64,000 nt of DNA from Halobacteriales archaeon YIM A00010 (GTDB lineage Archaea; Halobacteriota; Halobacteria; Halobacteriales; Haloarculaceae): the NCBI GenBank assembly GCA_025041175.1, contig JAKCFJ010000001.1, positions 992,001 through 1,056,000 of the forward strand, given 5' to 3'. The notes under the pieces are model-generated. The model was not told where the DNA came from. It was given only the letters and a program-made list of their open reading frames with translations, and did no database searches. Below are positions 1 through 64,000 of the stretch, piece after piece. Position numbers and translations under genes: made by a program. The stretch's first letter is position 1, and each line of letters opens with the position of its first letter.

Positions 1-337
1 TGGCGAGCGCTCGGCGGGCGTGATGGTCGTGGTTGATGTCCCACACGGTCCCGTGCCCACCCGGAATCACCACCGCGTCGTAAGCATCGGCGTCGACGGC
101 AGCGATCGGGGTGGGATCGTTCAGTCGCTCGTCGGTTTCGTGAACCGACCGGATGTGGTCTGCGGTCTCCGATCCGACTTCCTCGGGATCGATCGAGCGC
201 TCGTCGATGACCGGCGGTGCACCCGAGGGCGTCGAGACGGTGGTGTCGACGCCAGCCTCTGAGAGGGTGGTCAGCGGCTCGATGCACTCCTCGCCCCAGT
301 AGCCTTCTTCGCTAACGATGAACAGTGCGGATGGCAT
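1..337 (-). CDS. DJ-1/PfpI-type (class I glutamine amidotransferase-like) protein, partial
   Basis: Only the first ~112 residues are in the window; the C-terminus lies beyond base 1. The translation begins MPSALFIVSEEGYWGEEC and reaches a VVIPGGHGTVWD motif. This is the ThiJ/DJ-1/PfpI fold pattern, in which the GGHG turn precedes the nucleophile elbow. The catalytic Cys elbow would fall outside the window, so I cannot tell protease, chaperone (Hsp31-like) or glyoxalase activity. The ATG at 337 follows a G-rich stretch and is divergent from the mevalonate kinase gene. Confidence 0.75.
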   Translation of the reverse strand, partial: MPSALFIVSEEGYWGEECIEPLTTLSEAGVDTTVSTPSGAPPVIDERSIDPEEVGSETADHIRSVHETDERLNDPTPIAAVDADAYDAVVIPGGHGTVWDINHDHHARRALA

Positions 338-469
338 GGGAGGAACACTACACGCGCTCACAAGAAAAGGGATATGCTTCCACTGCTCTCTGGAACCAGT
401 GGGAGCATCGGAGTGGGAGCGCGACGGGAGTTCAGATGTCTTTAACTGTTCGCTCCGGAAGGTGGAGGT

Positions 470-1462
470 ATGACCGTTTCGAGCGCGCCAGGGAAGGTGT
501 ATCTCCTGGGCGAACACGCTGTCGTGTACGGCGAGCCAGCGGTGCTGTGTGCGATCGAACGCCGAGCCACTGTCACCGCTACCGCGCGGGACGACGATCG
601 GATTCGGGTACAAGCACGTGATCTGACGATCGATGGGTTCTCAGTCGAGTACGGCGATGGAGTGGTGGACGAGACGGCCGACATCGACGTTCCCCACCCG
701 CTCGTCGAGGCCGCCGTGGGCTACGTCGACGGCGCGATCGAGCAGGTTCGAGAGATCGTCGACGACTCCACCGGCTTTACGATCACCATCGAGAGCGACA
801 TTCCGTTGGGCGCTGGGTTGGGATCCTCGGCCGCGGTCGTGGTGGCGGCGATCGATGCGGCCACCCGAGAGATGGGCGTCGAGCTCGCGCCCGAGGAGAT
901 CGCGGATCGCGCCTACCGCGTCGAGCACGACGTACAGGACGGGCAGGCGTCCCGCGCCGACACGTTCTGTTCCGCAATGGGGGGGACGGTCCGCGTCGAG
1001 GGCGTGGACTGTCAGACGATCGAGGAGTCACCTCGGCTTCCCCTCGTCATCGGCTACGACGGGGGGGCCGGCGATACGGGCGCGCTCGTTGCCGGCGTGC
1101 GCGGTCTCAAGGACGAATACGACTTCGCCGCCGACACGGTGCGGGCAATCGGTGACGCCGTCAGAACTGGCGAGCGAGCGCTCGCTGACGAGAATCGTCA
1201 GGAGTTCGGACGGCTGATGGATTTCAACCACGGGCTATTGTCGGCGCTCGGGGTGTCCTCCCGTTCGCTCGATGCGATGGTGTGGGCCGCCCGCGACGCC
1301 GGGGCGCTCGGCGCGAAACTGACGGGCGCGGGCGGCGGTGGCTGTATCGTCGCCCTCGATCCCACGCCGGATACGGAGACGGCGCTCCAGTACACGCCCG
1401 GTTGTGAGGAAGCGTTCCGCGCCGAACTGGACCGCGACGGGGTGCGGGTGGAATCGGAATGA
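470..1462 (+). CDS. mvk: Mevalonate kinase
   Basis: GHMP-family kinase of 330 residues that phosphorylates mevalonate in the isoprenoid pathway feeding archaeal ether lipids. Visible motifs are the N-terminal PGKVYLLGEHAVVYGEPAV, the ATP loop PLGAGLGSSAA at about 112-122, the catalytic-Asp region SRADTF at about 161-166, and GAKLTGAGGGGC near residue 290. The stop codon overlaps the start of the isopentenyl phosphate kinase gene by 4 bases (ATGA), so the two are an operon. This is the archaeal modified mevalonate pathway pairing. The length is normal for the family. Confidence 0.96.
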   Translation: MTVSSAPGKVYLLGEHAVVYGEPAVLCAIERRATVTATARDDDRIRVQARDLTIDGFSVEYGDGVVDETADIDVPHPLVEAAVGYVDGAIEQVREIVDDSTGFTITIESDIPLGAGLGSSAAVVVAAIDAATREMGVELAPEEIADRAYRVEHDVQDGQASRADTFCSAMGGTVRVEGVDCQTIEESPRLPLVIGYDGGAGDTGALVAGVRGLKDEYDFAADTVRAIGDAVRTGERALADENRQEFGRLMDFNHGLLSALGVSSRSLDAMVWAARDAGALGAKLTGAGGGGCIVALDPTPDTETALQYTPGCEEAFRAELDRDGVRVESE

Positions 1463-2199
1463 CGATCGTTCTCAAACTCGGCGGCAGCGTCGTTACCGAC
1501 AAGGATGCGCCCGAAACCGTCGACCGAGAGGCGCTCGAAGCGGCCAGCAGAACGATCGCTGCGCACGGAGATCGCGATCTCGTGGTGATCCACGGCGGCG
1601 GGAGCTTCGGGCACCACCACGCCGCCGAACACGGCGTCAGTCGAACCACGGGCACACACGACACCGAGGCTATCAGAGCCATCCACGGCGCGATGGGGCG
1701 GCTCAACGCGGCCGTGGTGGATGCACTGGCTGCGGAGGGCGTCCCTGCGATTCCCGTTCGGCCGCTGTCTGCTGGCCGTCGGTCGGCGGGGGGTGAGCTA
1801 CAGCTACCGACCGAGCAGGTGAAAACGTTGCTCGCCGAGGGGTTCGTCCCCGTGCTGCACGGCGACGTGATCGCACACGAGGAGCACGGGGCCACCATCC
1901 TCAGTGGGGACGAGTTGGTCTGTGCGCTGGGCGGGGCGCTTTCTGTCGACAGGGTGGGGCTGTGTTCGGCGGTGCCCGGCGTGCTCGATGGCGGGGACGT
2001 GATCCCCGAGATCGATGCGTTCGAGGACGTGGCCCACGCGCTCGGCGCGAGCGAGTCGACCGACGTGACCGGCGGGATGGCCGGAAAAGTTCGCGCACTG
2101 CTCGATCTGGAAACGACCGCGTTCGTCTTCGACCGCAACGGACTCGAACCGTTCTTGAAGGGAGAAGAGCCTGGAACCCGGATCGGGTGGGAGCGCTGA
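1459..2199 (+). CDS. ipk: Isopentenyl phosphate kinase
   Basis: Amino-acid-kinase-fold enzyme of 246 residues making isopentenyl diphosphate from isopentenyl phosphate, the last step of the archaeal alternative mevalonate route. It starts with the KLGGSVVTDK phosphate-binding loop. It carries HGGGSFGHHHA at about 45-55, where the His cluster contains the IPK-specific substrate His. It is translationally coupled to mvk by a 4-base overlap. In many haloarchaea RNase J and a prenyl synthase follow; here the next in-frame sequence is only a peptidase fragment. Confidence 0.95.
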   Translation: MTIVLKLGGSVVTDKDAPETVDREALEAASRTIAAHGDRDLVVIHGGGSFGHHHAAEHGVSRTTGTHDTEAIRAIHGAMGRLNAAVVDALAAEGVPAIPVRPLSAGRRSAGGELQLPTEQVKTLLAEGFVPVLHGDVIAHEEHGATILSGDELVCALGGALSVDRVGLCSAVPGVLDGGDVIPEIDAFEDVAHALGASESTDVTGGMAGKVRALLDLETTAFVFDRNGLEPFLKGEEPGTRIGWER

Positions 2200-2577
2200 G
2201 CGGCTGGATTCGGCAACCCACCGAACGGCCGCACGCGAACCACCGATCGGATCTCCGAAGCGTACGCAGACTGCTTGGAGACGTTCGAGCCGGAAATCGA
2301 CTGGCCCGAGCGCGCTCGTCGGGAGTGGCTCGCTGGCAGCCTCACCAGACAGCCCTACCACTCCTACCAGTACGTGCTCGGAGTGGGCGGGGCGCTCGCC
2401 GTTCGCGACCGACTCGACGCCGGTACGCTCGATCCGGAAACCTACCGATCGTTCCTCGGATCGACAGGACGGCTCCCATCCACCGAGCTGTTCGAACAGA
2501 TCGGTCTCGACATCGAACGAACGGAGCCGTACGAACGCGCTAGCACCGCGTTCGAGGAGTCCCTCGATCTGCTGTAG
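2200..2577 (+). pseudogene. Oligoendopeptidase F (M3) C-terminal fragment
   Basis: About 125 codons, open in the same frame immediately after the ipk stop. They encode a sequence matching the C-terminal end of PepF-type M3 metallopeptidases: DWPERARREW, then YHSYQYVLGVGGALAVRDRL, then ELFEQIGLDIERTEPYERA near the end. The catalytic HExxH half is absent. The only plausible initiation is a TTG at 2275. I read it as the remnant of a deleted pepF gene. Family assignment is by recalled motif pattern, not an alignment. Confidence 0.62.
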
Positions 2578-2625
2578 CCCTCGGGCTGCCGAGCAACAGG
2601 CGAGGGCAACCGCTTCGACCGCGAC

Positions 2626-2633
2626 TTTTTATC
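2626..2633 (+). promoter_or_regulatory. TATA box of the glutaredoxin-like gene
   Basis: TTTTTATC lies 22-29 bases before the ATG at 2655 in otherwise GC-rich DNA. This is the spacing expected for a leaderless haloarchaeal transcript, and it supports that start codon. Confidence 0.5.
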
Positions 2634-2654
2634 CATCCGTCCCGTTCCACGGAT

Positions 2655-2897
2655 ATGACGCTCACGCTCTACCAACTCGAGGGCTGTCCCTACTGTGAAC
2701 GCGTCGTCGACCGCCTGAACGAACTCGATGTCGATTTCGAAAGCGTGTGGGTCGACGGACTCCATTCGAAACGCAACGACGTGAAACGGGTCTCGGGCCA
2801 ACGAGCCGTCCCTGTCCTCGTCGACGACGAACGAGGAGTAACGATGGCCGAATCCGAACGCATCCTCGAATACCTCGGTACCTCCTACGCGACCTGA
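2655..2897 (+). CDS. Glutaredoxin-like / GST N-terminal domain protein
   Basis: An 80-residue thioredoxin-fold protein. The redox motif CPYC sits at residues 11-14, and the cis-Pro loop is AVPVLV at about 51-56. Haloarchaea lack glutathione and use gamma-glutamylcysteine, so the physiological thiol partner is uncertain. It is a single-domain protein of the usual size for the haloarchaeal family. It has its own TATA box, so it is probably a monocistronic leaderless transcript. Confidence 0.85.
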   Translation: MTLTLYQLEGCPYCERVVDRLNELDVDFESVWVDGLHSKRNDVKRVSGQRAVPVLVDDERGVTMAESERILEYLGTSYAT

Positions 2898-3005
2898 CTA
2901 GAATATCATAAAAACGCAAAATAAATTATTGTTCCCAACCTGAAGATTATCTCTACTCATTCAGATACGTAAGATGTATGTACACGAATGAAATTCCTTC
3001 AGAGG

Positions 3006-3164
3006 ATGCCAGAGTGCCAGAACTGTGGATCGTTCGTGACGGAGGCTTATGTGCGAGTGTTCGCACCGAACGGGATGGAATCCGTTCGAGTGTGTCCGAA
3101 CTGCGAAGACAAGCTCCGTGACGGTGCATCGATTCGGCAGGCTCGGTCCTCTCGCGGCAACTGA
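3006..3164 (+). CDS. Small zinc-finger protein (DUF7563-like)
   Basis: A short gene with two CxxC pairs. The product begins MPECQNCGSFVTEAYVRVF and has VCPNCEDKL about 25 residues later, so it is a compact four-Cys zinc binder of 52 residues. An in-frame ATG at 2988 would add six residues, but homologous small proteins of haloarchaea as I recall them begin MPEC, so 3006 is preferred. It is preceded by AT-rich intergenic DNA. Function unknown. Confidence 0.65.
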   Translation: MPECQNCGSFVTEAYVRVFAPNGMESVRVCPNCEDKLRDGASIRQARSSRGN

Positions 3165-3240
3165 TTCGGATCTTGAATAGATACTGTCCAATCAGCGACT
3201 TCTGAGTCTGTCGTCCCCTCACGTTCCTTCTCGGCGAGGG

Positions 3241-4014
3241 TCAGATTTGGTCGTACGTCCCGAGTCGCGTTCCGTTCAGCAGATACGCTTGGGCGGTCCC
3301 AAAGCCTACCGGGAGGTAGGGGGCGAGAAATTCCTGACCGGTGTTGGTCCACGTCCCACCAGTCAGATCGTTGAACGCGGGGAACACGACGAGATTCCCC
3401 TCGACATCGAGCGGCGTTCCGTAGTGCGTTTCGAACGGCTCCGGACACAGTGGTCCTCGGAGCCACGTGCGTTCCGTCCGGCTTCCGCCGACCGCATCGG
3501 TCAGCCGGACCATGGGATGCTCGTGGCCCATACCGATCACGTCGGCTCCAAGCACGTCGGTGTCGGGCCACGTGTGTCCGTGCACGAAGCCGACAGAGCC
3601 AGCGCGGTATCCGTCCGTCGGTGTGACGTGAATTTCGTGCTCGGGATCGTAATCGCTCACAACCGCGTCGACCACCGACTCTATCGCCCCGTCGTGGTTT
3701 CCTTTCACGATCGTCGTGGGAACCCGCTCTGTGACCCGCTCTAACAGCGTTCGGATCTCGCGGCGTTCCTCGGGGTTCGGCTCCCCGATATCCGTTGCGA
3801 GATCGCCCAGAACGACCAGGCGATCGGCGCCTGTCCGATCGAGCAACGAGAGAACGGACTCTCGGCGATCTGCCGCACGGCTCGGTAGCTCGATGCCCCT
3901 GCGCCGGAGTTCGATCTCGATCCCGGCGTGGTAGTCCGCCAGCACGAGCGCACGCTCCGAGCCGATGGAGACGAGCGCAGCCGGCTCGTGTGGTACCGGC
4001 TCCAACGAAACCAT
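3241..4014 (-). CDS. rpe: RPA-associated phosphoesterase (SbcD/Mre11-related metallophosphoesterase)
   Basis: A 257-residue calcineurin-like phosphoesterase. The metal-ligand blocks appear in order: DYHAG (27-31), GDLATD (70-75), GNHDG (105-109), GHTW (146-149) and GMGHEH (161-166). It matches the archaeal SbcD-related single-domain group. It is the last gene of a three-gene unit with the RPA and RPA-associated protein genes, with a 4-base gap upstream. That order is known from other haloarchaea as rpa1-rpap1-rpe. Substrate unknown; a role in ssDNA processing is inferred from context. Confidence 0.88.
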   Translation of the reverse strand: MVSLEPVPHEPAALVSIGSERALVLADYHAGIEIELRRRGIELPSRAADRRESVLSLLDRTGADRLVVLGDLATDIGEPNPEERREIRTLLERVTERVPTTIVKGNHDGAIESVVDAVVSDYDPEHEIHVTPTDGYRAGSVGFVHGHTWPDTDVLGADVIGMGHEHPMVRLTDAVGGSRTERTWLRGPLCPEPFETHYGTPLDVEGNLVVFPAFNDLTGGTWTNTGQEFLAPYLPVGFGTAQAYLLNGTRLGTYDQI

Positions 4015-4018
4015 CGGA

Positions 4019-5488
4019 TCAGATCGGTTTCAGCGTGTCGTCGTCGGGTTCGTAGCACTGTCCATTCATCAGCGCGTCCTGAATGGCCTCGGAAACCGCT
4101 GTTTCGGACACACCGGCCGCCTCGCTCACCCGGTCGATGAGTGTCTCACGATCTGCACCGTCACCGTCGTCGAGTTCGCGCATCGTCTCGAGCAACACCG
4201 ACATGACGTCGATCTCTTCGGGCTCGTCGTCGGTAGCCCCCGCCTCGCCCACCTCGCCCTCGGAGCCGGTCTCCGGCGTCGTCAGACCCTCGTCGCTGTC
4301 GAGTGCCGGTGCATCCTCGCTTTCATCACCAGCCGAAGTCGGTTCGGAAGGAGGCGCTTCGACCGATCGGTCGGTGTCCGCGTCCACGCTCGGTTCTGCG
4401 TTCGGTTCCACGTCGGGTTCCGGCGTTTCCTCGCCGGTATCGACCTCTGCGGCTGTCGAAAACTCCGTCCCGAACTCCGATTCCACCTCGTTTCTGACCT
4501 CGGTGTCCAGCTCGAACGCCTCGGGATCGAACTCCTCGGGATCGAACTCCGCTTCGGCGTCCTCGGTCGGTTCGGAGTCGGGTGTTTCTCCGGTGGGTTC
4601 GGCGGACGCGGCTGTCGCTGGGTCTTCGGAGTCTGGACCGTCGTCGGCCACTGCCGCGCGGTCCTCCTCGGAGGCAGCAGCCGGTTCCGGCGCTCGTTGT
4701 GTCGCCGTCTCGTCTCCAACGTCGGAGTCGACCACCGGCGCGACCGACACCGCGTTCTCGGTCTCGCCTGGCGAGCGAGAGAGATCGTCGACGGCGTCGA
4801 TATCCCCGGCAACGAGGCGCAACACGTCGAGTGAAAGACGCTGTAGATCCGCGAGATACGCCTCGGTGGTGCCGTACTGTTCGAACGCGATCGGAATCCC
4901 GGCTGCGAGGCTCGGATCGACGCCGGTCTCGGTGAGGTCGGTCGTGAGTCTCTCATCGTCGCTAGAGTGATCAGTCCGGAGCGCGCCGGTGACAGTGGCG
5001 ATCCGTTCGAGGGTTCGTTCGGCCGTCGAGACCGTCCACCGATCGCGGGTGTCGCTGTCGACTTCGGTGATCTCCTCCGGCCGGATCGAGGTGTACACGA
5101 CGTCCGCGTCGTCGGGCGAGAACGTCCGTGCCTTTCCGGTGACGGCAACGAACGCCGGCGGCGTGGCGCTGTCGAGAAACGCCATCGCGTCGGGTTGGTA
5201 CTGTCCGGCGTAGATGACGAACGCACCGGTCGGATCGACCACGCGCGCACGGAGCATACTTTCACCCGCCGGCGAGACCTCCGTTAGCACCCCCACGACG
5301 AACAGGCGGTTCACGCGCACACCGGTCGGCATGACCACGTAGTTCGGCGCGCGTTCTTCGTCGCTTTCCGAATACGAGTGTGTCGCATCCGCGTACTCCG
5401 CCGCGAACAGCCGGTGGGCGACCTCACGACCGCTGGAAACGACGGATCCGTCGTTGCTGTCGCTGTCACGGAGTGATTCGTGGCTCAT
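4019..5488 (-). CDS. rpap1: RPA-associated protein (OB-fold plus winged helix)
   Basis: A 489-residue protein. An N-terminal OB-fold-like region (roughly 45-140, with NRLFVVGVLTEV and RARVVDPTGAFVIYAGQY) is followed by a helical part. A long, very acidic low-complexity linker runs from about 225 to 420. The C-terminal winged helix (about 425-489) contains ETLIDRVSEAAGVSETAVSEAI. It overlaps the rpa gene by 4 bases, indicating translational coupling and a stoichiometric complex. Family members are needed for RPA function in Haloferax. The acidic linker is longer than the two folded ends together suggest is necessary. Confidence 0.88.
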   Translation of the reverse strand: MSHESLRDSDSNDGSVVSSGREVAHRLFAAEYADATHSYSESDEERAPNYVVMPTGVRVNRLFVVGVLTEVSPAGESMLRARVVDPTGAFVIYAGQYQPDAMAFLDSATPPAFVAVTGKARTFSPDDADVVYTSIRPEEITEVDSDTRDRWTVSTAERTLERIATVTGALRTDHSSDDERLTTDLTETGVDPSLAAGIPIAFEQYGTTEAYLADLQRLSLDVLRLVAGDIDAVDDLSRSPGETENAVSVAPVVDSDVGDETATQRAPEPAAASEEDRAAVADDGPDSEDPATAASAEPTGETPDSEPTEDAEAEFDPEEFDPEAFELDTEVRNEVESEFGTEFSTAAEVDTGEETPEPDVEPNAEPSVDADTDRSVEAPPSEPTSAGDESEDAPALDSDEGLTTPETGSEGEVGEAGATDDEPEEIDVMSVLLETMRELDDGDGADRETLIDRVSEAAGVSETAVSEAIQDALMNGQCYEPDDDTLKPI

Positions 5489-6759
5489 CCGTCCACCTCC
5501 GCGAGCAGCGTCCGGGCACGGTCCGCTGGATCGTCCGTGATCGGTTCGAACTCGGTGGCATCCAACGTCGCGCCGTAGTCGTCGACGCTGAGCGATCCCC
5601 GAACGCGGTGTTCCAACCCGACGATCTCCGCCGCGATCGCGGCAGTAACGACCTCTTTGTCCATCGCGTCACGAGCGTGGTCGAGCGCGTCCTCGAGCGT
5701 GCCACCGTAGACGCGCTCGGTCAGCTCTCGGTCGAGGACAGCGGTGGCCGTCCCGGTGCCGTCGTCGAGGATGGCCTTCACACGGAGATCGTCGACGCCC
5801 GACACCGCGCCGTGGCTTCGACACTGCCCGTTCTGGATGACCCGATTGCACTCCGGACAGCGCTGGATCAGCCCGGAGCCGTCACGAACGTCGAGCACGG
5901 CTCCCGTCAGCTCGACATCGAACGTGCTGCCGCCGGCGACGGCCGCCCCGATCTCCATTGTCGGTGCCGTTTCCGTCGCCTCGACCGAACGATCTAGGGG
6001 CGTGACCGTCGTAAACTCCGAAACGTTCACCGACGGCACCCCGCGGTGTTCCCGCACGTAACAGTCCTCGAGGCGAACCGACGCGCCAGCCTCGATCGTC
6101 TCCGTGTGGAGGTCCCAATCGGTGAACGGTAGCCGCGTGGTTTCGTCCCCGAGAACGCCGCTCAGAATGTCGGTCGGACCGTCGCGCCCGTCGATCGTCC
6201 TCTGTTCGCACTCGATCACCGCCACTTCCAACGTCACGCCACGGTCGCCGGCAGCGAGATCGATGAGCGAGCGCTCACCACCGATCTCGTACGGAACCGA
6301 AAGCGGCTCCGTTTCTGTCGTGACTGACGTGTTCTCGTTCAGGTTGAGCTGGGGCTCGCCGTCCCATTCACGGACGCCGGCGTTGCCGACGGTGATCGTA
6401 TCACCTGCCTCGAATCCGAACGCATCCCACGCAGTGTAGGAGATCACCCCCGTTTCGTCGGCGATCTCACCCTCCGAGATGGTTCGTTTCTCTCCGTTGT
6501 ACACGATCGTTCGCATCCCGACGGTGAGCACGCGACCGGTGACCGTCACGCTCGAATCCGTGGTGGTGACGTCACCGACCGACGCCGCTGTGGGCGCTGT
6601 TCCCCCACTACCGCCCTCACCGTACTTCCGACGGAGGCTCTGTTTGGCCTCGTTGAGAGGTACGTCGTACTCCAGAAGCGTTTCGAGATCCGCTGCGACC
6701 TCCTGTTTCTCGACGCCGAGATCGGAGGCGAGTTCCCCGGCGTGGCTGTCGATATCCAT
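5485..6759 (-). CDS. rpa1: Replication protein A (single-stranded DNA-binding protein)
   Basis: A 424-residue ssDNA-binding protein with successive OB-folds (about 60-150, 170-260 and 275-400). A zinc finger is inserted in the last one, with ligands C311, C314, C323 and H326 (CPECNRVIQNGQCRSHG). This architecture and length match haloarchaeal RPA1. It heads the rpa1-rpap1-rpe operon. The intergenic region 6760-6929 carries the divergent promoters of this operon and of the next plus-strand gene. Confidence 0.92.
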   Translation of the reverse strand: MDIDSHAGELASDLGVEKQEVAADLETLLEYDVPLNEAKQSLRRKYGEGGSGGTAPTAASVGDVTTTDSSVTVTGRVLTVGMRTIVYNGEKRTISEGEIADETGVISYTAWDAFGFEAGDTITVGNAGVREWDGEPQLNLNENTSVTTETEPLSVPYEIGGERSLIDLAAGDRGVTLEVAVIECEQRTIDGRDGPTDILSGVLGDETTRLPFTDWDLHTETIEAGASVRLEDCYVREHRGVPSVNVSEFTTVTPLDRSVEATETAPTMEIGAAVAGGSTFDVELTGAVLDVRDGSGLIQRCPECNRVIQNGQCRSHGAVSGVDDLRVKAILDDGTGTATAVLDRELTERVYGGTLEDALDHARDAMDKEVVTAAIAAEIVGLEHRVRGSLSVDDYGATLDATEFEPITDDPADRARTLLAEVDG

Positions 6760-6929
6760 CGCATCTTATCCGTGGGTGTACACTCACAAAAAGCGTTCGT
6801 GCCGCCCGTGATCAGTCGATCGCAACGCCACGTACAGCGTTCGAACGGGACGGACCGACAGCTACCACGCGACATCCAGTGTGCACCCACAACACCCAAG
6901 GTATATTTGTATTAGTTTCCACATAGCAG

Positions 6930-7250
6930 ATGATGGTCGAGGACCAGCCCGATTCGAATGAATTTGTTTGGGTTAACGATGCCCAGGAGAGCGGACAAAG
7001 CCACGTGGGGGTCCGTGGGACGGTGGGGCTGCCCTCCGACTCGAACCACGAGGAGGAGGGTACGACGGTGCAGATCCGACTGCCTGACGAACTTGCGGAC
7101 GAAATCATCTCGCTGTACGACGAGCTGGATGGGGATTTCTACCAACGATACGGGGAGAGACTCGAACCGAATCAGCTCTTTTGGGCGAACGGCATCCAAC
7201 TGATGCTCAATCACGCGGAGGAACTCCGGGAACAGATCGGCGTCAATTGA
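6930..7250 (+). CDS. Conserved-looking hypothetical protein
   Basis: A 106-residue acidic protein. The first ~45 residues are polar and probably disordered. The rest reads TTVQIRLPDELADEIISLYD and continues helical. The beta strand followed by a helix resembles the start of ribbon-helix-helix DNA-binding proteins, but I cannot confirm the fold. An AT-rich TATA-like run (about 6902-6910) lies ~20 bases upstream. Function unknown. Confidence 0.55.
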   Translation: MMVEDQPDSNEFVWVNDAQESGQSHVGVRGTVGLPSDSNHEEEGTTVQIRLPDELADEIISLYDELDGDFYQRYGERLEPNQLFWANGIQLMLNHAEELREQIGVN

Positions 7251-7651
7251 CGTCCGTTCGCGCCGAAAACTACGGACCAGACGGACGGATCGAACACGCC
7301 CGTCCGGCGGAGCGTGCGAACGATGGGCCACTGGCGCACGGAATCAAGGGTACGGCTGCTGCCTATCCCATCGTTCAGTTCATTATTTCTTATGGAATAT
7401 AATGAATCTTACGATGATGAATAGTATAATACAAAAAGCGGATGGGAGCGGTAGAACGCTCCACGATCCCAGTCAATGACAACCGCTAGGTTGGGAGGGG
7501 CTTGATCGAGCCTTCAGTGTGCCGTCCGTATCTGCAAGTGGGTCAGGTCTCTGGACGACATCAGTACCCATTGGTTACACCAAGAAAACGATTGTGAAAT
7601 TATTTGCGCATTGTAATCAGTTAGTTAATCAGATATCAAGTCAGTCACCGA
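7251..7651. other. Intergenic region without a supported gene
   Basis: The stretch 7380-7440 is unusually AT-rich. The segment around 7470-7520 (CCGCTAGGTTGGGAGGGG, then a GGGGCTTGATCGAGCC hairpin) resembles the 3' end of IS605-type tnpB elements as I remember them. No TnpA or TnpB coding sequence is present. It may be a degraded element end, or simply the 3' terminator region of the two convergent genes. Confidence 0.3.
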
Positions 7652-8902
7652 TCAATACTCGATGGGTGTGATCGATTCGATCGGCCACTGGCTGAGGAGT
7701 TCGACGCCGTTTTCGCGGACGACGACCATTTCTTCGATTCGGACGCCCTGTTTCTCGGCTGGTTCCATCGTCTCGACGGCCATGGTCATTCCTTCCTCGA
7801 TTTCGATGGGGTGATCGGGGGAGAGTCCGCGCCAGATCAGGGGCACCTCGTACAGTTGGAGACCGAGACCGTGTGCCCAGTGGTTGGTGGTGAGCTGCCA
7901 GTGGTCGGTCGCACCGTACCACTCTGCGTGTTCGCCGGCTAGGTTCGGAAAGCCCTTGCATATCTCGTCGGTGGTCGCGCCCGGTTCGATGCGTTCGAGC
8001 ACGTCGTACAGGTTGTCGCGGGCGGTCTCGTAGGCGTCTCGTTGGGCTTGGGTGGGTTGTCCCACGCTGAACGTCCGGTAGTAACACGAGCGATAGCCGA
8101 GGTAGCCGACGTTGTAAAAGTCCGCGTACACGAGATCTCCCGGTCGGATCAGCCGGTCGGTCGTGTTGGCTTGGTGTTTGGGCCACGTGTTCGGTCCCGA
8201 GGTGAGATAGCCCCCCTGTACCTGTGCCCCCTGACGCCACAGCTCCTGAACCGCCGCGCCCCACACCTCCGACTCGCGCCGACCGGGGCGGGTTTCCTCG
8301 GTAATGCGTTGGAAGCCGGCCTCACAGATCGCCGCGACCTGCCGGAGACATTCGATTTCGTCCCTGGTTTTCACCTTCCGGGCGTCTTCCATCACCTGCG
8401 TACACGCATCGGTTCGCACGTCGGCGTTCCGCGTTTCGAACGCGTCGATGAGTCCCTGGTGTCCGACGTCGAGACCCATCGGCTCCGTTTTCACTCCGTA
8501 TTCCTCCATCGCCTCGACGACTCCCTCCACCATCGTGTCGAGCAGAAAGCCTCGGGCAGAGGCCCGTCCGGACGCTCTCGGGACGTTTCCGAGCCCGGGG
8601 CACGCGTACCGGATGTCGGTGAGCCACGGGCAGTTGAACCGCTGGTTGCTCGCGTGGTCGGCGGTGTCCCAGTGGATGACATCGCCGTCCTCGGTGAGCA
8701 GCGTGTAGTGGTCGGCACCGCTGCCGCCGGTCATCGCAAGCCCAGTCACGTACCGGATGTTGGGGTCGGAGACGAGCAGCATACTCCCGAGCTCCGTTTC
8801 GTTCAACCGATCGAGCGCCCGCTCTTTGCGCTCTGTGCGAAGCCGGCCCACATCGATGCGCTCCTCCCAGTCGACCGCCATCGTTCCCCGCGTTCCCTCC
8901 AT
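7652..8902 (-). CDS. M24-family protein (Xaa-Pro dipeptidase / DddP-like) with altered metal site
   Basis: A pita-bread-fold protein of ~416 residues from the chosen start; ATGs at 8983 and 8881 are in-frame alternatives. The C-terminal catalytic half is recognisable by HWAHGLGLQLYEVPLIW, EEGMTMAVETMEP and GVRIEEMVVV. It keeps the first ligand Asp (YADFYN), the His and the two Glu. The second Asp, normally in SDxTRTF, is Cys here (RSCYYRTF). This departs from dinuclear aminopeptidases and could mean a mononuclear site or another reaction. The DMSP lyase DddP belongs to the same fold family. Substrate unknown. Confidence 0.78.
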   Translation of the reverse strand: MEGTRGTMAVDWEERIDVGRLRTERKERALDRLNETELGSMLLVSDPNIRYVTGLAMTGGSGADHYTLLTEDGDVIHWDTADHASNQRFNCPWLTDIRYACPGLGNVPRASGRASARGFLLDTMVEGVVEAMEEYGVKTEPMGLDVGHQGLIDAFETRNADVRTDACTQVMEDARKVKTRDEIECLRQVAAICEAGFQRITEETRPGRRESEVWGAAVQELWRQGAQVQGGYLTSGPNTWPKHQANTTDRLIRPGDLVYADFYNVGYLGYRSCYYRTFSVGQPTQAQRDAYETARDNLYDVLERIEPGATTDEICKGFPNLAGEHAEWYGATDHWQLTTNHWAHGLGLQLYEVPLIWRGLSPDHPIEIEEGMTMAVETMEPAEKQGVRIEEMVVVRENGVELLSQWPIESITPIEY

Positions 8903-9197
8903 GAAATCGCGTTCGTACACACCTGTCAGTACTGCGACGACCCTCTTGAATCCCCACGCAAACGTTGCCTCAACTGTTGCCACCTGTGGCCGTCCGAGCG
9001 ACAGCTGTCGCCCGGCTTTCCTGATCCAATATAAGCGTCGATCCCCCCTGTCGAAATTCGCCGGCAGACGGGTAGAAACAGCGTTCGAAAAAGCCCATCC
9101 CGTATGGTTTATGTGTCGATAGCCCCGATTTTAGGGTGTCTCATGCGCAGGGCATGGACGATGTCACAATCACGCCCACACGGGCACTCACACAATC

Positions 9198-10481
9198 ATG
9201 TACGATACAGCGAAATATCTCATTCACGCCAATATCACTGCGGAGGGGGTGGTCGAACGGAGTGATGTTGTCGGGGCCATCTTCGGGCAGACCGAAGGGT
9301 TGCTCGGAGAGGAACTCGACCTCCGTGATCTACAGGACTCCTCGAAGATCGGTCGTATCGACGTCGAGATCGATTCCGAACAGGGCCAATCGTTCGGAAC
9401 AGTCACAATAGCGAGTGGGTTGGATCAGGTCGAAACCGCGATCCTCGCAGCGTCGCTCGAAACGATCGAGCGGGTCGGTCCCTGCCGGTCCCAGGTCGAG
9501 ATCGACCGCATCGAGGATGTCAGGGCCGCAAAGCGCCGGCAGGTCGTCGACAGGGCGAAAACGCTGCTGGGGGAGGCGTTCGACGGCGGGCTTCTCACCA
9601 GCGACGAGCTCGTCGAGGAGGTGCGCCAGTCGATCCGCGTCGAGGACATCACCGAGTATGAGGGGCTTCCAGCCGGTCCACGCGTCGAAAACTCGGACGC
9701 CATCATCGTCGTGGAGGGCAGGGCGGACGTGCTCACGCTGTTGCAGTACGGCGTGAAAAACGCCATCGGCGTCGAGGGGACGAACGTGCCCAGATCGGTT
9801 GCCGACCTCACAGGCGAACGCACCGTCACCGCGTTTTTCGACGGCGATCGTGGCGGTGATCTCATCCTCAAGGAGTTGGAGCAGGTCGCAGACATCGATT
9901 ACGTCGCCATCGCGCCGTCCGGGCGGAACGTCGAAGACCTCTCTCGAAGCGGCGTTATGAAAGCGCTCCGGAAGAAAATCCCCTACGAAACGGTCGCCGA
10001 CGCGAACACGCCGCGCGATGCGATGGCCGCAACCGATGGGAGCACTCGCCCCGCCCCACCAGCCGCGACGCCGCCCTCGCCCGATCCCGCGGACACTGAC
10101 GCGCGAGACACCGAGGAAACGACGGGGGCGACGGAGGCGATGGAACGCACCGACGAGCACCCACCGCCGTCCGAACCCGAAACTCTCCGGGGACACGTGC
10201 GAGCGGTCGTCGTCGACGACACCGGTTCGGTTCGGTTGCTCGACGAGCAGTTCGACACGCTCGAGGAGGGGGCTGCCAGTGACGCGTTCGATCGGATCAA
10301 AGAGAGCGACCCCGTCCCGTCGGCAGTCGTGCTCGACGACGAGCTGGGTCAACGCGTTCTCGACATCGCTGCCCAGCGGGGGGTGGCCCAGATCGTCGCG
10401 CGCGAAACGGAGTCGTTCGTCAAACAACCGACCAGCGTGCGGGTCCGGACCGCGGAGCAGCTCATTCAGTCAGGGTCGTGA
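9198..10481 (+). CDS. dnaG: DnaG-type primase / exosome-associated DnaG
   Basis: Archaeal DnaG, 427 residues. The TOPRIM domain begins at about residue 168, with the catalytic Glu in VVEGRADV (E173) and the DGD motif in FFDGDRGG (215-217). The N-terminus has the archaeal RNA-binding module (MYDTAKYLIHANITAEG). A low-complexity Pro/Thr/Glu linker (about 270-335) precedes the C-terminal domain. In archaea this protein is best known as an exosome component. Its 3' end overlaps the convergent acetyltransferase gene by 16 bases. Confidence 0.94.
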   Translation: MYDTAKYLIHANITAEGVVERSDVVGAIFGQTEGLLGEELDLRDLQDSSKIGRIDVEIDSEQGQSFGTVTIASGLDQVETAILAASLETIERVGPCRSQVEIDRIEDVRAAKRRQVVDRAKTLLGEAFDGGLLTSDELVEEVRQSIRVEDITEYEGLPAGPRVENSDAIIVVEGRADVLTLLQYGVKNAIGVEGTNVPRSVADLTGERTVTAFFDGDRGGDLILKELEQVADIDYVAIAPSGRNVEDLSRSGVMKALRKKIPYETVADANTPRDAMAATDGSTRPAPPAATPPSPDPADTDARDTEETTGATEAMERTDEHPPPSEPETLRGHVRAVVVDDTGSVRLLDEQFDTLEEGAASDAFDRIKESDPVPSAVVLDDELGQRVLDIAAQRGVAQIVARETESFVKQPTSVRVRTAEQLIQSGS

Positions 10482-10969
10482 TCCCGGTCTCGAACGCGCT
10501 TCGAGAACAACAGTCCGTCTCGTAGGCCCTCCTCGCCGTCGTAGTGGTCTGAAATCCGATCAGTCACTCGGAAGCCGTTTGCGTTGTAAAACGCGTGGGA
10601 TGGCGCTTCGTCGGCCCGGGCGGTCAGGAACAGCTCCTCCGCGTCGGACCGCTCGGCAATGGCTCCGAGGAGCGCAGAGCCATACCCCTCACGACGATGT
10701 TCGGCTGCGACGGCGATCTCGGCCACGTAACACTGGCTCTCGACGCCATCCGGTTCGTGGCTGTGCGCATCCTGTTCGCCGTGGGGGCTGCCCTCGACAG
10801 CGAGGACGTAGCCGACGGGTGCGTTCGAGGCGGAAGTCGCCACGAGACAGCGTGGGCCGCCCTGTGCCCGAACCGCGGTTTCGAGCAGTTCCGGCCAGGG
10901 GGAGACGAGTGCGTCGTGCTGGATCGTTTTGAGGACGGGTTCGTCGGCGGACGCGGCGTCGCGGATCAC
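10466..10969 (-). CDS. GNAT-family N-acetyltransferase
   Basis: A 167-residue GNAT protein. The acetyl-CoA loop is AEHRREGYGSALL, followed by the C-terminal SHAFYNANGFRVTDR segment. I chose the GTG at 10969 because it overlaps the stop of the upstream DUF92 gene by 4 bases (GTGA) and gives the expected GNAT N-terminus (VIRDAASADEP). It therefore forms a two-gene operon with DUF92. The acceptor substrate is unknown. Its 3' end overlaps dnaG in convergent orientation. Confidence 0.85.
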   Translation of the reverse strand: MIRDAASADEPVLKTIQHDALVSPWPELLETAVRAQGGPRCLVATSASNAPVGYVLAVEGSPHGEQDAHSHEPDGVESQCYVAEIAVAAEHRREGYGSALLGAIAERSDAEELFLTARADEAPSHAFYNANGFRVTDRISDHYDGEEGLRDGLLFSKRVRDRDHDPD

Positions 10970-12351
10970 AGTACCACAACGCTGGTTGCAAACGACAGTC
11001 CAACGGCAACGATCGCTGCAGCGAGCGTTGCGAGGAAGTTGACCGCCATGTTGTCGAATAGTGGTCCCTCCACGGTCGCGCCGAGGAGGCTGTCGACCGT
11101 CATGCCGACGACGCCAGCGAGAACGATGATGCCCGCCCCCAGCGCTGTGAGATCGAAGAAGGCGACAGCGATCGCTGCCACGAGGGCAGCACCACCGGCA
11201 CCGGCAACGACGCCCTGCCACGTCACGCCGCCGTCGGTCCCCGGCTGAACAGGCTGCATCGTCGTGATGAGCCGTGGGGGACCGAAGAGACCGCCGATCT
11301 CGCTCGAAAGCGTATCGCTCATCGCGGCGGCGATCGCCCCGGTGAACGCGAACAGGAACGCCGCTTTGGGTACACTGAGGGAGGTGTGAGCCGCCGCCCC
11401 GATGACGGCAAGCAGCGCGACGGCGGAGTTGGCAAGCACGTTTCCGCCCCCCCGTGCGCCATCGTTCTCCTGAGCCAGCCCCCGTTGTTGTTTCGACTCG
11501 TACCGGAACTTGGTCGCAAGCCCTCCGACAGCGAAAAAGGATATCAGCACCGCAAACCAGCCGTAATCGCCGAAAACGACGGTCAACAGCGCGAGCAAGA
11601 CACCCGACAGCATTCCAGTAACGGAAGCGGTTTCGAGCGCGTAGGCGAGATAGCCGAACACGAGGGTGATGCAAAGCGCGCCGACCACCTGCGCCGGACC
11701 GAGAGCGATCGGGAGATCGGCGAACAGCCACAGGACGAGCGCTACCGTCAGCATGACGATCGGGTCGTCGCGATCGAACAACACCGATCGTAACAGCGCG
11801 GCCAGCAGGCTGCCACTCGCCCCGAGAAAAACCGCGAGCGACACCGACAGCGTCGTTCCCAAAATCGCTGCGGTGAGCATCTGGCCCAATAACCCCGTAC
11901 AAAACGCGGTCCCGGTGAAGACGGCCGTCAACACGAACGGATCCTGTGTGAACTGGCGAGCAACCTTCTCCGCGAGGTTTCCGTACACGAGCAAAAACAC
12001 GCTCGCAATGAACACCGGAAGCGACAGGCCGAACTGGAGCGTGAACACCGTCAGCCCTGCGGTCCCAAGACAGAAGCTCGCGAGGCCGTACAGCCGTCCT
12101 TCCGCGTGATCGGCCGGAAACGCGAACAGGTCGAACAACGGTCCGTGGCTCGTGACCAGCGAGAGCGCCATCACCGCGAGAAACGGGATACTGACCAGGA
12201 TCGTCGTCGCCTCCGCCGGATCGAGAACCGAGCCGATCGGAATGGTCTCGACTACTGTCGGGGCTTCGCCCCACCCAACGAACACCGGCACGAGAAGGGC
12301 GAACGACCCAACGAAGGCAAACCCTATCGCCCGCCGGACTGTGGATGCCAC
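10966..12351 (-). CDS. DUF92 integral membrane protein (VTE6/phytyl-phosphate kinase-related)
   Basis: A 461-residue polytopic membrane protein with roughly a dozen hydrophobic helices. The C-terminal ~230 residues match the DUF92 pattern, with FAVGGLATKFRY, the KAAFLFAFTGAIAAAMSDTLSSE block and MTVDSLLGATVEGP. The eukaryotic relative VTE6 is a phytyl-phosphate kinase, so a prenyl-phosphate kinase role is plausible given the cis-prenyltransferase genes next door, but this is inference. It starts with GTG. It is divergent from the degenerate cis-prenyltransferase gene, and a palindromic repeat sits between them. Confidence 0.85.
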   Translation of the reverse strand: MASTVRRAIGFAFVGSFALLVPVFVGWGEAPTVVETIPIGSVLDPAEATTILVSIPFLAVMALSLVTSHGPLFDLFAFPADHAEGRLYGLASFCLGTAGLTVFTLQFGLSLPVFIASVFLLVYGNLAEKVARQFTQDPFVLTAVFTGTAFCTGLLGQMLTAAILGTTLSVSLAVFLGASGSLLAALLRSVLFDRDDPIVMLTVALVLWLFADLPIALGPAQVVGALCITLVFGYLAYALETASVTGMLSGVLLALLTVVFGDYGWFAVLISFFAVGGLATKFRYESKQQRGLAQENDGARGGGNVLANSAVALLAVIGAAAHTSLSVPKAAFLFAFTGAIAAAMSDTLSSEIGGLFGPPRLITTMQPVQPGTDGGVTWQGVVAGAGGAALVAAIAVAFFDLTALGAGIIVLAGVVGMTVDSLLGATVEGPLFDNMAVNFLATLAAAIVAVGLSFATSVVVL

Positions 12352-12415
12352 ACCCCTCGATTTTGTTGTCGGTCACTTAATCCCCTCGGGTGCCGACCAA
12401 CGTTCAGGCTGTATT

Positions 12416-12523
12416 ATACTGTCGGTCATACTACGTGACTCCGCAGTGGCGTTGTCGGGAGCACGGAGCAATTACCCGACTGAACAGGCCAGCGAGTGTT
12501 CGACGATCCATGACCGACAGTAT
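12416..12523. repeat. Palindrome-ended repeat, type A copy 1
   Basis: A 108-bp element with perfect 14-bp terminal inverted repeats (ATACTGTCGGTCAT and ATGACCGACAGTAT). The interior includes CAGTGGCGTTGTCGGGAGCA and GCGAGTGTTCGACGATCC, shared with copies 2 and 3. It lies in the divergent promoter region between the DUF92 gene and the cis-prenyltransferase-like gene. The ends read TA-CTGTCGG...CCGACAG-TA, as expected if a TA dinucleotide is the duplicated target. Confidence 0.9.
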
Positions 12524-12581
12524 ATACGATCGTGGACGCGAGGTCGTGAGATTTAGGCTCGCTTGGCCGTTCTCTGTATCT

Positions 12582-13190
12582 GTGTCTCTTTACGACCGGT
12601 ATCTCGCTGCCCGAACGAGGTGGAGTGATGCGGATCTCCCCCAGAACATCGCGCTCGTGATCACCGAGCGCGATCTCCTCAATCCGGGGGCCTACTCGAC
12701 GCTCGAGGCGTTCTTTCGGTGGGCGTTCGAGAGCGATGCCCAGCGTGTCATGGTGTACGTGAGCGTCCTCGACGAAGCCGCAGTGCCGACGCTGGAAAGC
12801 GCCCTTGGAGAGATCGACACTCCGCACGAGCTTGCGATCCGCGTTCCGGAGGACAACGAGCGCGTGGATACGCCGATCCAAGTGAGCATCGGACTCGGCG
12901 GAAAATCCGAGTTCGCAAAGGCCGTCCAGCAGGTCGCCCAGAGCGTCGAACGCGGTGAGCTAGCCGTCGATGCGATCGACGAGACACAGATCGAACAACA
13001 CCTCGTTTTCCCCACCGATCCCGACCTCATCATCAAAACCGGCGCTGAACGGCTGTCGGACTTCATGATCTGGCAGTCGGTGTATTCGGAGCTGTACTTC
13101 ACCGACATCAACTGGCGGGATTTCAGAAAACGGGACTACCTGCGCGCAATTTTGGACTTCCAGGAGCGCCAGCGACGGTTCGGATCGTGA
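12582..13190 (+). CDS. Degenerate cis-prenyltransferase (UppS-like) homologue
   Basis: A 202-residue protein from the GTG at 12582 (VSLYDRYLAARTR). This start is the one that fits the family N-terminus; the longer open frame runs back through a repeat element. The C-terminal half carries the conserved cis-prenyltransferase end, KTGAERLSDFMIWQSVYSEL, then YFTDINW. The N-terminal catalytic block (DGNRR) of true UppS is replaced by ALVITERDLLNPGAYST, so catalysis alone is unlikely. It is convergent with the intact uppS 225 bp away. It may be a non-catalytic partner, as in the eukaryotic Nus1/NgBR pairs. Confidence 0.75.
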   Translation: MSLYDRYLAARTRWSDADLPQNIALVITERDLLNPGAYSTLEAFFRWAFESDAQRVMVYVSVLDEAAVPTLESALGEIDTPHELAIRVPEDNERVDTPIQVSIGLGGKSEFAKAVQQVAQSVERGELAVDAIDETQIEQHLVFPTDPDLIIKTGAERLSDFMIWQSVYSELYFTDINWRDFRKRDYLRAILDFQERQRRFGS

Positions 13191-13298
13191 TACTGTCGGT
13201 CATACGTACGTGACTCGACAGTGGCGTTGTCGGGAGCATAGAGCAATTGCCTGACTGAATCGGCTAGCGAGTGTTCGACGATCCATGACCGACAGTAT
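13190..13298. repeat. Palindrome-ended repeat, type A copy 2
   Basis: A 109-bp element with the same 14-bp terminal repeats as copy 1. Its first base is the last base of the upstream gene's TGA stop codon, so the junction reads TGA-TA-CTGTCGG. It is arranged in tandem with copy 3, with one base between them. Confidence 0.92.
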
Positions 13299-13299
13299 C

Positions 13300-13408
13300 A
13301 TACTGTCGGTCATAATTACGTGACTCGACAGTGGCGTTGTCGGGAGCATAGAGCAATTGCCCGACTGAATCGGCTAGCGAGTGTTCGATGATCCATGACC
13401 GACAGTAT
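13300..13408. repeat. Palindrome-ended repeat, type A copy 3
   Basis: A 109-bp near-identical tandem partner of copy 2. It ends 6 bases before the stop codon of the convergent uppS gene. The pair fills the gap between two convergent genes, a position suited to bidirectional termination. Confidence 0.92.
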
Positions 13409-13414
13409 GAAGAG

Positions 13415-14317
13415 CTATCCCCGTTCGGGAGCGGGATCGTCCTCGATGTCCAGCCCGTCGAATTCTCCGACCTGCCTGCGGAGCCGGGACCGGAGTCCGT
13501 CGTCCGACCCGAGCACGCGCAACAGTGTGAGCGCGCGTTGGGCGCGCGTTCTGCGCCACGACTGTTGGCGGGACTCGTAGGTCCGGATCGCGCGCAGGAG
13601 ATCGATGCGCCTGAACTCCGGCCAGTACGGCGTACAGAAAAACACCGCCGCTTCGTTGCCGTTGGCGTGCCACGGGAGGAAGTTGCTCGTGCGTTCTGCG
13701 CCGCCGGGTCGGATGATGAGATCGACTGGGCTACCGGAGTGTGAGTCCATCCGCCGTTCGATCTCGTCGACGTCGATCTCTTCGGGAGCGAGTTCATCGC
13801 GTTCGACAGCAGTTGTAGCGTCGCGGGCGGCATCGAGCAGCTCCGCTCGCCCGCCGTACGCGAGCGCGACGTTCAGATGCAGGCGGTCGTAGTCGGCGGT
13901 TTTCGATTCGGCGTAGTCGATGGCGTCCCGAACCCGTTGGGGAAGCCGGTGGGTCTGTCCGATCGCCCGAATGTGTACCTCCCGTTCGTGGACTTCCGGC
14001 TCGTCCGCGAACGTTTTGAGCTTGGATTCGATGAGATCGAACAACCCCTCGCGTTGCTCTGGGGGGCGGCTGAAATTCTCGGTCGAGAACGTGTACAAGG
14101 TGAGTTCCTCGACGCCGAGTTCGGCACACCATTCGAGTATCGATTCTGTGGTTTTCGCACCCTCTCTGTGGCCAGCCGTCGGCCCTTCACCGCGTTCGTC
14201 GGCGTACCGGCGGTTGCCATCCTGAATGATCGCAATGTGGCTCGGCACGCCGGAGAACTCGCGTTCGAGATTTCGCTCGTACAGATCGAGCGCCCACCGA
14301 CGAAACCGTCGTAACAT
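13415..14317 (-). CDS. uppS: Isoprenyl diphosphate synthase (cis-prenyltransferase, UppS family)
   Basis: A 300-residue cis-prenyltransferase condensing isopentenyl diphosphate units to make the polyprenyl lipid carrier for glycosylation. The catalytic segment HIAIIQDGNRRYA (Asp33, N35-R37) and STENFSRPPEQ are present. The C-terminal region has VDLIIRPGGAERTSNF. However, the next segment reads PWHANGNEAAVFF instead of the usual LLWQ.AYAELYF. That segment is the very part kept by the neighbouring degenerate homologue. Length is slightly over the bacterial average because of a C-terminal basic extension. Confidence 0.9.
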   Translation of the reverse strand: MLRRFRRWALDLYERNLEREFSGVPSHIAIIQDGNRRYADERGEGPTAGHREGAKTTESILEWCAELGVEELTLYTFSTENFSRPPEQREGLFDLIESKLKTFADEPEVHEREVHIRAIGQTHRLPQRVRDAIDYAESKTADYDRLHLNVALAYGGRAELLDAARDATTAVERDELAPEEIDVDEIERRMDSHSGSPVDLIIRPGGAERTSNFLPWHANGNEAAVFFCTPYWPEFRRIDLLRAIRTYESRQQSWRRTRAQRALTLLRVLGSDDGLRSRLRRQVGEFDGLDIEDDPAPERG

Positions 14318-14395
14318 ATCGAGAGGTATCCGGCTGAGCGTATGAAGCTTGTGACCGGTCTCTCTGTCTCCGGCGGACGAGCGTCACCCGGAGGA

Positions 14396-14403
14396 TTTTA
14401 ATA
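14396..14403 (+). promoter_or_regulatory. TATA box of the tandem cold-shock genes
   Basis: TTTTAATA lies 26-33 bases before the first cspA start codon at 14429, the spacing of a leaderless or near-leaderless transcript. No second promoter is visible in the 2-base gap between the two csp genes, so they are probably cotranscribed. Confidence 0.55.
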
Positions 14404-14428
14404 GGGGCGTCACTACCAATAAAACGCA

Positions 14429-14623
14429 ATGGCGACCGGTACGGTTGATTTCTTCAACGACACTGGCGGTTACGGTTTCATCGATACCGACGAGTCCGAC
14501 GAGGACGTGTTTTTCCACATGGAAGACGTCGGCGGTCCTGATCTCGAGGAAGGCCAAGAGGTCGAGTTCGAGATTGTGACGGCTGACAAAGGCCCGCGTG
14601 CGAAAGACCTAACGAGGCTCTAA
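14429..14623 (+). CDS. cspA: Cold-shock domain protein, tandem copy 1
   Basis: A 64-residue single cold-shock domain. It has the RNP1-like GGYGFIDTD and RNP2-like DVFFHM motifs and an acidic surface typical of halophilic CspA. It probably acts as an RNA chaperone. It is followed after 2 bases by a second copy differing at a handful of positions, so this is a recent tandem duplication in one transcription unit. Confidence 0.93.
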   Translation: MATGTVDFFNDTGGYGFIDTDESDEDVFFHMEDVGGPDLEEGQEVEFEIVTADKGPRAKDLTRL

Positions 14624-14625
14624 TC

Positions 14626-14820
14626 ATGGCGACTGGTAAAGTTGATTTCTTCAACGACACTGGTGGCTACGGTTTCATCGACACCGACGAGGCAGAGGAA
14701 GACGTGTTCTTCCACATGGAAGACGTCGGCGGTCCTGATCTCGAAGAGGGTCAGGAAGTCGAGTTCGAGATCGTGCAGGCCGACAAAGGCCCGCGCGCCT
14801 CGGAACTCACTCGATTGTAA
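14626..14820 (+). CDS. cspA: Cold-shock domain protein, tandem copy 2
   Basis: A 64-residue cold-shock domain protein, close paralogue of the preceding gene (same VDFFNDTGGYGFIDTDE start and DVFFHMEDVGGPDLEEGQE block). Differences cluster at residues 5, 22-24 and in the C-terminal third. The 2-base spacing means it depends on readthrough from copy 1. Confidence 0.93.
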   Translation: MATGKVDFFNDTGGYGFIDTDEAEEDVFFHMEDVGGPDLEEGQEVEFEIVQADKGPRASELTRL

Positions 14821-14928
14821 TACAGTCTGAACGGACTGAACACGGTTTTATTTGGCGCGCTACCTCCGGAGCGGCTGCGCTGGTCGTGTGATCGTGAGAG
14901 GTATACGGATCAGCGACCGATAGCCGGT

Positions 14929-15327
14929 ATGGACGACGTTCTCGAACCGGATCTCATCGAACGGACAAAGGCGTTGCTCGAACCGGGTGACATCGAGCTG
15001 AACGGGATCATCGTTCACACGGAGCTCGAAAGCGACCAGGAGTCCAGTCTCCACCAGCTCACGCTCGACATCGGGGAATGCATCGCCGAACGCGCCGACG
15101 CGGGCGAGACGTACGTGTATTCGGGAAACGACGACCCACAGTTTGGTCTGAACCAACACCAAGGACTCACGCTCGCCGAGGACGCGTTCGTTTGGGAGTG
15201 CCAGCAGCTGCTCCGAGACGGCACGTTCGATGTCGTGTTTTACTACGAAGCCGCCGTCGATCAGGCGGCGCTCGTCGCGGATGTCGAACGCGAGAACGTT
15301 CGCGTAACGAGCGTCGAACAGGAGTGA
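14929..15327 (+). CDS. DUF5778-like haloarchaeal protein
   Basis: A 132-residue acidic soluble protein starting MDDVLEPDLIERTKALLEPG, with DIELNGIIVHTEL and a C-terminal DVVFYYEAAVDQAALVADV segment. It resembles the haloarchaeal DUF5778 group; no catalytic motif is visible and the role is unknown. A type B palindromic repeat begins at the last base of its TGA stop codon. Confidence 0.7.
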   Translation: MDDVLEPDLIERTKALLEPGDIELNGIIVHTELESDQESSLHQLTLDIGECIAERADAGETYVYSGNDDPQFGLNQHQGLTLAEDAFVWECQQLLRDGTFDVVFYYEAAVDQAALVADVERENVRVTSVEQE

Positions 15328-15422
15328 TACTGTCGGACGGTGATGATCGAATATCAGATGCCGTGAATCGCCAGACAGCAGCTGGCTATTCCGTCGCACT
15401 CCGTCCGCAGCTCCGACAGTAT
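15327..15422. repeat. Palindrome-ended repeat, type B copy 1
   Basis: A 96-bp element with 11-bp terminal inverted repeats (ATACTGTCGGA and TCCGACAGTAT). The interior (GGTGATGATCGAATATCAGA, CGCCAGACAGCAGCTG) is shared with the other type B copies. It abuts the upstream stop codon as TGA-TA-CTGTCGG. Confidence 0.88.
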
Positions 15423-15506
15423 GAACCGGTTCAGTCCCGCGTCGAAAGCGCTCTGGCGGCCCTGTTGCAGGGATGTCGGGAACGAAAAGGATAAACAATC
15501 ATGCGG

Positions 15507-15512
15507 TATATT
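15507..15512 (+). promoter_or_regulatory. TATA-like element for the HTH_10 regulator
   Basis: TATATT is centred about 27 bases before the ATG at 15537, supporting that inner start over the ATG at 15501. Confidence 0.4.
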
Positions 15513-15536
15513 CTGGATAGCACAGATGGCTCACTG

Positions 15537-16190
15537 ATGAGGTACTTCGATTTCACGCTGACACCCGAAGACGGATCCATTCATCCGGTAGACACGGTTA
15601 TCGCGGACCACTCCGAGGCGACCCGTGAGGCCTTGTTGCACATCAATGCGCTCGGGGACGGTACTGGCGTCATGCTGTATCGCCTCCGCGGCGACGCCTC
15701 TTCGCTTCAGGAGGTTCTCACCGGCATCTCCGACGTGATCGCCCACGACGTACTCGACGTGCAGGGCGACGTATTCCACCTGTACCTCCACGTCCGACCA
15801 GGAGAACCGGCAGGGAAGCTGATGGCGCTCGCCCAGAAATACGCGCTCATCATCGACACACCGCTCGCGTTCACCGACCGTGGCGGGCTTCGTGTGACCG
15901 TCGTCGGGACACACGACATGTTGCGCCGAGCGCTCGAAAACCTCCCGGAGGAGATCCAAATCTCCGTCGAACAGGTGGGACAGTACTCTCCCGAGCGGCC
16001 GTATCTCCTCTCGTTGCTCACCGAACGCCAAGCCGAAGTGTTCCAACGGGCGGTCAAGATGGGATATTACGAGATTCCACGCCAAACGACCCACGAGGAA
16101 CTCGCAAACGAACTCGGCTGTGCCCCCTCCACGATCGATGAACACCTCCGAAAAGCCGAATCGCGCGTCCTCTCGACGCTCGTGGATTGA
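15537..16190 (+). CDS. Bacterio-opsin-activator-type HTH regulator
   Basis: A 217-residue regulator from the start giving MRYFDFTLTPEDGSIHPVD, which fits family N-termini; an ATG 36 bases upstream is possible. The N-terminal two thirds is the sensor-like Bat region. The C-terminal ~55 residues form an HTH_10 domain: LTERQAEVFQRAVKMGYYEI, then THEELANELGCAPSTIDEHL. Targets unknown. It is followed by an Lrp/AsnC gene in the same direction. Confidence 0.83.
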   Translation: MRYFDFTLTPEDGSIHPVDTVIADHSEATREALLHINALGDGTGVMLYRLRGDASSLQEVLTGISDVIAHDVLDVQGDVFHLYLHVRPGEPAGKLMALAQKYALIIDTPLAFTDRGGLRVTVVGTHDMLRRALENLPEEIQISVEQVGQYSPERPYLLSLLTERQAEVFQRAVKMGYYEIPRQTTHEELANELGCAPSTIDEHLRKAESRVLSTLVD

Positions 16191-16237
16191 GCGACCACAC
16201 AAAACATTCATTACCGAATTCCCACTACGTGACAATC

Positions 16238-16717
16238 ATGAAAAACGGGAGGCTCGACGAACTCGATCGCTACATCCTCTATTCCCTCCAGCAAGACGCC
16301 AGAAACACCTCGTCCGGGGATATTGCCGAGAAGTGGGGGGTCTCCTCCAGTACAGTGCGAAAACGACTGCAACAGCTCGAAGAGGAGGGGATCATCACCG
16401 GCTATCACGTCGACATCGACTACGAGGCAGCGGGGTTTCCGTTGTATGCGAAACTCGTCTGTTCGGCTCCGATTCCCGAACGGGAAGCGCTCGCCAAACA
16501 AGCGCTCGAGATTCCCGGCGTCGAAGCAGTGCGCGAGATCATGAACGGACACAAAAACGTTTACATCAACGTTCTCGGGACCGACCACGAGGATCTGAGC
16601 CGAATCGGAAAGGACCTGTACGACCTCGGGCTCGAGATAGAAGACGAACAGATAATCCGCCACGAGTACGTCTGTTCGTATCGCGGCTTCCTCGCCCGGG
16701 ACGACATCGATCGGTGA
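16238..16717 (+). CDS. Lrp/AsnC-family transcriptional regulator
   Basis: A 159-residue protein starting MKNGRLDELDRYILYSLQQD. The winged HTH includes SGDIAEKWGVSSSTVRKRLQ, and the ligand/oligomerisation (RAM) region contains KNVYINVLGTDHEDL. It lies 47 bases downstream of the HTH_10 regulator, probably as a separate transcript. The effector is not predictable from sequence. Confidence 0.9.
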   Translation: MKNGRLDELDRYILYSLQQDARNTSSGDIAEKWGVSSSTVRKRLQQLEEEGIITGYHVDIDYEAAGFPLYAKLVCSAPIPEREALAKQALEIPGVEAVREIMNGHKNVYINVLGTDHEDLSRIGKDLYDLGLEIEDEQIIRHEYVCSYRGFLARDDIDR

Positions 16718-16758
16718 CGGCCCCCGACTGCGTCGAGGGAACGCAGCGCCAGACGAAC

Positions 16759-16861
16759 TACACTGTCGGACAGGGGTGATCGCGTATCGACTGCTGGTGA
16801 ACCGCCAGACAGCAGCTGAATAGTCCGTCTCGATCCGTCTGTGTCTCTGTCCGACAGTGTA
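16759..16861. repeat. Palindrome-ended repeat, type B copy 2
   Basis: A 103-bp element with perfect 14-bp termini (TACACTGTCGGACA and TGTCCGACAGTGTA), 41 bases after the Lrp stop codon. The core GGTGATCG, GGTGAACCGCCAGACAGCAG and CCGTCTCGATCCGTC match copy 3. The outermost base pairs differ from the other copies but remain complementary, showing compensated change in the terminal stem. Confidence 0.88.
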
Positions 16862-17329
16862 CGGTGATCATTTTCGTTCAATACATTATGAGCACGTGAG
16901 ACGGCGCGTGTGATCGATTGTCATCAGTACGACGTTCGGGAGTTAGTACCATATCGTGATAGATATTCTCTGTATTTCACGGTCTGGTAATTATTCGGAA
17001 TCTTTATCACGATTTGTTCGTTACGAGTAACTGTGAGTCAGAACGGAATCGTTTCGATCGGCTACTTCGTACGGATATCTGCCGAATAGATGTGGGTGTG
17101 ATCCACGGGATTTTCGATCCATGTGTACCGGAGTCATCGGTGATCAACAGCTCACAACAGACACGTCCGAACCGGTGTCGACAGTCACCGAGACCGTGTC
17201 AACGGACACCAAAACGTACCGAATGATTCAAAATTATGATAGAAACAGACACAATAGCACCGCGTAACTGCATCGACGATTGGAGAGTCAGCACTCATCC
17301 ATCGGGAACCATCGGTGAGGAGGACTAGG
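16862..17329. other. Intergenic region without a supported gene
   Basis: It is AT-rich between 16930 and 17040. The first 150 bases hold no coding signal. The last ~15 bases contain the ribosome-binding-like GAGGAGG before the antiporter ATG at 17330. I see no RNA gene. Confidence 0.5.
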
Positions 17330-18574
17330 ATGGTTGGGGCAGCTGCAGGCTTCGACATCCTCAACCTCCTTTTGGTGTTGGTCGTGGCGTGGATCTTCGG
17401 AGCCATCGCCGAACGGCTGAGCTATCCCGCGATGATGGGTGAGCTGGTAGCAGGATTCGTGTTCGGTCCCCCGCTGTTGGGGTTGTTAGCGCCCTCAGAA
17501 ACGCTCGACGTTTTCGCTGAGCTCGGCGTGTTCCTGCTGATGGTGTACGTTGGAATGGAGGTGGATCTCGACGACCTGTTCGCGTTGGGACCCCAGGCGC
17601 TCATCGTGGCGATCGGCGCGTTCATCATACCGTTCGGACTCGGATACGCAAGCGGCATCTTGACCGTCGCAAGCGTCGACGGCGCGCTGTTTCTCGGGCT
17701 TGCGATGGCGGCGACCTCGTTGGCGACGAAATCCCGTATCCTGGTCGATCTCGACGTCCTCGATACGCGGATTGCGAACATTCTGTTGGGTGGGGCACTC
17801 GTCTCCGACGTGGGTGTGCTCGTTGCGTTCGCGGGGGTTCTGGGCTTCATTCAGGCCGGTTCCGTGGAAGTGGTCGCGCTCGGCGGGATCCTCCTCAAGG
17901 CGATCGCGTTTTTCGCTGTGACCCTCTTCATCGGCTACCGGTTCCTTCCACACGTCTGGGATCGGTTCGAGTCGCTGCGAAAACGGTATGGATTCGTCGA
18001 TAAGACGTCGGTGTTCTCGGTCGCGCTGCTCGTCGCGCTCGTCTTCGCGGAGCTTGCGCATCTGGCCGGCTTGCACATGATCATCGGCGGCTTCATGGCT
18101 GGCATGTTCCTCCGGCAAGCCGACCTCCAGGAGCTGCTGTACGAACACATGCACACCGTCATCTACGATCTCGCTATCGGATTTTTCGCCCCGATCTTCT
18201 TCGTGACGGTCGCCTTCGAGATAACGCTCGACGTCTTCACTGAGAACCTCCCTTTGCTCGTGTTGCTCGTTGGCGTCGCGTTCGCCGGGAAGATCATCGG
18301 ATCGTGGCTGTTCGCCCTGCCGACGAATCTCACCTCTAAGGAGGGGCTGGTCATCGGATTCGGGATGAACGGACGTGGGACTGTCGAGATCATCATCGCA
18401 TCGATCGGTCTCTCTTCCGGGATCATCGATCAGGGAATGTTCTCGATCCTCGTCTTCATCGCGGTGTTCACGACAGCGCTGGTACCGGTGACAGTCAAGT
18501 GGGGTATCGATTGGCTCATCCGGGCCGACGAACTGGTGTACACGCGGGAGCCTACCGACGTCAACGCCGATTGA
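17330..18574 (+). CDS. CPA2-type cation:proton antiporter (KefB/NapA-like)
   Basis: A 414-residue polytopic membrane protein of the Na+/H+ exchanger family with about 12 hydrophobic helices. Early signature segments are LSYPAMMGELVAGFVFGPPL and ELGVFLLMVYVGMEVD. The late helix LVIGFGMNGRGTVEII is the conserved MNxRG region of this family. No C-terminal TrkA/RCK domain is present. The ATG at 17330 is chosen because a GAGGAGG sequence lies 7-8 bases upstream. Likely role: monovalent cation homeostasis; the ion is not assignable. Confidence 0.9.
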   Translation: MVGAAAGFDILNLLLVLVVAWIFGAIAERLSYPAMMGELVAGFVFGPPLLGLLAPSETLDVFAELGVFLLMVYVGMEVDLDDLFALGPQALIVAIGAFIIPFGLGYASGILTVASVDGALFLGLAMAATSLATKSRILVDLDVLDTRIANILLGGALVSDVGVLVAFAGVLGFIQAGSVEVVALGGILLKAIAFFAVTLFIGYRFLPHVWDRFESLRKRYGFVDKTSVFSVALLVALVFAELAHLAGLHMIIGGFMAGMFLRQADLQELLYEHMHTVIYDLAIGFFAPIFFVTVAFEITLDVFTENLPLLVLLVGVAFAGKIIGSWLFALPTNLTSKEGLVIGFGMNGRGTVEIIIASIGLSSGIIDQGMFSILVFIAVFTTALVPVTVKWGIDWLIRADELVYTREPTDVNAD

Positions 18575-18599
18575 CCTGCTGCGATAACAACGCGGTCGA

Positions 18600-20603
18600 T
18601 CAGTCGGCGGCGAGAGCAGGTCGATCTTGCTCGGCGTAGATCCGATCGACCTGTCCGGCGTACCGTTCGAGGATGTTGTGACGACGTTTCTTCAGCGAGG
18701 GGGTGAGAAGGTCGTTTTCCGGCGTCCATTCTTCAGGGATGAGCTCGAACATCTTGATCCGCTCTTCGGTCTCGAACTGTTCGTTCACCTGATTGACTTC
18801 ATCGAGAATCCACCGTTTGACGCGGTCGTTCTGGCAGACTGCCGCGTTGTCGTCGGGAAGATGGATCTGTTCCCGGTCGGCCCACCGCTCGATGGCCTCG
18901 AAGTTCGGAACGACAAGGGCGGCGACGAACTTCTCGTCGTCCCCGATAACCATGATCTGCTCGATGCGGTCGCTGGTTGCGAACGCATCCTCGATCGGCA
19001 CTGGACTGATGTTTTTCCCGGTCGAAAGAACGAGGATCTGTTTGCGCCGGTCGTGGAAGACGAGATAGTCCTCGTCGGTCCGTTCGACGATGTCCCCAGT
19101 GCGGAGCCAGCCGTCGGAGAACGCTTTCTCCGTGGCGGATGGGTTTTCCCAGTAACCGTCGGTGACGTTCGGCCCACGAACCAGCAACTCACCGAGGTCG
19201 CCTGCCGCGCGCTGTTGTTGTTGTTCACTTAACACCGACTCGTCGAGACCAACGTCCACGCCGGGCAGTGGCGGACCGAGCGTGCCCGGTTCGACGTTCT
19301 CCAGGGGGTTGACGCTCACCACGGGAGAGGCCTCGGTGAGTCCGTACCCTTCCACGATCCAAACACCCATCCCCCAGAACAGTTCCGAGAGATCCCTCGA
19401 CAGACTCCCGCCGCCGCTGATAAAGAAGTTGAGATTCCCCCCCAGCTGTTCTCTCACGTCGCTGTACACCAACCGATCGGCCAGCGAGTGTTTCATCCGG
19501 TGGATGACCCCATGAGAATCGGATCGGGCGTGCTTGCGAGCGATACGCACCGCCCAATCGAAGATGCGTTCTTTGAGTGCCGACCCGCTGGCTTGTTCGA
19601 GCATACTGTCGTAAATCCGTTCGTAGATGCGGGGCACACTCACTACGTTGGTCGGTTGGACTGTCTGGATATCGTCCGCAACCGTGTCCGCCGATTCGGC
19701 ATAGGCCACCGTCGCTCCGGAGGCGAACATCAAGAAGTGGTCGGCGGTCCGCTCGAACACGTGTGCGAGCGGGAGAAACGCCAGTGCTGTTGTGTCCTCA
19801 CCGATCACGGGGAGGTCGGGCGGCTTGTCCGGGCGCGGTCCGAGCCGTTTTCTGACCTGGTTGATGTTCGACCTGAACTGCCTGTGAGTGAGCTTCACGC
19901 CCTTTGGTTTCCCGGTCGTCCCCGAGGTGTAGATAATGCTCGCCAGATCGTCGACCTCCCGGTTGTTGAGCCAGCTTTCGAGTTTCAACGGCCACGAAAC
20001 GCTCTCACCGCTCCGGTGGAGTTTCCCCAGTGTGAGTATGTCGTCTCGGTGCTCGTACCCGGACAGATCGTCCATGACGACGATCAGCGAGAGATCGAGC
20101 TGATCCTCGACGGCGAGCACGCGCTCTAACAGCGTCTCGTTCTCGACGACCACGGCCGAGGAGTCGGAATCGCCGAGCAGGTACTCCACCTGTTCGGGCG
20201 ACGATTCGGTGTACACCGTCGTGACGACGGCACCCGCGACTTGCAGCGCGAAATCGACCTGTGCCCACTCCATGCGGGTGCTTGCGAAAATCCCCACACG
20301 ATCGCCCGGCTCGATCCCCTCATCACGAAAGCCCGCCGCGAGATTGTGGACGATGTGCTGCATCTCGCTGTAAGTCAGTGGTGAGTACCGCCCGGCCGCC
20401 GAGGCGTCGACCACTCCCTCCGAAACGAGCGAGCGGTCGTATACACCCCCTTTGTACAGCTGTGCGTTCCGATCACGGTTTCGACTGGTGCTCGCTTCGA
20501 ACAGCCGTCCGAGCGTGGACACACCGATAGCCTCGTCCTCGGTCCCGTATCGGCTCTCGGCCTCGCGCCAGTTCGACGCAGCACCCTCCTCTCTATCAGC
20601 CAT
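18600..20603 (-). CDS. fadD: Long-chain acyl-CoA synthetase (AMP-forming)
   Basis: A 667-residue ANL-superfamily ligase activating a fatty acid to its CoA thioester. It has the P-loop IIYTSGTTGKPKGVKLTH, the A5 motif EGYGLTEASPVVSVN and the hinge SDGWLRTGDI. DRRKQILVLSTGKNISPVPIE, ending in the C-terminal Lys domain, fits the long-chain (FACL/bubblegum) subgroup. An upstream TTG/ATG extension of 11 residues is unlikely, as the MADREEGAAS start is clean. It is convergent with the antiporter gene. Confidence 0.92.
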   Translation of the reverse strand: MADREEGAASNWREAESRYGTEDEAIGVSTLGRLFEASTSRNRDRNAQLYKGGVYDRSLVSEGVVDASAAGRYSPLTYSEMQHIVHNLAAGFRDEGIEPGDRVGIFASTRMEWAQVDFALQVAGAVVTTVYTESSPEQVEYLLGDSDSSAVVVENETLLERVLAVEDQLDLSLIVVMDDLSGYEHRDDILTLGKLHRSGESVSWPLKLESWLNNREVDDLASIIYTSGTTGKPKGVKLTHRQFRSNINQVRKRLGPRPDKPPDLPVIGEDTTALAFLPLAHVFERTADHFLMFASGATVAYAESADTVADDIQTVQPTNVVSVPRIYERIYDSMLEQASGSALKERIFDWAVRIARKHARSDSHGVIHRMKHSLADRLVYSDVREQLGGNLNFFISGGGSLSRDLSELFWGMGVWIVEGYGLTEASPVVSVNPLENVEPGTLGPPLPGVDVGLDESVLSEQQQQRAAGDLGELLVRGPNVTDGYWENPSATEKAFSDGWLRTGDIVERTDEDYLVFHDRRKQILVLSTGKNISPVPIEDAFATSDRIEQIMVIGDDEKFVAALVVPNFEAIERWADREQIHLPDDNAAVCQNDRVKRWILDEVNQVNEQFETEERIKMFELIPEEWTPENDLLTPSLKKRRHNILERYAGQVDRIYAEQDRPALAAD

Positions 20604-20753
20604 TACTCCGATCGTATGCGTCCCACGAAAAATCAATGTTGCGTGAGGATTCGATGGCGTCGACCAGTGAAACCGGAATATTGGTGTACAGGGCGGGAAA
20701 TTGATCGCCAGCGATCGATCAAACGTGCTCTTTCACGAACTGTAGTACCACGG

Positions 20754-21473
20754 TCAGTAGAGCAGATCGAGCAGCCTGGCAGGTGTCGCCCGCGTGAACG
20801 AGAGCGTCTTCCGTCCAGCGCCCTTGAGATAATGACCCATGCTCCGGTGGATCGGCGCGCGGCGGCCGTGGATGGCGAGCGAACCGTCCCGAATGGCGTC
20901 GAGAATCGCTGTCCCGTCGATTCCGGTCGATGTGTCGAACGCGATCTCCGTGTACGCGCGTCCGAGAGATAAGATGGAGTGGGCGTCGCTTCCGGCGACG
21001 CCGGGATAGCCGCGCCGAGCTGCGAAGGTACGCGCGCGTCGGTTTCGATAACCGGTAAGCAACCAGGCGTTGTACACCTCGATCGCGTCGCAGTCGGTGA
21101 GACTGCGCTTTCGCACCCCGTGGCGGATGCGCTGAAACGGATGCGGGACGATCGCCACGCCGCCCCGCTCGCGGATCGCACGAACGGTGGCTTCGAACGA
21201 ACGGTTCGGCGCGGGCATCGTCTCGATCCCTAACCCGAGCAGGTGGCCGTCCCGGGTCGAGATCTCGACGCCCGGAATCCCGATCAGCCCGTACCGTGGG
21301 GCGAGCGTTGCGGCCCGGAGCGACGCCTCGATCGTGTCGTGATCCGTAATCGCGATCGCGTCGAGACCGATCTCACTCGCGTGGTGGAGGATCCGATCGA
21401 CCGTCTCATCGCCGTCGTGAGAGGCCCGAGAATGAACGTGGGGATCGAATCGAACCACAGTCGTATCCAACAT
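20754..21473 (-). CDS. PHP-domain metal-dependent phosphoesterase
   Basis: A 239-residue PHP-fold hydrolase. Metal-binding motifs are FDPHVHSRASHDG, ITDHDT, GIPGVEIST, VPHPFQR and VAGSDAHS. The family includes histidinol phosphatase, RNase AM and 3',5'-nucleoside bisphosphatase; the substrate here cannot be told. Monocistronic, divergent from the sulfotransferase-like gene. Confidence 0.88.
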   Translation of the reverse strand: MLDTTVVRFDPHVHSRASHDGDETVDRILHHASEIGLDAIAITDHDTIEASLRAATLAPRYGLIGIPGVEISTRDGHLLGLGIETMPAPNRSFEATVRAIRERGGVAIVPHPFQRIRHGVRKRSLTDCDAIEVYNAWLLTGYRNRRARTFAARRGYPGVAGSDAHSILSLGRAYTEIAFDTSTGIDGTAILDAIRDGSLAIHGRRAPIHRSMGHYLKGAGRKTLSFTRATPARLLDLLY

Positions 21474-21598
21474 GAACCATATTCATCGCACTGACGTAAA
21501 TAGTTAGCTTCCACTCTACGGAAATTACCAACGATAATATCTGCAAAGATGAATCTACGATATATAAGTATCCGAGCCGCTGTGTTGCTACTACGGGG

Positions 21599-23059
21599 AT
21601 GAATATAGGATCTAAGACGGCTGTTCGTGGTGTATTTGGGGTTATTCTTGTCGTTTCGCTGGTGGGTCTTGGCTATTCGTACGCCACCGCAGCGACTGAG
21701 AGCGATACCGGATACGGGACGGACCAACGGGTCGGTCCCCGCGGAAACATCACCGTGATTTCGACGGATTCGAACAAGTGGCTGGGGAGCGCATCCGATG
21801 GTCCACGAGCGAACGCCGAGCTCGTCGCGTTCGCTCCCAACGGGAGTCCGCTGTACTACGACGACAGCCACACCCGGTACTGGGACGTCGACCCGCTCCC
21901 CGCCTCCGGATCGGAGGACGGGGCAGTGGTCGAGCATCTGTACTCCGACCACCTGGACGCGTCTCAGTGTCCGGACTTTCTCGACAAGGAGTACTGGCGC
22001 ACACACGACTACGCAAACAGCGTGTCGTGGGATCAATGGAAGCGCTACGCCCAGGCTCACGCCGAGGAAGAGGCGGTGTGTACCCGAAACGGGATCGCCC
22101 GGGTGAACCTCCGAACGGGCGAAACGACGGAGATCTACAGCGCAGTAACGCCGGGGAAACACTCGTCGCGCTGGCACGACGGCGATCGTATCAATTCGAC
22201 ACACTACGCGGTCGCCGACATTTACCTCGATCGGGTGTTCGTCGTCGACACTGAAACGGGAACGATATCGTGGCAGTGGAACGCACAAACGGAGTACACT
22301 CCCGAAGAGAGCGGCGGGGAACCGGTCGTGGACTGGACACACGTGAACGACGTCGAGGTGCTCCCCGACGGCCGGCTCATGGTTGATCTACGAAACCACG
22401 ATTCGGTCGTCTTCCTCGACCCGACGGAACCTGAAGGGCAAGCGCTCCAGGAAGGGTGGACGCTCGGCGAGCCGGGCAATCACTCACTCCTCTACGAGCA
22501 GCACAACCCCGATTACATCCCGCGAGAAAACGGCGGACCGGCGGTCGTGATCGGCGACTCGGAGAACAACCGCGTCGTGGAGTACCACCGCCAAAACGGA
22601 GCGTGGTCACGAACGTGGGAGTGGGAGGACGCGCGCAGCCAGTGGCCCCGAGACGCCGATCGACTCCCGAACGGTCACACCCTCATCACCGATTCTAACG
22701 GCGATCGCGTCTTCGAAGTCGATCGGAGCGGCGATATCGTCTGGTCCGTCGACATTGCGTTCCCATACGAGGCCGAACGGTTCCCCTATGACGAGAGTAC
22801 CGGCGGCCCGAGCACCACGGCGGACGCGTCCCCATCGAATAAAGGTGGTCCGGTCGAACAGCTGGTGTTGAACGGCAAGGATCTCGTTGCTGGCCCCATA
22901 TTTTCAGCCACACAGTACGTGCTACCGCAGTGGGTCGGTCTCGTCGAGTTTGGTGGGGTGGTCGTCGTCGCGCTGTCGCTCCTCTCGTGGGGAGCCATCG
23001 AAGCGTGGTGGCTGTCGCTCCCGTTGCGCGAACGGCTCCGTCACAGATTCGACCAGTAA
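21599..23059 (+). CDS. Membrane-anchored arylsulfotransferase-family beta-propeller protein
   Basis: A 486-residue protein with an N-terminal signal/anchor helix (about 10-33) and a C-terminal helix (about 445-470), leaving a large extracellular domain. Propeller-type repeats are visible: HVNDVEVLPDGRLMVDLRNH, VIGDSENNRVVEYHR and RLPNGHTLITDSNGDRVFEV. This is the ASST-like pattern. The catalytic His needed for sulfuryl transfer cannot be confirmed, so it may be a binding protein. A GATATATAAG box is centred about 40 bases upstream. Confidence 0.78.
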   Translation: MNIGSKTAVRGVFGVILVVSLVGLGYSYATAATESDTGYGTDQRVGPRGNITVISTDSNKWLGSASDGPRANAELVAFAPNGSPLYYDDSHTRYWDVDPLPASGSEDGAVVEHLYSDHLDASQCPDFLDKEYWRTHDYANSVSWDQWKRYAQAHAEEEAVCTRNGIARVNLRTGETTEIYSAVTPGKHSSRWHDGDRINSTHYAVADIYLDRVFVVDTETGTISWQWNAQTEYTPEESGGEPVVDWTHVNDVEVLPDGRLMVDLRNHDSVVFLDPTEPEGQALQEGWTLGEPGNHSLLYEQHNPDYIPRENGGPAVVIGDSENNRVVEYHRQNGAWSRTWEWEDARSQWPRDADRLPNGHTLITDSNGDRVFEVDRSGDIVWSVDIAFPYEAERFPYDESTGGPSTTADASPSNKGGPVEQLVLNGKDLVAGPIFSATQYVLPQWVGLVEFGGVVVVALSLLSWGAIEAWWLSLPLRERLRHRFDQ

Positions 23060-23081
23060 CGACCGATCTCCGAAGTTTCTC

Positions 23082-23178
23082 ATACTGTCGGACAGCGGTG
23101 ATCGAATATCGGATGCTGGTGAACCGACAGACTGCAGATGGATATTCCGTCTCGATCCGTCCGCAGGTCCGACAGTAT
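23082..23178. repeat. Palindrome-ended repeat, type B copy 3
   Basis: A 97-bp element with 12-bp perfect terminal repeats (ATACTGTCGGAC and GTCCGACAGTAT), filling the gap between two convergent genes. Its right end overlaps the birA stop codon by one base (on the minus strand TGA-TA-CTGTCGG). Its left end is 22 bases after the stop of the sulfotransferase-like gene. Confidence 0.9.
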
Positions 23179-24122
23179 CAGCCTGTGGACGCACGTCGCA
23201 GATGTTCGCAGTCGCCCGCGTGGATTCTGACCGTGTCGTCGTCCGTTTCGACCACGAGCGCCCCCGGCGACTCGATGCCGACAGCGCGTCCGACAACTTC
23301 GCTGCCCGCCGTTTCGACGCGCACGCGTTGGCCCAGGGTGTGGGCGTAGTCGCGCCAGTCGGAAAGTACCGATTCAAACTCACGCCGCCGGAAACTCTCG
23401 AACGACTCCAACAGCCGTTGGACGAACGTCCGTACCGGTACGTGATCGTCGAGCTCCGTCCGGAGTCCGGTGGCTCCTTGGACGCCCGGCTCGTCTACGT
23501 TCACGCCGATACCGATGACGAGCCACGCGATGCGGTCGGTCTCTCCCTTCATTTCGGTCAGGATCCCCGCGAGCTTGCGCTCGGGGCCGCCACCGACCAG
23601 AAGAACGTCGTTGGGCCACTTGATCCGCGCGTCGAGACCCAGCTCGCGGACTGCGCGCGTCGTCGCAACCGCCCCAGCGAGGGTGTACAGGGGGACCTCG
23701 GCGGGCGGGCGATCGGGGCGACAGACGATGCTCACATACACACCGCCGGGTGGGGACTCCCAACTCCGGTTGAGACGGCCGCGACCCGCGGTCTGGGCGT
23801 TGGCAACCACCACGGCGTCCGTCGCCCCTTCCTCTGCGAGCTCGCGCGCGCGCCGGTTCGTGCTGTCGATCGTCTCGTGGTACTCCACGTCGAAGGGCGC
23901 GTCCAGTCCGAGCGAAAGCGCCGTCGAACCCCGGTCCGGGATGCCAACCAACCGGTAGCCGCTCTCGTCGCTTTCGATCTCGAATCCCTCCGCCCGAAGC
24001 TCCTCGATCTGTTTCCACACCGCGGCGCGAGAAACCGAAAGCTTCTCCGCGAGCATCGGACCGGAGACGGACCCGTCCCGTTCTGCGAGCGCCCGTACGA
24101 TGCGGCGTCGTGAGTGGCTCAT
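23178..24122 (-). CDS. birA: Biotin-[acetyl-CoA-carboxylase] ligase, with HTH
   Basis: A 314-residue bifunctional-type BirA. The N-terminal winged helix (VSGPMLAEKLSVSRAAVWKQ) is followed by the catalytic domain with TAGRGRLNRSWESPPGGVY (biotinyl-AMP loop) and KWPNDVLLVGG. The C-terminal SH3-like domain includes GRAVGIESPGALVVE. It biotinylates carboxylase carrier protein and may repress biotin or carboxylase genes. The stop codon is shared with a palindromic repeat. Confidence 0.93.
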   Translation of the reverse strand: MSHSRRRIVRALAERDGSVSGPMLAEKLSVSRAAVWKQIEELRAEGFEIESDESGYRLVGIPDRGSTALSLGLDAPFDVEYHETIDSTNRRARELAEEGATDAVVVANAQTAGRGRLNRSWESPPGGVYVSIVCRPDRPPAEVPLYTLAGAVATTRAVRELGLDARIKWPNDVLLVGGGPERKLAGILTEMKGETDRIAWLVIGIGVNVDEPGVQGATGLRTELDDHVPVRTFVQRLLESFESFRRREFESVLSDWRDYAHTLGQRVRVETAGSEVVGRAVGIESPGALVVETDDDTVRIHAGDCEHLRRASTG

Positions 24123-24247
24123 GCTCCGGTTACGCCGGCCATCACCTTCAGCGTTGAGAGATCGGCTGCACGACGGCCGGTAGTTATCAGTAATACTAGT
24201 AATAAGATTGAGAATATATTTTAGTTGACGGCGGGCAGCGTGGGTGT

Positions 24248-24709
24248 ATGGAAATCAAAACCATCGTGGTCGGGGTGGTTCTCGGGATGGTAATCGTGGC
24301 GGGACCGATTGGGACGCTGGCAGCGATAGACGAGCTGAACGGTCCGGACGCTCCCGACGCGTCCGTAGAACGCGTCAACGACACGCACGCAGCCGTTTCC
24401 TGGACGACGGAGGAACCGGGATACGGACACCTCGAAACGTACGTCCAGCCGGAGTGTAACAGTTCGTGGATCGGGGTCGACACCATCAACGACTCGTCGT
24501 TCGACCGAATGCACCACGTCGTCGCGCCGATTTATGAACTAAACGAAACAACGACGAACCGGACGCTCACGAACCTCTCGGAGGATCACGACTTCGAATA
24601 CGACGGGGGGTCGCCAAAGCGGTTCAAGGTGGTTGCGTCCGTTTATACGGACGGATCGGGCGCATCCGAGACGGTGCTACAACGGAATCTCAGCGGGACT
24701 TGTCAGTAG
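24248..24709 (+). CDS. Secreted or anchored protein with fibronectin-III-like domain
   Basis: A 153-residue protein with an N-terminal hydrophobic signal/anchor (residues 5-27). ASVERVNDTHAAVSWTTEEP then resembles the opening of an FN3 domain. At least six N-x-S/T sequons (NDT, NSS, NDS, NET, NRT, NLS) suggest heavy N-glycosylation outside the cell. The partner is unknown and no catalytic residues are evident. Confidence 0.6.
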   Translation: MEIKTIVVGVVLGMVIVAGPIGTLAAIDELNGPDAPDASVERVNDTHAAVSWTTEEPGYGHLETYVQPECNSSWIGVDTINDSSFDRMHHVVAPIYELNETTTNRTLTNLSEDHDFEYDGGSPKRFKVVASVYTDGSGASETVLQRNLSGTCQ

Positions 24710-24787
24710 TACCAGATATCCATCCCGATGAGACGCGGCCGAACAGAACACGATCAACGTTTTACCGGTCGACGCCCCAACTAGGTC

Positions 24788-25450
24788 ATGAGTCTTATCG
24801 CCGAGATTCGTCTCTCTAGCCCGGATTTCCCGCTCATGGACGCGCTCTCTGGAGTTCCCGATATGCGGTTGCGTGTTGAACAGGCGGTCGCCGAACACTC
24901 GGACCAGCCGATCCTGTTTCTGTGGGCGAGCGGGGACGATTTCGAGACGTTCGAGGCGGCGCTCAAATCCGACACCACGGTAGAGGATCCGACGCGGATC
25001 GAAGACGCGGGAGATCGTCGGCTCTACCGGGTGCAGGTCACGGAAAACACCCCAATGGTTCTGTATCCGGCTGAAGTCGAGACCGGCACATCGCGGCTGT
25101 CGGTGTCGGCCAGCGCGCAGGGCGTCGACACCAGACTTCGGCTTCCGGATCGTGAAGCGCTGTCCCGGTTTCGGGACATCTGCACGGAACAGGACGTTTG
25201 TCTCTCCCTCCAAGGCGTGTACGAGAGCAACGAATCGTCCACAGCCACCCAGTACGGAATATCACCGAAACAACAAATAGCACTCCAGACGGCGATAGAA
25301 CGGGGCTACTACACCGTTCCACGGGAAACCACGCTCGAAGGGATCGCCGCGGAGTTGAACATCTCGCGCCAGGCGGCGTCCGAACGACTTCGACGGGGGT
25401 GTCGACTCCTCATCACGAACACCCTCGGTCCACTCGAAACCGAGACGTGA
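24788..25450 (+). CDS. Bacterio-opsin-activator-type HTH regulator
   Basis: A 220-residue regulator with an N-terminal sensor-like region (IAEIRLSSPDFPLMDALSG). The C-terminal HTH_10 domain reads SPKQQIALQTAIERGYYTVP, then TLEGIAAELNISRQAASERL. It is a second member of this family in the window. Its 3' end is 64 bases before the aminopeptidase gene on the same strand. Regulon unknown. Confidence 0.86.
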   Translation: MSLIAEIRLSSPDFPLMDALSGVPDMRLRVEQAVAEHSDQPILFLWASGDDFETFEAALKSDTTVEDPTRIEDAGDRRLYRVQVTENTPMVLYPAEVETGTSRLSVSASAQGVDTRLRLPDREALSRFRDICTEQDVCLSLQGVYESNESSTATQYGISPKQQIALQTAIERGYYTVPRETTLEGIAAELNISRQAASERLRRGCRLLITNTLGPLETET

Positions 25451-25513
25451 ACGACGCGGTGATCAGGGAATCGGGGGCAGAACGGATTAGTGATCGCCGT
25501 TCGAAGCCGGCGT

Positions 25514-26629
25514 ATGACGCCGTTCGAGCGCCGAACCCGCGCCTGCCAGCAACGACTCCGCGATCACGGGGCAACAGCAGCCGTGCTGTTCCCGAGCCGA
25601 AACCTCCAGTACACCACGGGGTTCGTGGAGGAACCGAGCGAACGCCCCCTGTTTTTCATCGTTCCTGCGGAGGGCGATCCGGTGTTTGTCGTGCCCGAAC
25701 TGTACGGTCAGCAGGTGCGTGCCGAGACGTGGGTCTCCGACGTGCGAACGTGGGGTGACGACGACGATCCGCTCGCGCTCACGGAAGCGGTCGTGAGCGA
25801 ACTGTCGATCGAGACTCACGAAAGCCGTCTCCTCGTCGATGACACGATGTGGGCGCAGTTCACCCAGGCGCTTCACGCGCTGTTTCCGACCGCGACGTTC
25901 GGGCTTGCGAGCGCGGTGCTCGGACCGCTCCGGTGTCGAAAGGACGACGCAGAGATCGAGGCGCTGCGGGAGGCAGCCGCGATCACCGATCAGGTGGTCG
26001 CATCGATCAGGGGGCTTGGCTCGGACGCGATCGGGATGACCGAAACCGAACTCGCGGCCGACATCGAAACGCGGTTGGAAGCGGCGGGTGGGACGGGCGT
26101 TTCTTTCGAGCCGACCATTGCGGCCGGTCCCAACGGCGCGAAACCACACCACGGCCACGGCGAGCGCGAGATCCGGGCCGGCGAGCCGGTGGTGTTAGAT
26201 TTCGGAACCCGTGCGTCCGGGTATCCGAGCGACCAAACGAGGACGTTCGTCTTCGGGGGCGAACCCGCCACGACGGTCACGGCGGTCCACGAAGTGGTCC
26301 GGAACGCACAAGCAGCGGCCATCGAGGCGGTCGAACCGGGCGTCGCAGCGGGCGCGGTCGACAGCGCAGCGCGCGAGGTCGTCGAATCGGCGGGCTACGG
26401 CGAGCAGTTCATCCACCGCACTGGCCACGGCGTCGGTCTCGAGGTCCACGAGGAGCCGTACATCGTGGCAGACAACGACCGGTCCCTCGAACCCGGCATG
26501 GTGTTCAGCGTCGAACCCGGCGTGTACGTTCCCGGCGAGTTCGGCGTCCGGATCGAAGATCTGGTGATCGTCACTGATGAGGGCTGTGAACGGCTGAACC
26601 ACGCCGATCGCGGATGGAAATGTGAATAA
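25514..26629 (+). CDS. pepQ: Xaa-Pro aminopeptidase (M24B)
   Basis: A 371-residue peptidase with the full M24 metal set: LDFGTRASGYPSDQTRTF (both Asp), HRTGHGVGLEVHEEP (His), FSVEPGVYVP (Glu) and VRIEDLVIVTDEG (Glu). It releases N-terminal residues before proline or cleaves Xaa-Pro dipeptides. The start MTPFERRTRACQQ is preferred to a GTG eight codons upstream. Contrast the M24 gene at 7.7-8.9 kb, which lacks one Asp. Confidence 0.9.
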   Translation: MTPFERRTRACQQRLRDHGATAAVLFPSRNLQYTTGFVEEPSERPLFFIVPAEGDPVFVVPELYGQQVRAETWVSDVRTWGDDDDPLALTEAVVSELSIETHESRLLVDDTMWAQFTQALHALFPTATFGLASAVLGPLRCRKDDAEIEALREAAAITDQVVASIRGLGSDAIGMTETELAADIETRLEAAGGTGVSFEPTIAAGPNGAKPHHGHGEREIRAGEPVVLDFGTRASGYPSDQTRTFVFGGEPATTVTAVHEVVRNAQAAAIEAVEPGVAAGAVDSAAREVVESAGYGEQFIHRTGHGVGLEVHEEPYIVADNDRSLEPGMVFSVEPGVYVPGEFGVRIEDLVIVTDEGCERLNHADRGWKCE

Positions 26630-26694
26630 AAACACCCCAGTATGGGAGGTGGTAGCGATATCCGTATCGTGTCACAAGTAGCGGCGGACACCCG

Positions 26695-27261
26695 ATGACG
26701 AGCGGAGACATCACCCAACGGATCGAGGCGGTGCTCGACGCGCCAGACGACCAGCTCGCCGCGGAGCTGCCGGGGCTGCTCACCGAGATCGAGGGGGAAA
26801 CCGAGGCGTTGCTGCTCGAAAACCCGGCGCTGTTCGCGCGGATCACCCAGCGGATGGACGCGGTGGACATCGGTGCGTTCGCTGCGGAGCACCCCGAGAC
26901 GGTCGAGCAGTTCCAGGGGATGGTGTGGACCGGTATGGGGCTGCTCGTGCGGGCCAGCCCCGACGTGCGCGAGTCGATCACCGAAGACATCAGCGTCAAC
27001 TTCGAGGCGACCGACGCGCCGATGACGGGTCATCTCGAAGTGATCGAGGACGAGCAGACGATCGAGGGCGGAACGGAGCTGCTCGAGACCCCGGATCTCA
27101 CCATCACGGGACCGGCCGACGAGCTCGTCGGACTCATCACCGGCACCGTCGATCCAATTCAGGGCTTCATGCAACAGAAATACCGGATGGACGGCTCCAT
27201 CCAGAAAGGAACGCAGCTCGCGTCCACGATGGGCCAGCTCACGGAGCTACTCCCGAGCTGA
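26695..27261 (+). CDS. SCP2 sterol-binding-domain protein
   Basis: A 188-residue acidic protein whose C-terminal part matches the SCP2/lipid-transfer fold (TDAPMTGHLEVIE, then a GPADELVGLITGTVDPIQGF and MDGSIQKGTQLASTM region). In haloarchaea such proteins are linked by context to acyl or lipid metabolism; here it precedes a hydroxy-acid oxidase by 18 bases, suggesting cotranscription. The ligand is unknown. Confidence 0.78.
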   Translation: MTSGDITQRIEAVLDAPDDQLAAELPGLLTEIEGETEALLLENPALFARITQRMDAVDIGAFAAEHPETVEQFQGMVWTGMGLLVRASPDVRESITEDISVNFEATDAPMTGHLEVIEDEQTIEGGTELLETPDLTITGPADELVGLITGTVDPIQGFMQQKYRMDGSIQKGTQLASTMGQLTELLPS

Positions 27262-27279
27262 TCAGCCCGTGAATGACAC

Positions 27280-28464
27280 ATGACATCGAATCCGAGCGAG
27301 CCGTACGGGGAGCACCGCCAACAGGAGATCTACGCGATGGGAACGCTCGCCGACCAGCCGCCGGAAATTCCGGTTCGGTGGGCCAAACTCGAACGAGCGG
27401 CGCTCGAGGCGATGGACGACCGGGCAGCGGCGTACGTCGCCGGAGGGGCCGGCAGCGGAGAGACGATGACCGAGAACCGCCGCGCGTTTTCCGAGTGGCG
27501 CATCGTTCCGCGGCTGCTTCGGGACGTGAGCGAGCGCGATCTCCGCGTCGAGGTGTTCGGACAGCAGTGGGATTTTCCGCTGCAGATCGCGCCCATCGGC
27601 GTGCAGTCGATCGTTCACGAGGAGGGTGTACTCGCAACCGCGCGAGCAGCCGCGGATCTCGACGTTCCGATCTGTCTCAGCTCTGTCTCCTCCTCTCCGG
27701 TCGAGGAGATCACGGCCGAGTTGGGTGACACCCCGGCGTGGTTCCAGCTGTACTGGTCCTCGGACCGTTCGATCACCGAAAGTTTCGTTCAGCGGGCCGA
27801 AGACGCCGGCTGTGACGCCATCGTTCTCACGGTCGACGTACCGATCCTGGGCTGGCGCGAGCAAGACATCGAACAGGGGTATCTCCCGATGCTCGACGGG
27901 GAGGGGATTGCGAACTACACGACGGATCCGGCCTTCCGCGCTGGGCTCGACGAGCCACCGGAAGAAAACACTGAGGCTGCTATCCAGCAGTTCCTCGACG
28001 TGTTCGGCGATCCGACGATCACGTGGGATGCGGTGTCGGATCTGTGCTCGATGACCGATCTCCCGGTGGTAGTCAAAGGGCTACTCCACCCGGACGACGC
28101 GGAGACAGCCGTCGACCGCGGGGTCGATGGCATCACCGTTTCGAACCACGGGGGGCGGCAGGTCGACGGGGCGATCGGCGCGCTCGACGCGCTGCCCCGG
28201 ATCGTCGATCGGGTGGGGGGGCGCGCTGGCGTGTTCTTCGACAGCGGCGTCAGATCCGGATCGGATGCCCTCACGGCGCTCGCGCTCGGTGCCGACGCCG
28301 TGGGGATCGGCCGGCCCTTCGTGTACGGACTCGCGCTCGATGGAGCTGACGGCGTTCGAGCGGTGCTCGCGAACCTTCGCGCCGATCTCGATCTCACCCT
28401 CTCGAACGCCGGACGAACGAGCATCGCCGACATCGACCGTTCGCTGCTCGTTGCTCGGGAGTAA
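27280..28464 (+). CDS. FMN-dependent alpha-hydroxy-acid oxidizing protein (lactate 2-monooxygenase-like)
   Basis: A 394-residue TIM-barrel flavoprotein. Conserved segments are QIAPIGVQSIVHEEG, the substrate/FMN block TVSNHGGRQVDGAIGALDAL with the catalytic His, and FFDSGVRSGSDALTALALGA. The insertion and N-terminal length resemble lactate monooxygenase rather than glycolate oxidase. It oxidises a 2-hydroxy acid such as lactate; the exact substrate is open. Likely operon with the SCP2 gene. Confidence 0.88.
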   Translation: MTSNPSEPYGEHRQQEIYAMGTLADQPPEIPVRWAKLERAALEAMDDRAAAYVAGGAGSGETMTENRRAFSEWRIVPRLLRDVSERDLRVEVFGQQWDFPLQIAPIGVQSIVHEEGVLATARAAADLDVPICLSSVSSSPVEEITAELGDTPAWFQLYWSSDRSITESFVQRAEDAGCDAIVLTVDVPILGWREQDIEQGYLPMLDGEGIANYTTDPAFRAGLDEPPEENTEAAIQQFLDVFGDPTITWDAVSDLCSMTDLPVVVKGLLHPDDAETAVDRGVDGITVSNHGGRQVDGAIGALDALPRIVDRVGGRAGVFFDSGVRSGSDALTALALGADAVGIGRPFVYGLALDGADGVRAVLANLRADLDLTLSNAGRTSIADIDRSLLVARE

Positions 28465-28481
28465 TCGGACGAGAACAGGGA

Positions 28482-28640
28482 TCACAACGAGTTGGGAGCG
28501 AGCGCTTCCATCGTTCGTTCTGCGCGCGCGTTACTCGGGAGGGTGAGCAACGGACGGTCCACGACGTCCATCCCGACGATCTCCCGGAGCTGTTCCCGTG
28601 CTCGGGGGTGCCAGCCACGCCAACACGCATATCTCGTCTA
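28482..28640 (-). pseudogene. 3'-terminal fragment of a DapA-family-like gene
   Basis: About 45 codons read RGWHPRAREQLREIVGMDVV, then DRPLLTLPSNARAERTMEAL. They end at a TGA, with an in-frame stop just upstream and no start. The pattern (REIVGMDV..RPPL followed by a short helix) looks like the C-terminus of dihydrodipicolinate-synthase-family aldolases. The assignment is tentative; the remnant character is clear. Confidence 0.4.
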
Positions 28641-28710
28641 CCACATTCTCACTCTCGAATACAATAAACACACCGCCGGACAGCGGGGTGGGATCGATAG
28701 GTCGATTCAG

Positions 28711-29625
28711 TCAATCGTTGACCGACGCATCGCGTTGGCTCGTTACGGGGCCGGCGTGCTCCGAAACGGTGACCTCACCAGTGAGTTCGGTGAAGGGGTA
28801 GGGCATGTCGATACCGTCGGCGTCGAACCGCTCTTTCACCGCCTGAACGAAGTCGGAACGAACCTTCACGTAGTCTCCGTGGGTCGGTTCGTCGATCCAG
28901 ACGGTTCCCGTCAGCCCGACGTAGGAGTCACCGAGTTCCGTGAGCCTGACCGCCGGGCTTGGGTTGCTGATCGTGCCCTGGGTGTGGCGTGCTTCCTCGA
29001 GAATGATCTGCTTTGCTTGCTCGATGTCGTCGTCGTAGTCGATCCCAAACAGGAACTTGATCCGCAGTTCGTCGTTCGATACGGGGTTCGTCACTGGATT
29101 GTTTGCGAGCTGGGAGTTGGGAACGGTGATAACCTCGTTGTCGAACGTCTCGATCTTCGTCGTGCGGAGCTGAACGTCCCGCACGACGCCCTCCATCCCG
29201 TTCCATTCGATCCAGTCGCCGACGTGGAACGGCTCGTCCCGGAGGATGAAGATCCCGGAGACGAAGTTGCTGATGATGTCTTGGGCGGCAAACCCGACCG
29301 CCAACGCTACCGCGCCCGTGAGCGTCGCAAACGCGGACATCACGACGCCAAAGTCCGCGATGGCCGAAGCGGCCGCGATCGAAATGAGAAGCGCGGCAAC
29401 CTCGGTGATGCTCATCGAGAGGCTGATTACCGTCGCGTTAACGTCACGCGCCTGTAGAACATGCCGAAGACGAGGCTTGAACAACCGTTTCAAGCCGTAG
29501 TACAACAACACGAACGCGGCGACGAACGTTATCATCGTACCGAGCGCTTCGAGCACCGTCCCCTGGGACTGCTCGAGCAGCTCTCCGATCGACCAGCCGT
29601 CCGACTGAAGTGGTATCGAATGCAT
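28711..29625 (-). CDS. MscS-type mechanosensitive channel
   Basis: A 304-residue protein with three hydrophobic helices and the pore-lining helix TLTGAVALAVGFAAQDIISN, followed by FVSGIFILRDEPFHVGDWIE and the beta domain (VRDVQLRTTKIETFDNEVIT). It releases solutes on hypo-osmotic shock. The ATG at 29625 is favoured over a TTG nine bases upstream because a TATA box (29651-29656) sits 26-31 bases before it. Confidence 0.9.
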   Translation of the reverse strand: MHSIPLQSDGWSIGELLEQSQGTVLEALGTMITFVAAFVLLYYGLKRLFKPRLRHVLQARDVNATVISLSMSITEVAALLISIAAASAIADFGVVMSAFATLTGAVALAVGFAAQDIISNFVSGIFILRDEPFHVGDWIEWNGMEGVVRDVQLRTTKIETFDNEVITVPNSQLANNPVTNPVSNDELRIKFLFGIDYDDDIEQAKQIILEEARHTQGTISNPSPAVRLTELGDSYVGLTGTVWIDEPTHGDYVKVRSDFVQAVKERFDADGIDMPYPFTELTGEVTVSEHAGPVTSQRDASVND

Positions 29626-29649
29626 TGTTGGCAACCAACACCAACGATC

Positions 29650-29657
29650 ATATAACC
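29650..29657 (-). promoter_or_regulatory. TATA box of the mscS gene
   Basis: On the minus strand GGTTATAT lies 25-32 bases before the ATG at 29625, which is leaderless spacing. It is the only AT-rich octamer near the gene start. Confidence 0.5.
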
Positions 29658-29918
29658 GTTGCGGTTGTTTTCCAAACCAGTCAGACGACTATATTATGCT
29701 TTCGGTTCGTACAGCGCCGATTTCGATGCTTTCGAGGGCACATATGTGATTACAACCCACATTCATTAGATATCTAACATCTATGTATATGTGAATGATT
29801 CGGTAGTATCGATGTGTCTTCATCCTGGGACGGAGAAACCAAGGGTACGGACGGATAGCAAAGGAAGACGGTCGTCGAAGGGAGCGCGGCCGGGCGTCAC
29901 GAACCAGGCATTTCCGAA

Positions 29919-31358
29919 TCAGTGATCGGCTTCGTGGGGATTGGGTTCGGTGTCGTATCGTTGTGCGTGGTCCGTGTACTCGATAAACCTGGGTGCGTCG
30001 GGATCGAACGGCCGTTCGAGCGATTCGAACGCCTTCTTTTTGTCCCAACCCTGGAGCTTACCGATCGCGCTGCGGTCTTCGAGATCGTGGTGGTCGAGAT
30101 CGTCGGCCGTCATCTCCCACGCTTTCATTCCCTGGTCGGTGCGGACGATGACGCTAGAGTACTCCTCGCTGCTCCCGACCGATCCCACGGTCAGATCCGC
30201 ACAGAGTCCCGAGAAATCCGCACACTCGTCACAGCCTTTGAGCGCCGCGTCGTGGAACTCCTCGACGCTCTCTTCGAGTATCATCTCACCATCTTGATCG
30301 TAGGCCATCATCTTCCCGTGGAGCACATCGAGCTTGCCGATCTCTTCCGGATCGATCCCTCGTTTTTCTTCGAGTTGCTCCCCGATGAGCTTGTGATAGT
30401 TGAAGTTCTTCGTGCACATCAGCGCGATCGTGTAATCGATCGCGCGCACGCCAGCGTTTTGGGATTGGTAGTCCCAGTCGAAATCCTGGAGCGCCCGAAC
30501 GCCCTCGATCTCACACGGCGTTCCCACGAGCGCTAACGAAATATCATCGAGAGGCTTATCGGGGAGCTTCTCCTCCCAGCGACTCACCTCGAGATTCCCG
30601 AGCGCCATCGTCTGGTTGTAGAAGCTCCCGGCGTTCTCGACCAACTCCTCGGGCGTGGTTGCGAGGAACGACTCGGCTTTCCACGGTTCGTCGTCCGATT
30701 CGGTGGCGATGAGCGCGCCGTCGATCTCGCCGGCTTCGAGCAGGTGGATCAGGACGCTCGTGACGACGCCGCCGTCCTGGGCGTTGTCGCGCCAGTCGTC
30801 TCCGACCTTCGCCGAGAACTCCGTGATCGGATCGCCCGCGCCGCTCACGTTGTCCTCGCCGCCGGTGATCTTCCATTGGCGCTCGTACCGCAGCCCACCA
30901 CGGGGACAGAAGTCCCAACACAGCGAGCAGCCAGTGCACATCTTCACGAGCTCCGGGAGTCCGTCCTCTCCGATCCCGATTGAATCGGACGGACAGGACG
31001 CGACGCAGGTCCCACACTGGATACACCGGTCGTCCTGGATGACTGCCTCGTCGAGTTCCATGAACCACGTCTTATCGTCGGGCGTCTCGATCCCGTTCAT
31101 CTCGCTACGAATGCCGTACTCCGGCGTGTCGAGCGACGCGCCGTCGGGAACGCCGACGCGCTCGTCGGGGTGCCCGTCGTCGACGTTCTGACTGGTTCCC
31201 TCTGTGGGTCGTGTGAACTCTATCTCCCCGAGATCGCCGTTCTGGTCGACGTTCGTGGGAACGCTCCCACCGTCAGCGACCGCGGACGCTTCGGATTCGA
31301 CGGTCGGCACGCCCGGCAGTCGGTCGTTCCGGTCGGAGTCGTTCGGATCAGTCGCCAT
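29919..31358 (-). CDS. F420 hydrogenase/dehydrogenase beta-subunit-type protein (FrhB/FpoF-like)
   Basis: A 479-residue flavo-iron-sulfur protein. After a polar ~110-residue N-terminal extension there are two [4Fe-4S] motifs (CIQCGTCVASCP and CTGCSLCWDFCP). The FrhB N- and C-terminal domains follow, with LVGTPCEIEGVRALQ, GCDECADFSGLCADLTVGSVG and SVIVRTDQG. It would oxidise F420H2 and pass electrons to iron-sulfur partners. The start codon overlaps the end of the sulfite/nitrite reductase gene by 11 bases, pointing to a joint enzyme. Confidence 0.85.
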   Translation of the reverse strand: MATDPNDSDRNDRLPGVPTVESEASAVADGGSVPTNVDQNGDLGEIEFTRPTEGTSQNVDDGHPDERVGVPDGASLDTPEYGIRSEMNGIETPDDKTWFMELDEAVIQDDRCIQCGTCVASCPSDSIGIGEDGLPELVKMCTGCSLCWDFCPRGGLRYERQWKITGGEDNVSGAGDPITEFSAKVGDDWRDNAQDGGVVTSVLIHLLEAGEIDGALIATESDDEPWKAESFLATTPEELVENAGSFYNQTMALGNLEVSRWEEKLPDKPLDDISLALVGTPCEIEGVRALQDFDWDYQSQNAGVRAIDYTIALMCTKNFNYHKLIGEQLEEKRGIDPEEIGKLDVLHGKMMAYDQDGEMILEESVEEFHDAALKGCDECADFSGLCADLTVGSVGSSEEYSSVIVRTDQGMKAWEMTADDLDHHDLEDRSAIGKLQGWDKKKAFESLERPFDPDAPRFIEYTDHAQRYDTEPNPHEADH

Positions 31359-33054
31359 GGGAAACACCTCGTGAAACGGGCGCATCGGCGCGTTGCATGA
31401 GTGATCGCAATCTCTCGTTATCCACCCGGCGACACCACTGGTAGAACCGTTCGCCGTGGCCCCGCTCGTCGGCGTAGACCGCGAACAGCTGTTCGAGCGC
31501 CGGGATCACGGCGTCGGCCGGCACGGCGGTCTCGACCCAATCGATGAAGGCGTTGTCCCCGCCGAGGCTGCCGCCGAGTCCGAAGTCCATCCCCTCGACG
31601 ATGACATCGCCCTCCTCGTTGGTGCTTCGCCCGGGATCGTCTACGGTGACCGTCTCGCCCCGAAAACCGATGTCCGCGATCTGGGGTTGGGCACACGAGG
31701 CCGAACAGCCGCTCATATGCATCCGGACGACCTCTAGGTCCTCGGGCGTCTCGATGCGTTCGTCCAGTTCTCGGGCCCACCGCTTCACGCGCTGTTTGGT
31801 TTCGATGATGCCGTAGTTACAAAATTCGCTGCCGGTACAGCCCACGGCACCGCGCGAAAACGGACCGGGATCGGGCTGGTACGCGGCGGCGAACGGCTCG
31901 GAGACGAGGTCGTCGGTGGCGTCGCGTGGCACGTGGCTGATCAGAAAGTTCTGGTCGGTTGCCAACCGGACCGACGTCTCCTCGGTGCCATACCGGCGGG
32001 CGGCTCGGGCAGCCGCCGAGAACTCCCCACCGCCGATACGCCCGGTGATGACGTTGAAGCCGACGTACGACAGTTCCTCGTCTTTTTGCTCGTGAACGCC
32101 CACGTGATCGCCGGTGTAGCCCTCGGTGAGATCGGTGCCCCGATCGCGCAAGTCCACCGAACACCGGTCGCGCACGGCCGCTTCGAACGTTTCCGGACCG
32201 AGCTGTTCGACGAGATAGCGCATCCGACACACACCGCGGTTGTGCCGGTCGCCCAACTCCTTGAACGCCTGCGCGACGGCGCGACAGAACTCGACCGCGT
32301 CCTCCGGGCGGACGAACACGTCGAGGGGTGAGGCCATCCGCGGCCCGTCCGACAGCCCGCCGCCGACGCGGGCGTGAAAGCCGTAGTACCACTCGCCGTC
32401 GATCCGGCGCTTTGCCGGGGTCAGCCCGATGTCGTTGATCTGTGATTGGGCACAGTCCTCCCGACATCCCGTGATCGTCATTTTGAACTTCCGGGGAAGA
32501 TTCGCGTACTCGCGGTTCCCCGTGAAAAAGTCAGACACCGCATCAACGACCGGCTGGGCGTCGAAACACTCGTGGTCGTCCAACCCGGCAGCCGGACAGC
32601 CCAGAACGTTTCGGGCACCGTCGCCACACCCCTGCACCGTCGTGAGACCGACCTCCTCGTATCGCTCCCAGATCTCGGGGATGTCCTCGATCTCGATCCA
32701 GTGCATCTGAACGTCCTGGCGGGTCGTGATGTCGAGAAAGCCGTCCCCCCACTCCTCGTTCTGCTCGCTCCCCCCGAACGCCTCGGGAGCGGTGGCGAAT
32801 TCCTCGGCAACGTCACCGATCACTTCGGCTTGCTCGGGTGTGAGATACCCACCGGGAACCTTCGTTCGGAGCATGAAATACCCACGGTGCTGGCCGTGGG
32901 TGTACAGCCCCGCCCACTTCAGCCGCTCCCACTCGCCCTCACCGGCCCGGGCTTCGATCTCATCGAACGTCAACCCCTCCTGGGCGTACTCGTACACGTC
33001 CTCGATAACGTCCAACGGATGTTTGTCCTGTTTCCACTGTTCGACCGTGTTCAT
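31348..33054 (-). CDS. Siroheme nitrite/sulfite reductase
   Basis: A 568-residue assimilatory-type reductase with two internally repeated domains. The siroheme/[4Fe-4S] ligands are C-x5-C (CTGSEFCNYG) and C-x3-C (HMSGCSASCAQPQ). The substrate-side basic residues lie in MTITGCREDCAQSQINDIGL. The start MNTVEQWKQDKHPLDV is chosen because the upstream in-frame extension is low quality. It could reduce sulfite or nitrite by six electrons. The downstream overlapping F420-dehydrogenase gene favours F420H2 as donor (inference). Confidence 0.88.
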   Translation of the reverse strand: MNTVEQWKQDKHPLDVIEDVYEYAQEGLTFDEIEARAGEGEWERLKWAGLYTHGQHRGYFMLRTKVPGGYLTPEQAEVIGDVAEEFATAPEAFGGSEQNEEWGDGFLDITTRQDVQMHWIEIEDIPEIWERYEEVGLTTVQGCGDGARNVLGCPAAGLDDHECFDAQPVVDAVSDFFTGNREYANLPRKFKMTITGCREDCAQSQINDIGLTPAKRRIDGEWYYGFHARVGGGLSDGPRMASPLDVFVRPEDAVEFCRAVAQAFKELGDRHNRGVCRMRYLVEQLGPETFEAAVRDRCSVDLRDRGTDLTEGYTGDHVGVHEQKDEELSYVGFNVITGRIGGGEFSAAARAARRYGTEETSVRLATDQNFLISHVPRDATDDLVSEPFAAAYQPDPGPFSRGAVGCTGSEFCNYGIIETKQRVKRWARELDERIETPEDLEVVRMHMSGCSASCAQPQIADIGFRGETVTVDDPGRSTNEEGDVIVEGMDFGLGGSLGGDNAFIDWVETAVPADAVIPALEQLFAVYADERGHGERFYQWCRRVDNERLRSLMQRADAPVSRGVSHGD

Positions 33055-33370
33055 AACTACCTCGTGGCTTGTGGTACAAGCGCACGCGCGTGGTTGTATC
33101 CCTGCCTTGCGGCCAGTCATGTCGATGCTACCCGATTCAGGCAGATTTTGCCAGAACGTATGACAATAACTGAGATCGCTAGTGGTCACCCATCGGTAAA
33201 CGGTCCATAAAGCATTCTCCGAGTTCTCACACCGGTCTCAGTCCGTACCATCCTGTCGACCGAATCGATCAATGCGACCACACGACATCACGACCCGAGT
33301 GGGGTGGTAGACGGGCACATCGCGTCCCAGCTACCGGTAAATACCACTGGAAACGAGATCGACGTGGGCG
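33055..33370. other. Intergenic region without a supported gene
   Basis: It contains the upstream region of the sulfite/nitrite reductase gene and the 3' flank of the polysaccharide deacetylase. A short AT-rich run lies near 33170. I see no coding or RNA feature. Confidence 0.4.
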
Positions 33371-34639
33371 TTACCAGCCGTCGCTATCGACGAGCTGCGA
33401 GGGAGTGATGACGTCCACGTCTTTGCTGTCGACGTGGTCGATGATCTGCTGGAAGGTGTCCGAAGAAATTCCCTCCCCCCCGATTTCGTGGTACGAGACG
33501 ACAGCCAACTGATTGAATTCGGCAGCCATGTCGACGATTCGGCTGGTCCCGTCGACCGACTGACCCTGGATGCGGGAAATGAACGACGGATTGCTGGGGT
33601 GTTTGGCGTTGTTCGGTCCCGCTCCGAAGAGATAGCCGGTTTCGAACAGTTCGTCCATGTGGTCGAGCGTGGCGTTGTCAACCCGGCTGTAGGGGGCGAC
33701 GAAATGACGCGCACCCCCTTCGAACCCCTTCACCTCGAGATACTGCTTCGTTTGCTGGAGGATCCGTTGTTGCTCCTCGGGCGAGCGGTCGGGGAGGAGT
33801 TCGCTGGCGTGGCCGATCATGTCCCAGCCGTTTTGGTCCATCTCGCGCATATTGGCCTCGGAAACGCGGTCGTCACCCCCGACTCCGTTCGGAGAGATAG
33901 CGACCGATCCGGGCCACCCCTTCTCATTCAGGACTGGATGAGCGGTCTCGTAGGCGCTGATGTGTCCGTCGTCGAACTGGAACATCACCTTGCCCTTGTC
34001 GGGCTTTGGCACTGTCCGCAGGTCGTCGACCAACACCTGGAACGATTCGTTGTCCGGCGTCGGCCCGATCTGGATATTGACCTCCGAAACGTTGTCCAGT
34101 ACCGGCTCGCCCCGTTTTCCGGTGTAGCCGAGATCGAACCGAACCCACCCATCGAGTTCGAGGGGAATGTACCGAGTTGCGGTGAGCATGGAACTCTGGG
34201 CGGGAGCGATGATCTCCGCCGCGACCTTGACATCGTCGGGTTCGTTCACCTTCGCCGCCAGCGAGAGATCGCGGCCGCTGAGATCCAACGTCTCCGGGTA
34301 GAACGCGCGGGAGATCTTGGTGACCGGCTCGCTCGCGTTCGCTTTCGGTTCGAGGACCACCGACTGGTCGCCCTGGAACACGTCCTGATTGGTGCTTTTT
34401 AACTGCCCGTTGGTGACCTCCCACTCCGAGAGATCCTCGAAGGTGTCGACTGACGTGCCAGGCGCGCCCGAGCCGTCACCCCCGCCGTCACCGTCCGAGG
34501 TTTGGGTGCCGGTCCCGTTGTTGGGACTGGCAGGCTCTGAATCGTTGATTCCCGGAAGTGACGAACACCCCGCCAACGACACCGCCCCAGCGACACCGAC
34601 TGTCGTGAGGAACGTACGTCGGGTCGACTGCCGTTTCAT
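33371..34639 (-). CDS. Tat-exported lipoprotein with polysaccharide deacetylase (NodB) domain
   Basis: A 422-residue protein. The N-terminus has a twin-arginine signal (RRTFLTTVGVAG) with lipobox LAGC at about 22-25, then a Ser/Gly-rich linker. A beta-sandwich, carbohydrate-binding-like region covers about 60-215. The NodB domain begins at VMFQFDDGHISAYETAHPVL (catalytic DD) and ends with VVSYHEIGGEG. It probably removes acyl groups from an extracellular glycan. Confidence 0.86.
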   Translation of the reverse strand: MKRQSTRRTFLTTVGVAGAVSLAGCSSLPGINDSEPASPNNGTGTQTSDGDGGGDGSGAPGTSVDTFEDLSEWEVTNGQLKSTNQDVFQGDQSVVLEPKANASEPVTKISRAFYPETLDLSGRDLSLAAKVNEPDDVKVAAEIIAPAQSSMLTATRYIPLELDGWVRFDLGYTGKRGEPVLDNVSEVNIQIGPTPDNESFQVLVDDLRTVPKPDKGKVMFQFDDGHISAYETAHPVLNEKGWPGSVAISPNGVGGDDRVSEANMREMDQNGWDMIGHASELLPDRSPEEQQRILQQTKQYLEVKGFEGGARHFVAPYSRVDNATLDHMDELFETGYLFGAGPNNAKHPSNPSFISRIQGQSVDGTSRIVDMAAEFNQLAVVSYHEIGGEGISSDTFQQIIDHVDSKDVDVITPSQLVDSDGW

Positions 34640-34746
34640 GTATCGCCAATCAGGTAGAGGTCATTATACGCTTTGTGGAGAATATAAAATATCTCGCATC
34701 CAACCGGTGAGCTATTTGAGTGGTCAGGGGGTAGTACGGGACAGCG

Positions 34747-35895
34747 ATGCAAGAGGCAGTCATTGTCGATGGTGTCCGAACGCCGTTTGGCAAACAGGAG
34801 GGCGCGTTCAGTGGCATGCATCCCCAAGATTTGGCGGCTGAACCGCTGGTGGCGCTCGAAGAGCGCACCGGCTTCGATCCGGAGATCGTCGAGGATGTGA
34901 TCTACGGCTGTGTGACGCCGGTCGAGGAACAGGGATTGAACATCGGTCGGATCGCTCCGATGGTTGCCGGCTGGGGCGACGGGGCTCCCGGGGTCCAGCT
35001 GAACCGGATGTGTGGTTCGGGCCAGCAGGCGGTCAACTTCGCGGCTGGACAGGTACAGTCGGGGATCCACGACGTGGTCGTCGCGGGCGGCGTCGAGCAC
35101 ATGTCCCGCGTGCCGATGGGATCGGACGGGAATTCGCTGACCGAGACGTATTTCGAGGAGTTCGACGAACTCACCACCCAAGGCGAGGGGGCCGAGCGGA
35201 TCGCAGAACAGTGGGGGTTCACGCGGGCGGACGTCGATGAGATCGCCGCCGACTCCCAGCACCGGTGGGGTGCTGCGTGGGAAGCGGGTCGCTACGACGC
35301 CCAAATCACTCCCGTCGAGACCGAGATCGACGGCGAACGCGCGACGGTCGAACGGGACGAACATCCACGCCCGGACACGACCGTCGAGGATCTCAGCGAT
35401 CTCCCGCTCGCGTTTCGCGCGCCGGGCGACGGCGTCGTTCACGCCGGGAACTCCTCGGGCATCGTAGACGGCTCCTCGGCGCTGTTGATCGCGAGCGCCG
35501 ACGCTGCGGACGAACGCGGCTGGGAGCCGATGGCTCGCATCGTGGATAGCCACGTCGTCGGCGTCGATCCGATCACGATGCTCACGGGACCCATTCCGGC
35601 CACACAGGAAATTCTCGATCAGAACGACATGACGGTAGAAGACATTGACCTCTTCGAGGTCAACGAGGCGTTCGCTCCGGTGATCTGTGCGTGGCTCGAA
35701 GAGACGGGCGCGGACTGGGAACGGACCAACGTCAACGGCGGCGCGATCGCTCACGGCCACCCACTCGGCGCGACCGGCGGGGCGCTCGTGACGAAGCTCG
35801 CACACGAACTCGAACGCACGGGCCAGGACACCGCGCTCTCGACGATGTGTATCGGCTTCGGACAGGGGATCGCCACGATCATCGAGCGAGTCTAA
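34747..35895 (+). CDS. Thiolase (acetyl-CoA C-acyltransferase)
   Basis: A 382-residue thiolase with a complete catalytic set: nucleophile Cys in LNRMCGSGQQAV (about 92), the His in GGAIAHGHPLGATGG and the second Cys in STMCIGFGQGIA. It cleaves 3-ketoacyl-CoA or condenses two acyl-CoAs. An enoyl-CoA hydratase gene follows on the same strand after 67 bases, suggesting fatty-acid beta-oxidation. Confidence 0.92.
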   Translation: MQEAVIVDGVRTPFGKQEGAFSGMHPQDLAAEPLVALEERTGFDPEIVEDVIYGCVTPVEEQGLNIGRIAPMVAGWGDGAPGVQLNRMCGSGQQAVNFAAGQVQSGIHDVVVAGGVEHMSRVPMGSDGNSLTETYFEEFDELTTQGEGAERIAEQWGFTRADVDEIAADSQHRWGAAWEAGRYDAQITPVETEIDGERATVERDEHPRPDTTVEDLSDLPLAFRAPGDGVVHAGNSSGIVDGSSALLIASADAADERGWEPMARIVDSHVVGVDPITMLTGPIPATQEILDQNDMTVEDIDLFEVNEAFAPVICAWLEETGADWERTNVNGGAIAHGHPLGATGGALVTKLAHELERTGQDTALSTMCIGFGQGIATIIERV

Positions 35896-35962
35896 GCACT
35901 CCCCCGCCCGATCGTTTCAGTGTGGCGAAAGAATTATGCCGGTAGACGACACGGCTCTTCCA

Positions 35963-36754
35963 ATGAGCGAGGATGCAGTCCTGCTCGACATCGAGGACGG
36001 AACCGCAACGATCACACTGAACAACGCCGGTGCGCGCAACGCGCTCTCGAAGGAGGTTTCGACCGGCGTCGTCGAGGCGATTCGCACGATCGAGGAGAGC
36101 GACGCCCGCGCCGTCGTGGTGACTGGCGCTGGTGATGCGTTCTGTTCCGGTGGGGACGTTACTGCGATGATGGAGCGAATGAGCGGCGATGCGGAGCTGT
36201 ACGAGGCCGTTCGGCGGATTCACCAGCAGACGAGCCGCGCAATCCAGCGGGTGTATGAGTGTCACCTCCCGACGGTCGCGCTGCTCGACGGCGTCGCGTT
36301 CGGAGCGGGGGCGAACCTCGCTATCGCGTGCGACATCCAACTCGGGAGCGGTGACGCGAAGATCGGCTTCGGATTCCGGAACGTCGGACTCGCTATCGAT
36401 ACGGGGACGTCGTATCTCCTCCCGCGACTCGTGGGGCTGAACACCGCGAAAGAGCTCGTCTTCACCGGCGAAGTGCTCGGCCCCGACCGCGCCGAACAGC
36501 TCGGTCTCATGAACCACGTCTACCACGAGAACTTCGAGGAACAGGCGGCCGAGTTCGTCGAACAGCTCGCAGGCGGACCGACCATCGCGCTCGAAGCCTC
36601 GAAACGAGCGCTCAATCAGGGACTCGAACAGTCGCTCGATCAGGCCATGACTCGCGAAGCCGCCCACCAGGCAGCGGTCTTCGAAACCCACGACCACCGA
36701 GAAGGCGCATCCGCGTTCATGGAGCGCCGTGAACCCGAATTCACCGGGGAATAG
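35963..36754 (+). CDS. Enoyl-CoA hydratase/isomerase
   Basis: A 263-residue crotonase-fold protein: VVTGAGDAFCSGGDVTAM (oxyanion-hole GG), GVAFGAGANLAIACDIQLGS and FGFRNVGLAIDTGTSYLLPR. The AATTATG run ~27 bases upstream suits a leaderless start at 35963; an ATG at 35936 is an alternative. The residue aligned with one of the two catalytic Glu of hydratases (in GFRNVGL, normally P-E) appears not to be Glu, so isomerase or another crotonase activity is possible. Confidence 0.87.
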   Translation: MSEDAVLLDIEDGTATITLNNAGARNALSKEVSTGVVEAIRTIEESDARAVVVTGAGDAFCSGGDVTAMMERMSGDAELYEAVRRIHQQTSRAIQRVYECHLPTVALLDGVAFGAGANLAIACDIQLGSGDAKIGFGFRNVGLAIDTGTSYLLPRLVGLNTAKELVFTGEVLGPDRAEQLGLMNHVYHENFEEQAAEFVEQLAGGPTIALEASKRALNQGLEQSLDQAMTREAAHQAAVFETHDHREGASAFMERREPEFTGE

Positions 36755-36979
36755 CCGAACGGACGCCGATACCATCCTCGGTACGAACAGACACCCAGTT
36801 CGTCGTCGCCAGTTCGGCAACTCTTTGTGGAATTCTTATAGTTTATTCATGCTGCCTTTCCGGCCCCAGATCTGACGACAAGCGGTGTGCTGCGGGCACT
36901 CGCTCCCGTCCCGGTGTCGATCAGTAGCCGATTCTGTCTTAATCCCATCACTTATACGTAGTCGAATCGAGTGGCGTGT

Positions 36980-37822
36980 ATGGTGTCCAGTCCGGACTTG
37001 AGCGGTCGAACCGCGTTCATCACGGGAACGACCCGCGGGATCGGCAAGCAGATCGCACTCGGCCTCGCAGAGGCGGGGTGTAACATCGTTTCGACGGGGA
37101 AGACGGTCGAAGAGGGCGGGGAGTTGCCGGGAACGATCCACCAAACCGCCCGAGAATGCGAAGAACTCGGCGTCCAGTCCCACGCGATTCAGCTGAATCT
37201 CCGCGATGAGGAGAACGTTCGCGGGGCCGTTGAGGAGGCGATCGACGTGTTCGGCGAGATCGACATCGTCATCAACAACGCGAGCGCCATCCAGTTGGCC
37301 CGCGTCGAGGACATGCCGGCCGACCGGTTCGATCTGATGACCGACGTCAACATCCGTGGGACGTATCTCACCAGCCGGGCGTTCGTTCCTCACCTGCGCG
37401 AGCTGGGAGGGGGCCACATCCTGACCAACGCGCCGCCGATCACCCAGGATCGATCGCCGGGCAGCGCCGCGTATTCGTGGTCGAAGCTCGGGATGTCGTT
37501 CGTGACGCTTTCACTCGCCGACGAACTTGCGTCCGACGGCATCGCAGCCAACACCGTTTGGCCGGTGACGGCCATCGATACGCGCGCAACGCGGTATTTC
37601 GGGATGGGAACCGAAGACGACTGGCGAACACCGGAGATCGTGTCCGACGCCGTGCTCGAAATCCTCAGCCGCGATCCCGACCGGTTCACTGGCAACACGC
37701 TCTACGATGAGGATGTCCTCCGAGACGCCGGCGTCGAGGACTTCTCCCAGTACAACCTCACGGAGGGCGATCCAGCACCACTGTCTGCCCAGATGTTCGA
37801 TCCGAGCTACGAACGCCCGTAA
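36980..37822 (+). CDS. Short-chain dehydrogenase (HSDL2-like SDR)
   Basis: A 280-residue SDR. The NADP-binding motif is GTTRGIGKQIAL, and NNAS and YSWSK (YxxxK) are present. In the segment before the Tyr, where a catalytic Ser is expected (ILNxSPP in HSDL2-type enzymes), this protein has ILTNAPPITQ, i.e. Ala. That could abolish or modify catalysis. It is shorter than HSDL2, lacking its SCP2 domain. Context suggests lipid metabolism. Confidence 0.85.
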   Translation: MVSSPDLSGRTAFITGTTRGIGKQIALGLAEAGCNIVSTGKTVEEGGELPGTIHQTARECEELGVQSHAIQLNLRDEENVRGAVEEAIDVFGEIDIVINNASAIQLARVEDMPADRFDLMTDVNIRGTYLTSRAFVPHLRELGGGHILTNAPPITQDRSPGSAAYSWSKLGMSFVTLSLADELASDGIAANTVWPVTAIDTRATRYFGMGTEDDWRTPEIVSDAVLEILSRDPDRFTGNTLYDEDVLRDAGVEDFSQYNLTEGDPAPLSAQMFDPSYERP

Positions 37823-37953
37823 CGCGCTGTTTCTGGCGTGGCCGACGGTTGTGCTCGATGGGAGATGACCGCCGCTGACGCTGAAACGACATATCGAGGA
37901 TAGCAAGCGCTGGCTGTGTCGTGCCTTCGCAAAAAATGGATCCGACCGTACCT

Positions 37954-38178
37954 CTAGCCCGAAAGGACGGCCACGTCGTTGTCGTCGGCCTGGACGCCCA
38001 GGACGTTGGTGCTGATGTTGTTCGCCGTGTCGTCAACATCAACGAGGTCGTTATCGTTGACGATCGTGTCACAACCGCTGTTGATCTCGGTCTGTTCGGC
38101 CGCGGCGGTACCAGCCCCGCCTGCGATGAGCGCCACGAGCAAAGCAACGGTCAGTGCGGTTCGGAATGTTCGTGTCAT
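37954..38178 (-). CDS. Small secreted repeat protein, one module
   Basis: A 74-residue protein with a signal peptide (RTFRTALTVALLVALIAG, cleavage near AAA-EQ) and one ~46-residue module. The module runs from AEQTEINSG through VNDNDLVDVDD to NISTNVLGVQADDNDVAVLS. It is a paralogue of the two-module gene at 38620-39033, with an almost identical signal peptide. The alternating small, Asn and Val pattern looks beta-rich; a surface or matrix role is a guess. One Cys (NSGCDT) is unique to this copy. Confidence 0.65.
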   Translation of the reverse strand: MTRTFRTALTVALLVALIAGGAGTAAAEQTEINSGCDTIVNDNDLVDVDDTANNISTNVLGVQADDNDVAVLSG

Positions 38179-38619
38179 GGTTGAATCTTCGCTGGGGGCA
38201 GATCACGGCTGAACGGATACATCACCCATCCTTGGCGCCAACCCGATGCGGCGGAAAGCAGCACAACCGATACGACTGACGCCGACAGGCATGCCAATCG
38301 AAAGTCAGTAGTATCACTCATACTGATGTTCCACCGATCGTGTCAATATACTTGATATCTTATGATAGGTGTGGGTGATGCTTTGTGTCATTCCCCAGTA
38401 TCGCTGTTACCGAGGAGGAGGATATAAAACGTGCCGGTGTATCAAACGATGACCTGATCGATAGAAACCCTGTCGTGGGATCCCGATGGATCGAACCGCT
38501 ATCAGGGGCGGTGACAGGGGACGACAACGACGCTGACGGTACGGATCCGACTATATCAATGCCATCACGCAACGGGGTATTCATCCACTCCCGTTAAAAA
38601 ATGAAGCAGCGTCGCTCCT
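38179..38619. repeat. Leader region duplicated with the secreted-repeat genes, copy 1
   Basis: The first ~285 bases upstream of the one-module gene match the region upstream of the two-module gene (39034 to about 39320). Conserved blocks are TGGTTGAATCTTCGCTGGGG next to the ATG, ATGCTTTGTGTCATTCCCC and CCGAGGAGGAGGA, followed by ATAAAACGTGCC. The minus strand has TATA-like TTTTATAT near 38420, ~240 bases from the start codon. The promoter may thus sit behind a long leader. The remainder is unique. Confidence 0.6.
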
Positions 38620-39033
38620 CTATTCGGAGAGGATGACCAGGACGTTGTCGTCGGCCTGAACGCCCAGGACGTTGGTGCTGATGTTGTTCAGGCTGTCGTC
38701 AATGTCGACGACGTCGTCGTCGTTAACGACAGTGGTTTCGCCGCTGTTGATCTCGGTCTGTTCACCCGTCGACTGATGCTCGTCCCGTTCGTCCATCTGA
38801 TCCTTATCCACATCTGAGAGGACGATTAGGGTGTTGTCGTCGACCTGAACGCCCAGGACGTTGGTGCTGATGTTGTTCAGGACATTGTCGAGCTCGACAA
38901 CGTCGTTGTCGTTGACGACAGTGGTTTCGCCGCTGTTGATCTCGGTCTGTTCGGCCGCGGCGGTACCAGCCCCGCCTGCGATGAGCGTCACGAGCAGGAC
39001 AGCGGTCAGTGCGGTTCGGAATGTTCGTGTCAT
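38620..39033 (-). CDS. Small secreted repeat protein, two modules
   Basis: A 137-residue protein with the same signal peptide as its neighbour. It has two ~46-residue modules (AEQTEINSGETTVVNDNDVV with NISTNVLGVQVDDNTLIVLS, then EQTEINSGETTVVNDDDVVD with NISTNVLGVQADDNVLVILS). They are joined by a charged linker (DKDQMDERDEHQSTG). Each module contains an NIS sequon. Internal duplication plus gene duplication marks a rapidly evolving surface-exposed family. Confidence 0.68.
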   Translation of the reverse strand: MTRTFRTALTAVLLVTLIAGGAGTAAAEQTEINSGETTVVNDNDVVELDNVLNNISTNVLGVQVDDNTLIVLSDVDKDQMDERDEHQSTGEQTEINSGETTVVNDDDVVDIDDSLNNISTNVLGVQADDNVLVILSE

Positions 39034-39429
39034 GGTTGAATCTTCGCTGGGGTCCGATCACGACTGAACGAATACATCACCCATCCTCGGCGCTACCCCG
39101 ACGAGGTCGGGGATCAGTACAGCTGATACGACTGACACCGATTGGCATGCCCATCGAAAATCAGTAGTGTCATCCATACTGAGATTCCGACGTTTATGAT
39201 ATCTATTTGATATCCCACAGTAGATTGTGAGTGATGCTTTGTGTCATTCCCCGTATCGCTGTGTACCGAGGAGGAGGACATAAAACGTGCCGAAGCATCA
39301 AACGCCGATCTGACCGACAGAGGCGCGATCGGCCACACCAACACTATTTCTATCACATCATACCACGGAATTTTAATATGCAGTCAGATGGGTGTCGCGG
39401 GGGGAGGAGTCCAGAACGTCTTTCGGGCG
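39034..39429. repeat. Leader region duplicated with the secreted-repeat genes, copy 2
   Basis: Homologous to 38179 to about 38465 over its first ~290 bases, with scattered substitutions and small indels. After about 39320 the similarity stops. The remaining ~100 bases before the convergent propeller gene hold no recognisable feature. Confidence 0.6.
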
Positions 39430-40617
39430 TCACGCCGATTCGAGACAGTACAGTGTTTGATCCGTCCCGTCACACGCCACAAAGAGGGCGCCGTCTGCGA
39501 CCGCGAGTCCGCCAACGGCGGAAGGAGTCGGGTGCGACCAGCGTTTTGCGCCCGTTCGTATCGTACCGATTCCGACACCGCCGTCGGCCGCGAACGCATA
39601 GACTGCATCGCCGCTGCTGAGATACAGCGTGTCGCCGGCAGCGACGGGAGCAGCCGCGTCGTATGGTTCGTCGATCCGCCATTTCGTCTCCTCGTCGTAC
39701 TCTTGGATCGCTGTGAAACCCTCGCTGCCGACCGAATAGAACGTGGGGTTAGTGTAAATAGGAGCCGAATTTGCCCACTCGTTGTCGATCGTCCAACGGG
39801 TCGTTCCAGCTTCTGGCCCCCCTTGTAGCAAGCGCAGCGGCCCGCCGTCGGTGTGGACGGTGACGCCGTCCGAACAGGGAACCATCGTCTCCACGCCGTT
39901 ATCCACCGTACTGCGCCACGCTTCGCGCGGCGATATATCAGTATCTTCCCAGTAAAACGCGTACACCCCACCGTCACGCGTCCCCGCGTAGAGAATGAAC
40001 GTCCGGAACCCGAACGCCGAAGCTGTGCCGGACAAGTCTCTGCGCCACACACGCTTTCCAGTCTGGGGACCGAGACCGAGCATTGTTCCAGATGTCGTTC
40101 CGGCAACGAGGTGTGGATCGGGTACCCCTTCGCCCGCGACGACGGTGAGTGCAGCGTACCCGTGGTCGTCGTCGGTGTGTGACCACTGCGGTGTGCCCGT
40201 TTCCGCGTCGAGAGCGTACAGGCTCTCGCCGTCCGTCGTATACAGATGTCCGTCGTAAACAATGGGTGATGAGAGGTTCGTGTCCTCCGGAGTGGCAAAC
40301 CGCCACTGTTCGCTCCCACTGCCCACATCGAGGGCGAGCAGTGCCCTCGCCGTCGGGAAATATACCGAGCCGTCCACGATCGCTGGCGTTCCGGACGCCG
40401 ATCCTTCCGTGACGGTCCAGCGTTCGCGGACGCTCTCGCGGGGCGCTTTCGCATTCGAAACGTACGCCGTATTGGCGCTATCGGCCCGTGGTCGTGGCCA
40501 GTCGGTCTCCGTGCTCGTTCCGGGCTGGACGGACGAATCACCACCACTCAGACAGCCGGCGAGCAACGTGGCTGTTAGACACCCCGCACTACCGAGAAAC
40601 CCACGTCGTGATTCCAT
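39430..40617 (-). CDS. Tat lipoprotein with PQQ-binding-like beta-propeller
   Basis: A 395-residue exported protein. MESRRGFLGSAG is a twin-arginine signal and LLAGCLSGG the lipobox. Repeated propeller blades follow: VYFPTARALLALDVGSGSEQ, LYTTDGESLYALDAETGTPQ and DAVYAFAADGGVG. There is no sign of quinone ligands or catalytic residues; BamB-like binding or scaffold functions are common for such proteins. The start ATG at 40617 immediately precedes the Tat motif; upstream in-frame sequence is not protein-like. Confidence 0.83.
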   Translation of the reverse strand: MESRRGFLGSAGCLTATLLAGCLSGGDSSVQPGTSTETDWPRPRADSANTAYVSNAKAPRESVRERWTVTEGSASGTPAIVDGSVYFPTARALLALDVGSGSEQWRFATPEDTNLSSPIVYDGHLYTTDGESLYALDAETGTPQWSHTDDDHGYAALTVVAGEGVPDPHLVAGTTSGTMLGLGPQTGKRVWRRDLSGTASAFGFRTFILYAGTRDGGVYAFYWEDTDISPREAWRSTVDNGVETMVPCSDGVTVHTDGGPLRLLQGGPEAGTTRWTIDNEWANSAPIYTNPTFYSVGSEGFTAIQEYDEETKWRIDEPYDAAAPVAAGDTLYLSSGDAVYAFAADGGVGIGTIRTGAKRWSHPTPSAVGGLAVADGALFVACDGTDQTLYCLESA

Positions 40618-40772
40618 TGAGTAGAATTGATAAACGGATGGTATGTGTTTTGTGGTGTGAGCAGTTTGTGGTAGCTGTTCTCGATACTGAACAAGGGCGG
40701 TTGATACACGGGAAACACGGATGGATGTCCTCGGAACGCCGTGTCTGAATCGACGGAGGTTCACGATTCTGT

Positions 40773-41336
40773 CTATGAATCTTCATAATATCGCCAGATG
40801 TAGAGCGCTGCGATGCTGCGGTACGGTCGCCACTGCTCGGCCACCTCGACCATCTCCTCGCGGGAACGCTCCCCGTACAGCTCGATCATACCGTTTCTGA
40901 TGCCGAGATCCTTGACCGGAAACACGTCTTCCCGACCGAGCGAAAACATCAGGAACATTTTCGCCGTCCAAACGCCCACACCCCGGATTTCGGTCAGTTC
41001 CTCGATCACCGCTCGGTTCGCCATTCCCTCAAATGAGTCGCGCGTGAGATCGTTCTCCGCGAACGCTCGGGCAGCGTTCCGAATGTATTCGATTTTCTGC
41101 CGTGAGACGCCTCGTTCCTCGAGTTCGGTTGCATCGGCCCCTAGCAGCGGCTCGGGAGCGATTTCGAAACGATCGAAAACGCGCTCACGGATCGCGTTCG
41201 CCGAGGCAGTCGAAAGCTGCTGATTGAGGATCGAAACGACCAAACGGCGAAAGGGATCCTCCGCAGGTTCGAGAGAAAGCGGCCCATACGCATCGATGAC
41301 CTCGGCGAGAACCGGATCGGACCGTAGTGGTTGCAT
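40773..41336 (-). CDS. alkA: DNA-3-methyladenine glycosylase (HhH-GPD, AlkA-like)
   Basis: A 187-residue HhH-GPD glycosylase. It has ILNQQLSTASANAI, the helix-hairpin-helix LTEIRGVGVWTAKMFLMFSL and the catalytic Asp in FPVKDLGIRNGM. It lacks the N-terminal domain of E. coli AlkA, as expected for archaeal short forms. It excises alkylated purines. The start MQPLRSDPVLAEV is preferred over a GTG 75 bases upstream. Confidence 0.9.
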   Translation of the reverse strand: MQPLRSDPVLAEVIDAYGPLSLEPAEDPFRRLVVSILNQQLSTASANAIRERVFDRFEIAPEPLLGADATELEERGVSRQKIEYIRNAARAFAENDLTRDSFEGMANRAVIEELTEIRGVGVWTAKMFLMFSLGREDVFPVKDLGIRNGMIELYGERSREEMVEVAEQWRPYRSIAALYIWRYYEDS

Positions 41337-41449
41337 CGTTCGTAGTTCGAAAGGTATGAGAGACGAAAAATCCTGCGCCGCTCGCAAGAGTGCCGACCGC
41401 TTGACGACCACTCTGCCCTACGTGAAGCCTCGCCCGGCGTCAATGCGAA

Positions 41450-41752
41450 ATATGTAGACTACTTCCTTCCCTATTACTAACAGTTTGCCCAAACGAGATG
41501 AGAAGGCCACTGTCGCTAGGGCGAGGATGAGGCTGAAATTGCGCTCGAACTGCGACACATCTGTGGTAGCCGCGCCCTCGAAGAGGAGCGACAGGAGCAG
41601 AACTCCCAGATCTTGACGACAAAGATTTCGACGACGGCTGCGATGATGAATACGGGCAGCACCACGAGAAGCAACGTCTCGGCTCCTGAAGCCATATCTG
41701 AGGCGTCAGGCAGGTCAATCAACATGTATGCAACGCCACGATCGGTGGGCAT
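41450..41752 (-). pseudogene. Possible frameshifted small membrane protein
   Basis: The first frame gives MPTDRGVAYMLIDLPD and a strong transmembrane segment (LLLVVLPVFIIAAVVEIFVV). It then degenerates into Ser/Arg-rich sequence. The third frame continues well, with LGVLLLSLLFEGAATTDVSQ and later FSLILALATVAF, to a stop near 41420. One frameshift around 41600 would join them. I do not recognise the family. Confidence 0.3.
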
Positions 41753-41790
41753 GGTGCGGCGTCACTGAATACCGAGCTAGACAGCCAGAA

Positions 41791-43611
41791 TCATACACGG
41801 ACGCCCCAGAAGAACGCAATCCCGAGAACGGTGACAACTGACAGGAGCAACTGCAACGGCGCTCCAACGCGGAGGAAGTCCGAGAACGTGTATCCACCGG
41901 GCCCGTAAACGAAGAGATTCGTCTGATAGCCCACGGGTGTCATGAAGGCGGTCGAGGCTGCGAATGTCACGGCCAACACGAACGCGAACGCGTTCGCTCC
42001 GATCGACTGTGCAGCGCTGGCAGCGACGGGGATCATCAACACGACGCTCGCGTTGTTGCTGATAACACTCGTCAACAGACCAGTCGCGAGATAGAACACC
42101 CACAGGACGCCGATCGCTGGCAGGAATGTTGCCGTCGAGGCGACGGCGTTCCCGAGGAGCGCAGCAGCTCCCGTCTGCTGCAGGGCAATTCCCAGTGGGA
42201 TAACACCTGCCAGGAGGAAGATCACGTTCCACTCGACGGACGAATAGAGTTCGGTCGGTTTGAGGACGCCGGTAAAGACCATCGCTACCACCCCCGCTAA
42301 CGCCGAGACGACGAGCGGAAGGATATTTAATGCTGGCAGTGCGACGACGCCGGCGATGATACCAACCGCGAACGGGATCTTCTCGGTCCGATAGGTCACC
42401 TCGTCGAACTCGTGTGCGACGATGAAGTCCTCGTTCTCAACGAGTCGAGTGAGGCTATCGGGCGGTGCCTGCACGAGGAGTGTGTCACCGACACGAATAC
42501 GGATGTCTTCGAATCGGTCCTGGACTACGTCACCACGGGTTCGAAAGGCGAGGACGTTCGCGTCGTAGCGGTGACGGAACGTCGAACTCGCGAGGGTTTC
42601 GCCGACGAGAAACGACCCTGACGGAATGACAACCTCGGTGAGGACAGGTTCCTCTTCGTCTGGATACAGGTCGTCTTCGGTTCGGGGACCCCCCGACAGT
42701 ATGAGTCCTTCCGCGGTCATGATGTGTTCGAGCGTCTCCCGGTTCGTTCTGAGTCGGAGCGTGTCGTTCTCGTGAATCTCCTTGCGCGCCAGCAGGTTGG
42801 AGAAGCGCTCACTGTCTCGAAGCAGCTGTAATACGTCGATATCGAGATCATCCTCTCCCAACGCTTCACCGACAGTCTGCCCGATCAACGACGAATTCGC
42901 AGGGACGACGACGTCTGCGAGGTACTCCTGGAGGGCATACCCCTCGACGAGGTCCTCGTCGGCTGGAACTCGCTCGGGAAGTAATCGAACGCCGATCGTC
43001 ATGAGATAGATGGCTCCGACCGCGAAGACAATGACCCCGAGCTTGGTGAACTCGAACATTCCGAATGCGTGCAACCCGAGACCGGGAGACTCTGCACCGA
43101 GTTGGGCTGCGATATCGCTCGCGAGAATGTTCGTCGATGTCCCGATGAGTGTCAGCGTTCCTCCAAGCATCGAGGCGAACGACAGCGGGATGAGCAGCTT
43201 CGACGGTGAAGTCTTGCCGTTATGTGCGAGATCGTTGATGACCGGAACCAGAATAGCCACGACCGGTGTATTGTTGATGGCCCCTGAGACCGGTCCGGTG
43301 ATTCCGATCGTCGCGGCAAGTTGCTTGCGCTGGTCGGTACCGGCGAACGTGGCCATCCTCTGGCCGATCAGCTGGACGATGCCGGTTCGGTTGATCCCCG
43401 TGCTCAGGATGAGCATGGCCAGCACAGTAATCGTGGCCGGGTTGGCAAATCCCGAGATTCCCTCCTGCGGGGAAATTTGTGTCCACGGCTCGAGAACCAT
43501 CAACAAAACCATCACCAGGATGGCGGTGACGTCGATCGGGAACCATTCGGTCACAAACAAAACGAGCGCGAGAAGAATGAGGGCGAAAACCACGAGCATC
43601 TCAGTCGTCAT
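41791..43611 (-). CDS. SLC13-family (DASS) permease with TrkA-C domains
   Basis: About 606 residues from the ATG giving MTTEMLVVFALILLALVLF; an ATG 93 bases upstream would add a hydrophobic leader. Two sets of transmembrane helices carry the duplicated hairpin motifs INNTPVVAILVPVI and ISNNASVVLMIPVA. They flank two central RCK_C/TrkA-C domains (about 180-370). This fits the SLC13/CitT family of divalent anion:Na+ symporters (sulfate or dicarboxylates). The regulatory domains suggest ligand gating. Confidence 0.9.
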   Translation of the reverse strand: MTTEMLVVFALILLALVLFVTEWFPIDVTAILVMVLLMVLEPWTQISPQEGISGFANPATITVLAMLILSTGINRTGIVQLIGQRMATFAGTDQRKQLAATIGITGPVSGAINNTPVVAILVPVINDLAHNGKTSPSKLLIPLSFASMLGGTLTLIGTSTNILASDIAAQLGAESPGLGLHAFGMFEFTKLGVIVFAVGAIYLMTIGVRLLPERVPADEDLVEGYALQEYLADVVVPANSSLIGQTVGEALGEDDLDIDVLQLLRDSERFSNLLARKEIHENDTLRLRTNRETLEHIMTAEGLILSGGPRTEDDLYPDEEEPVLTEVVIPSGSFLVGETLASSTFRHRYDANVLAFRTRGDVVQDRFEDIRIRVGDTLLVQAPPDSLTRLVENEDFIVAHEFDEVTYRTEKIPFAVGIIAGVVALPALNILPLVVSALAGVVAMVFTGVLKPTELYSSVEWNVIFLLAGVIPLGIALQQTGAAALLGNAVASTATFLPAIGVLWVFYLATGLLTSVISNNASVVLMIPVAASAAQSIGANAFAFVLAVTFAASTAFMTPVGYQTNLFVYGPGGYTFSDFLRVGAPLQLLLSVVTVLGIAFFWGVRV

Positions 43612-43704
43612 TGGAGTCGATGCCAGGCCCTGAACTGCCAGAGATGTTGAAGAGAAGGACATACCGAAAAGAGACGCTAACAAGACAAAAGGACTGGTAT
43701 CCAC

Positions 43705-44021
43705 ACCAACTGATTGACTGAGCGTTACAACCCGTGGAGGGATGCGTGATCAATTATATGATAATAATGATATAAAGTAGCACCACCCACCAGAGACGTG
43801 TTATTGGCCAGTCGACTCGGACAGATTCGGCTCCTATCGGCTCTTTTTGTTGTCGGCCATCACCAGAGATAGGAGAGCGACCGGGATAGCACCGTAGGCG
43901 TTCGTCGGTCACCTTACCGTGCCCCAAGATGGTTACAGCGCATTCATTCGTCTTCGACATGGGAGATGCGACGCCTGACGACGAACCACCACATGACAGA
44001 CTGGCTTGTTCTCGTGATAGG
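43705..44021. other. Intergenic region without a supported gene
   Basis: An AT-rich tract around 43750-43785 (ATTATATGATAATAATGATATAAAG) probably contains promoter elements for the upstream side of the SLC13 gene. No coding feature is supported. Confidence 0.4.
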
Positions 44022-44762
44022 TTACAGGTACGCCGCGTCCCAGCGAGTCGCCTTGCGTAGATTTCCACACTGATTGCACTTGATGTGTCCCATCGAATCC
44101 ATGGCGTTGTCCGTTGTATCACAGTTCGAGCAGTACCAGCCGTAGAGCTGCGTTCGGTCTTGCTCCAGATACGATGGGTGGAACGGCCCGGACGATCCCC
44201 GAGAACTCTCCTCGAAGTCAACGTATATCTGCTCACCATCGGTCGCGGTTCGTGGTGCTAATTCGCCGAGTTCAGTTCCTTCCTCACCGTAGACGTTCTC
44301 GACGTGGACGTTGCCAGCGATCGTGATCGTCCGGTCGTAGAGTTTCTCGAAGCCGTGAGTCGTATAGAAGTGGTTGCCCTCATCGTTCTCAGCCAGAACC
44401 AACCCCGTGATGCGCTCGGTGCCACGCTCTGTGAGCAGTTCTCGTGTCGCATCGAAGAGTTCCGTGGCGATGTGTCGTCCACGGTGCTCGGGAGCGACGT
44501 GTAGCCACAGGATTCGTCCTTTGTCGACCGTTTCGACAATGTGGCTCTGAGAAAAGCCGACGACATCGTCCTCGTCGGCCGCGACAAGAAACACCATCTC
44601 GTCACTAGCGAGGTATTCGTCGAACGCGTCTGCTGCATACCACTCCTCAATAGCCGTCTCGATTGTCTCATCACCAAGGACACCATACGACGCCGCTAAC
44701 GACTCGCGAGCTATTCGCCGCACCGAATCGATCTCTGTTGCATCAAGCGGTCGAATCTCCAT
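44022..44762 (-). CDS. GNAT acetyltransferase with C-terminal zinc ribbon
   Basis: A 246-residue protein. The N-terminal GNAT domain has LHVAPEHRGRHIATELFDA and EGNHFYTTHGFEKL. The C-terminal ~45 residues form a zinc ribbon (CSNCDTTDNA, then KCNQCGNLRKATRW) with four Cys. The fusion suggests recognition of a protein or nucleic-acid partner by the ribbon. The start is MEIRPLDATEID; two in-frame upstream Met codons are possible. Confidence 0.82.
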   Translation of the reverse strand: MEIRPLDATEIDSVRRIARESLAASYGVLGDETIETAIEEWYAADAFDEYLASDEMVFLVAADEDDVVGFSQSHIVETVDKGRILWLHVAPEHRGRHIATELFDATRELLTERGTERITGLVLAENDEGNHFYTTHGFEKLYDRTITIAGNVHVENVYGEEGTELGELAPRTATDGEQIYVDFEESSRGSSGPFHPSYLEQDRTQLYGWYCSNCDTTDNAMDSMGHIKCNQCGNLRKATRWDAAYL

Positions 44763-44988
44763 ACACATCTGTGGTCGTGAAACCGCATAAACACCCACCT
44801 TCAGCCAGTGTGAGCCCATTTCGACGTGATCGCGCGATCGGAGCGTCGGGGCACAGTGTTGGTCGCGATGTCGAGTGCAGTGCGTAAACGCTGCACAACG
44901 GGGTGCTCCGGACTCGTTTGTACGGCTCTCTCAGTGCTGAATCGAATCGTGGCGACCGAACGCTTTGAATGGTATCACGGATGAGGTA

Positions 44989-45174
44989 CTACTCTCTCTC
45001 AAATAAGGTGTGTGGATCCGTCATTTTCACTGTGTAGACCCGGTCTCGGGGAAGATAGGTGTACTCATCATCACCGTGATGAATCTGCCAGTGGTCTTCA
45101 CGATAGTTCAGATCCTCATCATCAACGTCTTCTGAGACAGTGTCATCCGGCCCCTGATAGACAATCGTTGCCAT
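44989..45174 (-). CDS. Small acidic hypothetical protein
   Basis: A 61-residue protein beginning MATIVYQGPDDTVSEDVDDE, with HWQIHHGDDEYTYLPRDRVY. A short strand-rich protein of the kind common in haloarchaea, with no known family that I recognise. Acidic composition and codon usage support a real gene. Confidence 0.5.
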   Translation of the reverse strand: MATIVYQGPDDTVSEDVDDEDLNYREDHWQIHHGDDEYTYLPRDRVYTVKMTDPHTLFERE

Positions 45175-45399
45175 GAAATAGTGTTGGGGAGCCTCGTGCA
45201 TAACGTATGGGTGAACGCTTCTCGATGGAACACTCACGCCCTCCTGTAGGACAGGGGTGACCGTCAGCAGGCTGCAGTGGGGATTCTAGGCTCCTGTTCC
45301 CCAATATGCGCATACATCCAGGGCGTGGATGTCGCTCGGGGAAAGCGTATAAGAAAAATGAACTACAACGCTCATCACCGTCCGGTGGCTGTTAGTGTC
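45175..45399. other. Intergenic region with an IS-end-like segment
   Basis: The stretch 45238-45345 (CGCCCTCCTGTAGGACAGGGG, then GGGGAAAGCGTATAAG) has local hairpin potential around 45240. It is not clearly part of either flanking gene. It is also just outside the duplicated csp segment. Confidence 0.25.
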
Positions 45400-45719
45400 T
45401 CAGGCGCGGACGACGTTCGTCGCGCGGGGGCCCTTGGGGGCCTGTTCGATATCAAATTCGATGTCCGTTCCCTCGACGAGATCCGCGCCGCCAATATCCT
45501 CCATGTGAAAGAAGACATCCTCGTCCGCGTCCTCAGTGGAAATGAACCCGTAACCGCCAGTATCGTTGAAGAAATCAACTGATCCGTTTGCCATTGTGAC
45601 TAGAGCCAGTGCCCATAGATGGATAGGCGTTCCGAGAGGACCGATGTCATGGCTCTTCATGTGAGGACGCTGCGCCATGGGGGTTCCGAGACGTACGACA
45701 GCCCACGATCGGCACAGCT
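45375..45719. repeat. 345-bp duplicated segment containing a cold-shock gene, copy 1
   Basis: Near-identical to 47564-47909 in the same orientation, with a one-base length difference and a few substitutions near CATGTGAGGACG. Boundaries are abrupt on both sides. It includes the whole csp gene, about 125 bases upstream of its start and 25 bases downstream. Confidence 0.9.
45400..45594 (-). CDS. cspA: Cold-shock domain protein, duplicated copy 1
   Basis: A 64-residue cold-shock protein, MANGSVDFFNDTGGYGFIST with DVFFHMEDIGGADLVEGTD. It appears identical at the protein level to the copy at 47589-47783. It differs from the tandem csp pair at 14.4 kb. The ATG at 45594 is where the cold-shock fold begins; upstream in-frame sequence is leader. 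Confidence 0.92.
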   Translation of the reverse strand: MANGSVDFFNDTGGYGFISTEDADEDVFFHMEDIGGADLVEGTDIEFDIEQAPKGPRATNVVRA

Positions 45720-45848
45720 AATACCGCTTTTCGAGCATCAAAAACGGTCGCCGATCACTCACGTACGATACTTTGCTGCATCTCAACCGGGACGCACTGA
45801 CGTTCGTTGCTCGCCTTCCGCGCCATTACAGAAGAGCGATCTGGACCA

Positions 45849-46028
45849 TCACTCGCGCGTGCTCTTCTGGGTTATCGTCTCTGAGGTACATTCCGGACAT
45901 TGTTTAGGGGGCTCACTGAAGCGCGCCCCACAGTTGTCGCACTGATAAACTACATGCTCTTCGGCCGCGGTCTTCGCCGTCTTTGTGAATTGTTCGACCT
46001 GGCGGCCAAGTTTTCTGAATAGTCCCAT
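45849..46028 (-). CDS. Small zinc-ribbon protein
   Basis: A 59-residue protein. A basic N-terminal helix (MGLFRKLGRQVEQFTKTAKT) is followed by a four-Cys ribbon (QCDNCGARF and KQCPECTSE). The layout, amphipathic helix plus ribbon, is common among haloarchaeal small zinc proteins. Function unknown. Confidence 0.65.
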   Translation of the reverse strand: MGLFRKLGRQVEQFTKTAKTAAEEHVVYQCDNCGARFSEPPKQCPECTSETITQKSTRE

Positions 46029-46188
46029 TTCTATGCCGAAAAAGTGCGCCAGCGGGATAAGGGTTCGGCGGGATGCTAGCAAGAAATCATACCGACAAGC
46101 GTGACGAATTAAAGGAGACGAACCGATGGAGGGAACTGAGACATTCGGTGGCAACTCGTATCTCTGGAGATACATTATCATTTAAATA

Positions 46189-46380
46189 GACGACGTTTTC
46201 ATCGGGAATCTCACGTCTTCTCCGATGCACACCGTCGGTGTCGACACATTGCTACGGAACGCTGGGGGAACGATGCTCAAACACGATATCAGGTCGGTTA
46301 TCATCGTCGACGACACCAATCGTCTCGAAGAAAACCTCACTGCCACTGATCTCATCCGCGTCGTCACGGAGTGTTGTTAA
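46189..46380 (+). pseudogene. CBS-domain fragment
   Basis: A 63-codon open stretch reading DDVFIGNLTSSPMHTVGVDT, then MLKHDIRSVIIVDDTNRLEE, then LTATDLIRVVTECC. This is a nearly complete single CBS motif. An in-frame TAA lies immediately upstream and there is no start codon at the beginning. It is a remnant of a longer CBS-domain protein. Confidence 0.6.
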
Positions 46381-46639
46381 TGGAGTTATTTGTGTGAATT
46401 TATAGATGAAAGGTAAGATATATCTGGATAGAGTACCTGGTTGGCCACAATGAGTAGAAACAACCGTGGAATCTACACCTCCATAGTTAGTTTCGTACGT
46501 CAGTCCTCACTCTCGCACACGTCGTCGGGCAGTTCCGGTGATGCTGCCCGGTTCAGTGTCGAGACATGTGAACAACTATAACCCCCAAGGGCCACAAGGA
46601 GTCCGACGAGACTATAGGTGTTCACTGGAGTTGTTACAC

Positions 46640-47275
46640 GTGAATTCTAACGAAGTCCGTCGCCAGTGGGCAGAACGATCCGGGGAGTACTCGCCAGAAT
46701 ATTACGCCTACTACGGGCCGGACAAAACGAGCGAGTTGGTTCGCAGTATTCTCGATCGGTTCGTCGACCGAGAGGCATCTATCTTAGAACTCGGATGCAG
46801 TTCGGGCCGTCACCTCTCACACCTCCACGAACACGGCTTCGAAAACCTGGTGGGAATCGAGATCAACGACGACGCGTTCGATGTGATGGAGGAGGCCTAC
46901 CCCAACCTCGCCGCCCACGGAACGTTCTACCTTGACGGGATTGAAGACATCGTCGGTGACTTCGACGACAGACGTTTCGACGCGGTATACTCGGTAGAGA
47001 CGCTCCAACACCTTCACCCGGACGCCGAATGGGTCTTTGAGGAGCTGTCCCGAATCACGGACGACCTCATCATCACGGTGGAGAACGAAGGCGAGAACAA
47101 CCACTTGCGGCCGGCCGAACCCGAAGTGAACTACGTCAACAACGACTTTCCCCTCTACTACCGCAACTGGAACCACGTCTTCACCGAGTTGGGATTTGTC
47201 GAGATTGACGCCAGAACGAGCAAGAGAGATACCGTACGAACGTTTTACTCCACACAAGACCAATCCGTCCGCTGA
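46640..47275 (+). CDS. Class I SAM-dependent methyltransferase
   Basis: A 211-residue methyltransferase. SAM motif I is ILELGCSSGRHLSHLHEHGF, with GIEINDDAFDVM for motif II and FDAVYSVETLQHLHPDAEWV for motif IV. The GTG at 46640 (VNSNEVRRQWAERSGEY) is chosen because upstream in-frame sequence is not protein-like. It sits between the two csp duplications. The substrate is unknown; the C-terminal NYVNNDFPLYYRNWNHVF block should help identify its group. Confidence 0.8.
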   Translation: MNSNEVRRQWAERSGEYSPEYYAYYGPDKTSELVRSILDRFVDREASILELGCSSGRHLSHLHEHGFENLVGIEINDDAFDVMEEAYPNLAAHGTFYLDGIEDIVGDFDDRRFDAVYSVETLQHLHPDAEWVFEELSRITDDLIITVENEGENNHLRPAEPEVNYVNNDFPLYYRNWNHVFTELGFVEIDARTSKRDTVRTFYSTQDQSVR

Positions 47276-47588
47276 GCGTTGCGAGCGTTCGGTTGAGATG
47301 AACGGACACACTGAACTGTATCTGATTCCCGTGGAACTGTCATCTTCCTTCAAAAAGAGAGTCTCTGCGTTGAGGGACCGGGCTCAACTTCAGATAAATC
47401 CCCTGAATTATTAATAACAAATATATGATAATCCACAATTTTGTGGGCAGAATAAAAACCACGCATCACATCCATCCTCTGAGGTTGGGCAGTCAGAAAC
47501 TGTCTTCGAGACATGGATGCCACTCCAGATGAATCTTCTCCAAAAAATGCAGTGAACCGGTCGTCACCGTCCGGTGGCTGTTAGTGTC
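47276..47588. other. Intergenic region without a supported gene
   Basis: AT-rich between 47395 and 47470. It contains the start of the second csp duplication at 47564. No coding feature is evident. Confidence 0.4.
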
Positions 47589-47909
47589 TCAGGCGCGGAC
47601 GACGTTCGTCGCGCGGGGGCCCTTGGGGGCCTGTTCGATATCAAATTCGATGTCCGTTCCCTCGACGAGATCCGCGCCGCCAATATCCTCCATGTGAAAG
47701 AAGACATCCTCGTCCGCGTCCTCAGTGGAAATGAACCCGTAACCGCCAGTATCGTTGAAGAAATCAACTGATCCGTTTGCCATTGCGACTAGAGCCAGTG
47801 CCCATAGATGGATAGGCGTTCCGAGAGGACCGATGTCGTGGCTCTTCATGGTTGGGACGCTGCGCCGTGGGGGTTCCGAGACGTACGACAGCCCACGATC
47901 GGCACAGCT
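47564..47909. repeat. 345-bp duplicated segment containing a cold-shock gene, copy 2
   Basis: A direct repeat of 45375-45719, about 2.19 kb away. Sequence outside the boundaries is unrelated to copy 1, so only csp and its flanks were copied. Confidence 0.9.
47589..47783 (-). CDS. cspA: Cold-shock domain protein, duplicated copy 2
   Basis: A 64-residue cold-shock protein with the same protein sequence as the copy at 45400-45594. The upstream region differs by only a few bases, including the base before the start codon. Both may therefore use the same promoter sequence and be expressed in parallel. Confidence 0.92.
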   Translation of the reverse strand: MANGSVDFFNDTGGYGFISTEDADEDVFFHMEDIGGADLVEGTDIEFDIEQAPKGPRATNVVRA

Positions 47910-48436
47910 GCCGCCGAGCACTCGGGAGGCACGGTCTCGTGAAGGGTGGCCGGGCGTAGCCGAGTCCTCGCGGAGCGACTGTCCGCTGTTGCGTGGTTCA
48001 TTCCACCGCAGCGTCGACGCGTTCGATGGGGAGACAACAGTTCAGGTGCCCCAAGTCGTCGAACGCCACGGTCTTGGTAGAGACACCGCTCGCACAGTAA
48101 CGGCGGCAACAGACGGAATTTCGCTTGGTTTCCTCAATGATTAATAAGCAAACTGTTGATAATTCGACTCTCGTCTGCCAGATCCAGACAAATTATGTCG
48201 ATGAGGGTGATCTCCCGTCATCTGATACGCTTTATGATGATTAAGTGTTTGTCCAAGCTACTAGCGCCATCACAACGGTTTTCTCAACCGCTGTGCTTCT
48301 GACAGCTTATACCAGTCCCAAAACGCATGATGTTGAGGAACTCAATAGTACGATTAATGAACATCCACCGTTGGATGACCTGTGATCTAACAAATTGATC
48401 ATTTATCAAAAATATCATTTAATGGATGCTATTGGG
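47910..48436. other. Gene-poor stretch with two short candidate reading frames
   Basis: From 48137 to 48244 a 35-codon frame starts MINKQTVDNSTLVCQIQTNY. It abuts a GTG-started 46-codon frame (48245-48385) reading VFVQATSAITTVFSTAVLLT and then a polar tail. They could be tiny coupled genes, the second with a membrane segment, or decayed DNA. Base composition here is lower in GC than the backbone. Confidence 0.3.
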
Positions 48437-48817
48437 TCAGATCTTCTGGGGAGCACTTACGTGCATCCCAACGAATTTCCAGCCATCTCGATCTTCTAGT
48501 GTGCCGCTCCAGCGTGCATCAAAGCCGTGGCGCATCCCGGTTGTGGTATCCGTCCAGGCCATGCGCACGGTGTCGCTAAACCACGCATGACGATCTCGTT
48601 CAGTCACTCGCAATTCGTGGCTCGTCACCGTCCACTCCTCAGAGTGGCGAGTTTGCTCACGGACCCCTTCGGCGACTGCCTTATAGCCGGTAAGCTGCTC
48701 CGAGATGCCGAATTTGACCAGTGAGCCATCGTCAGCGAAGTACGGATGCAAAGGCTCCCCCTGACGAAGCGCCTCATAGTACGTTCGGACTGTCGCTTCG
48801 GCGTTTTTGGCGCCCAT
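48437..48817 (-). CDS. NTF2/SnoaL-like fold protein
   Basis: A 126-residue protein: MGAKNAEATVRTYYEALRQG, LHPYFADDGSLVKFG, then GFDARWSGTLEDRDGWKFVG near the end. This helix plus cone-sheet pattern fits the nuclear-transport-factor-2/SnoaL_3 group of small enzymes and binding proteins. The upstream in-frame extension to 49042 lacks family character, so the Met at 48817 is used. Ligand unknown. Confidence 0.7.
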   Translation of the reverse strand: MGAKNAEATVRTYYEALRQGEPLHPYFADDGSLVKFGISEQLTGYKAVAEGVREQTRHSEEWTVTSHELRVTERDRHAWFSDTVRMAWTDTTTGMRHGFDARWSGTLEDRDGWKFVGMHVSAPQKI

Positions 48818-49216
48818 CTCAGAGGAAATATATTCCGAGGCGTGAAAGATCTTTGTTCCACTCTCCTGCGTTGAATAGAGGAAGACGTTGGGGCCATCGT
48901 ATTGAACAAGCCTGTTCGATAGTGTAGACCGCGACTGTGAGGACGCGTTCTCGGAACTTACGGTACTGGTCTCTCCTCGACTGACAGGGTATGAGTGGTC
49001 GGTGACAATATCGCACAAGACCACTGCGTTTGGCTCATTCATTCCTGGAGAAGAACCGGAGCAAATCAGCGATTAGAACGATACTTGACGGCGTGTCCGC
49101 CTCTCGGTTAGTATTCCGATCTATCGATCACAAGGGTGTTGACGATCGCTGCGACCGCCGTCACAGGGCTAGTGGCGGGAAGCTAGCCACGTCGTACTCA
49201 AGAGATGTTTTAGATA
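48818..49216. other. Region without a confidently supported gene
   Basis: An open frame continues upstream of the NTF2-like gene to 49042 but its sequence is polar and unlike the family. 49043-49216 shows no coding signal. The segment ends at the target duplication of the IS5-type element. Confidence 0.35.
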
Positions 49217-49339
49217 TTATTTACGGCCTTGTTGAAATCCTCAATCTGTGATAGGTTTCAGCAGTCCTGCCGAATACAACGCGCGTGTCGGTCATCCTGC
49301 TGCCAAAGAAATATACCCTTTCTCTGATTTCTGGATATA

Positions 49340-49858
49340 ATGGTCGGGTTAGAACGTGGAACCGTGGAGTTGGAGCCGTATCGAGAAGAATGGGCAGACC
49401 TCTACAAAAAAGAGGTACAGCGACTGAAAGATATCGCAGGCAATCGGTTCCTTGATTTCGAGCATATCGGTAGCACCGCTATCGAGGGAATGCCTGCGAA
49501 GCCAATAATCGACATCCTCGCTCTCGTCGAAGATTTGGCCGACGCGAAAGACCTCATTCCCGTCCTCGAAGAACATGGATATGAACACCGACCCGGAGAT
49601 GTAGAAGGACGTCTGTTCTTTGCCAAGGGGCCGCGCACGAATCGCACTGTCTACCTCTCGATCACAGAACGGGAAAGTGATTTTTATGAGGAGAAGATTG
49701 CCTTCCGAGATTATCTTCGAGAGCATTCCGAAGCCGCTGAACAGTATGCCTCCTTGAAAAAGAGATTGGCAAAGCAGTACCCGGAGAACAGAGAGGAATA
49801 CACCGCTGAAAAAGGAGAATTTATTCAGGACATTCTTGACGTGGCGATGAGAGAGTAA
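49340..49858 (+). CDS. GrpB/UPF0157-family nucleotidyltransferase-fold protein
   Basis: A 172-residue protein. VELEPYREEWADLY and FEHIGSTAIEGMPAKPIIDI (the nucleotidyltransferase-like GST...D signature), then HEYRPG-type and RDYLREH blocks, identify the GrpB family. Function is not firmly known; some members are fused to CoaE. It is intact and lies inside the IS5-type element, convergent with the transposase, so it is probable cargo. It is less GC-rich and more Lys-rich than backbone genes, a sign of transfer. Confidence 0.85.
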   Translation: MVGLERGTVELEPYREEWADLYKKEVQRLKDIAGNRFLDFEHIGSTAIEGMPAKPIIDILALVEDLADAKDLIPVLEEHGYEHRPGDVEGRLFFAKGPRTNRTVYLSITERESDFYEEKIAFRDYLREHSEAAEQYASLKKRLAKQYPENREEYTAEKGEFIQDILDVAMRE

Positions 49859-49941
49859 TAACTGCTCTCATAAGACGTACTCTCTATTCGTCTGATCTGC
49901 TGCATACTCCCTCTATATTCAGCAGTCCCTTCCTCTCGGAA

Positions 49942-50811
49942 TCACGGACAGTCGCTCTCCTCGTGTGAAATAGCGAGGCTTCGCTCCAGATTGTGAACGA
50001 TGCACTTGATAACGAGTTCGCGGAACTGCTTCCACCAGAGACGTGATCGGACGAATGCACCGAATTTCTGTTTGATCGCCGCGTTGACCGTCTCGTTCAT
50101 GTTCCTCCTGTGGTAGAGATCGCTGTCCAACCGTGCATTCCAGGCCTTGTGGAGTGAGGTGAACTCACGATGCTTGATGAGTGGTCGAATATCGTGGTCA
50201 CGGGCGAGCTGCCGGAGTTTCTGGTCGTCGTATCCCTTGTCACCGGTCAAGACCGCGATGGACTGTCCGTTCCGTTTCACTACCTGTGACGCAATCTGCG
50301 TATCGTGCTTCCGCGTTGTGGTCACGTGAATATCGAGAACGGCGTTGGTAGCTGTATCGACCAACAGCGTTGTCTTCAACTGCTGGATGGTGAGGTTCGT
50401 TCGCTTCGTGTAGTGAGTTGAGGCATGCGCCCGCTCAAACCCGGACGCATCGATAGCGGTGACACCGTTCAGTGGCAAGTCCGCGAGCGAGACGTTCAGT
50501 AACACTCGCCAGACGGCCATCTCCAAGCGGTCGAACACCTTGCAGAGTGTCGAGGGTGCAGGAATCGAATCGAGATTGAGTGCGTCACGAATGCGAGGCA
50601 TCTCGATGAGTTCGTCAACGAGGTCTCGGTACGTAGTCGTCTTCTTCACTTTGAGACAGAGCAAGACGACGTGCTGGCGGAGCGTGAACCGCTTCCGTGA
50701 ATAGCGTGTCGAGAATCGTGCCACAGCACGGCGAGCCAGCATCATAGCCCGTTCAACGAATCGAAGGAGTCGTGACTTCGGGAGAGCATCCATCTTCCTC
50801 CAGCTACTCAC
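49942..50811 (-). CDS. IS5-family transposase (DDE)
   Basis: A 289-residue complete transposase with catalytic residues D121 (TAIDASGF), D191 (LTGDKGYDD) and E240 (NMNETVNAAIKQKFG). The N-terminal part (RKRFTLRQHVVLLCLKVKK) is the DNA-binding region. It starts 36 bases inside the right terminal repeat. With both ends and the target duplication intact, it is probably recently active. Confidence 0.92.
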   Translation of the reverse strand: MSSWRKMDALPKSRLLRFVERAMMLARRAVARFSTRYSRKRFTLRQHVVLLCLKVKKTTTYRDLVDELIEMPRIRDALNLDSIPAPSTLCKVFDRLEMAVWRVLLNVSLADLPLNGVTAIDASGFERAHASTHYTKRTNLTIQQLKTTLLVDTATNAVLDIHVTTTRKHDTQIASQVVKRNGQSIAVLTGDKGYDDQKLRQLARDHDIRPLIKHREFTSLHKAWNARLDSDLYHRRNMNETVNAAIKQKFGAFVRSRLWWKQFRELVIKCIVHNLERSLAISHEESDCP

Positions 50812-50936
50812 TAGTCATGTTTGTCAGCAAGGGATTCAACAAGGCCTTATTTACATATTCCGATCAATCATATTGATACAGAGAATCAGTCTCATTGGTT
50901 TGGAATACAAGGGAATCGATTCGGTTCAGTCACACC

Positions 50937-51381
50937 CTAGACTGTTTCCTGACGACGAGACTGGCTCACTCTGCTCAACCGCGCCGGCGTAGTGGTGTCG
51001 CCTCCACCTGGGCCGCACAGCGATCCGCGACTATATCGAGTACTGTTACCAGCAGCGTGAATGTCTTCGCCAAGCAGTTGGCGTTCGAACGCGCTGGTGG
51101 CAGCGTCGTGGCGCTCGATCAGTTTCTTGAGTACGTGGAGTTGCTCTTCGACTGTGGAGAGGGCTTCGCGAGGGAAGGAGTGCCCACACGGCTGTAATGC
51201 TGTCATCCTCATCAAGGTAGCGAACGATAGCTGCGGTGTCCGATGTCTGCGCTTCGAAGACTACTCGCAGACCATCTGCTGTCGAGCGAGTGGCCAGTAT
51301 CCGGAAGTCCGCCTCCGGATACTTGGATGAGAGTGCGCCTGGCCCGCCAGGGTGTTTGAATTTGACGTGTGCGGTGGGCAT
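50937..51381 (-). pseudogene. Frameshifted regulator fragment (Bat-like N-terminus)
   Basis: From 51381 the sequence reads MPTAHVKFKHPGGPGALSSK, then DFRILATRSTADGLRVVFEA and YLDEDDSITAV. This N-terminus resembles bacterio-opsin-activator-type regulators. Around 51180-51200 the good frame shifts to HSFPREALSTVEEQLHVLKK, then LIERHDAATSAFERQLLGED, and coding character fades by 50960. No HTH domain remains. Confidence 0.5.
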
Positions 51382-51545
51382 ATACCTCTGTCCTCAGCTT
51401 CCAGTTATATCTACATCATCTTGAACATGTTTACACTAATCACCAAGTTGCATCTCCCCATAGTGCGTCTCAGGATGCGACAAATGCAACATGAGGACCG
51501 CGCCATCAGAGTTCGACACTTGAACACGGACAAGCAGGTGCTAAT

Positions 51546-52427
51546 ATGAGTCATCTCAGTGTCTTCGTCGCCGGAGCGACGGACCAGCAGGGCGGGGCGG
51601 TTGCCGATTATCTGTTATCTGGTGAGTACGGTGAATTCAATGTCCACGTGCTGACGCGCAGTCCTGACAGCGAACGCGCGCGGGCGCTTGCCGACCGGGG
51701 TGCAACAGTCGTCGAGGGCAACCTCCTGCACAAAGACAGTCTCGCTCCAGTGGTCGAGGTTGTCGACGCGGTCTACTGCGTCACGACTCCCGCAGAGGGA
51801 GTTGCCACCGAGATCGAGCAGGGAACGAACATGGCCGAGGTTGCTGTCGACGCTGGGATCGAACACTTCGTGTTCAGCTCTGCCCGCGGAGCCGAGCGCG
51901 ATACCGGGGTTCCCCACTTCGACTCGAAATACGAGGTCGAACAGCGCATTCACGATCTCGGGCTTCCTGCGACGATCATCCGACCAGTGGCCTTCATGCA
52001 GGGCTACGAGCGCCAGCGCGAAGCGATCCTGAACGGAACATTTGCGTTACCACTGGCAGAGGGCGTTTCACTGCAAATGGTCGATGTCGGAGATATCGGC
52101 GCGCTCGCGGCCACCGTGTTGGCGAATCCCGAGAAGTACGTCGGTGAGACTATCGAACTGGCTGGTGATGAGCACACGCTCGAAAGCGCCGCTGAGGTCT
52201 TCACCGCCGTGACAGGAACCGATGTCAAAGCCCAGCATATCCCGATTGAGGTTGCCGGGGAAGAAATGGACGAGGGAGCGGCCCTGATGTTCGAGTGGCT
52301 CAACGACTACGGGTTCGAAAGCGATGTCGAGGCACTCGAGCACGATATTGACATCGACCCTACCCGGCTCGATACCTATCTTCGTGAGCACGGGTGGGAC
52401 CAGGGAATGAAACAGACAAACGAATGA
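51546..52427 (+). CDS. NmrA/HSCARG-family NAD(P)-binding protein
   Basis: A 293-residue atypical SDR. The dinucleotide loop is VFVAGATDQQGGAVADYLL, followed by GNLLHKDSL, HFVFSSARGAERDTGVPHFD and a conserved K in the SKYEVEQ helix. Members sense NADP(H) redox state or reduce quinone-like substrates. It opens the oxidoreductase/regulator cluster at 51.5-60 kb. Catalytic competence is uncertain, as the YxxxK motif is replaced. Confidence 0.85.
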   Translation: MSHLSVFVAGATDQQGGAVADYLLSGEYGEFNVHVLTRSPDSERARALADRGATVVEGNLLHKDSLAPVVEVVDAVYCVTTPAEGVATEIEQGTNMAEVAVDAGIEHFVFSSARGAERDTGVPHFDSKYEVEQRIHDLGLPATIIRPVAFMQGYERQREAILNGTFALPLAEGVSLQMVDVGDIGALAATVLANPEKYVGETIELAGDEHTLESAAEVFTAVTGTDVKAQHIPIEVAGEEMDEGAALMFEWLNDYGFESDVEALEHDIDIDPTRLDTYLREHGWDQGMKQTNE

Positions 52428-52466
52428 TTCCCAGAACTCATTATCAGAGTCAAACAGGTCATCGAA

Positions 52467-52919
52467 ATGGTTGCGTCATGGCCGAGTATCACGGTTGGCG
52501 AAGGACGATTCAACGCGACGACCTTCCAGACCGGGCCGGGAGAGATTGGTCACGTGCATCCTTGGGGGGCCGGTGGATATCGGCTATCCACAACCACTCC
52601 GGGACCAGTTGATCGCGGAGGTCGAACCGGGAACCATCATGTGATTCTGCAGTCAAACGTGACGACCATCTCTATCAACGCCGAGGCCGATATCGACAAC
52701 GCCGTCTGGCTGCGCTGGGTGTCGTATCTGTATCACGTACGCATCCAGAACCGGGCCGACGCTGACGAGACGCTTGCTGTCGTCGATGTCGAGCGGGAAC
52801 TCGCTGCTGCGGAGGTGAGCGATGAGCTTCGAGCGATCTTCGAGGACAATCAGGAAGTCAGCTATGTCCAGAGTAACGAGCAGGATGCCCCTATCGCCGC
52901 CTCGGGAGGGCTACGATGA
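52467..52919 (+). CDS. DUF5519 (luciferase-like) protein with two compensating frameshifts
   Basis: A 150-codon open frame. The start (MVASWPSITVGEGRFNATTF and GEIGHVHPWG) and the later part (NHHVILQSNVTTISINAEAD, then NAVWLRWVSYLY) match DUF5519. The ~20 residues between are wrong for the family. In the +1 frame the same DNA (about 52573-52632) encodes VDIGYPQPLRDQLIAEVEPG, the expected segment. The G6 run at 52564-52569 is the likely site of a one-base insertion. A one-base loss near 52630 restores the frame. Confidence 0.7.
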   Translation: MVASWPSITVGEGRFNATTFQTGPGEIGHVHPWGAGGYRLSTTTPGPVDRGGRTGNHHVILQSNVTTISINAEADIDNAVWLRWVSYLYHVRIQNRADADETLAVVDVERELAAAEVSDELRAIFEDNQEVSYVQSNEQDAPIAASGGLR

Positions 52920-53036
52920 GCCTCCGTGACATCGGCAGGCTTCGGGTGGACATCCTCACGCTGGAATTACATCCCACCCATCCAGTTCATCTGCTTGATC
53001 GCGAAAGGTTATTGATGTTGAGTGTGAATGAATAAC

Positions 53037-53861
53037 ATGGGTCGTCCAATCGAAGATATCGAATATCTGGCGCGGTCGAGCCATCGCGTCGGGGTGCTCA
53101 ACACGCTGGCTGAGCATCCCTGTGACCGGGGCGACCTCCGCGCCGCGACGGGTGCTTCCTCGCCGACCATGGGACGGATCCTCACCGACTTCGAAGATCG
53201 GCGATGGATCGTTCGTGACGGTCCGACCTACGAACTGACGCACCTGGGCGAGTTCGTCACCGACCGATTCCTCAATCTTCGCGAAGCAATGACGATCGAA
53301 CGCAAGCTACGCGATGTCTGGCAGTGGCTCCCACGTGAGATGGAGGAATTTTCCGTCGACCTGTTCGCCGACGCGGTGGTCTCTTACCCCGGACCGGGCT
53401 ACCCGTACGAGCCCGTCGAGCGGCTGAAGGACCTCATCCAGAACACGAGTCGAATGCGGGGATTCGACAGTATCGTATTCAAGTCGATCAACAACGAGAC
53501 GGTCTGCCAGGCCGTCATCGATGGGATGGAACTCGAGTATGTCTATTCCCCGACTGCGCTCGAGAAGACCCTCGCCTGGAATCCAGAACGTGTCATGGAG
53601 GCTGCCTTACGTGATCATTGCACGGTCTACGTTCACGATGACCTCCCCGACAGATCGAGGTGTGGACTCGGCGTCGTAGATGACCGCGCCGGGATTTGCT
53701 GTCACGATGCGGAGACTGGAGCCCTGACTGCGGTCATCGACACGGCAGCACCGGCGGCCAGGAAGTGGGCCATTTCCACCTTTGAGAGCGTCCGCGATGA
53801 GGCGAGGGCAGTCGAGCCCCACGCGTTCGAGACGCTCGTCTCATCAGACCTTCACCCGTAG
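53037..53861 (+). CDS. Winged-helix transcriptional regulator (haloarchaeal, long C-terminal domain), paralogue 1
   Basis: A 274-residue protein. The N-terminal winged helix (IEYLARSSHRVGVLNTLAEH, then TGASSPTMGRILTDFEDRRW) is followed by a ~190-residue domain with PYEPVERLKDLIQNTSRMRG, HCTVYVHDDLPDRSRCGLGV and an ICCHDAETGALTAVID end. A close relative lies at 59159-60073 and a third, truncated, at 57182-57547. It is divergent in position from nothing and 188 bases before the first flavin oxidase, so it may control it. Confidence 0.82.
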   Translation: MGRPIEDIEYLARSSHRVGVLNTLAEHPCDRGDLRAATGASSPTMGRILTDFEDRRWIVRDGPTYELTHLGEFVTDRFLNLREAMTIERKLRDVWQWLPREMEEFSVDLFADAVVSYPGPGYPYEPVERLKDLIQNTSRMRGFDSIVFKSINNETVCQAVIDGMELEYVYSPTALEKTLAWNPERVMEAALRDHCTVYVHDDLPDRSRCGLGVVDDRAGICCHDAETGALTAVIDTAAPAARKWAISTFESVRDEARAVEPHAFETLVSSDLHP

Positions 53862-53991
53862 GGGTCTCTTCTGAACGGAGGACATCCTCACCCAACAACG
53901 ATGCGTCCGGAATCTGGGATCGGATACTCTTGGGAATCCACCGTGCAAAATAGTATCTTATTTTATTCATCTAACATTTTCTTCATGGGGC

Positions 53992-54016
53992 GAAATATTT
54001 CATGAGACATTTACAT
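53992..54016 (+). promoter_or_regulatory. Shared palindromic promoter motif, copy 1
   Basis: A 25-bp motif beginning with the palindromic core GAAATATTTC, then ATGAGACATTTACAT. It recurs with one mismatch at 56086-56110. In both places it ends exactly 33 bases before the start codon of the downstream gene. It may combine a TATA box with an operator. Confidence 0.7.
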
Positions 54017-54049
54017 GTAACCACCGGGCGTACTGGGAGCCGAGGAGTC

Positions 54050-55516
54050 ATGGCCCAGACTACCATCGCCACACGTGACGGCCCACCGACCACGATGACC
54101 CAGGAGACTCTCGACGCCTTTCGACAGCGTCTCCGAGGACAGCTGCTCTTTCCCGAGAACACCAGCTTCGAGGAAGCGACGCGGCTCTGGAACGGCATGA
54201 TCGAGAAGACGCCCGCGCTGGTCGTTCAGCCGGAGACCACCGACGACGTCGTCACCTGCGTCGACTTCACCCGGGAGCGCGACCTCCTCCTTGGCATCCG
54301 CGGCGGCGGCCACAACATCGCCGGGACGGCGCTGGCCGACGGCGGCCTGACGCTGGACATGTCCCGGATGAACGACGTCGAGGTGGACCCGAATGCGCGC
54401 ACGGTGACGGCGGGCGCCGGCTGTCTGCTGGGCGACGTGGACGCGGCCACCCAGGAGCACGGCCTGGCCACGGTGCTCGGCTTCGTCTCCGAGACGGGCC
54501 TGGCCGGCCTGGTGCTCGGCGGCGGCTTCGGCTACCTCTCGCGGCGCTTCGGATGGGCCGTGGACAACCTCGTGGAAGTCGAGATCGTCACCGCCGACGG
54601 TGAGGTTCGCCGCACCAGCGCCGACGAGCACGAAGACCTGTTTTGGGCCGTCCGTGGCGCCGGCCATAACATGGGCGTCGTGACCGAGTTCACCTTCCGC
54701 CTGCACGAGGTCGGCCCAGAGATCACCGGCGGCCTGTTGGCCTTTCCGGCGGAGACGCCCGACCAGATCGACGCCGCGCTGGAAGCCTACCGGGCCGTGA
54801 CCGAGACGGCGCCGCGCGAACTGACCGTGTTCAACCTCTTCCAGCGCGCGCCGCCGGCACCCTTCGTGCCGGAGGAGTGGCACGGCCGGCGGATCGTCGG
54901 CTTCCTCGTCTGCCACACCGGGCCGCCCGAGCGGGCCGATGAGGATCTGGCGCCGCTGAGGGAGCCGCTGGGCGAGCCCGTCGCCGATCTCGTCGGGCGG
55001 CGGCCCTACGTCGAGCAGCAGCAGCTGATCGACGAGACCGAGCCCAAGGGGATGCACTACTACTGGAAGGCCATCTGGACCGACAGCCTCGACGACGGCC
55101 TCCTTGACGCGGTCGGCGACCTCTTCCTGGACCTTCCCTCGCCGATGACGAAGCTCGGCTTCGTCCACGTCGGCGGGGCGCTCAACGAGCGGGCCACGGA
55201 CGACGGTGTCGTCGGCAACCGGGACTTCCGGTACGGCCTCGGCATCCTCGGCATGTGGGACCCCGATTCCCCCGACGGCGACGCACACCGGGCCTGGGTC
55301 CGCGAGGCGTGGGAACAGTGCCGGCCCTTCTCGACCGGCGGCCACTACGTCAACTTCGAGCCCGCCGACGAGCCCGCCGACCGCGTCCAGTCCGCCTACC
55401 GCGACAACTACGACCGCCTGGTCGAGGTCAAGACGAAGTACGATCCGGAGAACCTGTTCCGCTCGAACCGGAACGTCAGTCCGGACCCGGAAGCGAGAGC
55501 CCATAAGACGAAGTAA
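54050..55516 (+). CDS. FAD-linked oxidase (BBE-type), paralogue 1
   Basis: A 488-residue flavoprotein of the berberine-bridge-enzyme group. GIRGGGHNIAGTAL carries the His that would bind FAD covalently. GAGCLLGDVDAATQEHG and the FAD-loop GLAGLVLGGGFGYLSRRFG follow. The C-terminus has the BBE box YRDNYDRLVEVKTKYDPENL with FRSNRN. The start at 54050 (MAQTTIATRDG) is supported by a promoter motif at the same distance as for the hydrolase gene downstream. GC is higher than its surroundings, suggesting transfer. Substrate unknown. Confidence 0.88.
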   Translation: MAQTTIATRDGPPTTMTQETLDAFRQRLRGQLLFPENTSFEEATRLWNGMIEKTPALVVQPETTDDVVTCVDFTRERDLLLGIRGGGHNIAGTALADGGLTLDMSRMNDVEVDPNARTVTAGAGCLLGDVDAATQEHGLATVLGFVSETGLAGLVLGGGFGYLSRRFGWAVDNLVEVEIVTADGEVRRTSADEHEDLFWAVRGAGHNMGVVTEFTFRLHEVGPEITGGLLAFPAETPDQIDAALEAYRAVTETAPRELTVFNLFQRAPPAPFVPEEWHGRRIVGFLVCHTGPPERADEDLAPLREPLGEPVADLVGRRPYVEQQQLIDETEPKGMHYYWKAIWTDSLDDGLLDAVGDLFLDLPSPMTKLGFVHVGGALNERATDDGVVGNRDFRYGLGILGMWDPDSPDGDAHRAWVREAWEQCRPFSTGGHYVNFEPADEPADRVQSAYRDNYDRLVEVKTKYDPENLFRSNRNVSPDPEARAHKTK

Positions 55517-55524
55517 TCTCAATA

Positions 55525-55760
55525 AGTGACTCAGAACGCCAGACCGAAACGAACGAGGAGATAGCCAACCGGTGGATTGAAGGATGTCTCGCAACCGAAT
55601 ACCGCGAGCTGGTCGACATCGACATGGAAGCATCCCGGTTCCAGTGGGACGATTACGAACACGGACTCACCGACCTGGACGGCCTCAAAGACACGCTCGC
55701 ATTCACCCAGAGCGACCACTCGACTCTCATCGAACGCGTCACGAGCAGGTCTTCAAGCAG
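55525..55760 (+). pseudogene. N-terminal fragment of an unidentified small protein
   Basis: After the oxidase stop, one frame reads SDSERQTETNEEIANRWIEG, then CLATEYRELVDIDMEASRFQ and DGLKDTLAFTQSDHSTLIER. It runs without a start codon and ends at a junction with the following hydrolase fragment. Composition is haloarchaeal and protein-like. It could be a SnoaL-like fold remnant, with low certainty. Confidence 0.35.
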
Positions 55761-56087
55761 TCCACCACGGTGACGAGAACCCTGCAGTTCGATGGGCTCT
55801 CTCGGACCCCCGCACCGATCAAGAGCGCGATCCTCTTCGACGCGCTCACGCGCGATTACCGGGACGTGCTTCACGGAATCGACGTCCTGATGTTGGTGTG
55901 CGCCGGCGTGGACGAGAAACGGGAAACCGTCGCGGCCCTCGTCCCGGACGCCCGGTTCGAACGCTTCGAGAACAGCAGCCATCGTCCGATCATTGAAGAG
56001 TCAGAGCGGTTCAATCGGGTCCTCGGCCGATTCGTTGCCTCTCTGTGGTCGAGACCAGGTATCCACGTGACGGCTTTCACGAGGTGA
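55755..56087 (+). pseudogene. Alpha/beta-hydrolase C-terminal fragment
   Basis: About 110 codons: QSTTVTRTLQFDGLSRTPAP, then the core DYRDVLHGIDVLMLVCAGVD, then PDARFERFENSSHRPIIEES with the catalytic-His position intact. The lid and nucleophile half is missing. It is a remnant fused by deletion to the preceding fragment. Confidence 0.55.
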
Positions 56088-56110
56088 AATATTTCACGAG
56101 ACATTTACAT
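56086..56110 (+). promoter_or_regulatory. Shared palindromic promoter motif, copy 2
   Basis: Contains the perfect palindrome TGAAATATTTCA (56085-56096) followed by CGAGACATTTACAT. It is 33 bases before the hydrolase start at 56144, exactly as copy 1 is before the oxidase start. It begins within the last codons of the upstream fragment. Confidence 0.7.
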
Positions 56111-56143
56111 ATCGTCGGAGGGCGTAGCTATGCTTGAGGCAGC

Positions 56144-57037
56144 ATGACTACACAAGTACAACGACCACAGGGTCCCCGGGAGCAATTGTTGGCCGATCTT
56201 CCCATCACAGAACGACGGCTGCAATTCGCTGGCGTGTCGACCGCCGTGCTGGAGGGCGGTGACGGTCCGCCGATCGTCCTGCTGCACGGCCCCGGAGAGT
56301 CCGCGCTCTGGTGGCTGCGGGTGCTCCCGGATCTCGTGACGACCAACCGGGTGATCATCCCCGACCTACCGGGCCACGGCGACTCGGAGGGATCCAACCG
56401 CACGCTGACCGCCGAGGGCGTGTTCGGGTGGCTTGACGAACTGATCGAGCAAACCTGCTCGACGCCACCGACGCTGGTGGGGCACCTGCTCGGCGGTGCC
56501 ATCGCGGCCCGCTTTGCCAGCGACCACGGCGACCGACTCCAACGGCTGGTGCTCGTGGACTCGCTCGGCCTGGGACGGTTCCGACCGTCCGCGCGGTTCG
56601 CGTTCGGCCTGATCCGCTTTCTCGTACGACCGACGGAACGCGCGTATCACGGGTTCTTCGGGCAGTGTATGTCCGATCGGGATGCCGTGATCGAGCAGAT
56701 GGGTGAGGACTAGGAGCCGTTCCTGGCCTACTATCTCGAGTCCATACGCACGCCAAGCGTGAAGGCCGCAATGCGGACCCTCATGACGGAGGTCGGAGTG
56801 CCACCGATCTCACCGGAGAACCTCAATCGGATCGCCGTTCCGACGTCCCTCATCTGGGGGCGGGACGACCGCGCCGTGCGTCTCGGGATCGCGGAGGACG
56901 CGAGCACCCGCTACGGCTGGCCGCTCCACGTGATCGAGGACGCCCGCGACGATCCCAAACTCGAACAGCCCGACGCGTTCCTGGATGCGCTGTACGTGGC
57001 ACTCGACGGTGAGTCGACTGTGAGGAGGCCAGCGTGA
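56144..57037 (+). pseudogene. Alpha/beta-hydrolase with nonsense codon and lost catalytic residues
   Basis: A 298-codon reading frame interrupted by a TAG at 56711-56713; the same frame continues with EPFLAYYLESIRTPSVKAAM to 57037. The oxyanion segment VLLHGPGESALWW is normal. The nucleophile elbow is GHLLGGA instead of GHSxGG, so the Ser is Leu. The C-terminal catalytic His region reads EDARDDPKLEQP rather than GHxP, so the His is gone. The acid region WGRDDRAV remains. The stop overlaps the next start as GTGA. It is decayed, or a non-enzymatic protein before the stop arose. Confidence 0.75.
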
Positions 57038-57180
57038 ACGCCACGAGCACGTTCTACCAGGTCTCCTACCGCATCGGCTTCCACTCCTGGGATGATGCTG
57101 CGGAGGAACCGGCCTTCGTCGAGACGATCGTCCGGTTGTTCGAGGAAGAAGAGAGCGGACGCTATCCGCCCTACGGACAG
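57034..57180 (+). pseudogene. Methyltransferase N-terminal fragment
   Basis: From a GTG overlapping the hydrolase stop, the sequence reads VNATSTFYQVSYRIGFHSWD, then FVETIVRLFEEEESGRYPPY and GQA. This is the N-terminus of a haloarchaeal class I methyltransferase. It breaks off just before the SAM-binding motif, where regulator sequence begins. Confidence 0.55.
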
Positions 57181-57181
57181 G

Positions 57182-57547
57182 CCCATCGGTCGATTCATTG
57201 ACCTGGTCGAGACAGCAGAGACGTTGCGCGGGTTCGGCACAGTACCGCTTGACCAGGCCGGCATAGAGGCAATCCTTCGGAACACTGTCGACGGGATGGA
57301 GTCGGAGCTCGTCCTCTCACCCACCGCCATTGAAGGCATCCGAACCTCCTACTCCGCAGAAGCTACAGCAGCCGCAGAGAGCGGTGAATTCACCCTCCAG
57401 CTCCACGACGATCTTCCGTCTGAGATATGGAGTGGAATCAGCATCTTCGATGACCGGATCGCGGTCTGCTGTTGTGACCGTGACACCGGGTTGTTCCGGC
57501 TCATCGTCGATACCGACGCATGGGTTTCAGCGGACATGCTGAATAGA
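57182..57547 (+). pseudogene. Winged-helix regulator C-terminal fragment, paralogue 2
   Basis: The sequence PIGRFIDLVETAETLRGFGT, then ILRNTVDGMESELVLSPTAI and FTLQLHDDLPSEIWSGISIF corresponds to the C-terminal domain of the regulators at 53.0 and 59.2 kb. The DNA-binding N-terminus is missing and the C-terminus breaks near 57530. The join to the methyltransferase fragment is a deletion scar. Confidence 0.65.
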
Positions 57548-57610
57548 GGGCGTGTATGCTGCAATCACTACTGTGTATTCAGTGGTATGAAGGCTGCCGA
57601 ATGTAATTTC

Positions 57611-59011
57611 TTAGGTAGTGGGCTCAATATTCTGGTTCATCTGGAACAGATTCTCGGAGTCGTACTCGTCTTTGAGCTCGACCAACCGCTCATACGCCGG
57701 GCCAAACGTAGTCTGCATCATCTCGTCCCCCTCCTCGTGGAAGCCGGGGAAGTTCAAGTAGACCGACCCATCGGAGAACTGGCGCATGTCGTCGAGGCAG
57801 TCTCGGACCCACTCGACGTTGGCGTCGTCGATTTCGGGGTCCTCCCAGTTAGCCTCCACCCCGAGAAGGAACGGTGCGTGCCGCCCGGCGAAGGCACTCT
57901 CCTCGATACCGACATCCGTAATCGCACCCCCGAGCTGCCAGACATCGACTGTCGATAACGGTGAGGGAGCGGCCTGAGCCCAGTATGCGATGCGGTCGAT
58001 GGCGGTGTCCGAAAGTCCGTCGAGGTACAGCGATTTCCAGTAGTACCGCATCCCGTCGGGGTAGTCCTCATCGAGGAGTTGCTGGAACTCGGCATAGGGC
58101 ATCGTCCCGCTGAAATCAGCGATCGGATCAGCGAACTCCCGTAGGGGCTCCAGTTCGGACTCTCCCTCGTCGGCAGGGCCGGCATAACAGCCCATGATGG
58201 CAAACTTCTGTTCGTGGACCCACTCAGCAGGGAACATCTCCTCTTCCGGAAGCTCGCCAGCGAAGACGAGCGTACTGATCTCGTCGGGAGCCTTCACAAC
58301 AAACGCCTGGTAGGCCCGCAACACCTCGGTCAGCCGGTCACCTGGATAAAACACGAGGCTGGTCGCTACGTCCGGGCCGACAGGGTGAAGCTCGTACTCG
58401 AATCCAGTGACGATACCGAAGTTGCCACCGCCCCCACGCAACCCCCAAAACAGGTCTTCGTTCTCGTCGGCGCTGGCCGTCAGGTACTCGCCCTCCGCCG
58501 TGACCAGCTTGGCCGAACGGAGGTTGTCACAACTCAGGCCGTACTTGCAGCGCAGGTGTCCGATTCCACCACCGAGCGTCAACCCGGCGATCCCGGTGTC
58601 CGAAACGACGCCGCCGGGCGTCGCTAGGCCGAACGCCTGTGTTTCGTGGTCGAGATCTGCCCATGTGGCACCGGCCTGGCCCCACACCGTCCGTGCCTCT
58701 GGATCGACCCTGATGCCGGTCATCTTCGAGAGATCGATGACGAGCCCATCATCGCAGACGGCCGTGCCGGCAACGTTGTGCCCGCCGCCACGCACCGCCA
58801 CGAGAAGATCGTTCTCGCGGGCGAAATTCACGGCACTGATGACGTCCGCGGCATCCGCACACCGCGCAATGAGTCCTGGCCGTTTGTCGATCATCCCGTT
58901 CCAGACGGCGCGGGCGTCGTCGTAGTCCGGATCGTCGGGGCGGATCAGGTCTCCGTGGAATCCGTCTTCGAACTGTTCGAGCTGTTCGTCGTCGATTTCG
59001 TGCTGTGCCAT
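57611..59011 (-). CDS. FAD-linked oxidase (BBE-type), paralogue 2
   Basis: A 466-residue flavoprotein, MAQHEIDDEQLEQFEDGFHG. It has AVRGGGHNVAGTAVCDDGLV with the FAD-binding His, GLTLGGGIGHLRCKYGLSCD in the flavin loop, and a C-terminal YERLVELKDEYDSENLFQMN box. It is the same family as paralogue 1 but clearly diverged, and transcribed toward it. The start 42 bases inside the open frame matches the paralogue N-terminus. Substrate unknown. Confidence 0.88.
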   Translation of the reverse strand: MAQHEIDDEQLEQFEDGFHGDLIRPDDPDYDDARAVWNGMIDKRPGLIARCADAADVISAVNFARENDLLVAVRGGGHNVAGTAVCDDGLVIDLSKMTGIRVDPEARTVWGQAGATWADLDHETQAFGLATPGGVVSDTGIAGLTLGGGIGHLRCKYGLSCDNLRSAKLVTAEGEYLTASADENEDLFWGLRGGGGNFGIVTGFEYELHPVGPDVATSLVFYPGDRLTEVLRAYQAFVVKAPDEISTLVFAGELPEEEMFPAEWVHEQKFAIMGCYAGPADEGESELEPLREFADPIADFSGTMPYAEFQQLLDEDYPDGMRYYWKSLYLDGLSDTAIDRIAYWAQAAPSPLSTVDVWQLGGAITDVGIEESAFAGRHAPFLLGVEANWEDPEIDDANVEWVRDCLDDMRQFSDGSVYLNFPGFHEEGDEMMQTTFGPAYERLVELKDEYDSENLFQMNQNIEPTT

Positions 59012-59158
59012 ATAATATCGAAGGACTGCCTGGGCTTTGGCCTCACCTATCAAGCAGCGTTCGATGGCGTGAACAGCGTTTCGGCACGTGAGACGTGTTT
59101 CAATTCATGATAGGAAGAGCTACTATCTGTGCTCCCGTATCTTAACAGAGGGATTTCC

Positions 59159-60073
59159 ATGGAGCCCCACAAAGACGAAACGGACTCCGAAGACTCGACT
59201 CCGCCACCAGGCTCACTGGTCCTGGAGGCTCTTCTGGAGAACGCGCGAAATCAGCAGCATCTCGGCCAGCGCCTGGACGCGGCGGGCGACCGCGTCGACA
59301 CGGATCTGCTCGGCGATATCGTCCGGCATGGGCCAGTACTAGAAGCGCTTCGTCAGGAGCCACTCGACCGAGGAGAGATCGAGGAACGTCTCGACGTCTC
59401 GCGGGCGACGAGCCACCGCTTCACTCAGTGGCTCGACGAGCAGGGTTTCGTCGAGAAGGTCGACGGCCGGTTTCAGTTGACCGGGCGGGGCGAGGCTGTC
59501 GCCGACGAGATGCTCCGGTTCGAGGCGAATGTGCGAACCGTCCACCGGATGGCGCCGCTGCTGGATATTATCTGTGAAGACCACCAGGAGTTCGTCGTCG
59601 AACCGTTCGTCGACGCGACGGTCACCGTCGCCAAGCCGGATGATCCGTACCAGCCGGTCGAGCGGTTTATCTCGCTGGTAGACGAATCGAACACCTTCCG
59701 CGGATTCAATACGACGCACATGGCACCCCTTGTTTTAGGTGAATTCCACCAGCGGGTGTTCGACAGAACCGACACCGAAATCATCTACCTTCCCCACATC
59801 GTCGAGAAACTCTTCGAGACGTATCCGACACAGGCGACCCAGGCGATCGAGAGAGACCACCTTACCCTCCGGATGCGCGACGATCTTCCCTACGGACTCG
59901 CCATCTTCGACGAGCGTGTGGGAATCGGTGGATACGATGAGTCGACGGGCATGATGCAGGTGTTTGTCGACACGGAATCACCCATCGCTCGCGAGTGGGC
60001 CGAGCGCGTCTACGCGACGGTCAGAGATGACTCCGAACCGCTCGCTGACGAACGAATTGATTCGATCCACTGA
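59159..60073 (+). CDS. Winged-helix transcriptional regulator, paralogue 3
   Basis: A 304-residue protein with a polar N-terminal ~60 residues. The winged helix (VLEALRQEPLDRGEIEERLD, then VSRATSHRFTQWLDEQGFVE) and the long C-terminal domain (PYQPVERFISLVDESNTFRG; LRMRDDLPYGLAIFDERVGI) match the 53.0-kb gene. It is divergent from flavin-oxidase paralogue 2, which it probably regulates. Confidence 0.83.
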   Translation: MEPHKDETDSEDSTPPPGSLVLEALLENARNQQHLGQRLDAAGDRVDTDLLGDIVRHGPVLEALRQEPLDRGEIEERLDVSRATSHRFTQWLDEQGFVEKVDGRFQLTGRGEAVADEMLRFEANVRTVHRMAPLLDIICEDHQEFVVEPFVDATVTVAKPDDPYQPVERFISLVDESNTFRGFNTTHMAPLVLGEFHQRVFDRTDTEIIYLPHIVEKLFETYPTQATQAIERDHLTLRMRDDLPYGLAIFDERVGIGGYDESTGMMQVFVDTESPIAREWAERVYATVRDDSEPLADERIDSIH

Positions 60074-60122
60074 GAGTTTCTCGCTGGGTGCTTCATGCGT
60101 TGCAGGAGGAAAAGGCAAATAT

Positions 60123-60431
60123 GGCTCTGCTGAATGGATTCTCTGCATTCATCAGACGGTTCCAGTCAATATCGTAGCGGTTCGGCACTGTCCGTATGGA
60201 TCAGGAGAGTGCCGTTTCGATGTTGTGAACGATGCATTTGATGGCGAGCTCACGGAACTGTTTCCACCAGACACGCGAGCGGACGAATGATCCAAATTTC
60301 TGCTTGATTACCGCATTCACTGTCTCGCTCGCGGTGCGTTGATTGTAGAGGTCAGTATCCAACCGAGCGTTCCATGCCTCGTGGAGTGGTGTGAGCTCGC
60401 GGTGTTTGATGAGTGGTTGCACATTATTCAT
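60123..60431 (-). mobile_element. Remnant of an IS5-family element
   Basis: 60201-60431 encodes the last ~76 residues of a transposase related to the intact one (PLIKHRELTPLHEAWNARLD, ASETVNAVIKQKFGSFVRSR). GGCTCTGCTGAAT at 60123 resembles its terminal repeat. The upstream 70% of the transposase and the other end are gone. Confidence 0.75.
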
Positions 60432-60572
60432 TTCATAATATATATTAGTGAATTATTAGATGACCCATAGAGATATCGGATCCCAAGTCTACACACCAAG
60501 TAATTGATACAGCGGCGTGTGCGGGAATGGCGCAAGGATTTACCTCTGTAATCAGATACGATTGGTCTGTGA

Positions 60573-60749
60573 TTACGGGTCATTCTCCCTACCGCTCCGT
60601 TCTTCCACGACCCCGGAGTGAATGGCGCTCACCCCTTCTAACCCCCAGAACACGATGACAGCGATACCACCGAAGGCAAACAGGTGCAGAACAACGCGGA
60701 ACAGATATTCTATCAACGTAATCTCGAGGCCGGTTCCGCCGTGCAACAT
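60573..60749 (-). CDS. Small membrane protein
   Basis: A 58-residue protein, MLHGGTGLEITLIEYLFRVV, then LHLFAFGGIAVIVFWGLEGV, and a charged tail. It has one clear transmembrane helix. It is followed (upstream on the minus strand) by another short membrane-protein frame ending at 60799, so they may be related parts of a lost gene cluster. I do not recognise the family. Confidence 0.45.
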   Translation of the reverse strand: MLHGGTGLEITLIEYLFRVVLHLFAFGGIAVIVFWGLEGVSAIHSGVVEERSGRENDP

Positions 60750-60798
60750 GATAAAAGATGTCGGGACCCTCCGTGATTTGGGTGGGCGTACACCACCG

Positions 60799-60990
60799 TT
60801 ACATCGCGTTCAAGCCACGATACGCCATGACGACGCCGACGACGAATACGATCGTCGCCACGTAGATGGGGCCGAGATGGGTCACCCAGTCGTGGGCGAA
60901 CGCATCCGCCGTGTAGTGCATCGGTAACGCGAGCGCCAGACCATCGTCGTGTTTCTGAATGTCTTCCAGATGAAGGGGAGATTTTCCGCT
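60799..60990 (-). CDS. Possible short membrane protein or C-terminal remnant
   Basis: The frame ends LEDIQKHDDGLALALPMHYT, DAFAHDWVTHLGPIYVATIV, then FVVGVVMAYRGLNAM. It has a single C-terminal transmembrane helix. The upstream ~25 residues of the longer frame are basic and unlike protein. It may start at the internal Met (MHYTAD) as a 40-residue protein, or be a broken gene. Confidence 0.35.
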   Translation of the reverse strand, partial: SGKSPLHLEDIQKHDDGLALALPMHYTADAFAHDWVTHLGPIYVATIVFVVGVVMAYRGLNAM

Positions 60991-61069
60991 ATCCAGTCTT
61001 TGCGCTGTCGATCTGTTCTGTGGCGAGCGTGCAAGTGATCGCCCACGTCTGTTCCACCAAGAGTGCACG

Positions 61070-61795
61070 TTACGTGCTCACTGGAACCGGGGCCGGTGCT
61101 GTTGGAAGAAGCCACGTTGGAACCAGTCGCATGAGGACGACCGTCCCGGTTAGTTCGATGAGCGTCTGTATCACGACAACAGCTGGTACCAATTCGTAGC
61201 CCGCGGGCAGCGCGAGTGCTAACGGCAAAATGACCAGCGAGTTCCGGGTAACCGGGGTAAACACGAGGGCCCGACTCTCACCAACGTCCATACCGGAGGA
61301 GTCCAACCGCCACTCGTCCGAGCACCGGCATGATGAGGAGGAACGCGACGTACACGGGGACGACGGCTGCGATCTTCCCGATCGAATTCTGCACCCCAGG
61401 GAGTTGAGAGGCAATGACGACCAATAGGGTCGCTCCCATCATCGGAACGGGCAGCCAGCCCATCTCCTCTTGCCACTAATGTCCTATTGTGGATCGTTCG
61501 GCCATTGCTTCGGTACCCTACGCAAGTATCAGCGGGAGTGCGATGAGGAGGAACGCATCAATAAACGCCCGGCCTCAATACTAGCCGTCACCTGCTTGCC
61601 CATGAACAGTCACAGGTACCCTGGGGGCAACAGCAGCTGGGCGAGCACCAGCACCGGAGTTGCAGCGATGATCTGTTCGGAATCTCCATCTGCAAGTTCG
61701 GTGAAGGCGATGACGTAATCGATATATGAATCAACAGTACCATGAAGACGCCGATGACTGAGACTAGCAGTATTCATAGTATACTCTACAAACAA
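61070..61795 (-). pseudogene. Arsenite-efflux permease (ACR3/BASS family), multiply frameshifted
   Basis: Four blocks in different frames make up the C-terminal two thirds of an ACR3-like transporter. In order they are YVIAFTELADGDSEQIIAAT with VLVLAQLLLPPGYL (then a stop), LFMGKQVTASIEAG, MGWLPVPMMGATLLVVIASQ with VYVAFLLIMPVLGRVAVGLL, and ESRALVFTPVTRNSLVILPL with ALPAGYELVPAVVVIQTLIE. At least three frame disruptions and one stop are present. The N-terminal helices are missing. Confidence 0.72.
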
Positions 61796-62524
61796 GCATC
61801 AGAGATAGTTATAGTCGCGAGGTCTCTCGGGCGTTCTGATAGCAATATGCCGGATGGTGTCATAAAAATATAGCTAATTAGCACAATTCACATCCCAGTA
61901 TAGCATACCGTGAATACGCTGTACTTGTCCATAACATCAAATTTCAGCTATTCCTTGGTGAGATGAGCCCGTTTACAGAAATCCAAACTCCGAAGTGAGG
62001 CAGATCTCAAATTCTATATATCGATATATGATTCATCGTGTGAGACGAAGTAATTTGGCACGAATTGGGACAGTATAATTGTAGAATCTCGAGACGAGCA
62101 CCTCAGCGGTTACAACCAGAGACGGGAATCCTCCGTGCGGAAACGGTTGAGACTCCACGATCGCTCGAGCGACCACAGAGCGTACTCTGGGACCGACAGC
62201 AGATCCGAGGCTGTGATCGCGACGGAGAGAGACCGCCATCTGCATTGCACGGTACCGTCGAGCGAATGGGATCGCTGCGATCGATGCGCGGCGTCCCAGG
62301 GATTCGGTGAGTGGTCTTCGTTCTAGAGAGAGCACCACGGATACGAACAAAGAGAACGGGGTTCCCGGGAATGATGTATATCTCATCTCATAGGGTAGTA
62401 ATCCAGTGATGTAACCACATGAAGCGAGATAACCATCCACTATCTTGGGACATAGAATGGGATTAAGTCCCTTATCCCGATAGATGGGGACAGATTGATG
62501 TGCCAGGCCAATCATCCCCTGATC
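61796..62524. other. Gene-poor AT-rich stretch before the integrase unit
   Basis: GC is low from 61800 to 62100. A minus-strand open frame across 62033-62917 is antisense to the DUF5805 gene and is not protein-like. I see no tRNA or clear attachment repeat. 62430-62500 probably contains the promoter of the DUF5805 gene. Confidence 0.4.
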
Positions 62525-62914
62525 ATGGCAAGAGACGACCGTGCGTCGATCAAAGTCCATCTGCCACGGTGGCAGAAACAGCGATGGGTTGCCAACGCCG
62601 AACAGCTCGACATGAGTCAAAGCGAGTTCGTCCGATCGATGGTGCAGGCCGGGCGTCGCGGTGCCTCGGAGACATCGGTGGAGACCGGTTCCGACGGTGC
62701 TACCCCTAGGGGTGAGGACCTCGAAGCACGCGTCCTCGACGTGCTCCGGAGTTCGGACGCCGACCACCTCGGTTGGGAGGAACTCCTCGCCGGCGTGACC
62801 GACGACATCGAGGCACAACTCGAAGCGACGCTGGATTCGCTTCAGGAAGCAAACCGAATCAAATACAGCGGCCGAAACGGCGGCTACACGACGCACGATG
62901 AAGGCTCGAACTGA
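62525..62914 (+). CDS. DUF5805-like small protein upstream of integrase
   Basis: A 129-residue protein, MARDDRASIKVHLPRWQKQR with LDMSQSEFVRSMVQAGRRG. The N-terminal strand-helix-helix pattern looks like a ribbon-helix-helix DNA-binding module. The C-terminal part (ARVLDVLRSSDADHLGWEEL, then LEATLDSLQEANRIKYSG) looks like a winged helix. It overlaps the recombinase start by 17 bases, so they are translationally coupled. A directionality or regulatory role for the recombinase is inferred. Confidence 0.78.
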   Translation: MARDDRASIKVHLPRWQKQRWVANAEQLDMSQSEFVRSMVQAGRRGASETSVETGSDGATPRGEDLEARVLDVLRSSDADHLGWEELLAGVTDDIEAQLEATLDSLQEANRIKYSGRNGGYTTHDEGSN

Positions 62915-63929
62915 CACGGATCACGCCGATCCGATCGCGTATTTCATCGACGACCTCACCTACCACGGGAAATCCGAGCGCACGCTCGAAGCCTACGAGC
63001 GGGTGCTCCGTCGCTTCGAGCGGTTTCTGGCCGAGCGTGACGCCACTCCAGCAACCGCCGGCCAGCGCGACTGCATGGCGTTCGTCCACTCGCTCCGGGA
63101 CTCCCTCGCAGCGAGTACCGTTGCGACGTACGCCTCCTACGTTCACCGATTTTACGCCTACATGACACAGACGGAGGTGCTCGATGCGAATCCAATGACG
63201 CTCGTGATGGCCGAGATGGACGAATCCATCGAGACGGATCCGGCGCGGCGTGAGATCTCGATCGAGGAGATGCGCGCGTTTCTCGGGGACATCAGCCATC
63301 CACTGGAACGAACGGTTACGGTGTTGCTCCTGAAGACGGGCCTACGCGTCGGGGAGTGTTGTAATCTGGATCTTCGGGATCTCAATCTCGACGCGCCGGA
63401 TATCCGTGCGGAGTACGACTACACCCACCGGCCACAGTTGGACGGACGGCCGGACACACTGTTCGTCTCGAACGGCATCGCCACTGGAGAGACCGTCAAC
63501 GGCGAAGAGCGGACCGCCTCGAACAAACGAAAGCGGATAACCATGGTCCCCGTCGACGCGGAGCTAAAAGAGATGCTCACCACGTGGCTCGCGATCCGTC
63601 CGGATACGCCATCACCCGCAGATCCGTTGTTCGCCGATACCGGCCGAAAGTGGGGACACCGACTCGAACCGTCGCAAGTGCGGACATTCGTCCGAAAGCA
63701 CGCCGAGGAACGAGGGTGGTACCGCGTTGGTGGAGGAGCATCGGAGAACGTCACGCCACACTACTTCCGGCATTTTTTCACCACCTATCTCCGCGACCGG
63801 ACCGGCGATCGTGGAATCGTGAAATACCTCCGAGGCGACGTGGCACAGGATGTAATCGACACCTACACCCACGATTGGGGGAACCGTGTTCGGTCGGTGT
63901 ACGAATCAAAAATCTATTCACTTCTGTAG
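62898..63929 (+). CDS. Tyrosine recombinase (XerC/D-like integrase)
   Basis: A 343-residue recombinase with a SAM-like core-binding domain (TYHGKSERTLEAYERVLRRF) and a catalytic domain. Catalytic residues are R150 (GLRVGE), H288/R291 (HYFRH), H325 (YTHDWGNR) and nucleophile Y335. All are present, so it should be active. It could resolve chromosome dimers or serve an integrated element; no attachment site is visible in the window. Confidence 0.9.
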   Translation: MKARTDTDHADPIAYFIDDLTYHGKSERTLEAYERVLRRFERFLAERDATPATAGQRDCMAFVHSLRDSLAASTVATYASYVHRFYAYMTQTEVLDANPMTLVMAEMDESIETDPARREISIEEMRAFLGDISHPLERTVTVLLLKTGLRVGECCNLDLRDLNLDAPDIRAEYDYTHRPQLDGRPDTLFVSNGIATGETVNGEERTASNKRKRITMVPVDAELKEMLTTWLAIRPDTPSPADPLFADTGRKWGHRLEPSQVRTFVRKHAEERGWYRVGGGASENVTPHYFRHFFTTYLRDRTGDRGIVKYLRGDVAQDVIDTYTHDWGNRVRSVYESKIYSLL

Positions 63930-64000
63930 TAGCCACAACCATACACCATATACAGCTATATGAAATCCAAGTACAGGGAAATCAGTTCTCCCGGAGTGTT
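63930..64000. other. Right window edge, non-coding
   Basis: AT-rich sequence after the integrase stop, with TATA-like runs at 63950-63962. No gene begins before the window ends. Confidence 0.4.

Follow-up and report, generated by a model that had tools for sequence, protein, structure and literature searches.

A grpB-carrying IS5-type element of a haloarchaeon and the extensive family of cassette-bearing elements, apparently not yet described, to which it belongs

Introduction

Integrons and their gene cassettes have also been reported from MAGs of archaea (PMC9668308); the terms 'Halobacter', 'haloarchaea' and 'Halobacteriota' do not appear in the main text of this paper. In Acinetobacter, plasmids carry p-dif modules, which are delimited by 28-bp sites with an 11-6-11 layout (PMC6449649, PMC13141974). 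Archaeal dif, a single dimer-resolution site of 11-6-11 layout, has been predicted in Thermococcales and Sulfolobales (PMC2958812, PMC8371274). For haloarchaea, a review of replication and repair in Haloferax volcanii takes XerC/D-like genes to suggest possible dif sites and adds nothing further. No description of passenger genes of insertion sequences (IS), of cassettes or of dif in haloarchaea was found in the searched literature, preprints and most subscription journals lying outside the search.

It is well known that haloarchaea exchange genes on a large scale. To our knowledge, the usual carriers, namely plasmids, viruses and IS elements, fail to explain a movement of single metabolic, transport and surface genes with clean borders. 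Here, an element carrying grpB is described together with its relatives in other Halobacteria; the comparisons are based on a sample of one genome per species.

Results

The window, a stretch of 64,000 nucleotides from the genome of Halobacteriales archaeon YIM A00010, contains at 49225-50846 an IS5-type element of 1,622 bp with an intact transposase gene and an intact grpB inside. Its features are the following:

49217..49224, no strand: target duplication, left copy TTATTTAC
49225..49266, plus strand: left end (LE) outside the box, with terminal repeat GGCCTTGTTGAA... and conserved subterminal sequence
49267..49295, plus strand: L-box, 11-7-11, with outer arm CTGCCGAATAC, spacer AACGCGC and inner arm GTGTCGGTCAT
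49296..49896, plus strand: cassette interior, grpB and its own upstream region
49340..49858, plus strand: grpB, 172 aa, PF04229
49897..49925, minus strand: R-box, 11-7-11 as read on the minus strand, with outer arm CTGCTGAATAT, spacer AGAGGGA and inner arm GTATGCAGCAG
49942..50811, minus strand: IS5-family DDE transposase, 289 aa
50822..50846, minus strand: right end with terminal repeat, adjoining the transposase start
50847..50854, no strand: target duplication, right copy TTATTTAC

The termini GGCCTTGTTGAAATCCT and GGCCTTGTTGAATCCCT (the latter on the other strand) match each other with 20-nt arms that are 85% complementary, and outside of both ends lies the perfect 8-bp target duplication TTATTTAC (49217-49224 and 50847-50854). 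Terminal inverted repeats and a target duplication of fixed length (8 bp) characterise the element as an IS5-family insertion sequence; duplications of 8 bp are typical of the ISH1 group, an ISfinder subgroup of this family. The transposase scores 213 bits against the NCBIfam model NF033579 (transpos_IS5_2; cut-off 140) and matches PF01609 (E=3.1e-16), which identifies it as an IS5-family DDE transposase, and the GrpB protein matches PF04229 with E=7.6e-49. The duplication, the matching ends and the two intact genes had been pointed out in an earlier note on this DNA, and all of them were confirmed in the sequence and by profile matches. The extent given there (49217-50855) is correct at its left border and one base too far at its right border, as the duplication ends at 50854. 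No second good copy of the element exists in the same genome (5.97 Mb, 7 contigs), where the remaining transposase matches are relatives of about 70-78% identity or fragments, and GrpB peptide patterns did not match the genome contigs.

Relatives of the element are widespread in Halobacteria. A profile of the 72-bp left end, which scores 70 bits on the left end in the window (49225..49266), was found in 192 of 242 Halobacteria genomes and in 63 of 73 genera, and in a sample of the phylum all 36 left-end-positive genomes belonged to the order of the window's host, with none outside of this order. The transposase part (about 49897-50846) occurs with 83-94% identity, and lacking grpB, in approximately 28 of 391 Halobacteria genomes. 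In many of these genomes, a BLAST search with the locus edges revealed that the first ~63 bp of the element match a second time, at a distance of 0.6-1.4 kb from the transposase; in longer stretches a left end (~65 bp) carrying the terminal repeat of the element lay 0.6-5.8 kb from it. In these relatives the 8 bp outside the left end repeat those outside the right end. Among elements recognised by the left-end profile, with as well as without a transposase, 26 have a perfect 8-bp duplication and seven have one with a single mismatch, and since the same ends are thus flanked by duplications in 26 + 7 relatives, the duplication in the window is more than a chance repeat. All of these elements hold an interior between their ends. 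Two architectures were observed: left end, cargo, transposase and right end (type 1), or left end, cargo and a right end resembling the left end, lacking the transposase (type 2). Among copies with both ends, none had the left end joined directly to the transposase. In some short transposase-less copies the interior is only a few hundred bases with no long reading frame, and several transposase copies had no left end that was recognisable in the first scans.

The earlier note had interpreted the locus as an IS5 copy of about 960 bp that gained grpB through a splice at the 11-bp repeat TTCAGCAGTCC (49257-49267 and 49918-49928), and had proposed GrpB as a new class of cargo. The view of an IS5-type element with a grpB passenger between its ends holds, and the duplication, both intact genes and the two copies of the repeat are indeed present. 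A one-off capture is nevertheless contradicted by the relatives, as every intact one holds cargo in the same slot, in most cases other genes, and GrpB is one among many cargoes and no special class. A cargo-free parent of ~960 bp was not present among the copies with both ends, and in 116 Haloarculaceae genomes, where the flanks are not conserved, no empty site was seen. The note had itself named grpB with the same left flank but without the transposase as a finding that would speak against the capture, and exactly this is seen in a 731-bp element (L068), whose grpB match of 80% identity begins inside the left end. As to the repeat, the left end contains a palindromic stretch (TTCAGCAG-TC-CTGCTGAA in relatives) whose left half is the left copy; the right copy equals, in reverse complement, the outer arm of the R-box plus a few bases beyond it. 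Because both copies recur in elements with unrelated cargo, the repeat does not record the arrival of grpB; it is part of the boxes and not a splice scar. With the relatives, the transposase-less element and the distribution of the repeat all opposing it, capture by a single IS5 copy through an illegitimate splice is hardly credible.

Each cargo is bordered by two imperfect palindromes, an L-box and an R-box, of 11-7-11 layout. The boxes were recognised by aligning left ends and transposase-side borders. In the 79 complete cassettes, the arms are complementary at a spacer of 7 in 5.9 of 11 positions (L) and 6.7 of 11 positions (R), compared to 2.75 (sd 0.17) after shuffling, and at spacers of 5, 6 or 8 the complementarity is at background or lower. 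Read from outside into the cassette, the spacer is mostly AGRGCGC in L-boxes and mostly AGAGGRT or AGAGCGT in R-boxes. The box weight matrix, a profile built from these same elements, gave 150 L and 150 R matches of ≥12 bits in 40 regions and no match after shuffling. Of the 86 cassettes, 79 are bordered by a single L-box and a single R-box that face inward. In two elements with distinct transposases (L065 near 1268, L067 near 1235) the inner arm of the R-box is replaced by the same sequence, GGGCCTTGTTTAGACGC, which represents either a cassette end common to both or a further insertion into the box.

The cassettes measure 0.2-4.9 kb and mostly contain a single gene, with a range of cargo from metal transporters to P450; many elements carry cargo without a transposase. 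Cassette genes include those for type IV pilin, amine oxidase, multicopper oxidase, MgtE, cytochrome P450, PHO4 phosphate permease, calcineurin-like phosphoesterase, GNAT, formate/nitrite transporter, TrkA-C, TrkH, MMPL, CNNM, CAAX protease, PQQ propeller and methyltransferase, and many others have no Pfam match. As the genes face both directions (46 versus 29), they probably have their own promoters. GrpB is the cargo of three cassettes: the one in the window, that of L068 and that shared by L071 and L072, in which grpB has the opposite direction. Box-free grpB in three further loci (L069, L070, L073) and on pHS4 of Halobacterium salinarum resembles an ordinary gene. With three such cassettes, one of them reversed, and box-free copies elsewhere, we infer that grpB was taken up into cassettes at least twice. 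The element in the window is thus a simple, intact, one-cassette member of a larger family, its slot being filled by grpB.

A cassette may stand alone or belong to an array; arrays reach about thirty cassettes, with at least 28 chained in one orientation. Where two cassettes meet, an R-box, a linker and an L-box follow each other, and in approximately 30 distinct junctions a distance of 38 bp, rarely 39 bp, separates the reference points of the two boxes. A profile of the linker had matches in 127 of 194 genomes. In the largest array all 28 strong linkers lie on one strand within ~37 kb; its genome (G056) belongs to a genus (g24) that, according to a plasmid match, includes Haloprofundus halobius and H. 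salinisoli. Further arrays of one orientation have 10 of 10 linkers (G175), 8 of 8 and 7 of 7 (both G022), and another one has 10+3. An element with a perfect 8-bp duplication (L056) illustrates how cassettes are combined: it holds three cassettes and two linkers with sites of alternating orientation, and its first cassette matches what the L047 element carries (94.7% over 2,815 bp), its second what the L058 element carries (91.9%), the third being joined by a linker. In G175 two integrases, 54% identical to each other, lie one at each end of the array (L228:5471-6520, L229:2024-3139); such a pair is absent at the other arrays examined.

This arrangement bears on the idea that each cassette is a small transposon with box-like ends which inserts into a target within the element. 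The mutual inversion of the two boxes, as in terminal repeats, would fit. However, the outer flanks are inverted and not direct repeats, hence no target duplication is seen, the linker always comes with the inserted unit, and the outer arms of one and the same cassette differ between places, which makes such transposons very unlikely.

The borders of the mobile segment were located with cassettes that recur in unrelated contexts, where homology ends inside the boxes. The PHO4 phosphate-permease cassette is found with 87-100% identity in about a dozen places in five families, and also as a relic in the genome of the window. When nine of its contexts are compared pairwise, identity is 34% in the 60 bp outside, rises to 76% for the outer arm and 78% for the spacer, reaches 96% for the inner arm and is 86% deeper inside the cassette; in vertical relatives (65-75%) the match begins only at about the coding start. 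Breaks at both boxes were also observed for cassettes shared by L056 and L173 (91.9% over 1,993 bp; 15% and 23% outside), by G056 and L143 (83% over 905 bp) and by L128 and L210 (91% over 445 bp). The grpB cassettes of L071 and L072 are 99.4% identical over 870 bp between differing ends. Homology breaks within the boxes are what site-specific exchange in the spacer predicts. In the window, it is the L-box inner arm GTGTCGGTCAT that travels with the cassette. The ends around the grpB cassette of L072 (6517-7433) are strongly diverged, hinting at further end families.

Homologous recombination between conserved left ends, linkers and transposase segments could also shuffle cassettes, and the boxes would then be conserved edges or binding sites of the transposase. 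Left ends and linkers are repeated within a genome, and haloarchaea, as is generally known, recombine readily. Nevertheless, homology stops in the boxes even where the sequence outside has an identity of 15-30%, and this mechanism leaves unexplained both the linker of exactly 38 bp per added cassette and the strict 11-7-11 symmetry, in which L-boxes and R-boxes have spacers of their own. As the general mode of cassette movement it therefore appears unlikely. Some exchanges could still originate from homologous recombination in the outer arms or linkers, since these are conserved repeats.

Discussion

The grpB element is a small member of a large and apparently undescribed haloarchaeal family, and we consider it very probable that this family consists of cassette transposons moving at two levels, by IS5-type transposition of the unit and by site-specific recombination of its cassettes. 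For the first level, transposition of the whole unit with an 8-bp duplication is established as far as a comparison of related sequences allows, and the same degree of certainty applies to the fixed cassette borders inside the boxes and to the fixed linkers in arrays. The unit between left and right end would jump by its own IS5-type transposase, which for transposase-less copies would presumably be supplied in trans. The cargo genes would represent cassettes between an L-box and an R-box as 11-7-11 inverted-repeat sites, at which a recombinase, most likely a tyrosine recombinase acting in trans, would exchange strands within the 7-bp spacer. Inner arms would stay with the cassette, and outer arms would remain in place, on the left end, on a linker or on the side of the transposase. 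The tyrosine type is suggested by the 11-7-11 layout, and the action in trans by the lack of a recombinase gene consistently linked to arrays. None of the recombinases could be assigned to the boxes: the integrases found near arrays in G175, G022 and G056 are not of one family, and no integrase lies near the largest array. The mobile form may be a circle of a cassette and one 38-bp linker, which would recombine L-box with L-box or R-box with R-box; in the sample, with its one genome per species, neither circles nor differences within a species were seen. As each such insertion would add one cassette and one linker, arrays of the same orientation would result.

As in integrons, most cassettes of the haloarchaeal elements contain one gene, their functions vary, a conserved site separates them in long arrays, and transposons carry them. 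Unlike in integrons, each cassette has two distinct sites (L and R) around a 38-bp linker, and the genes face both ways. None of nine array-bearing genomes contained an integron integrase IntI (TIGR02249) over the cut-off, G056 and G019 being without even a weak match, and in four tested linkers no significant attC-like single-strand hairpin was predicted (z-scores of -1.8 to +0.5 versus shuffles). An identity with integrons was rejected on these two grounds.

As in p-dif modules, adaptive genes lie between inverted-repeat sites in inverse orientation (79 of 86 cassettes; alternation in L056), modules are chained and a recombinase would act in trans. Unlike in p-dif modules, the spacer has 7 and not 6 bp, with box symmetry at this length only, the site sequences are unrelated and the cassettes sit inside IS5-type ends. 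With 11-7-11 instead of 11-6-11 sites, plain dif modules were dismissed as well; a match to a host dif was not found. Archaeal Xer/dif resembles the haloarchaeal system in its inverted-repeat site of 28-29 bp and in the tyrosine recombinase, which is suspected here. Of eight tested genomes that lack good left ends, six have no solitary palindromic box in the chromosome, so that the idea of the box being the haloarchaeal dif is, in its simple form, unsupported; a description of a haloarchaeal dif for comparison was not found. In common with insertion sequences with passenger genes and with MITEs, there is cargo within terminal repeats, a target duplication and transposase-less copies. Unlike in these, the cargo is exchangeable at internal recombination-like sites, arrayed and present in every intact copy seen.

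It seems likely that haloarchaea possess a cassette system of their own, unrelated to integrons and dif modules, in which a recombinase inserts and shuffles cassettes at paired L and R sites and IS5-type ends move the arrays. If true, genes would flow through Halobacteria by a major route that has had no name until now, one that offers gene movement with clean borders in most sampled genomes of the class. Whatever is flanked by an L-box and an R-box could be predicted to be mobile, and integron-like gene shuffling would have arisen in archaea with different sites. The box sites could serve as substrate in a search for the recombinase and possibly as a genetic tool for halophiles.

Further sites in the genome of the window

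A second, decayed member of the family (57536-60417) lies in the window, 8 kb downstream of the grpB element, with the following features:

57536..57564, plus strand: L-box
57565..60126, plus strand: cassette
57611-59011, minus strand: FAD/BBE oxidase (cargo)
59129-60073, plus strand: FilR1-type regulator (cargo)
60127..60155, minus strand: R-box
60223..60417, minus strand: transposase relic, DNA 78% identical

Near the right end of the window there is a tyrosine recombinase gene (62898-63929; 343 aa, PF00589), whose product has no close kinship to the integrases beside arrays elsewhere. A lone perfect palindromic box (TGCTGAATA...TATTCAGCA) is located at C2:593550-593576 of the same genome; no cassette is detectable there, and it could be an empty or secondary site. 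At C4:570215 (L158:8244-8282) the genome also contains the relic of an array, in which a well-conserved linker is followed by half of the PHO4 cassette known from other families.
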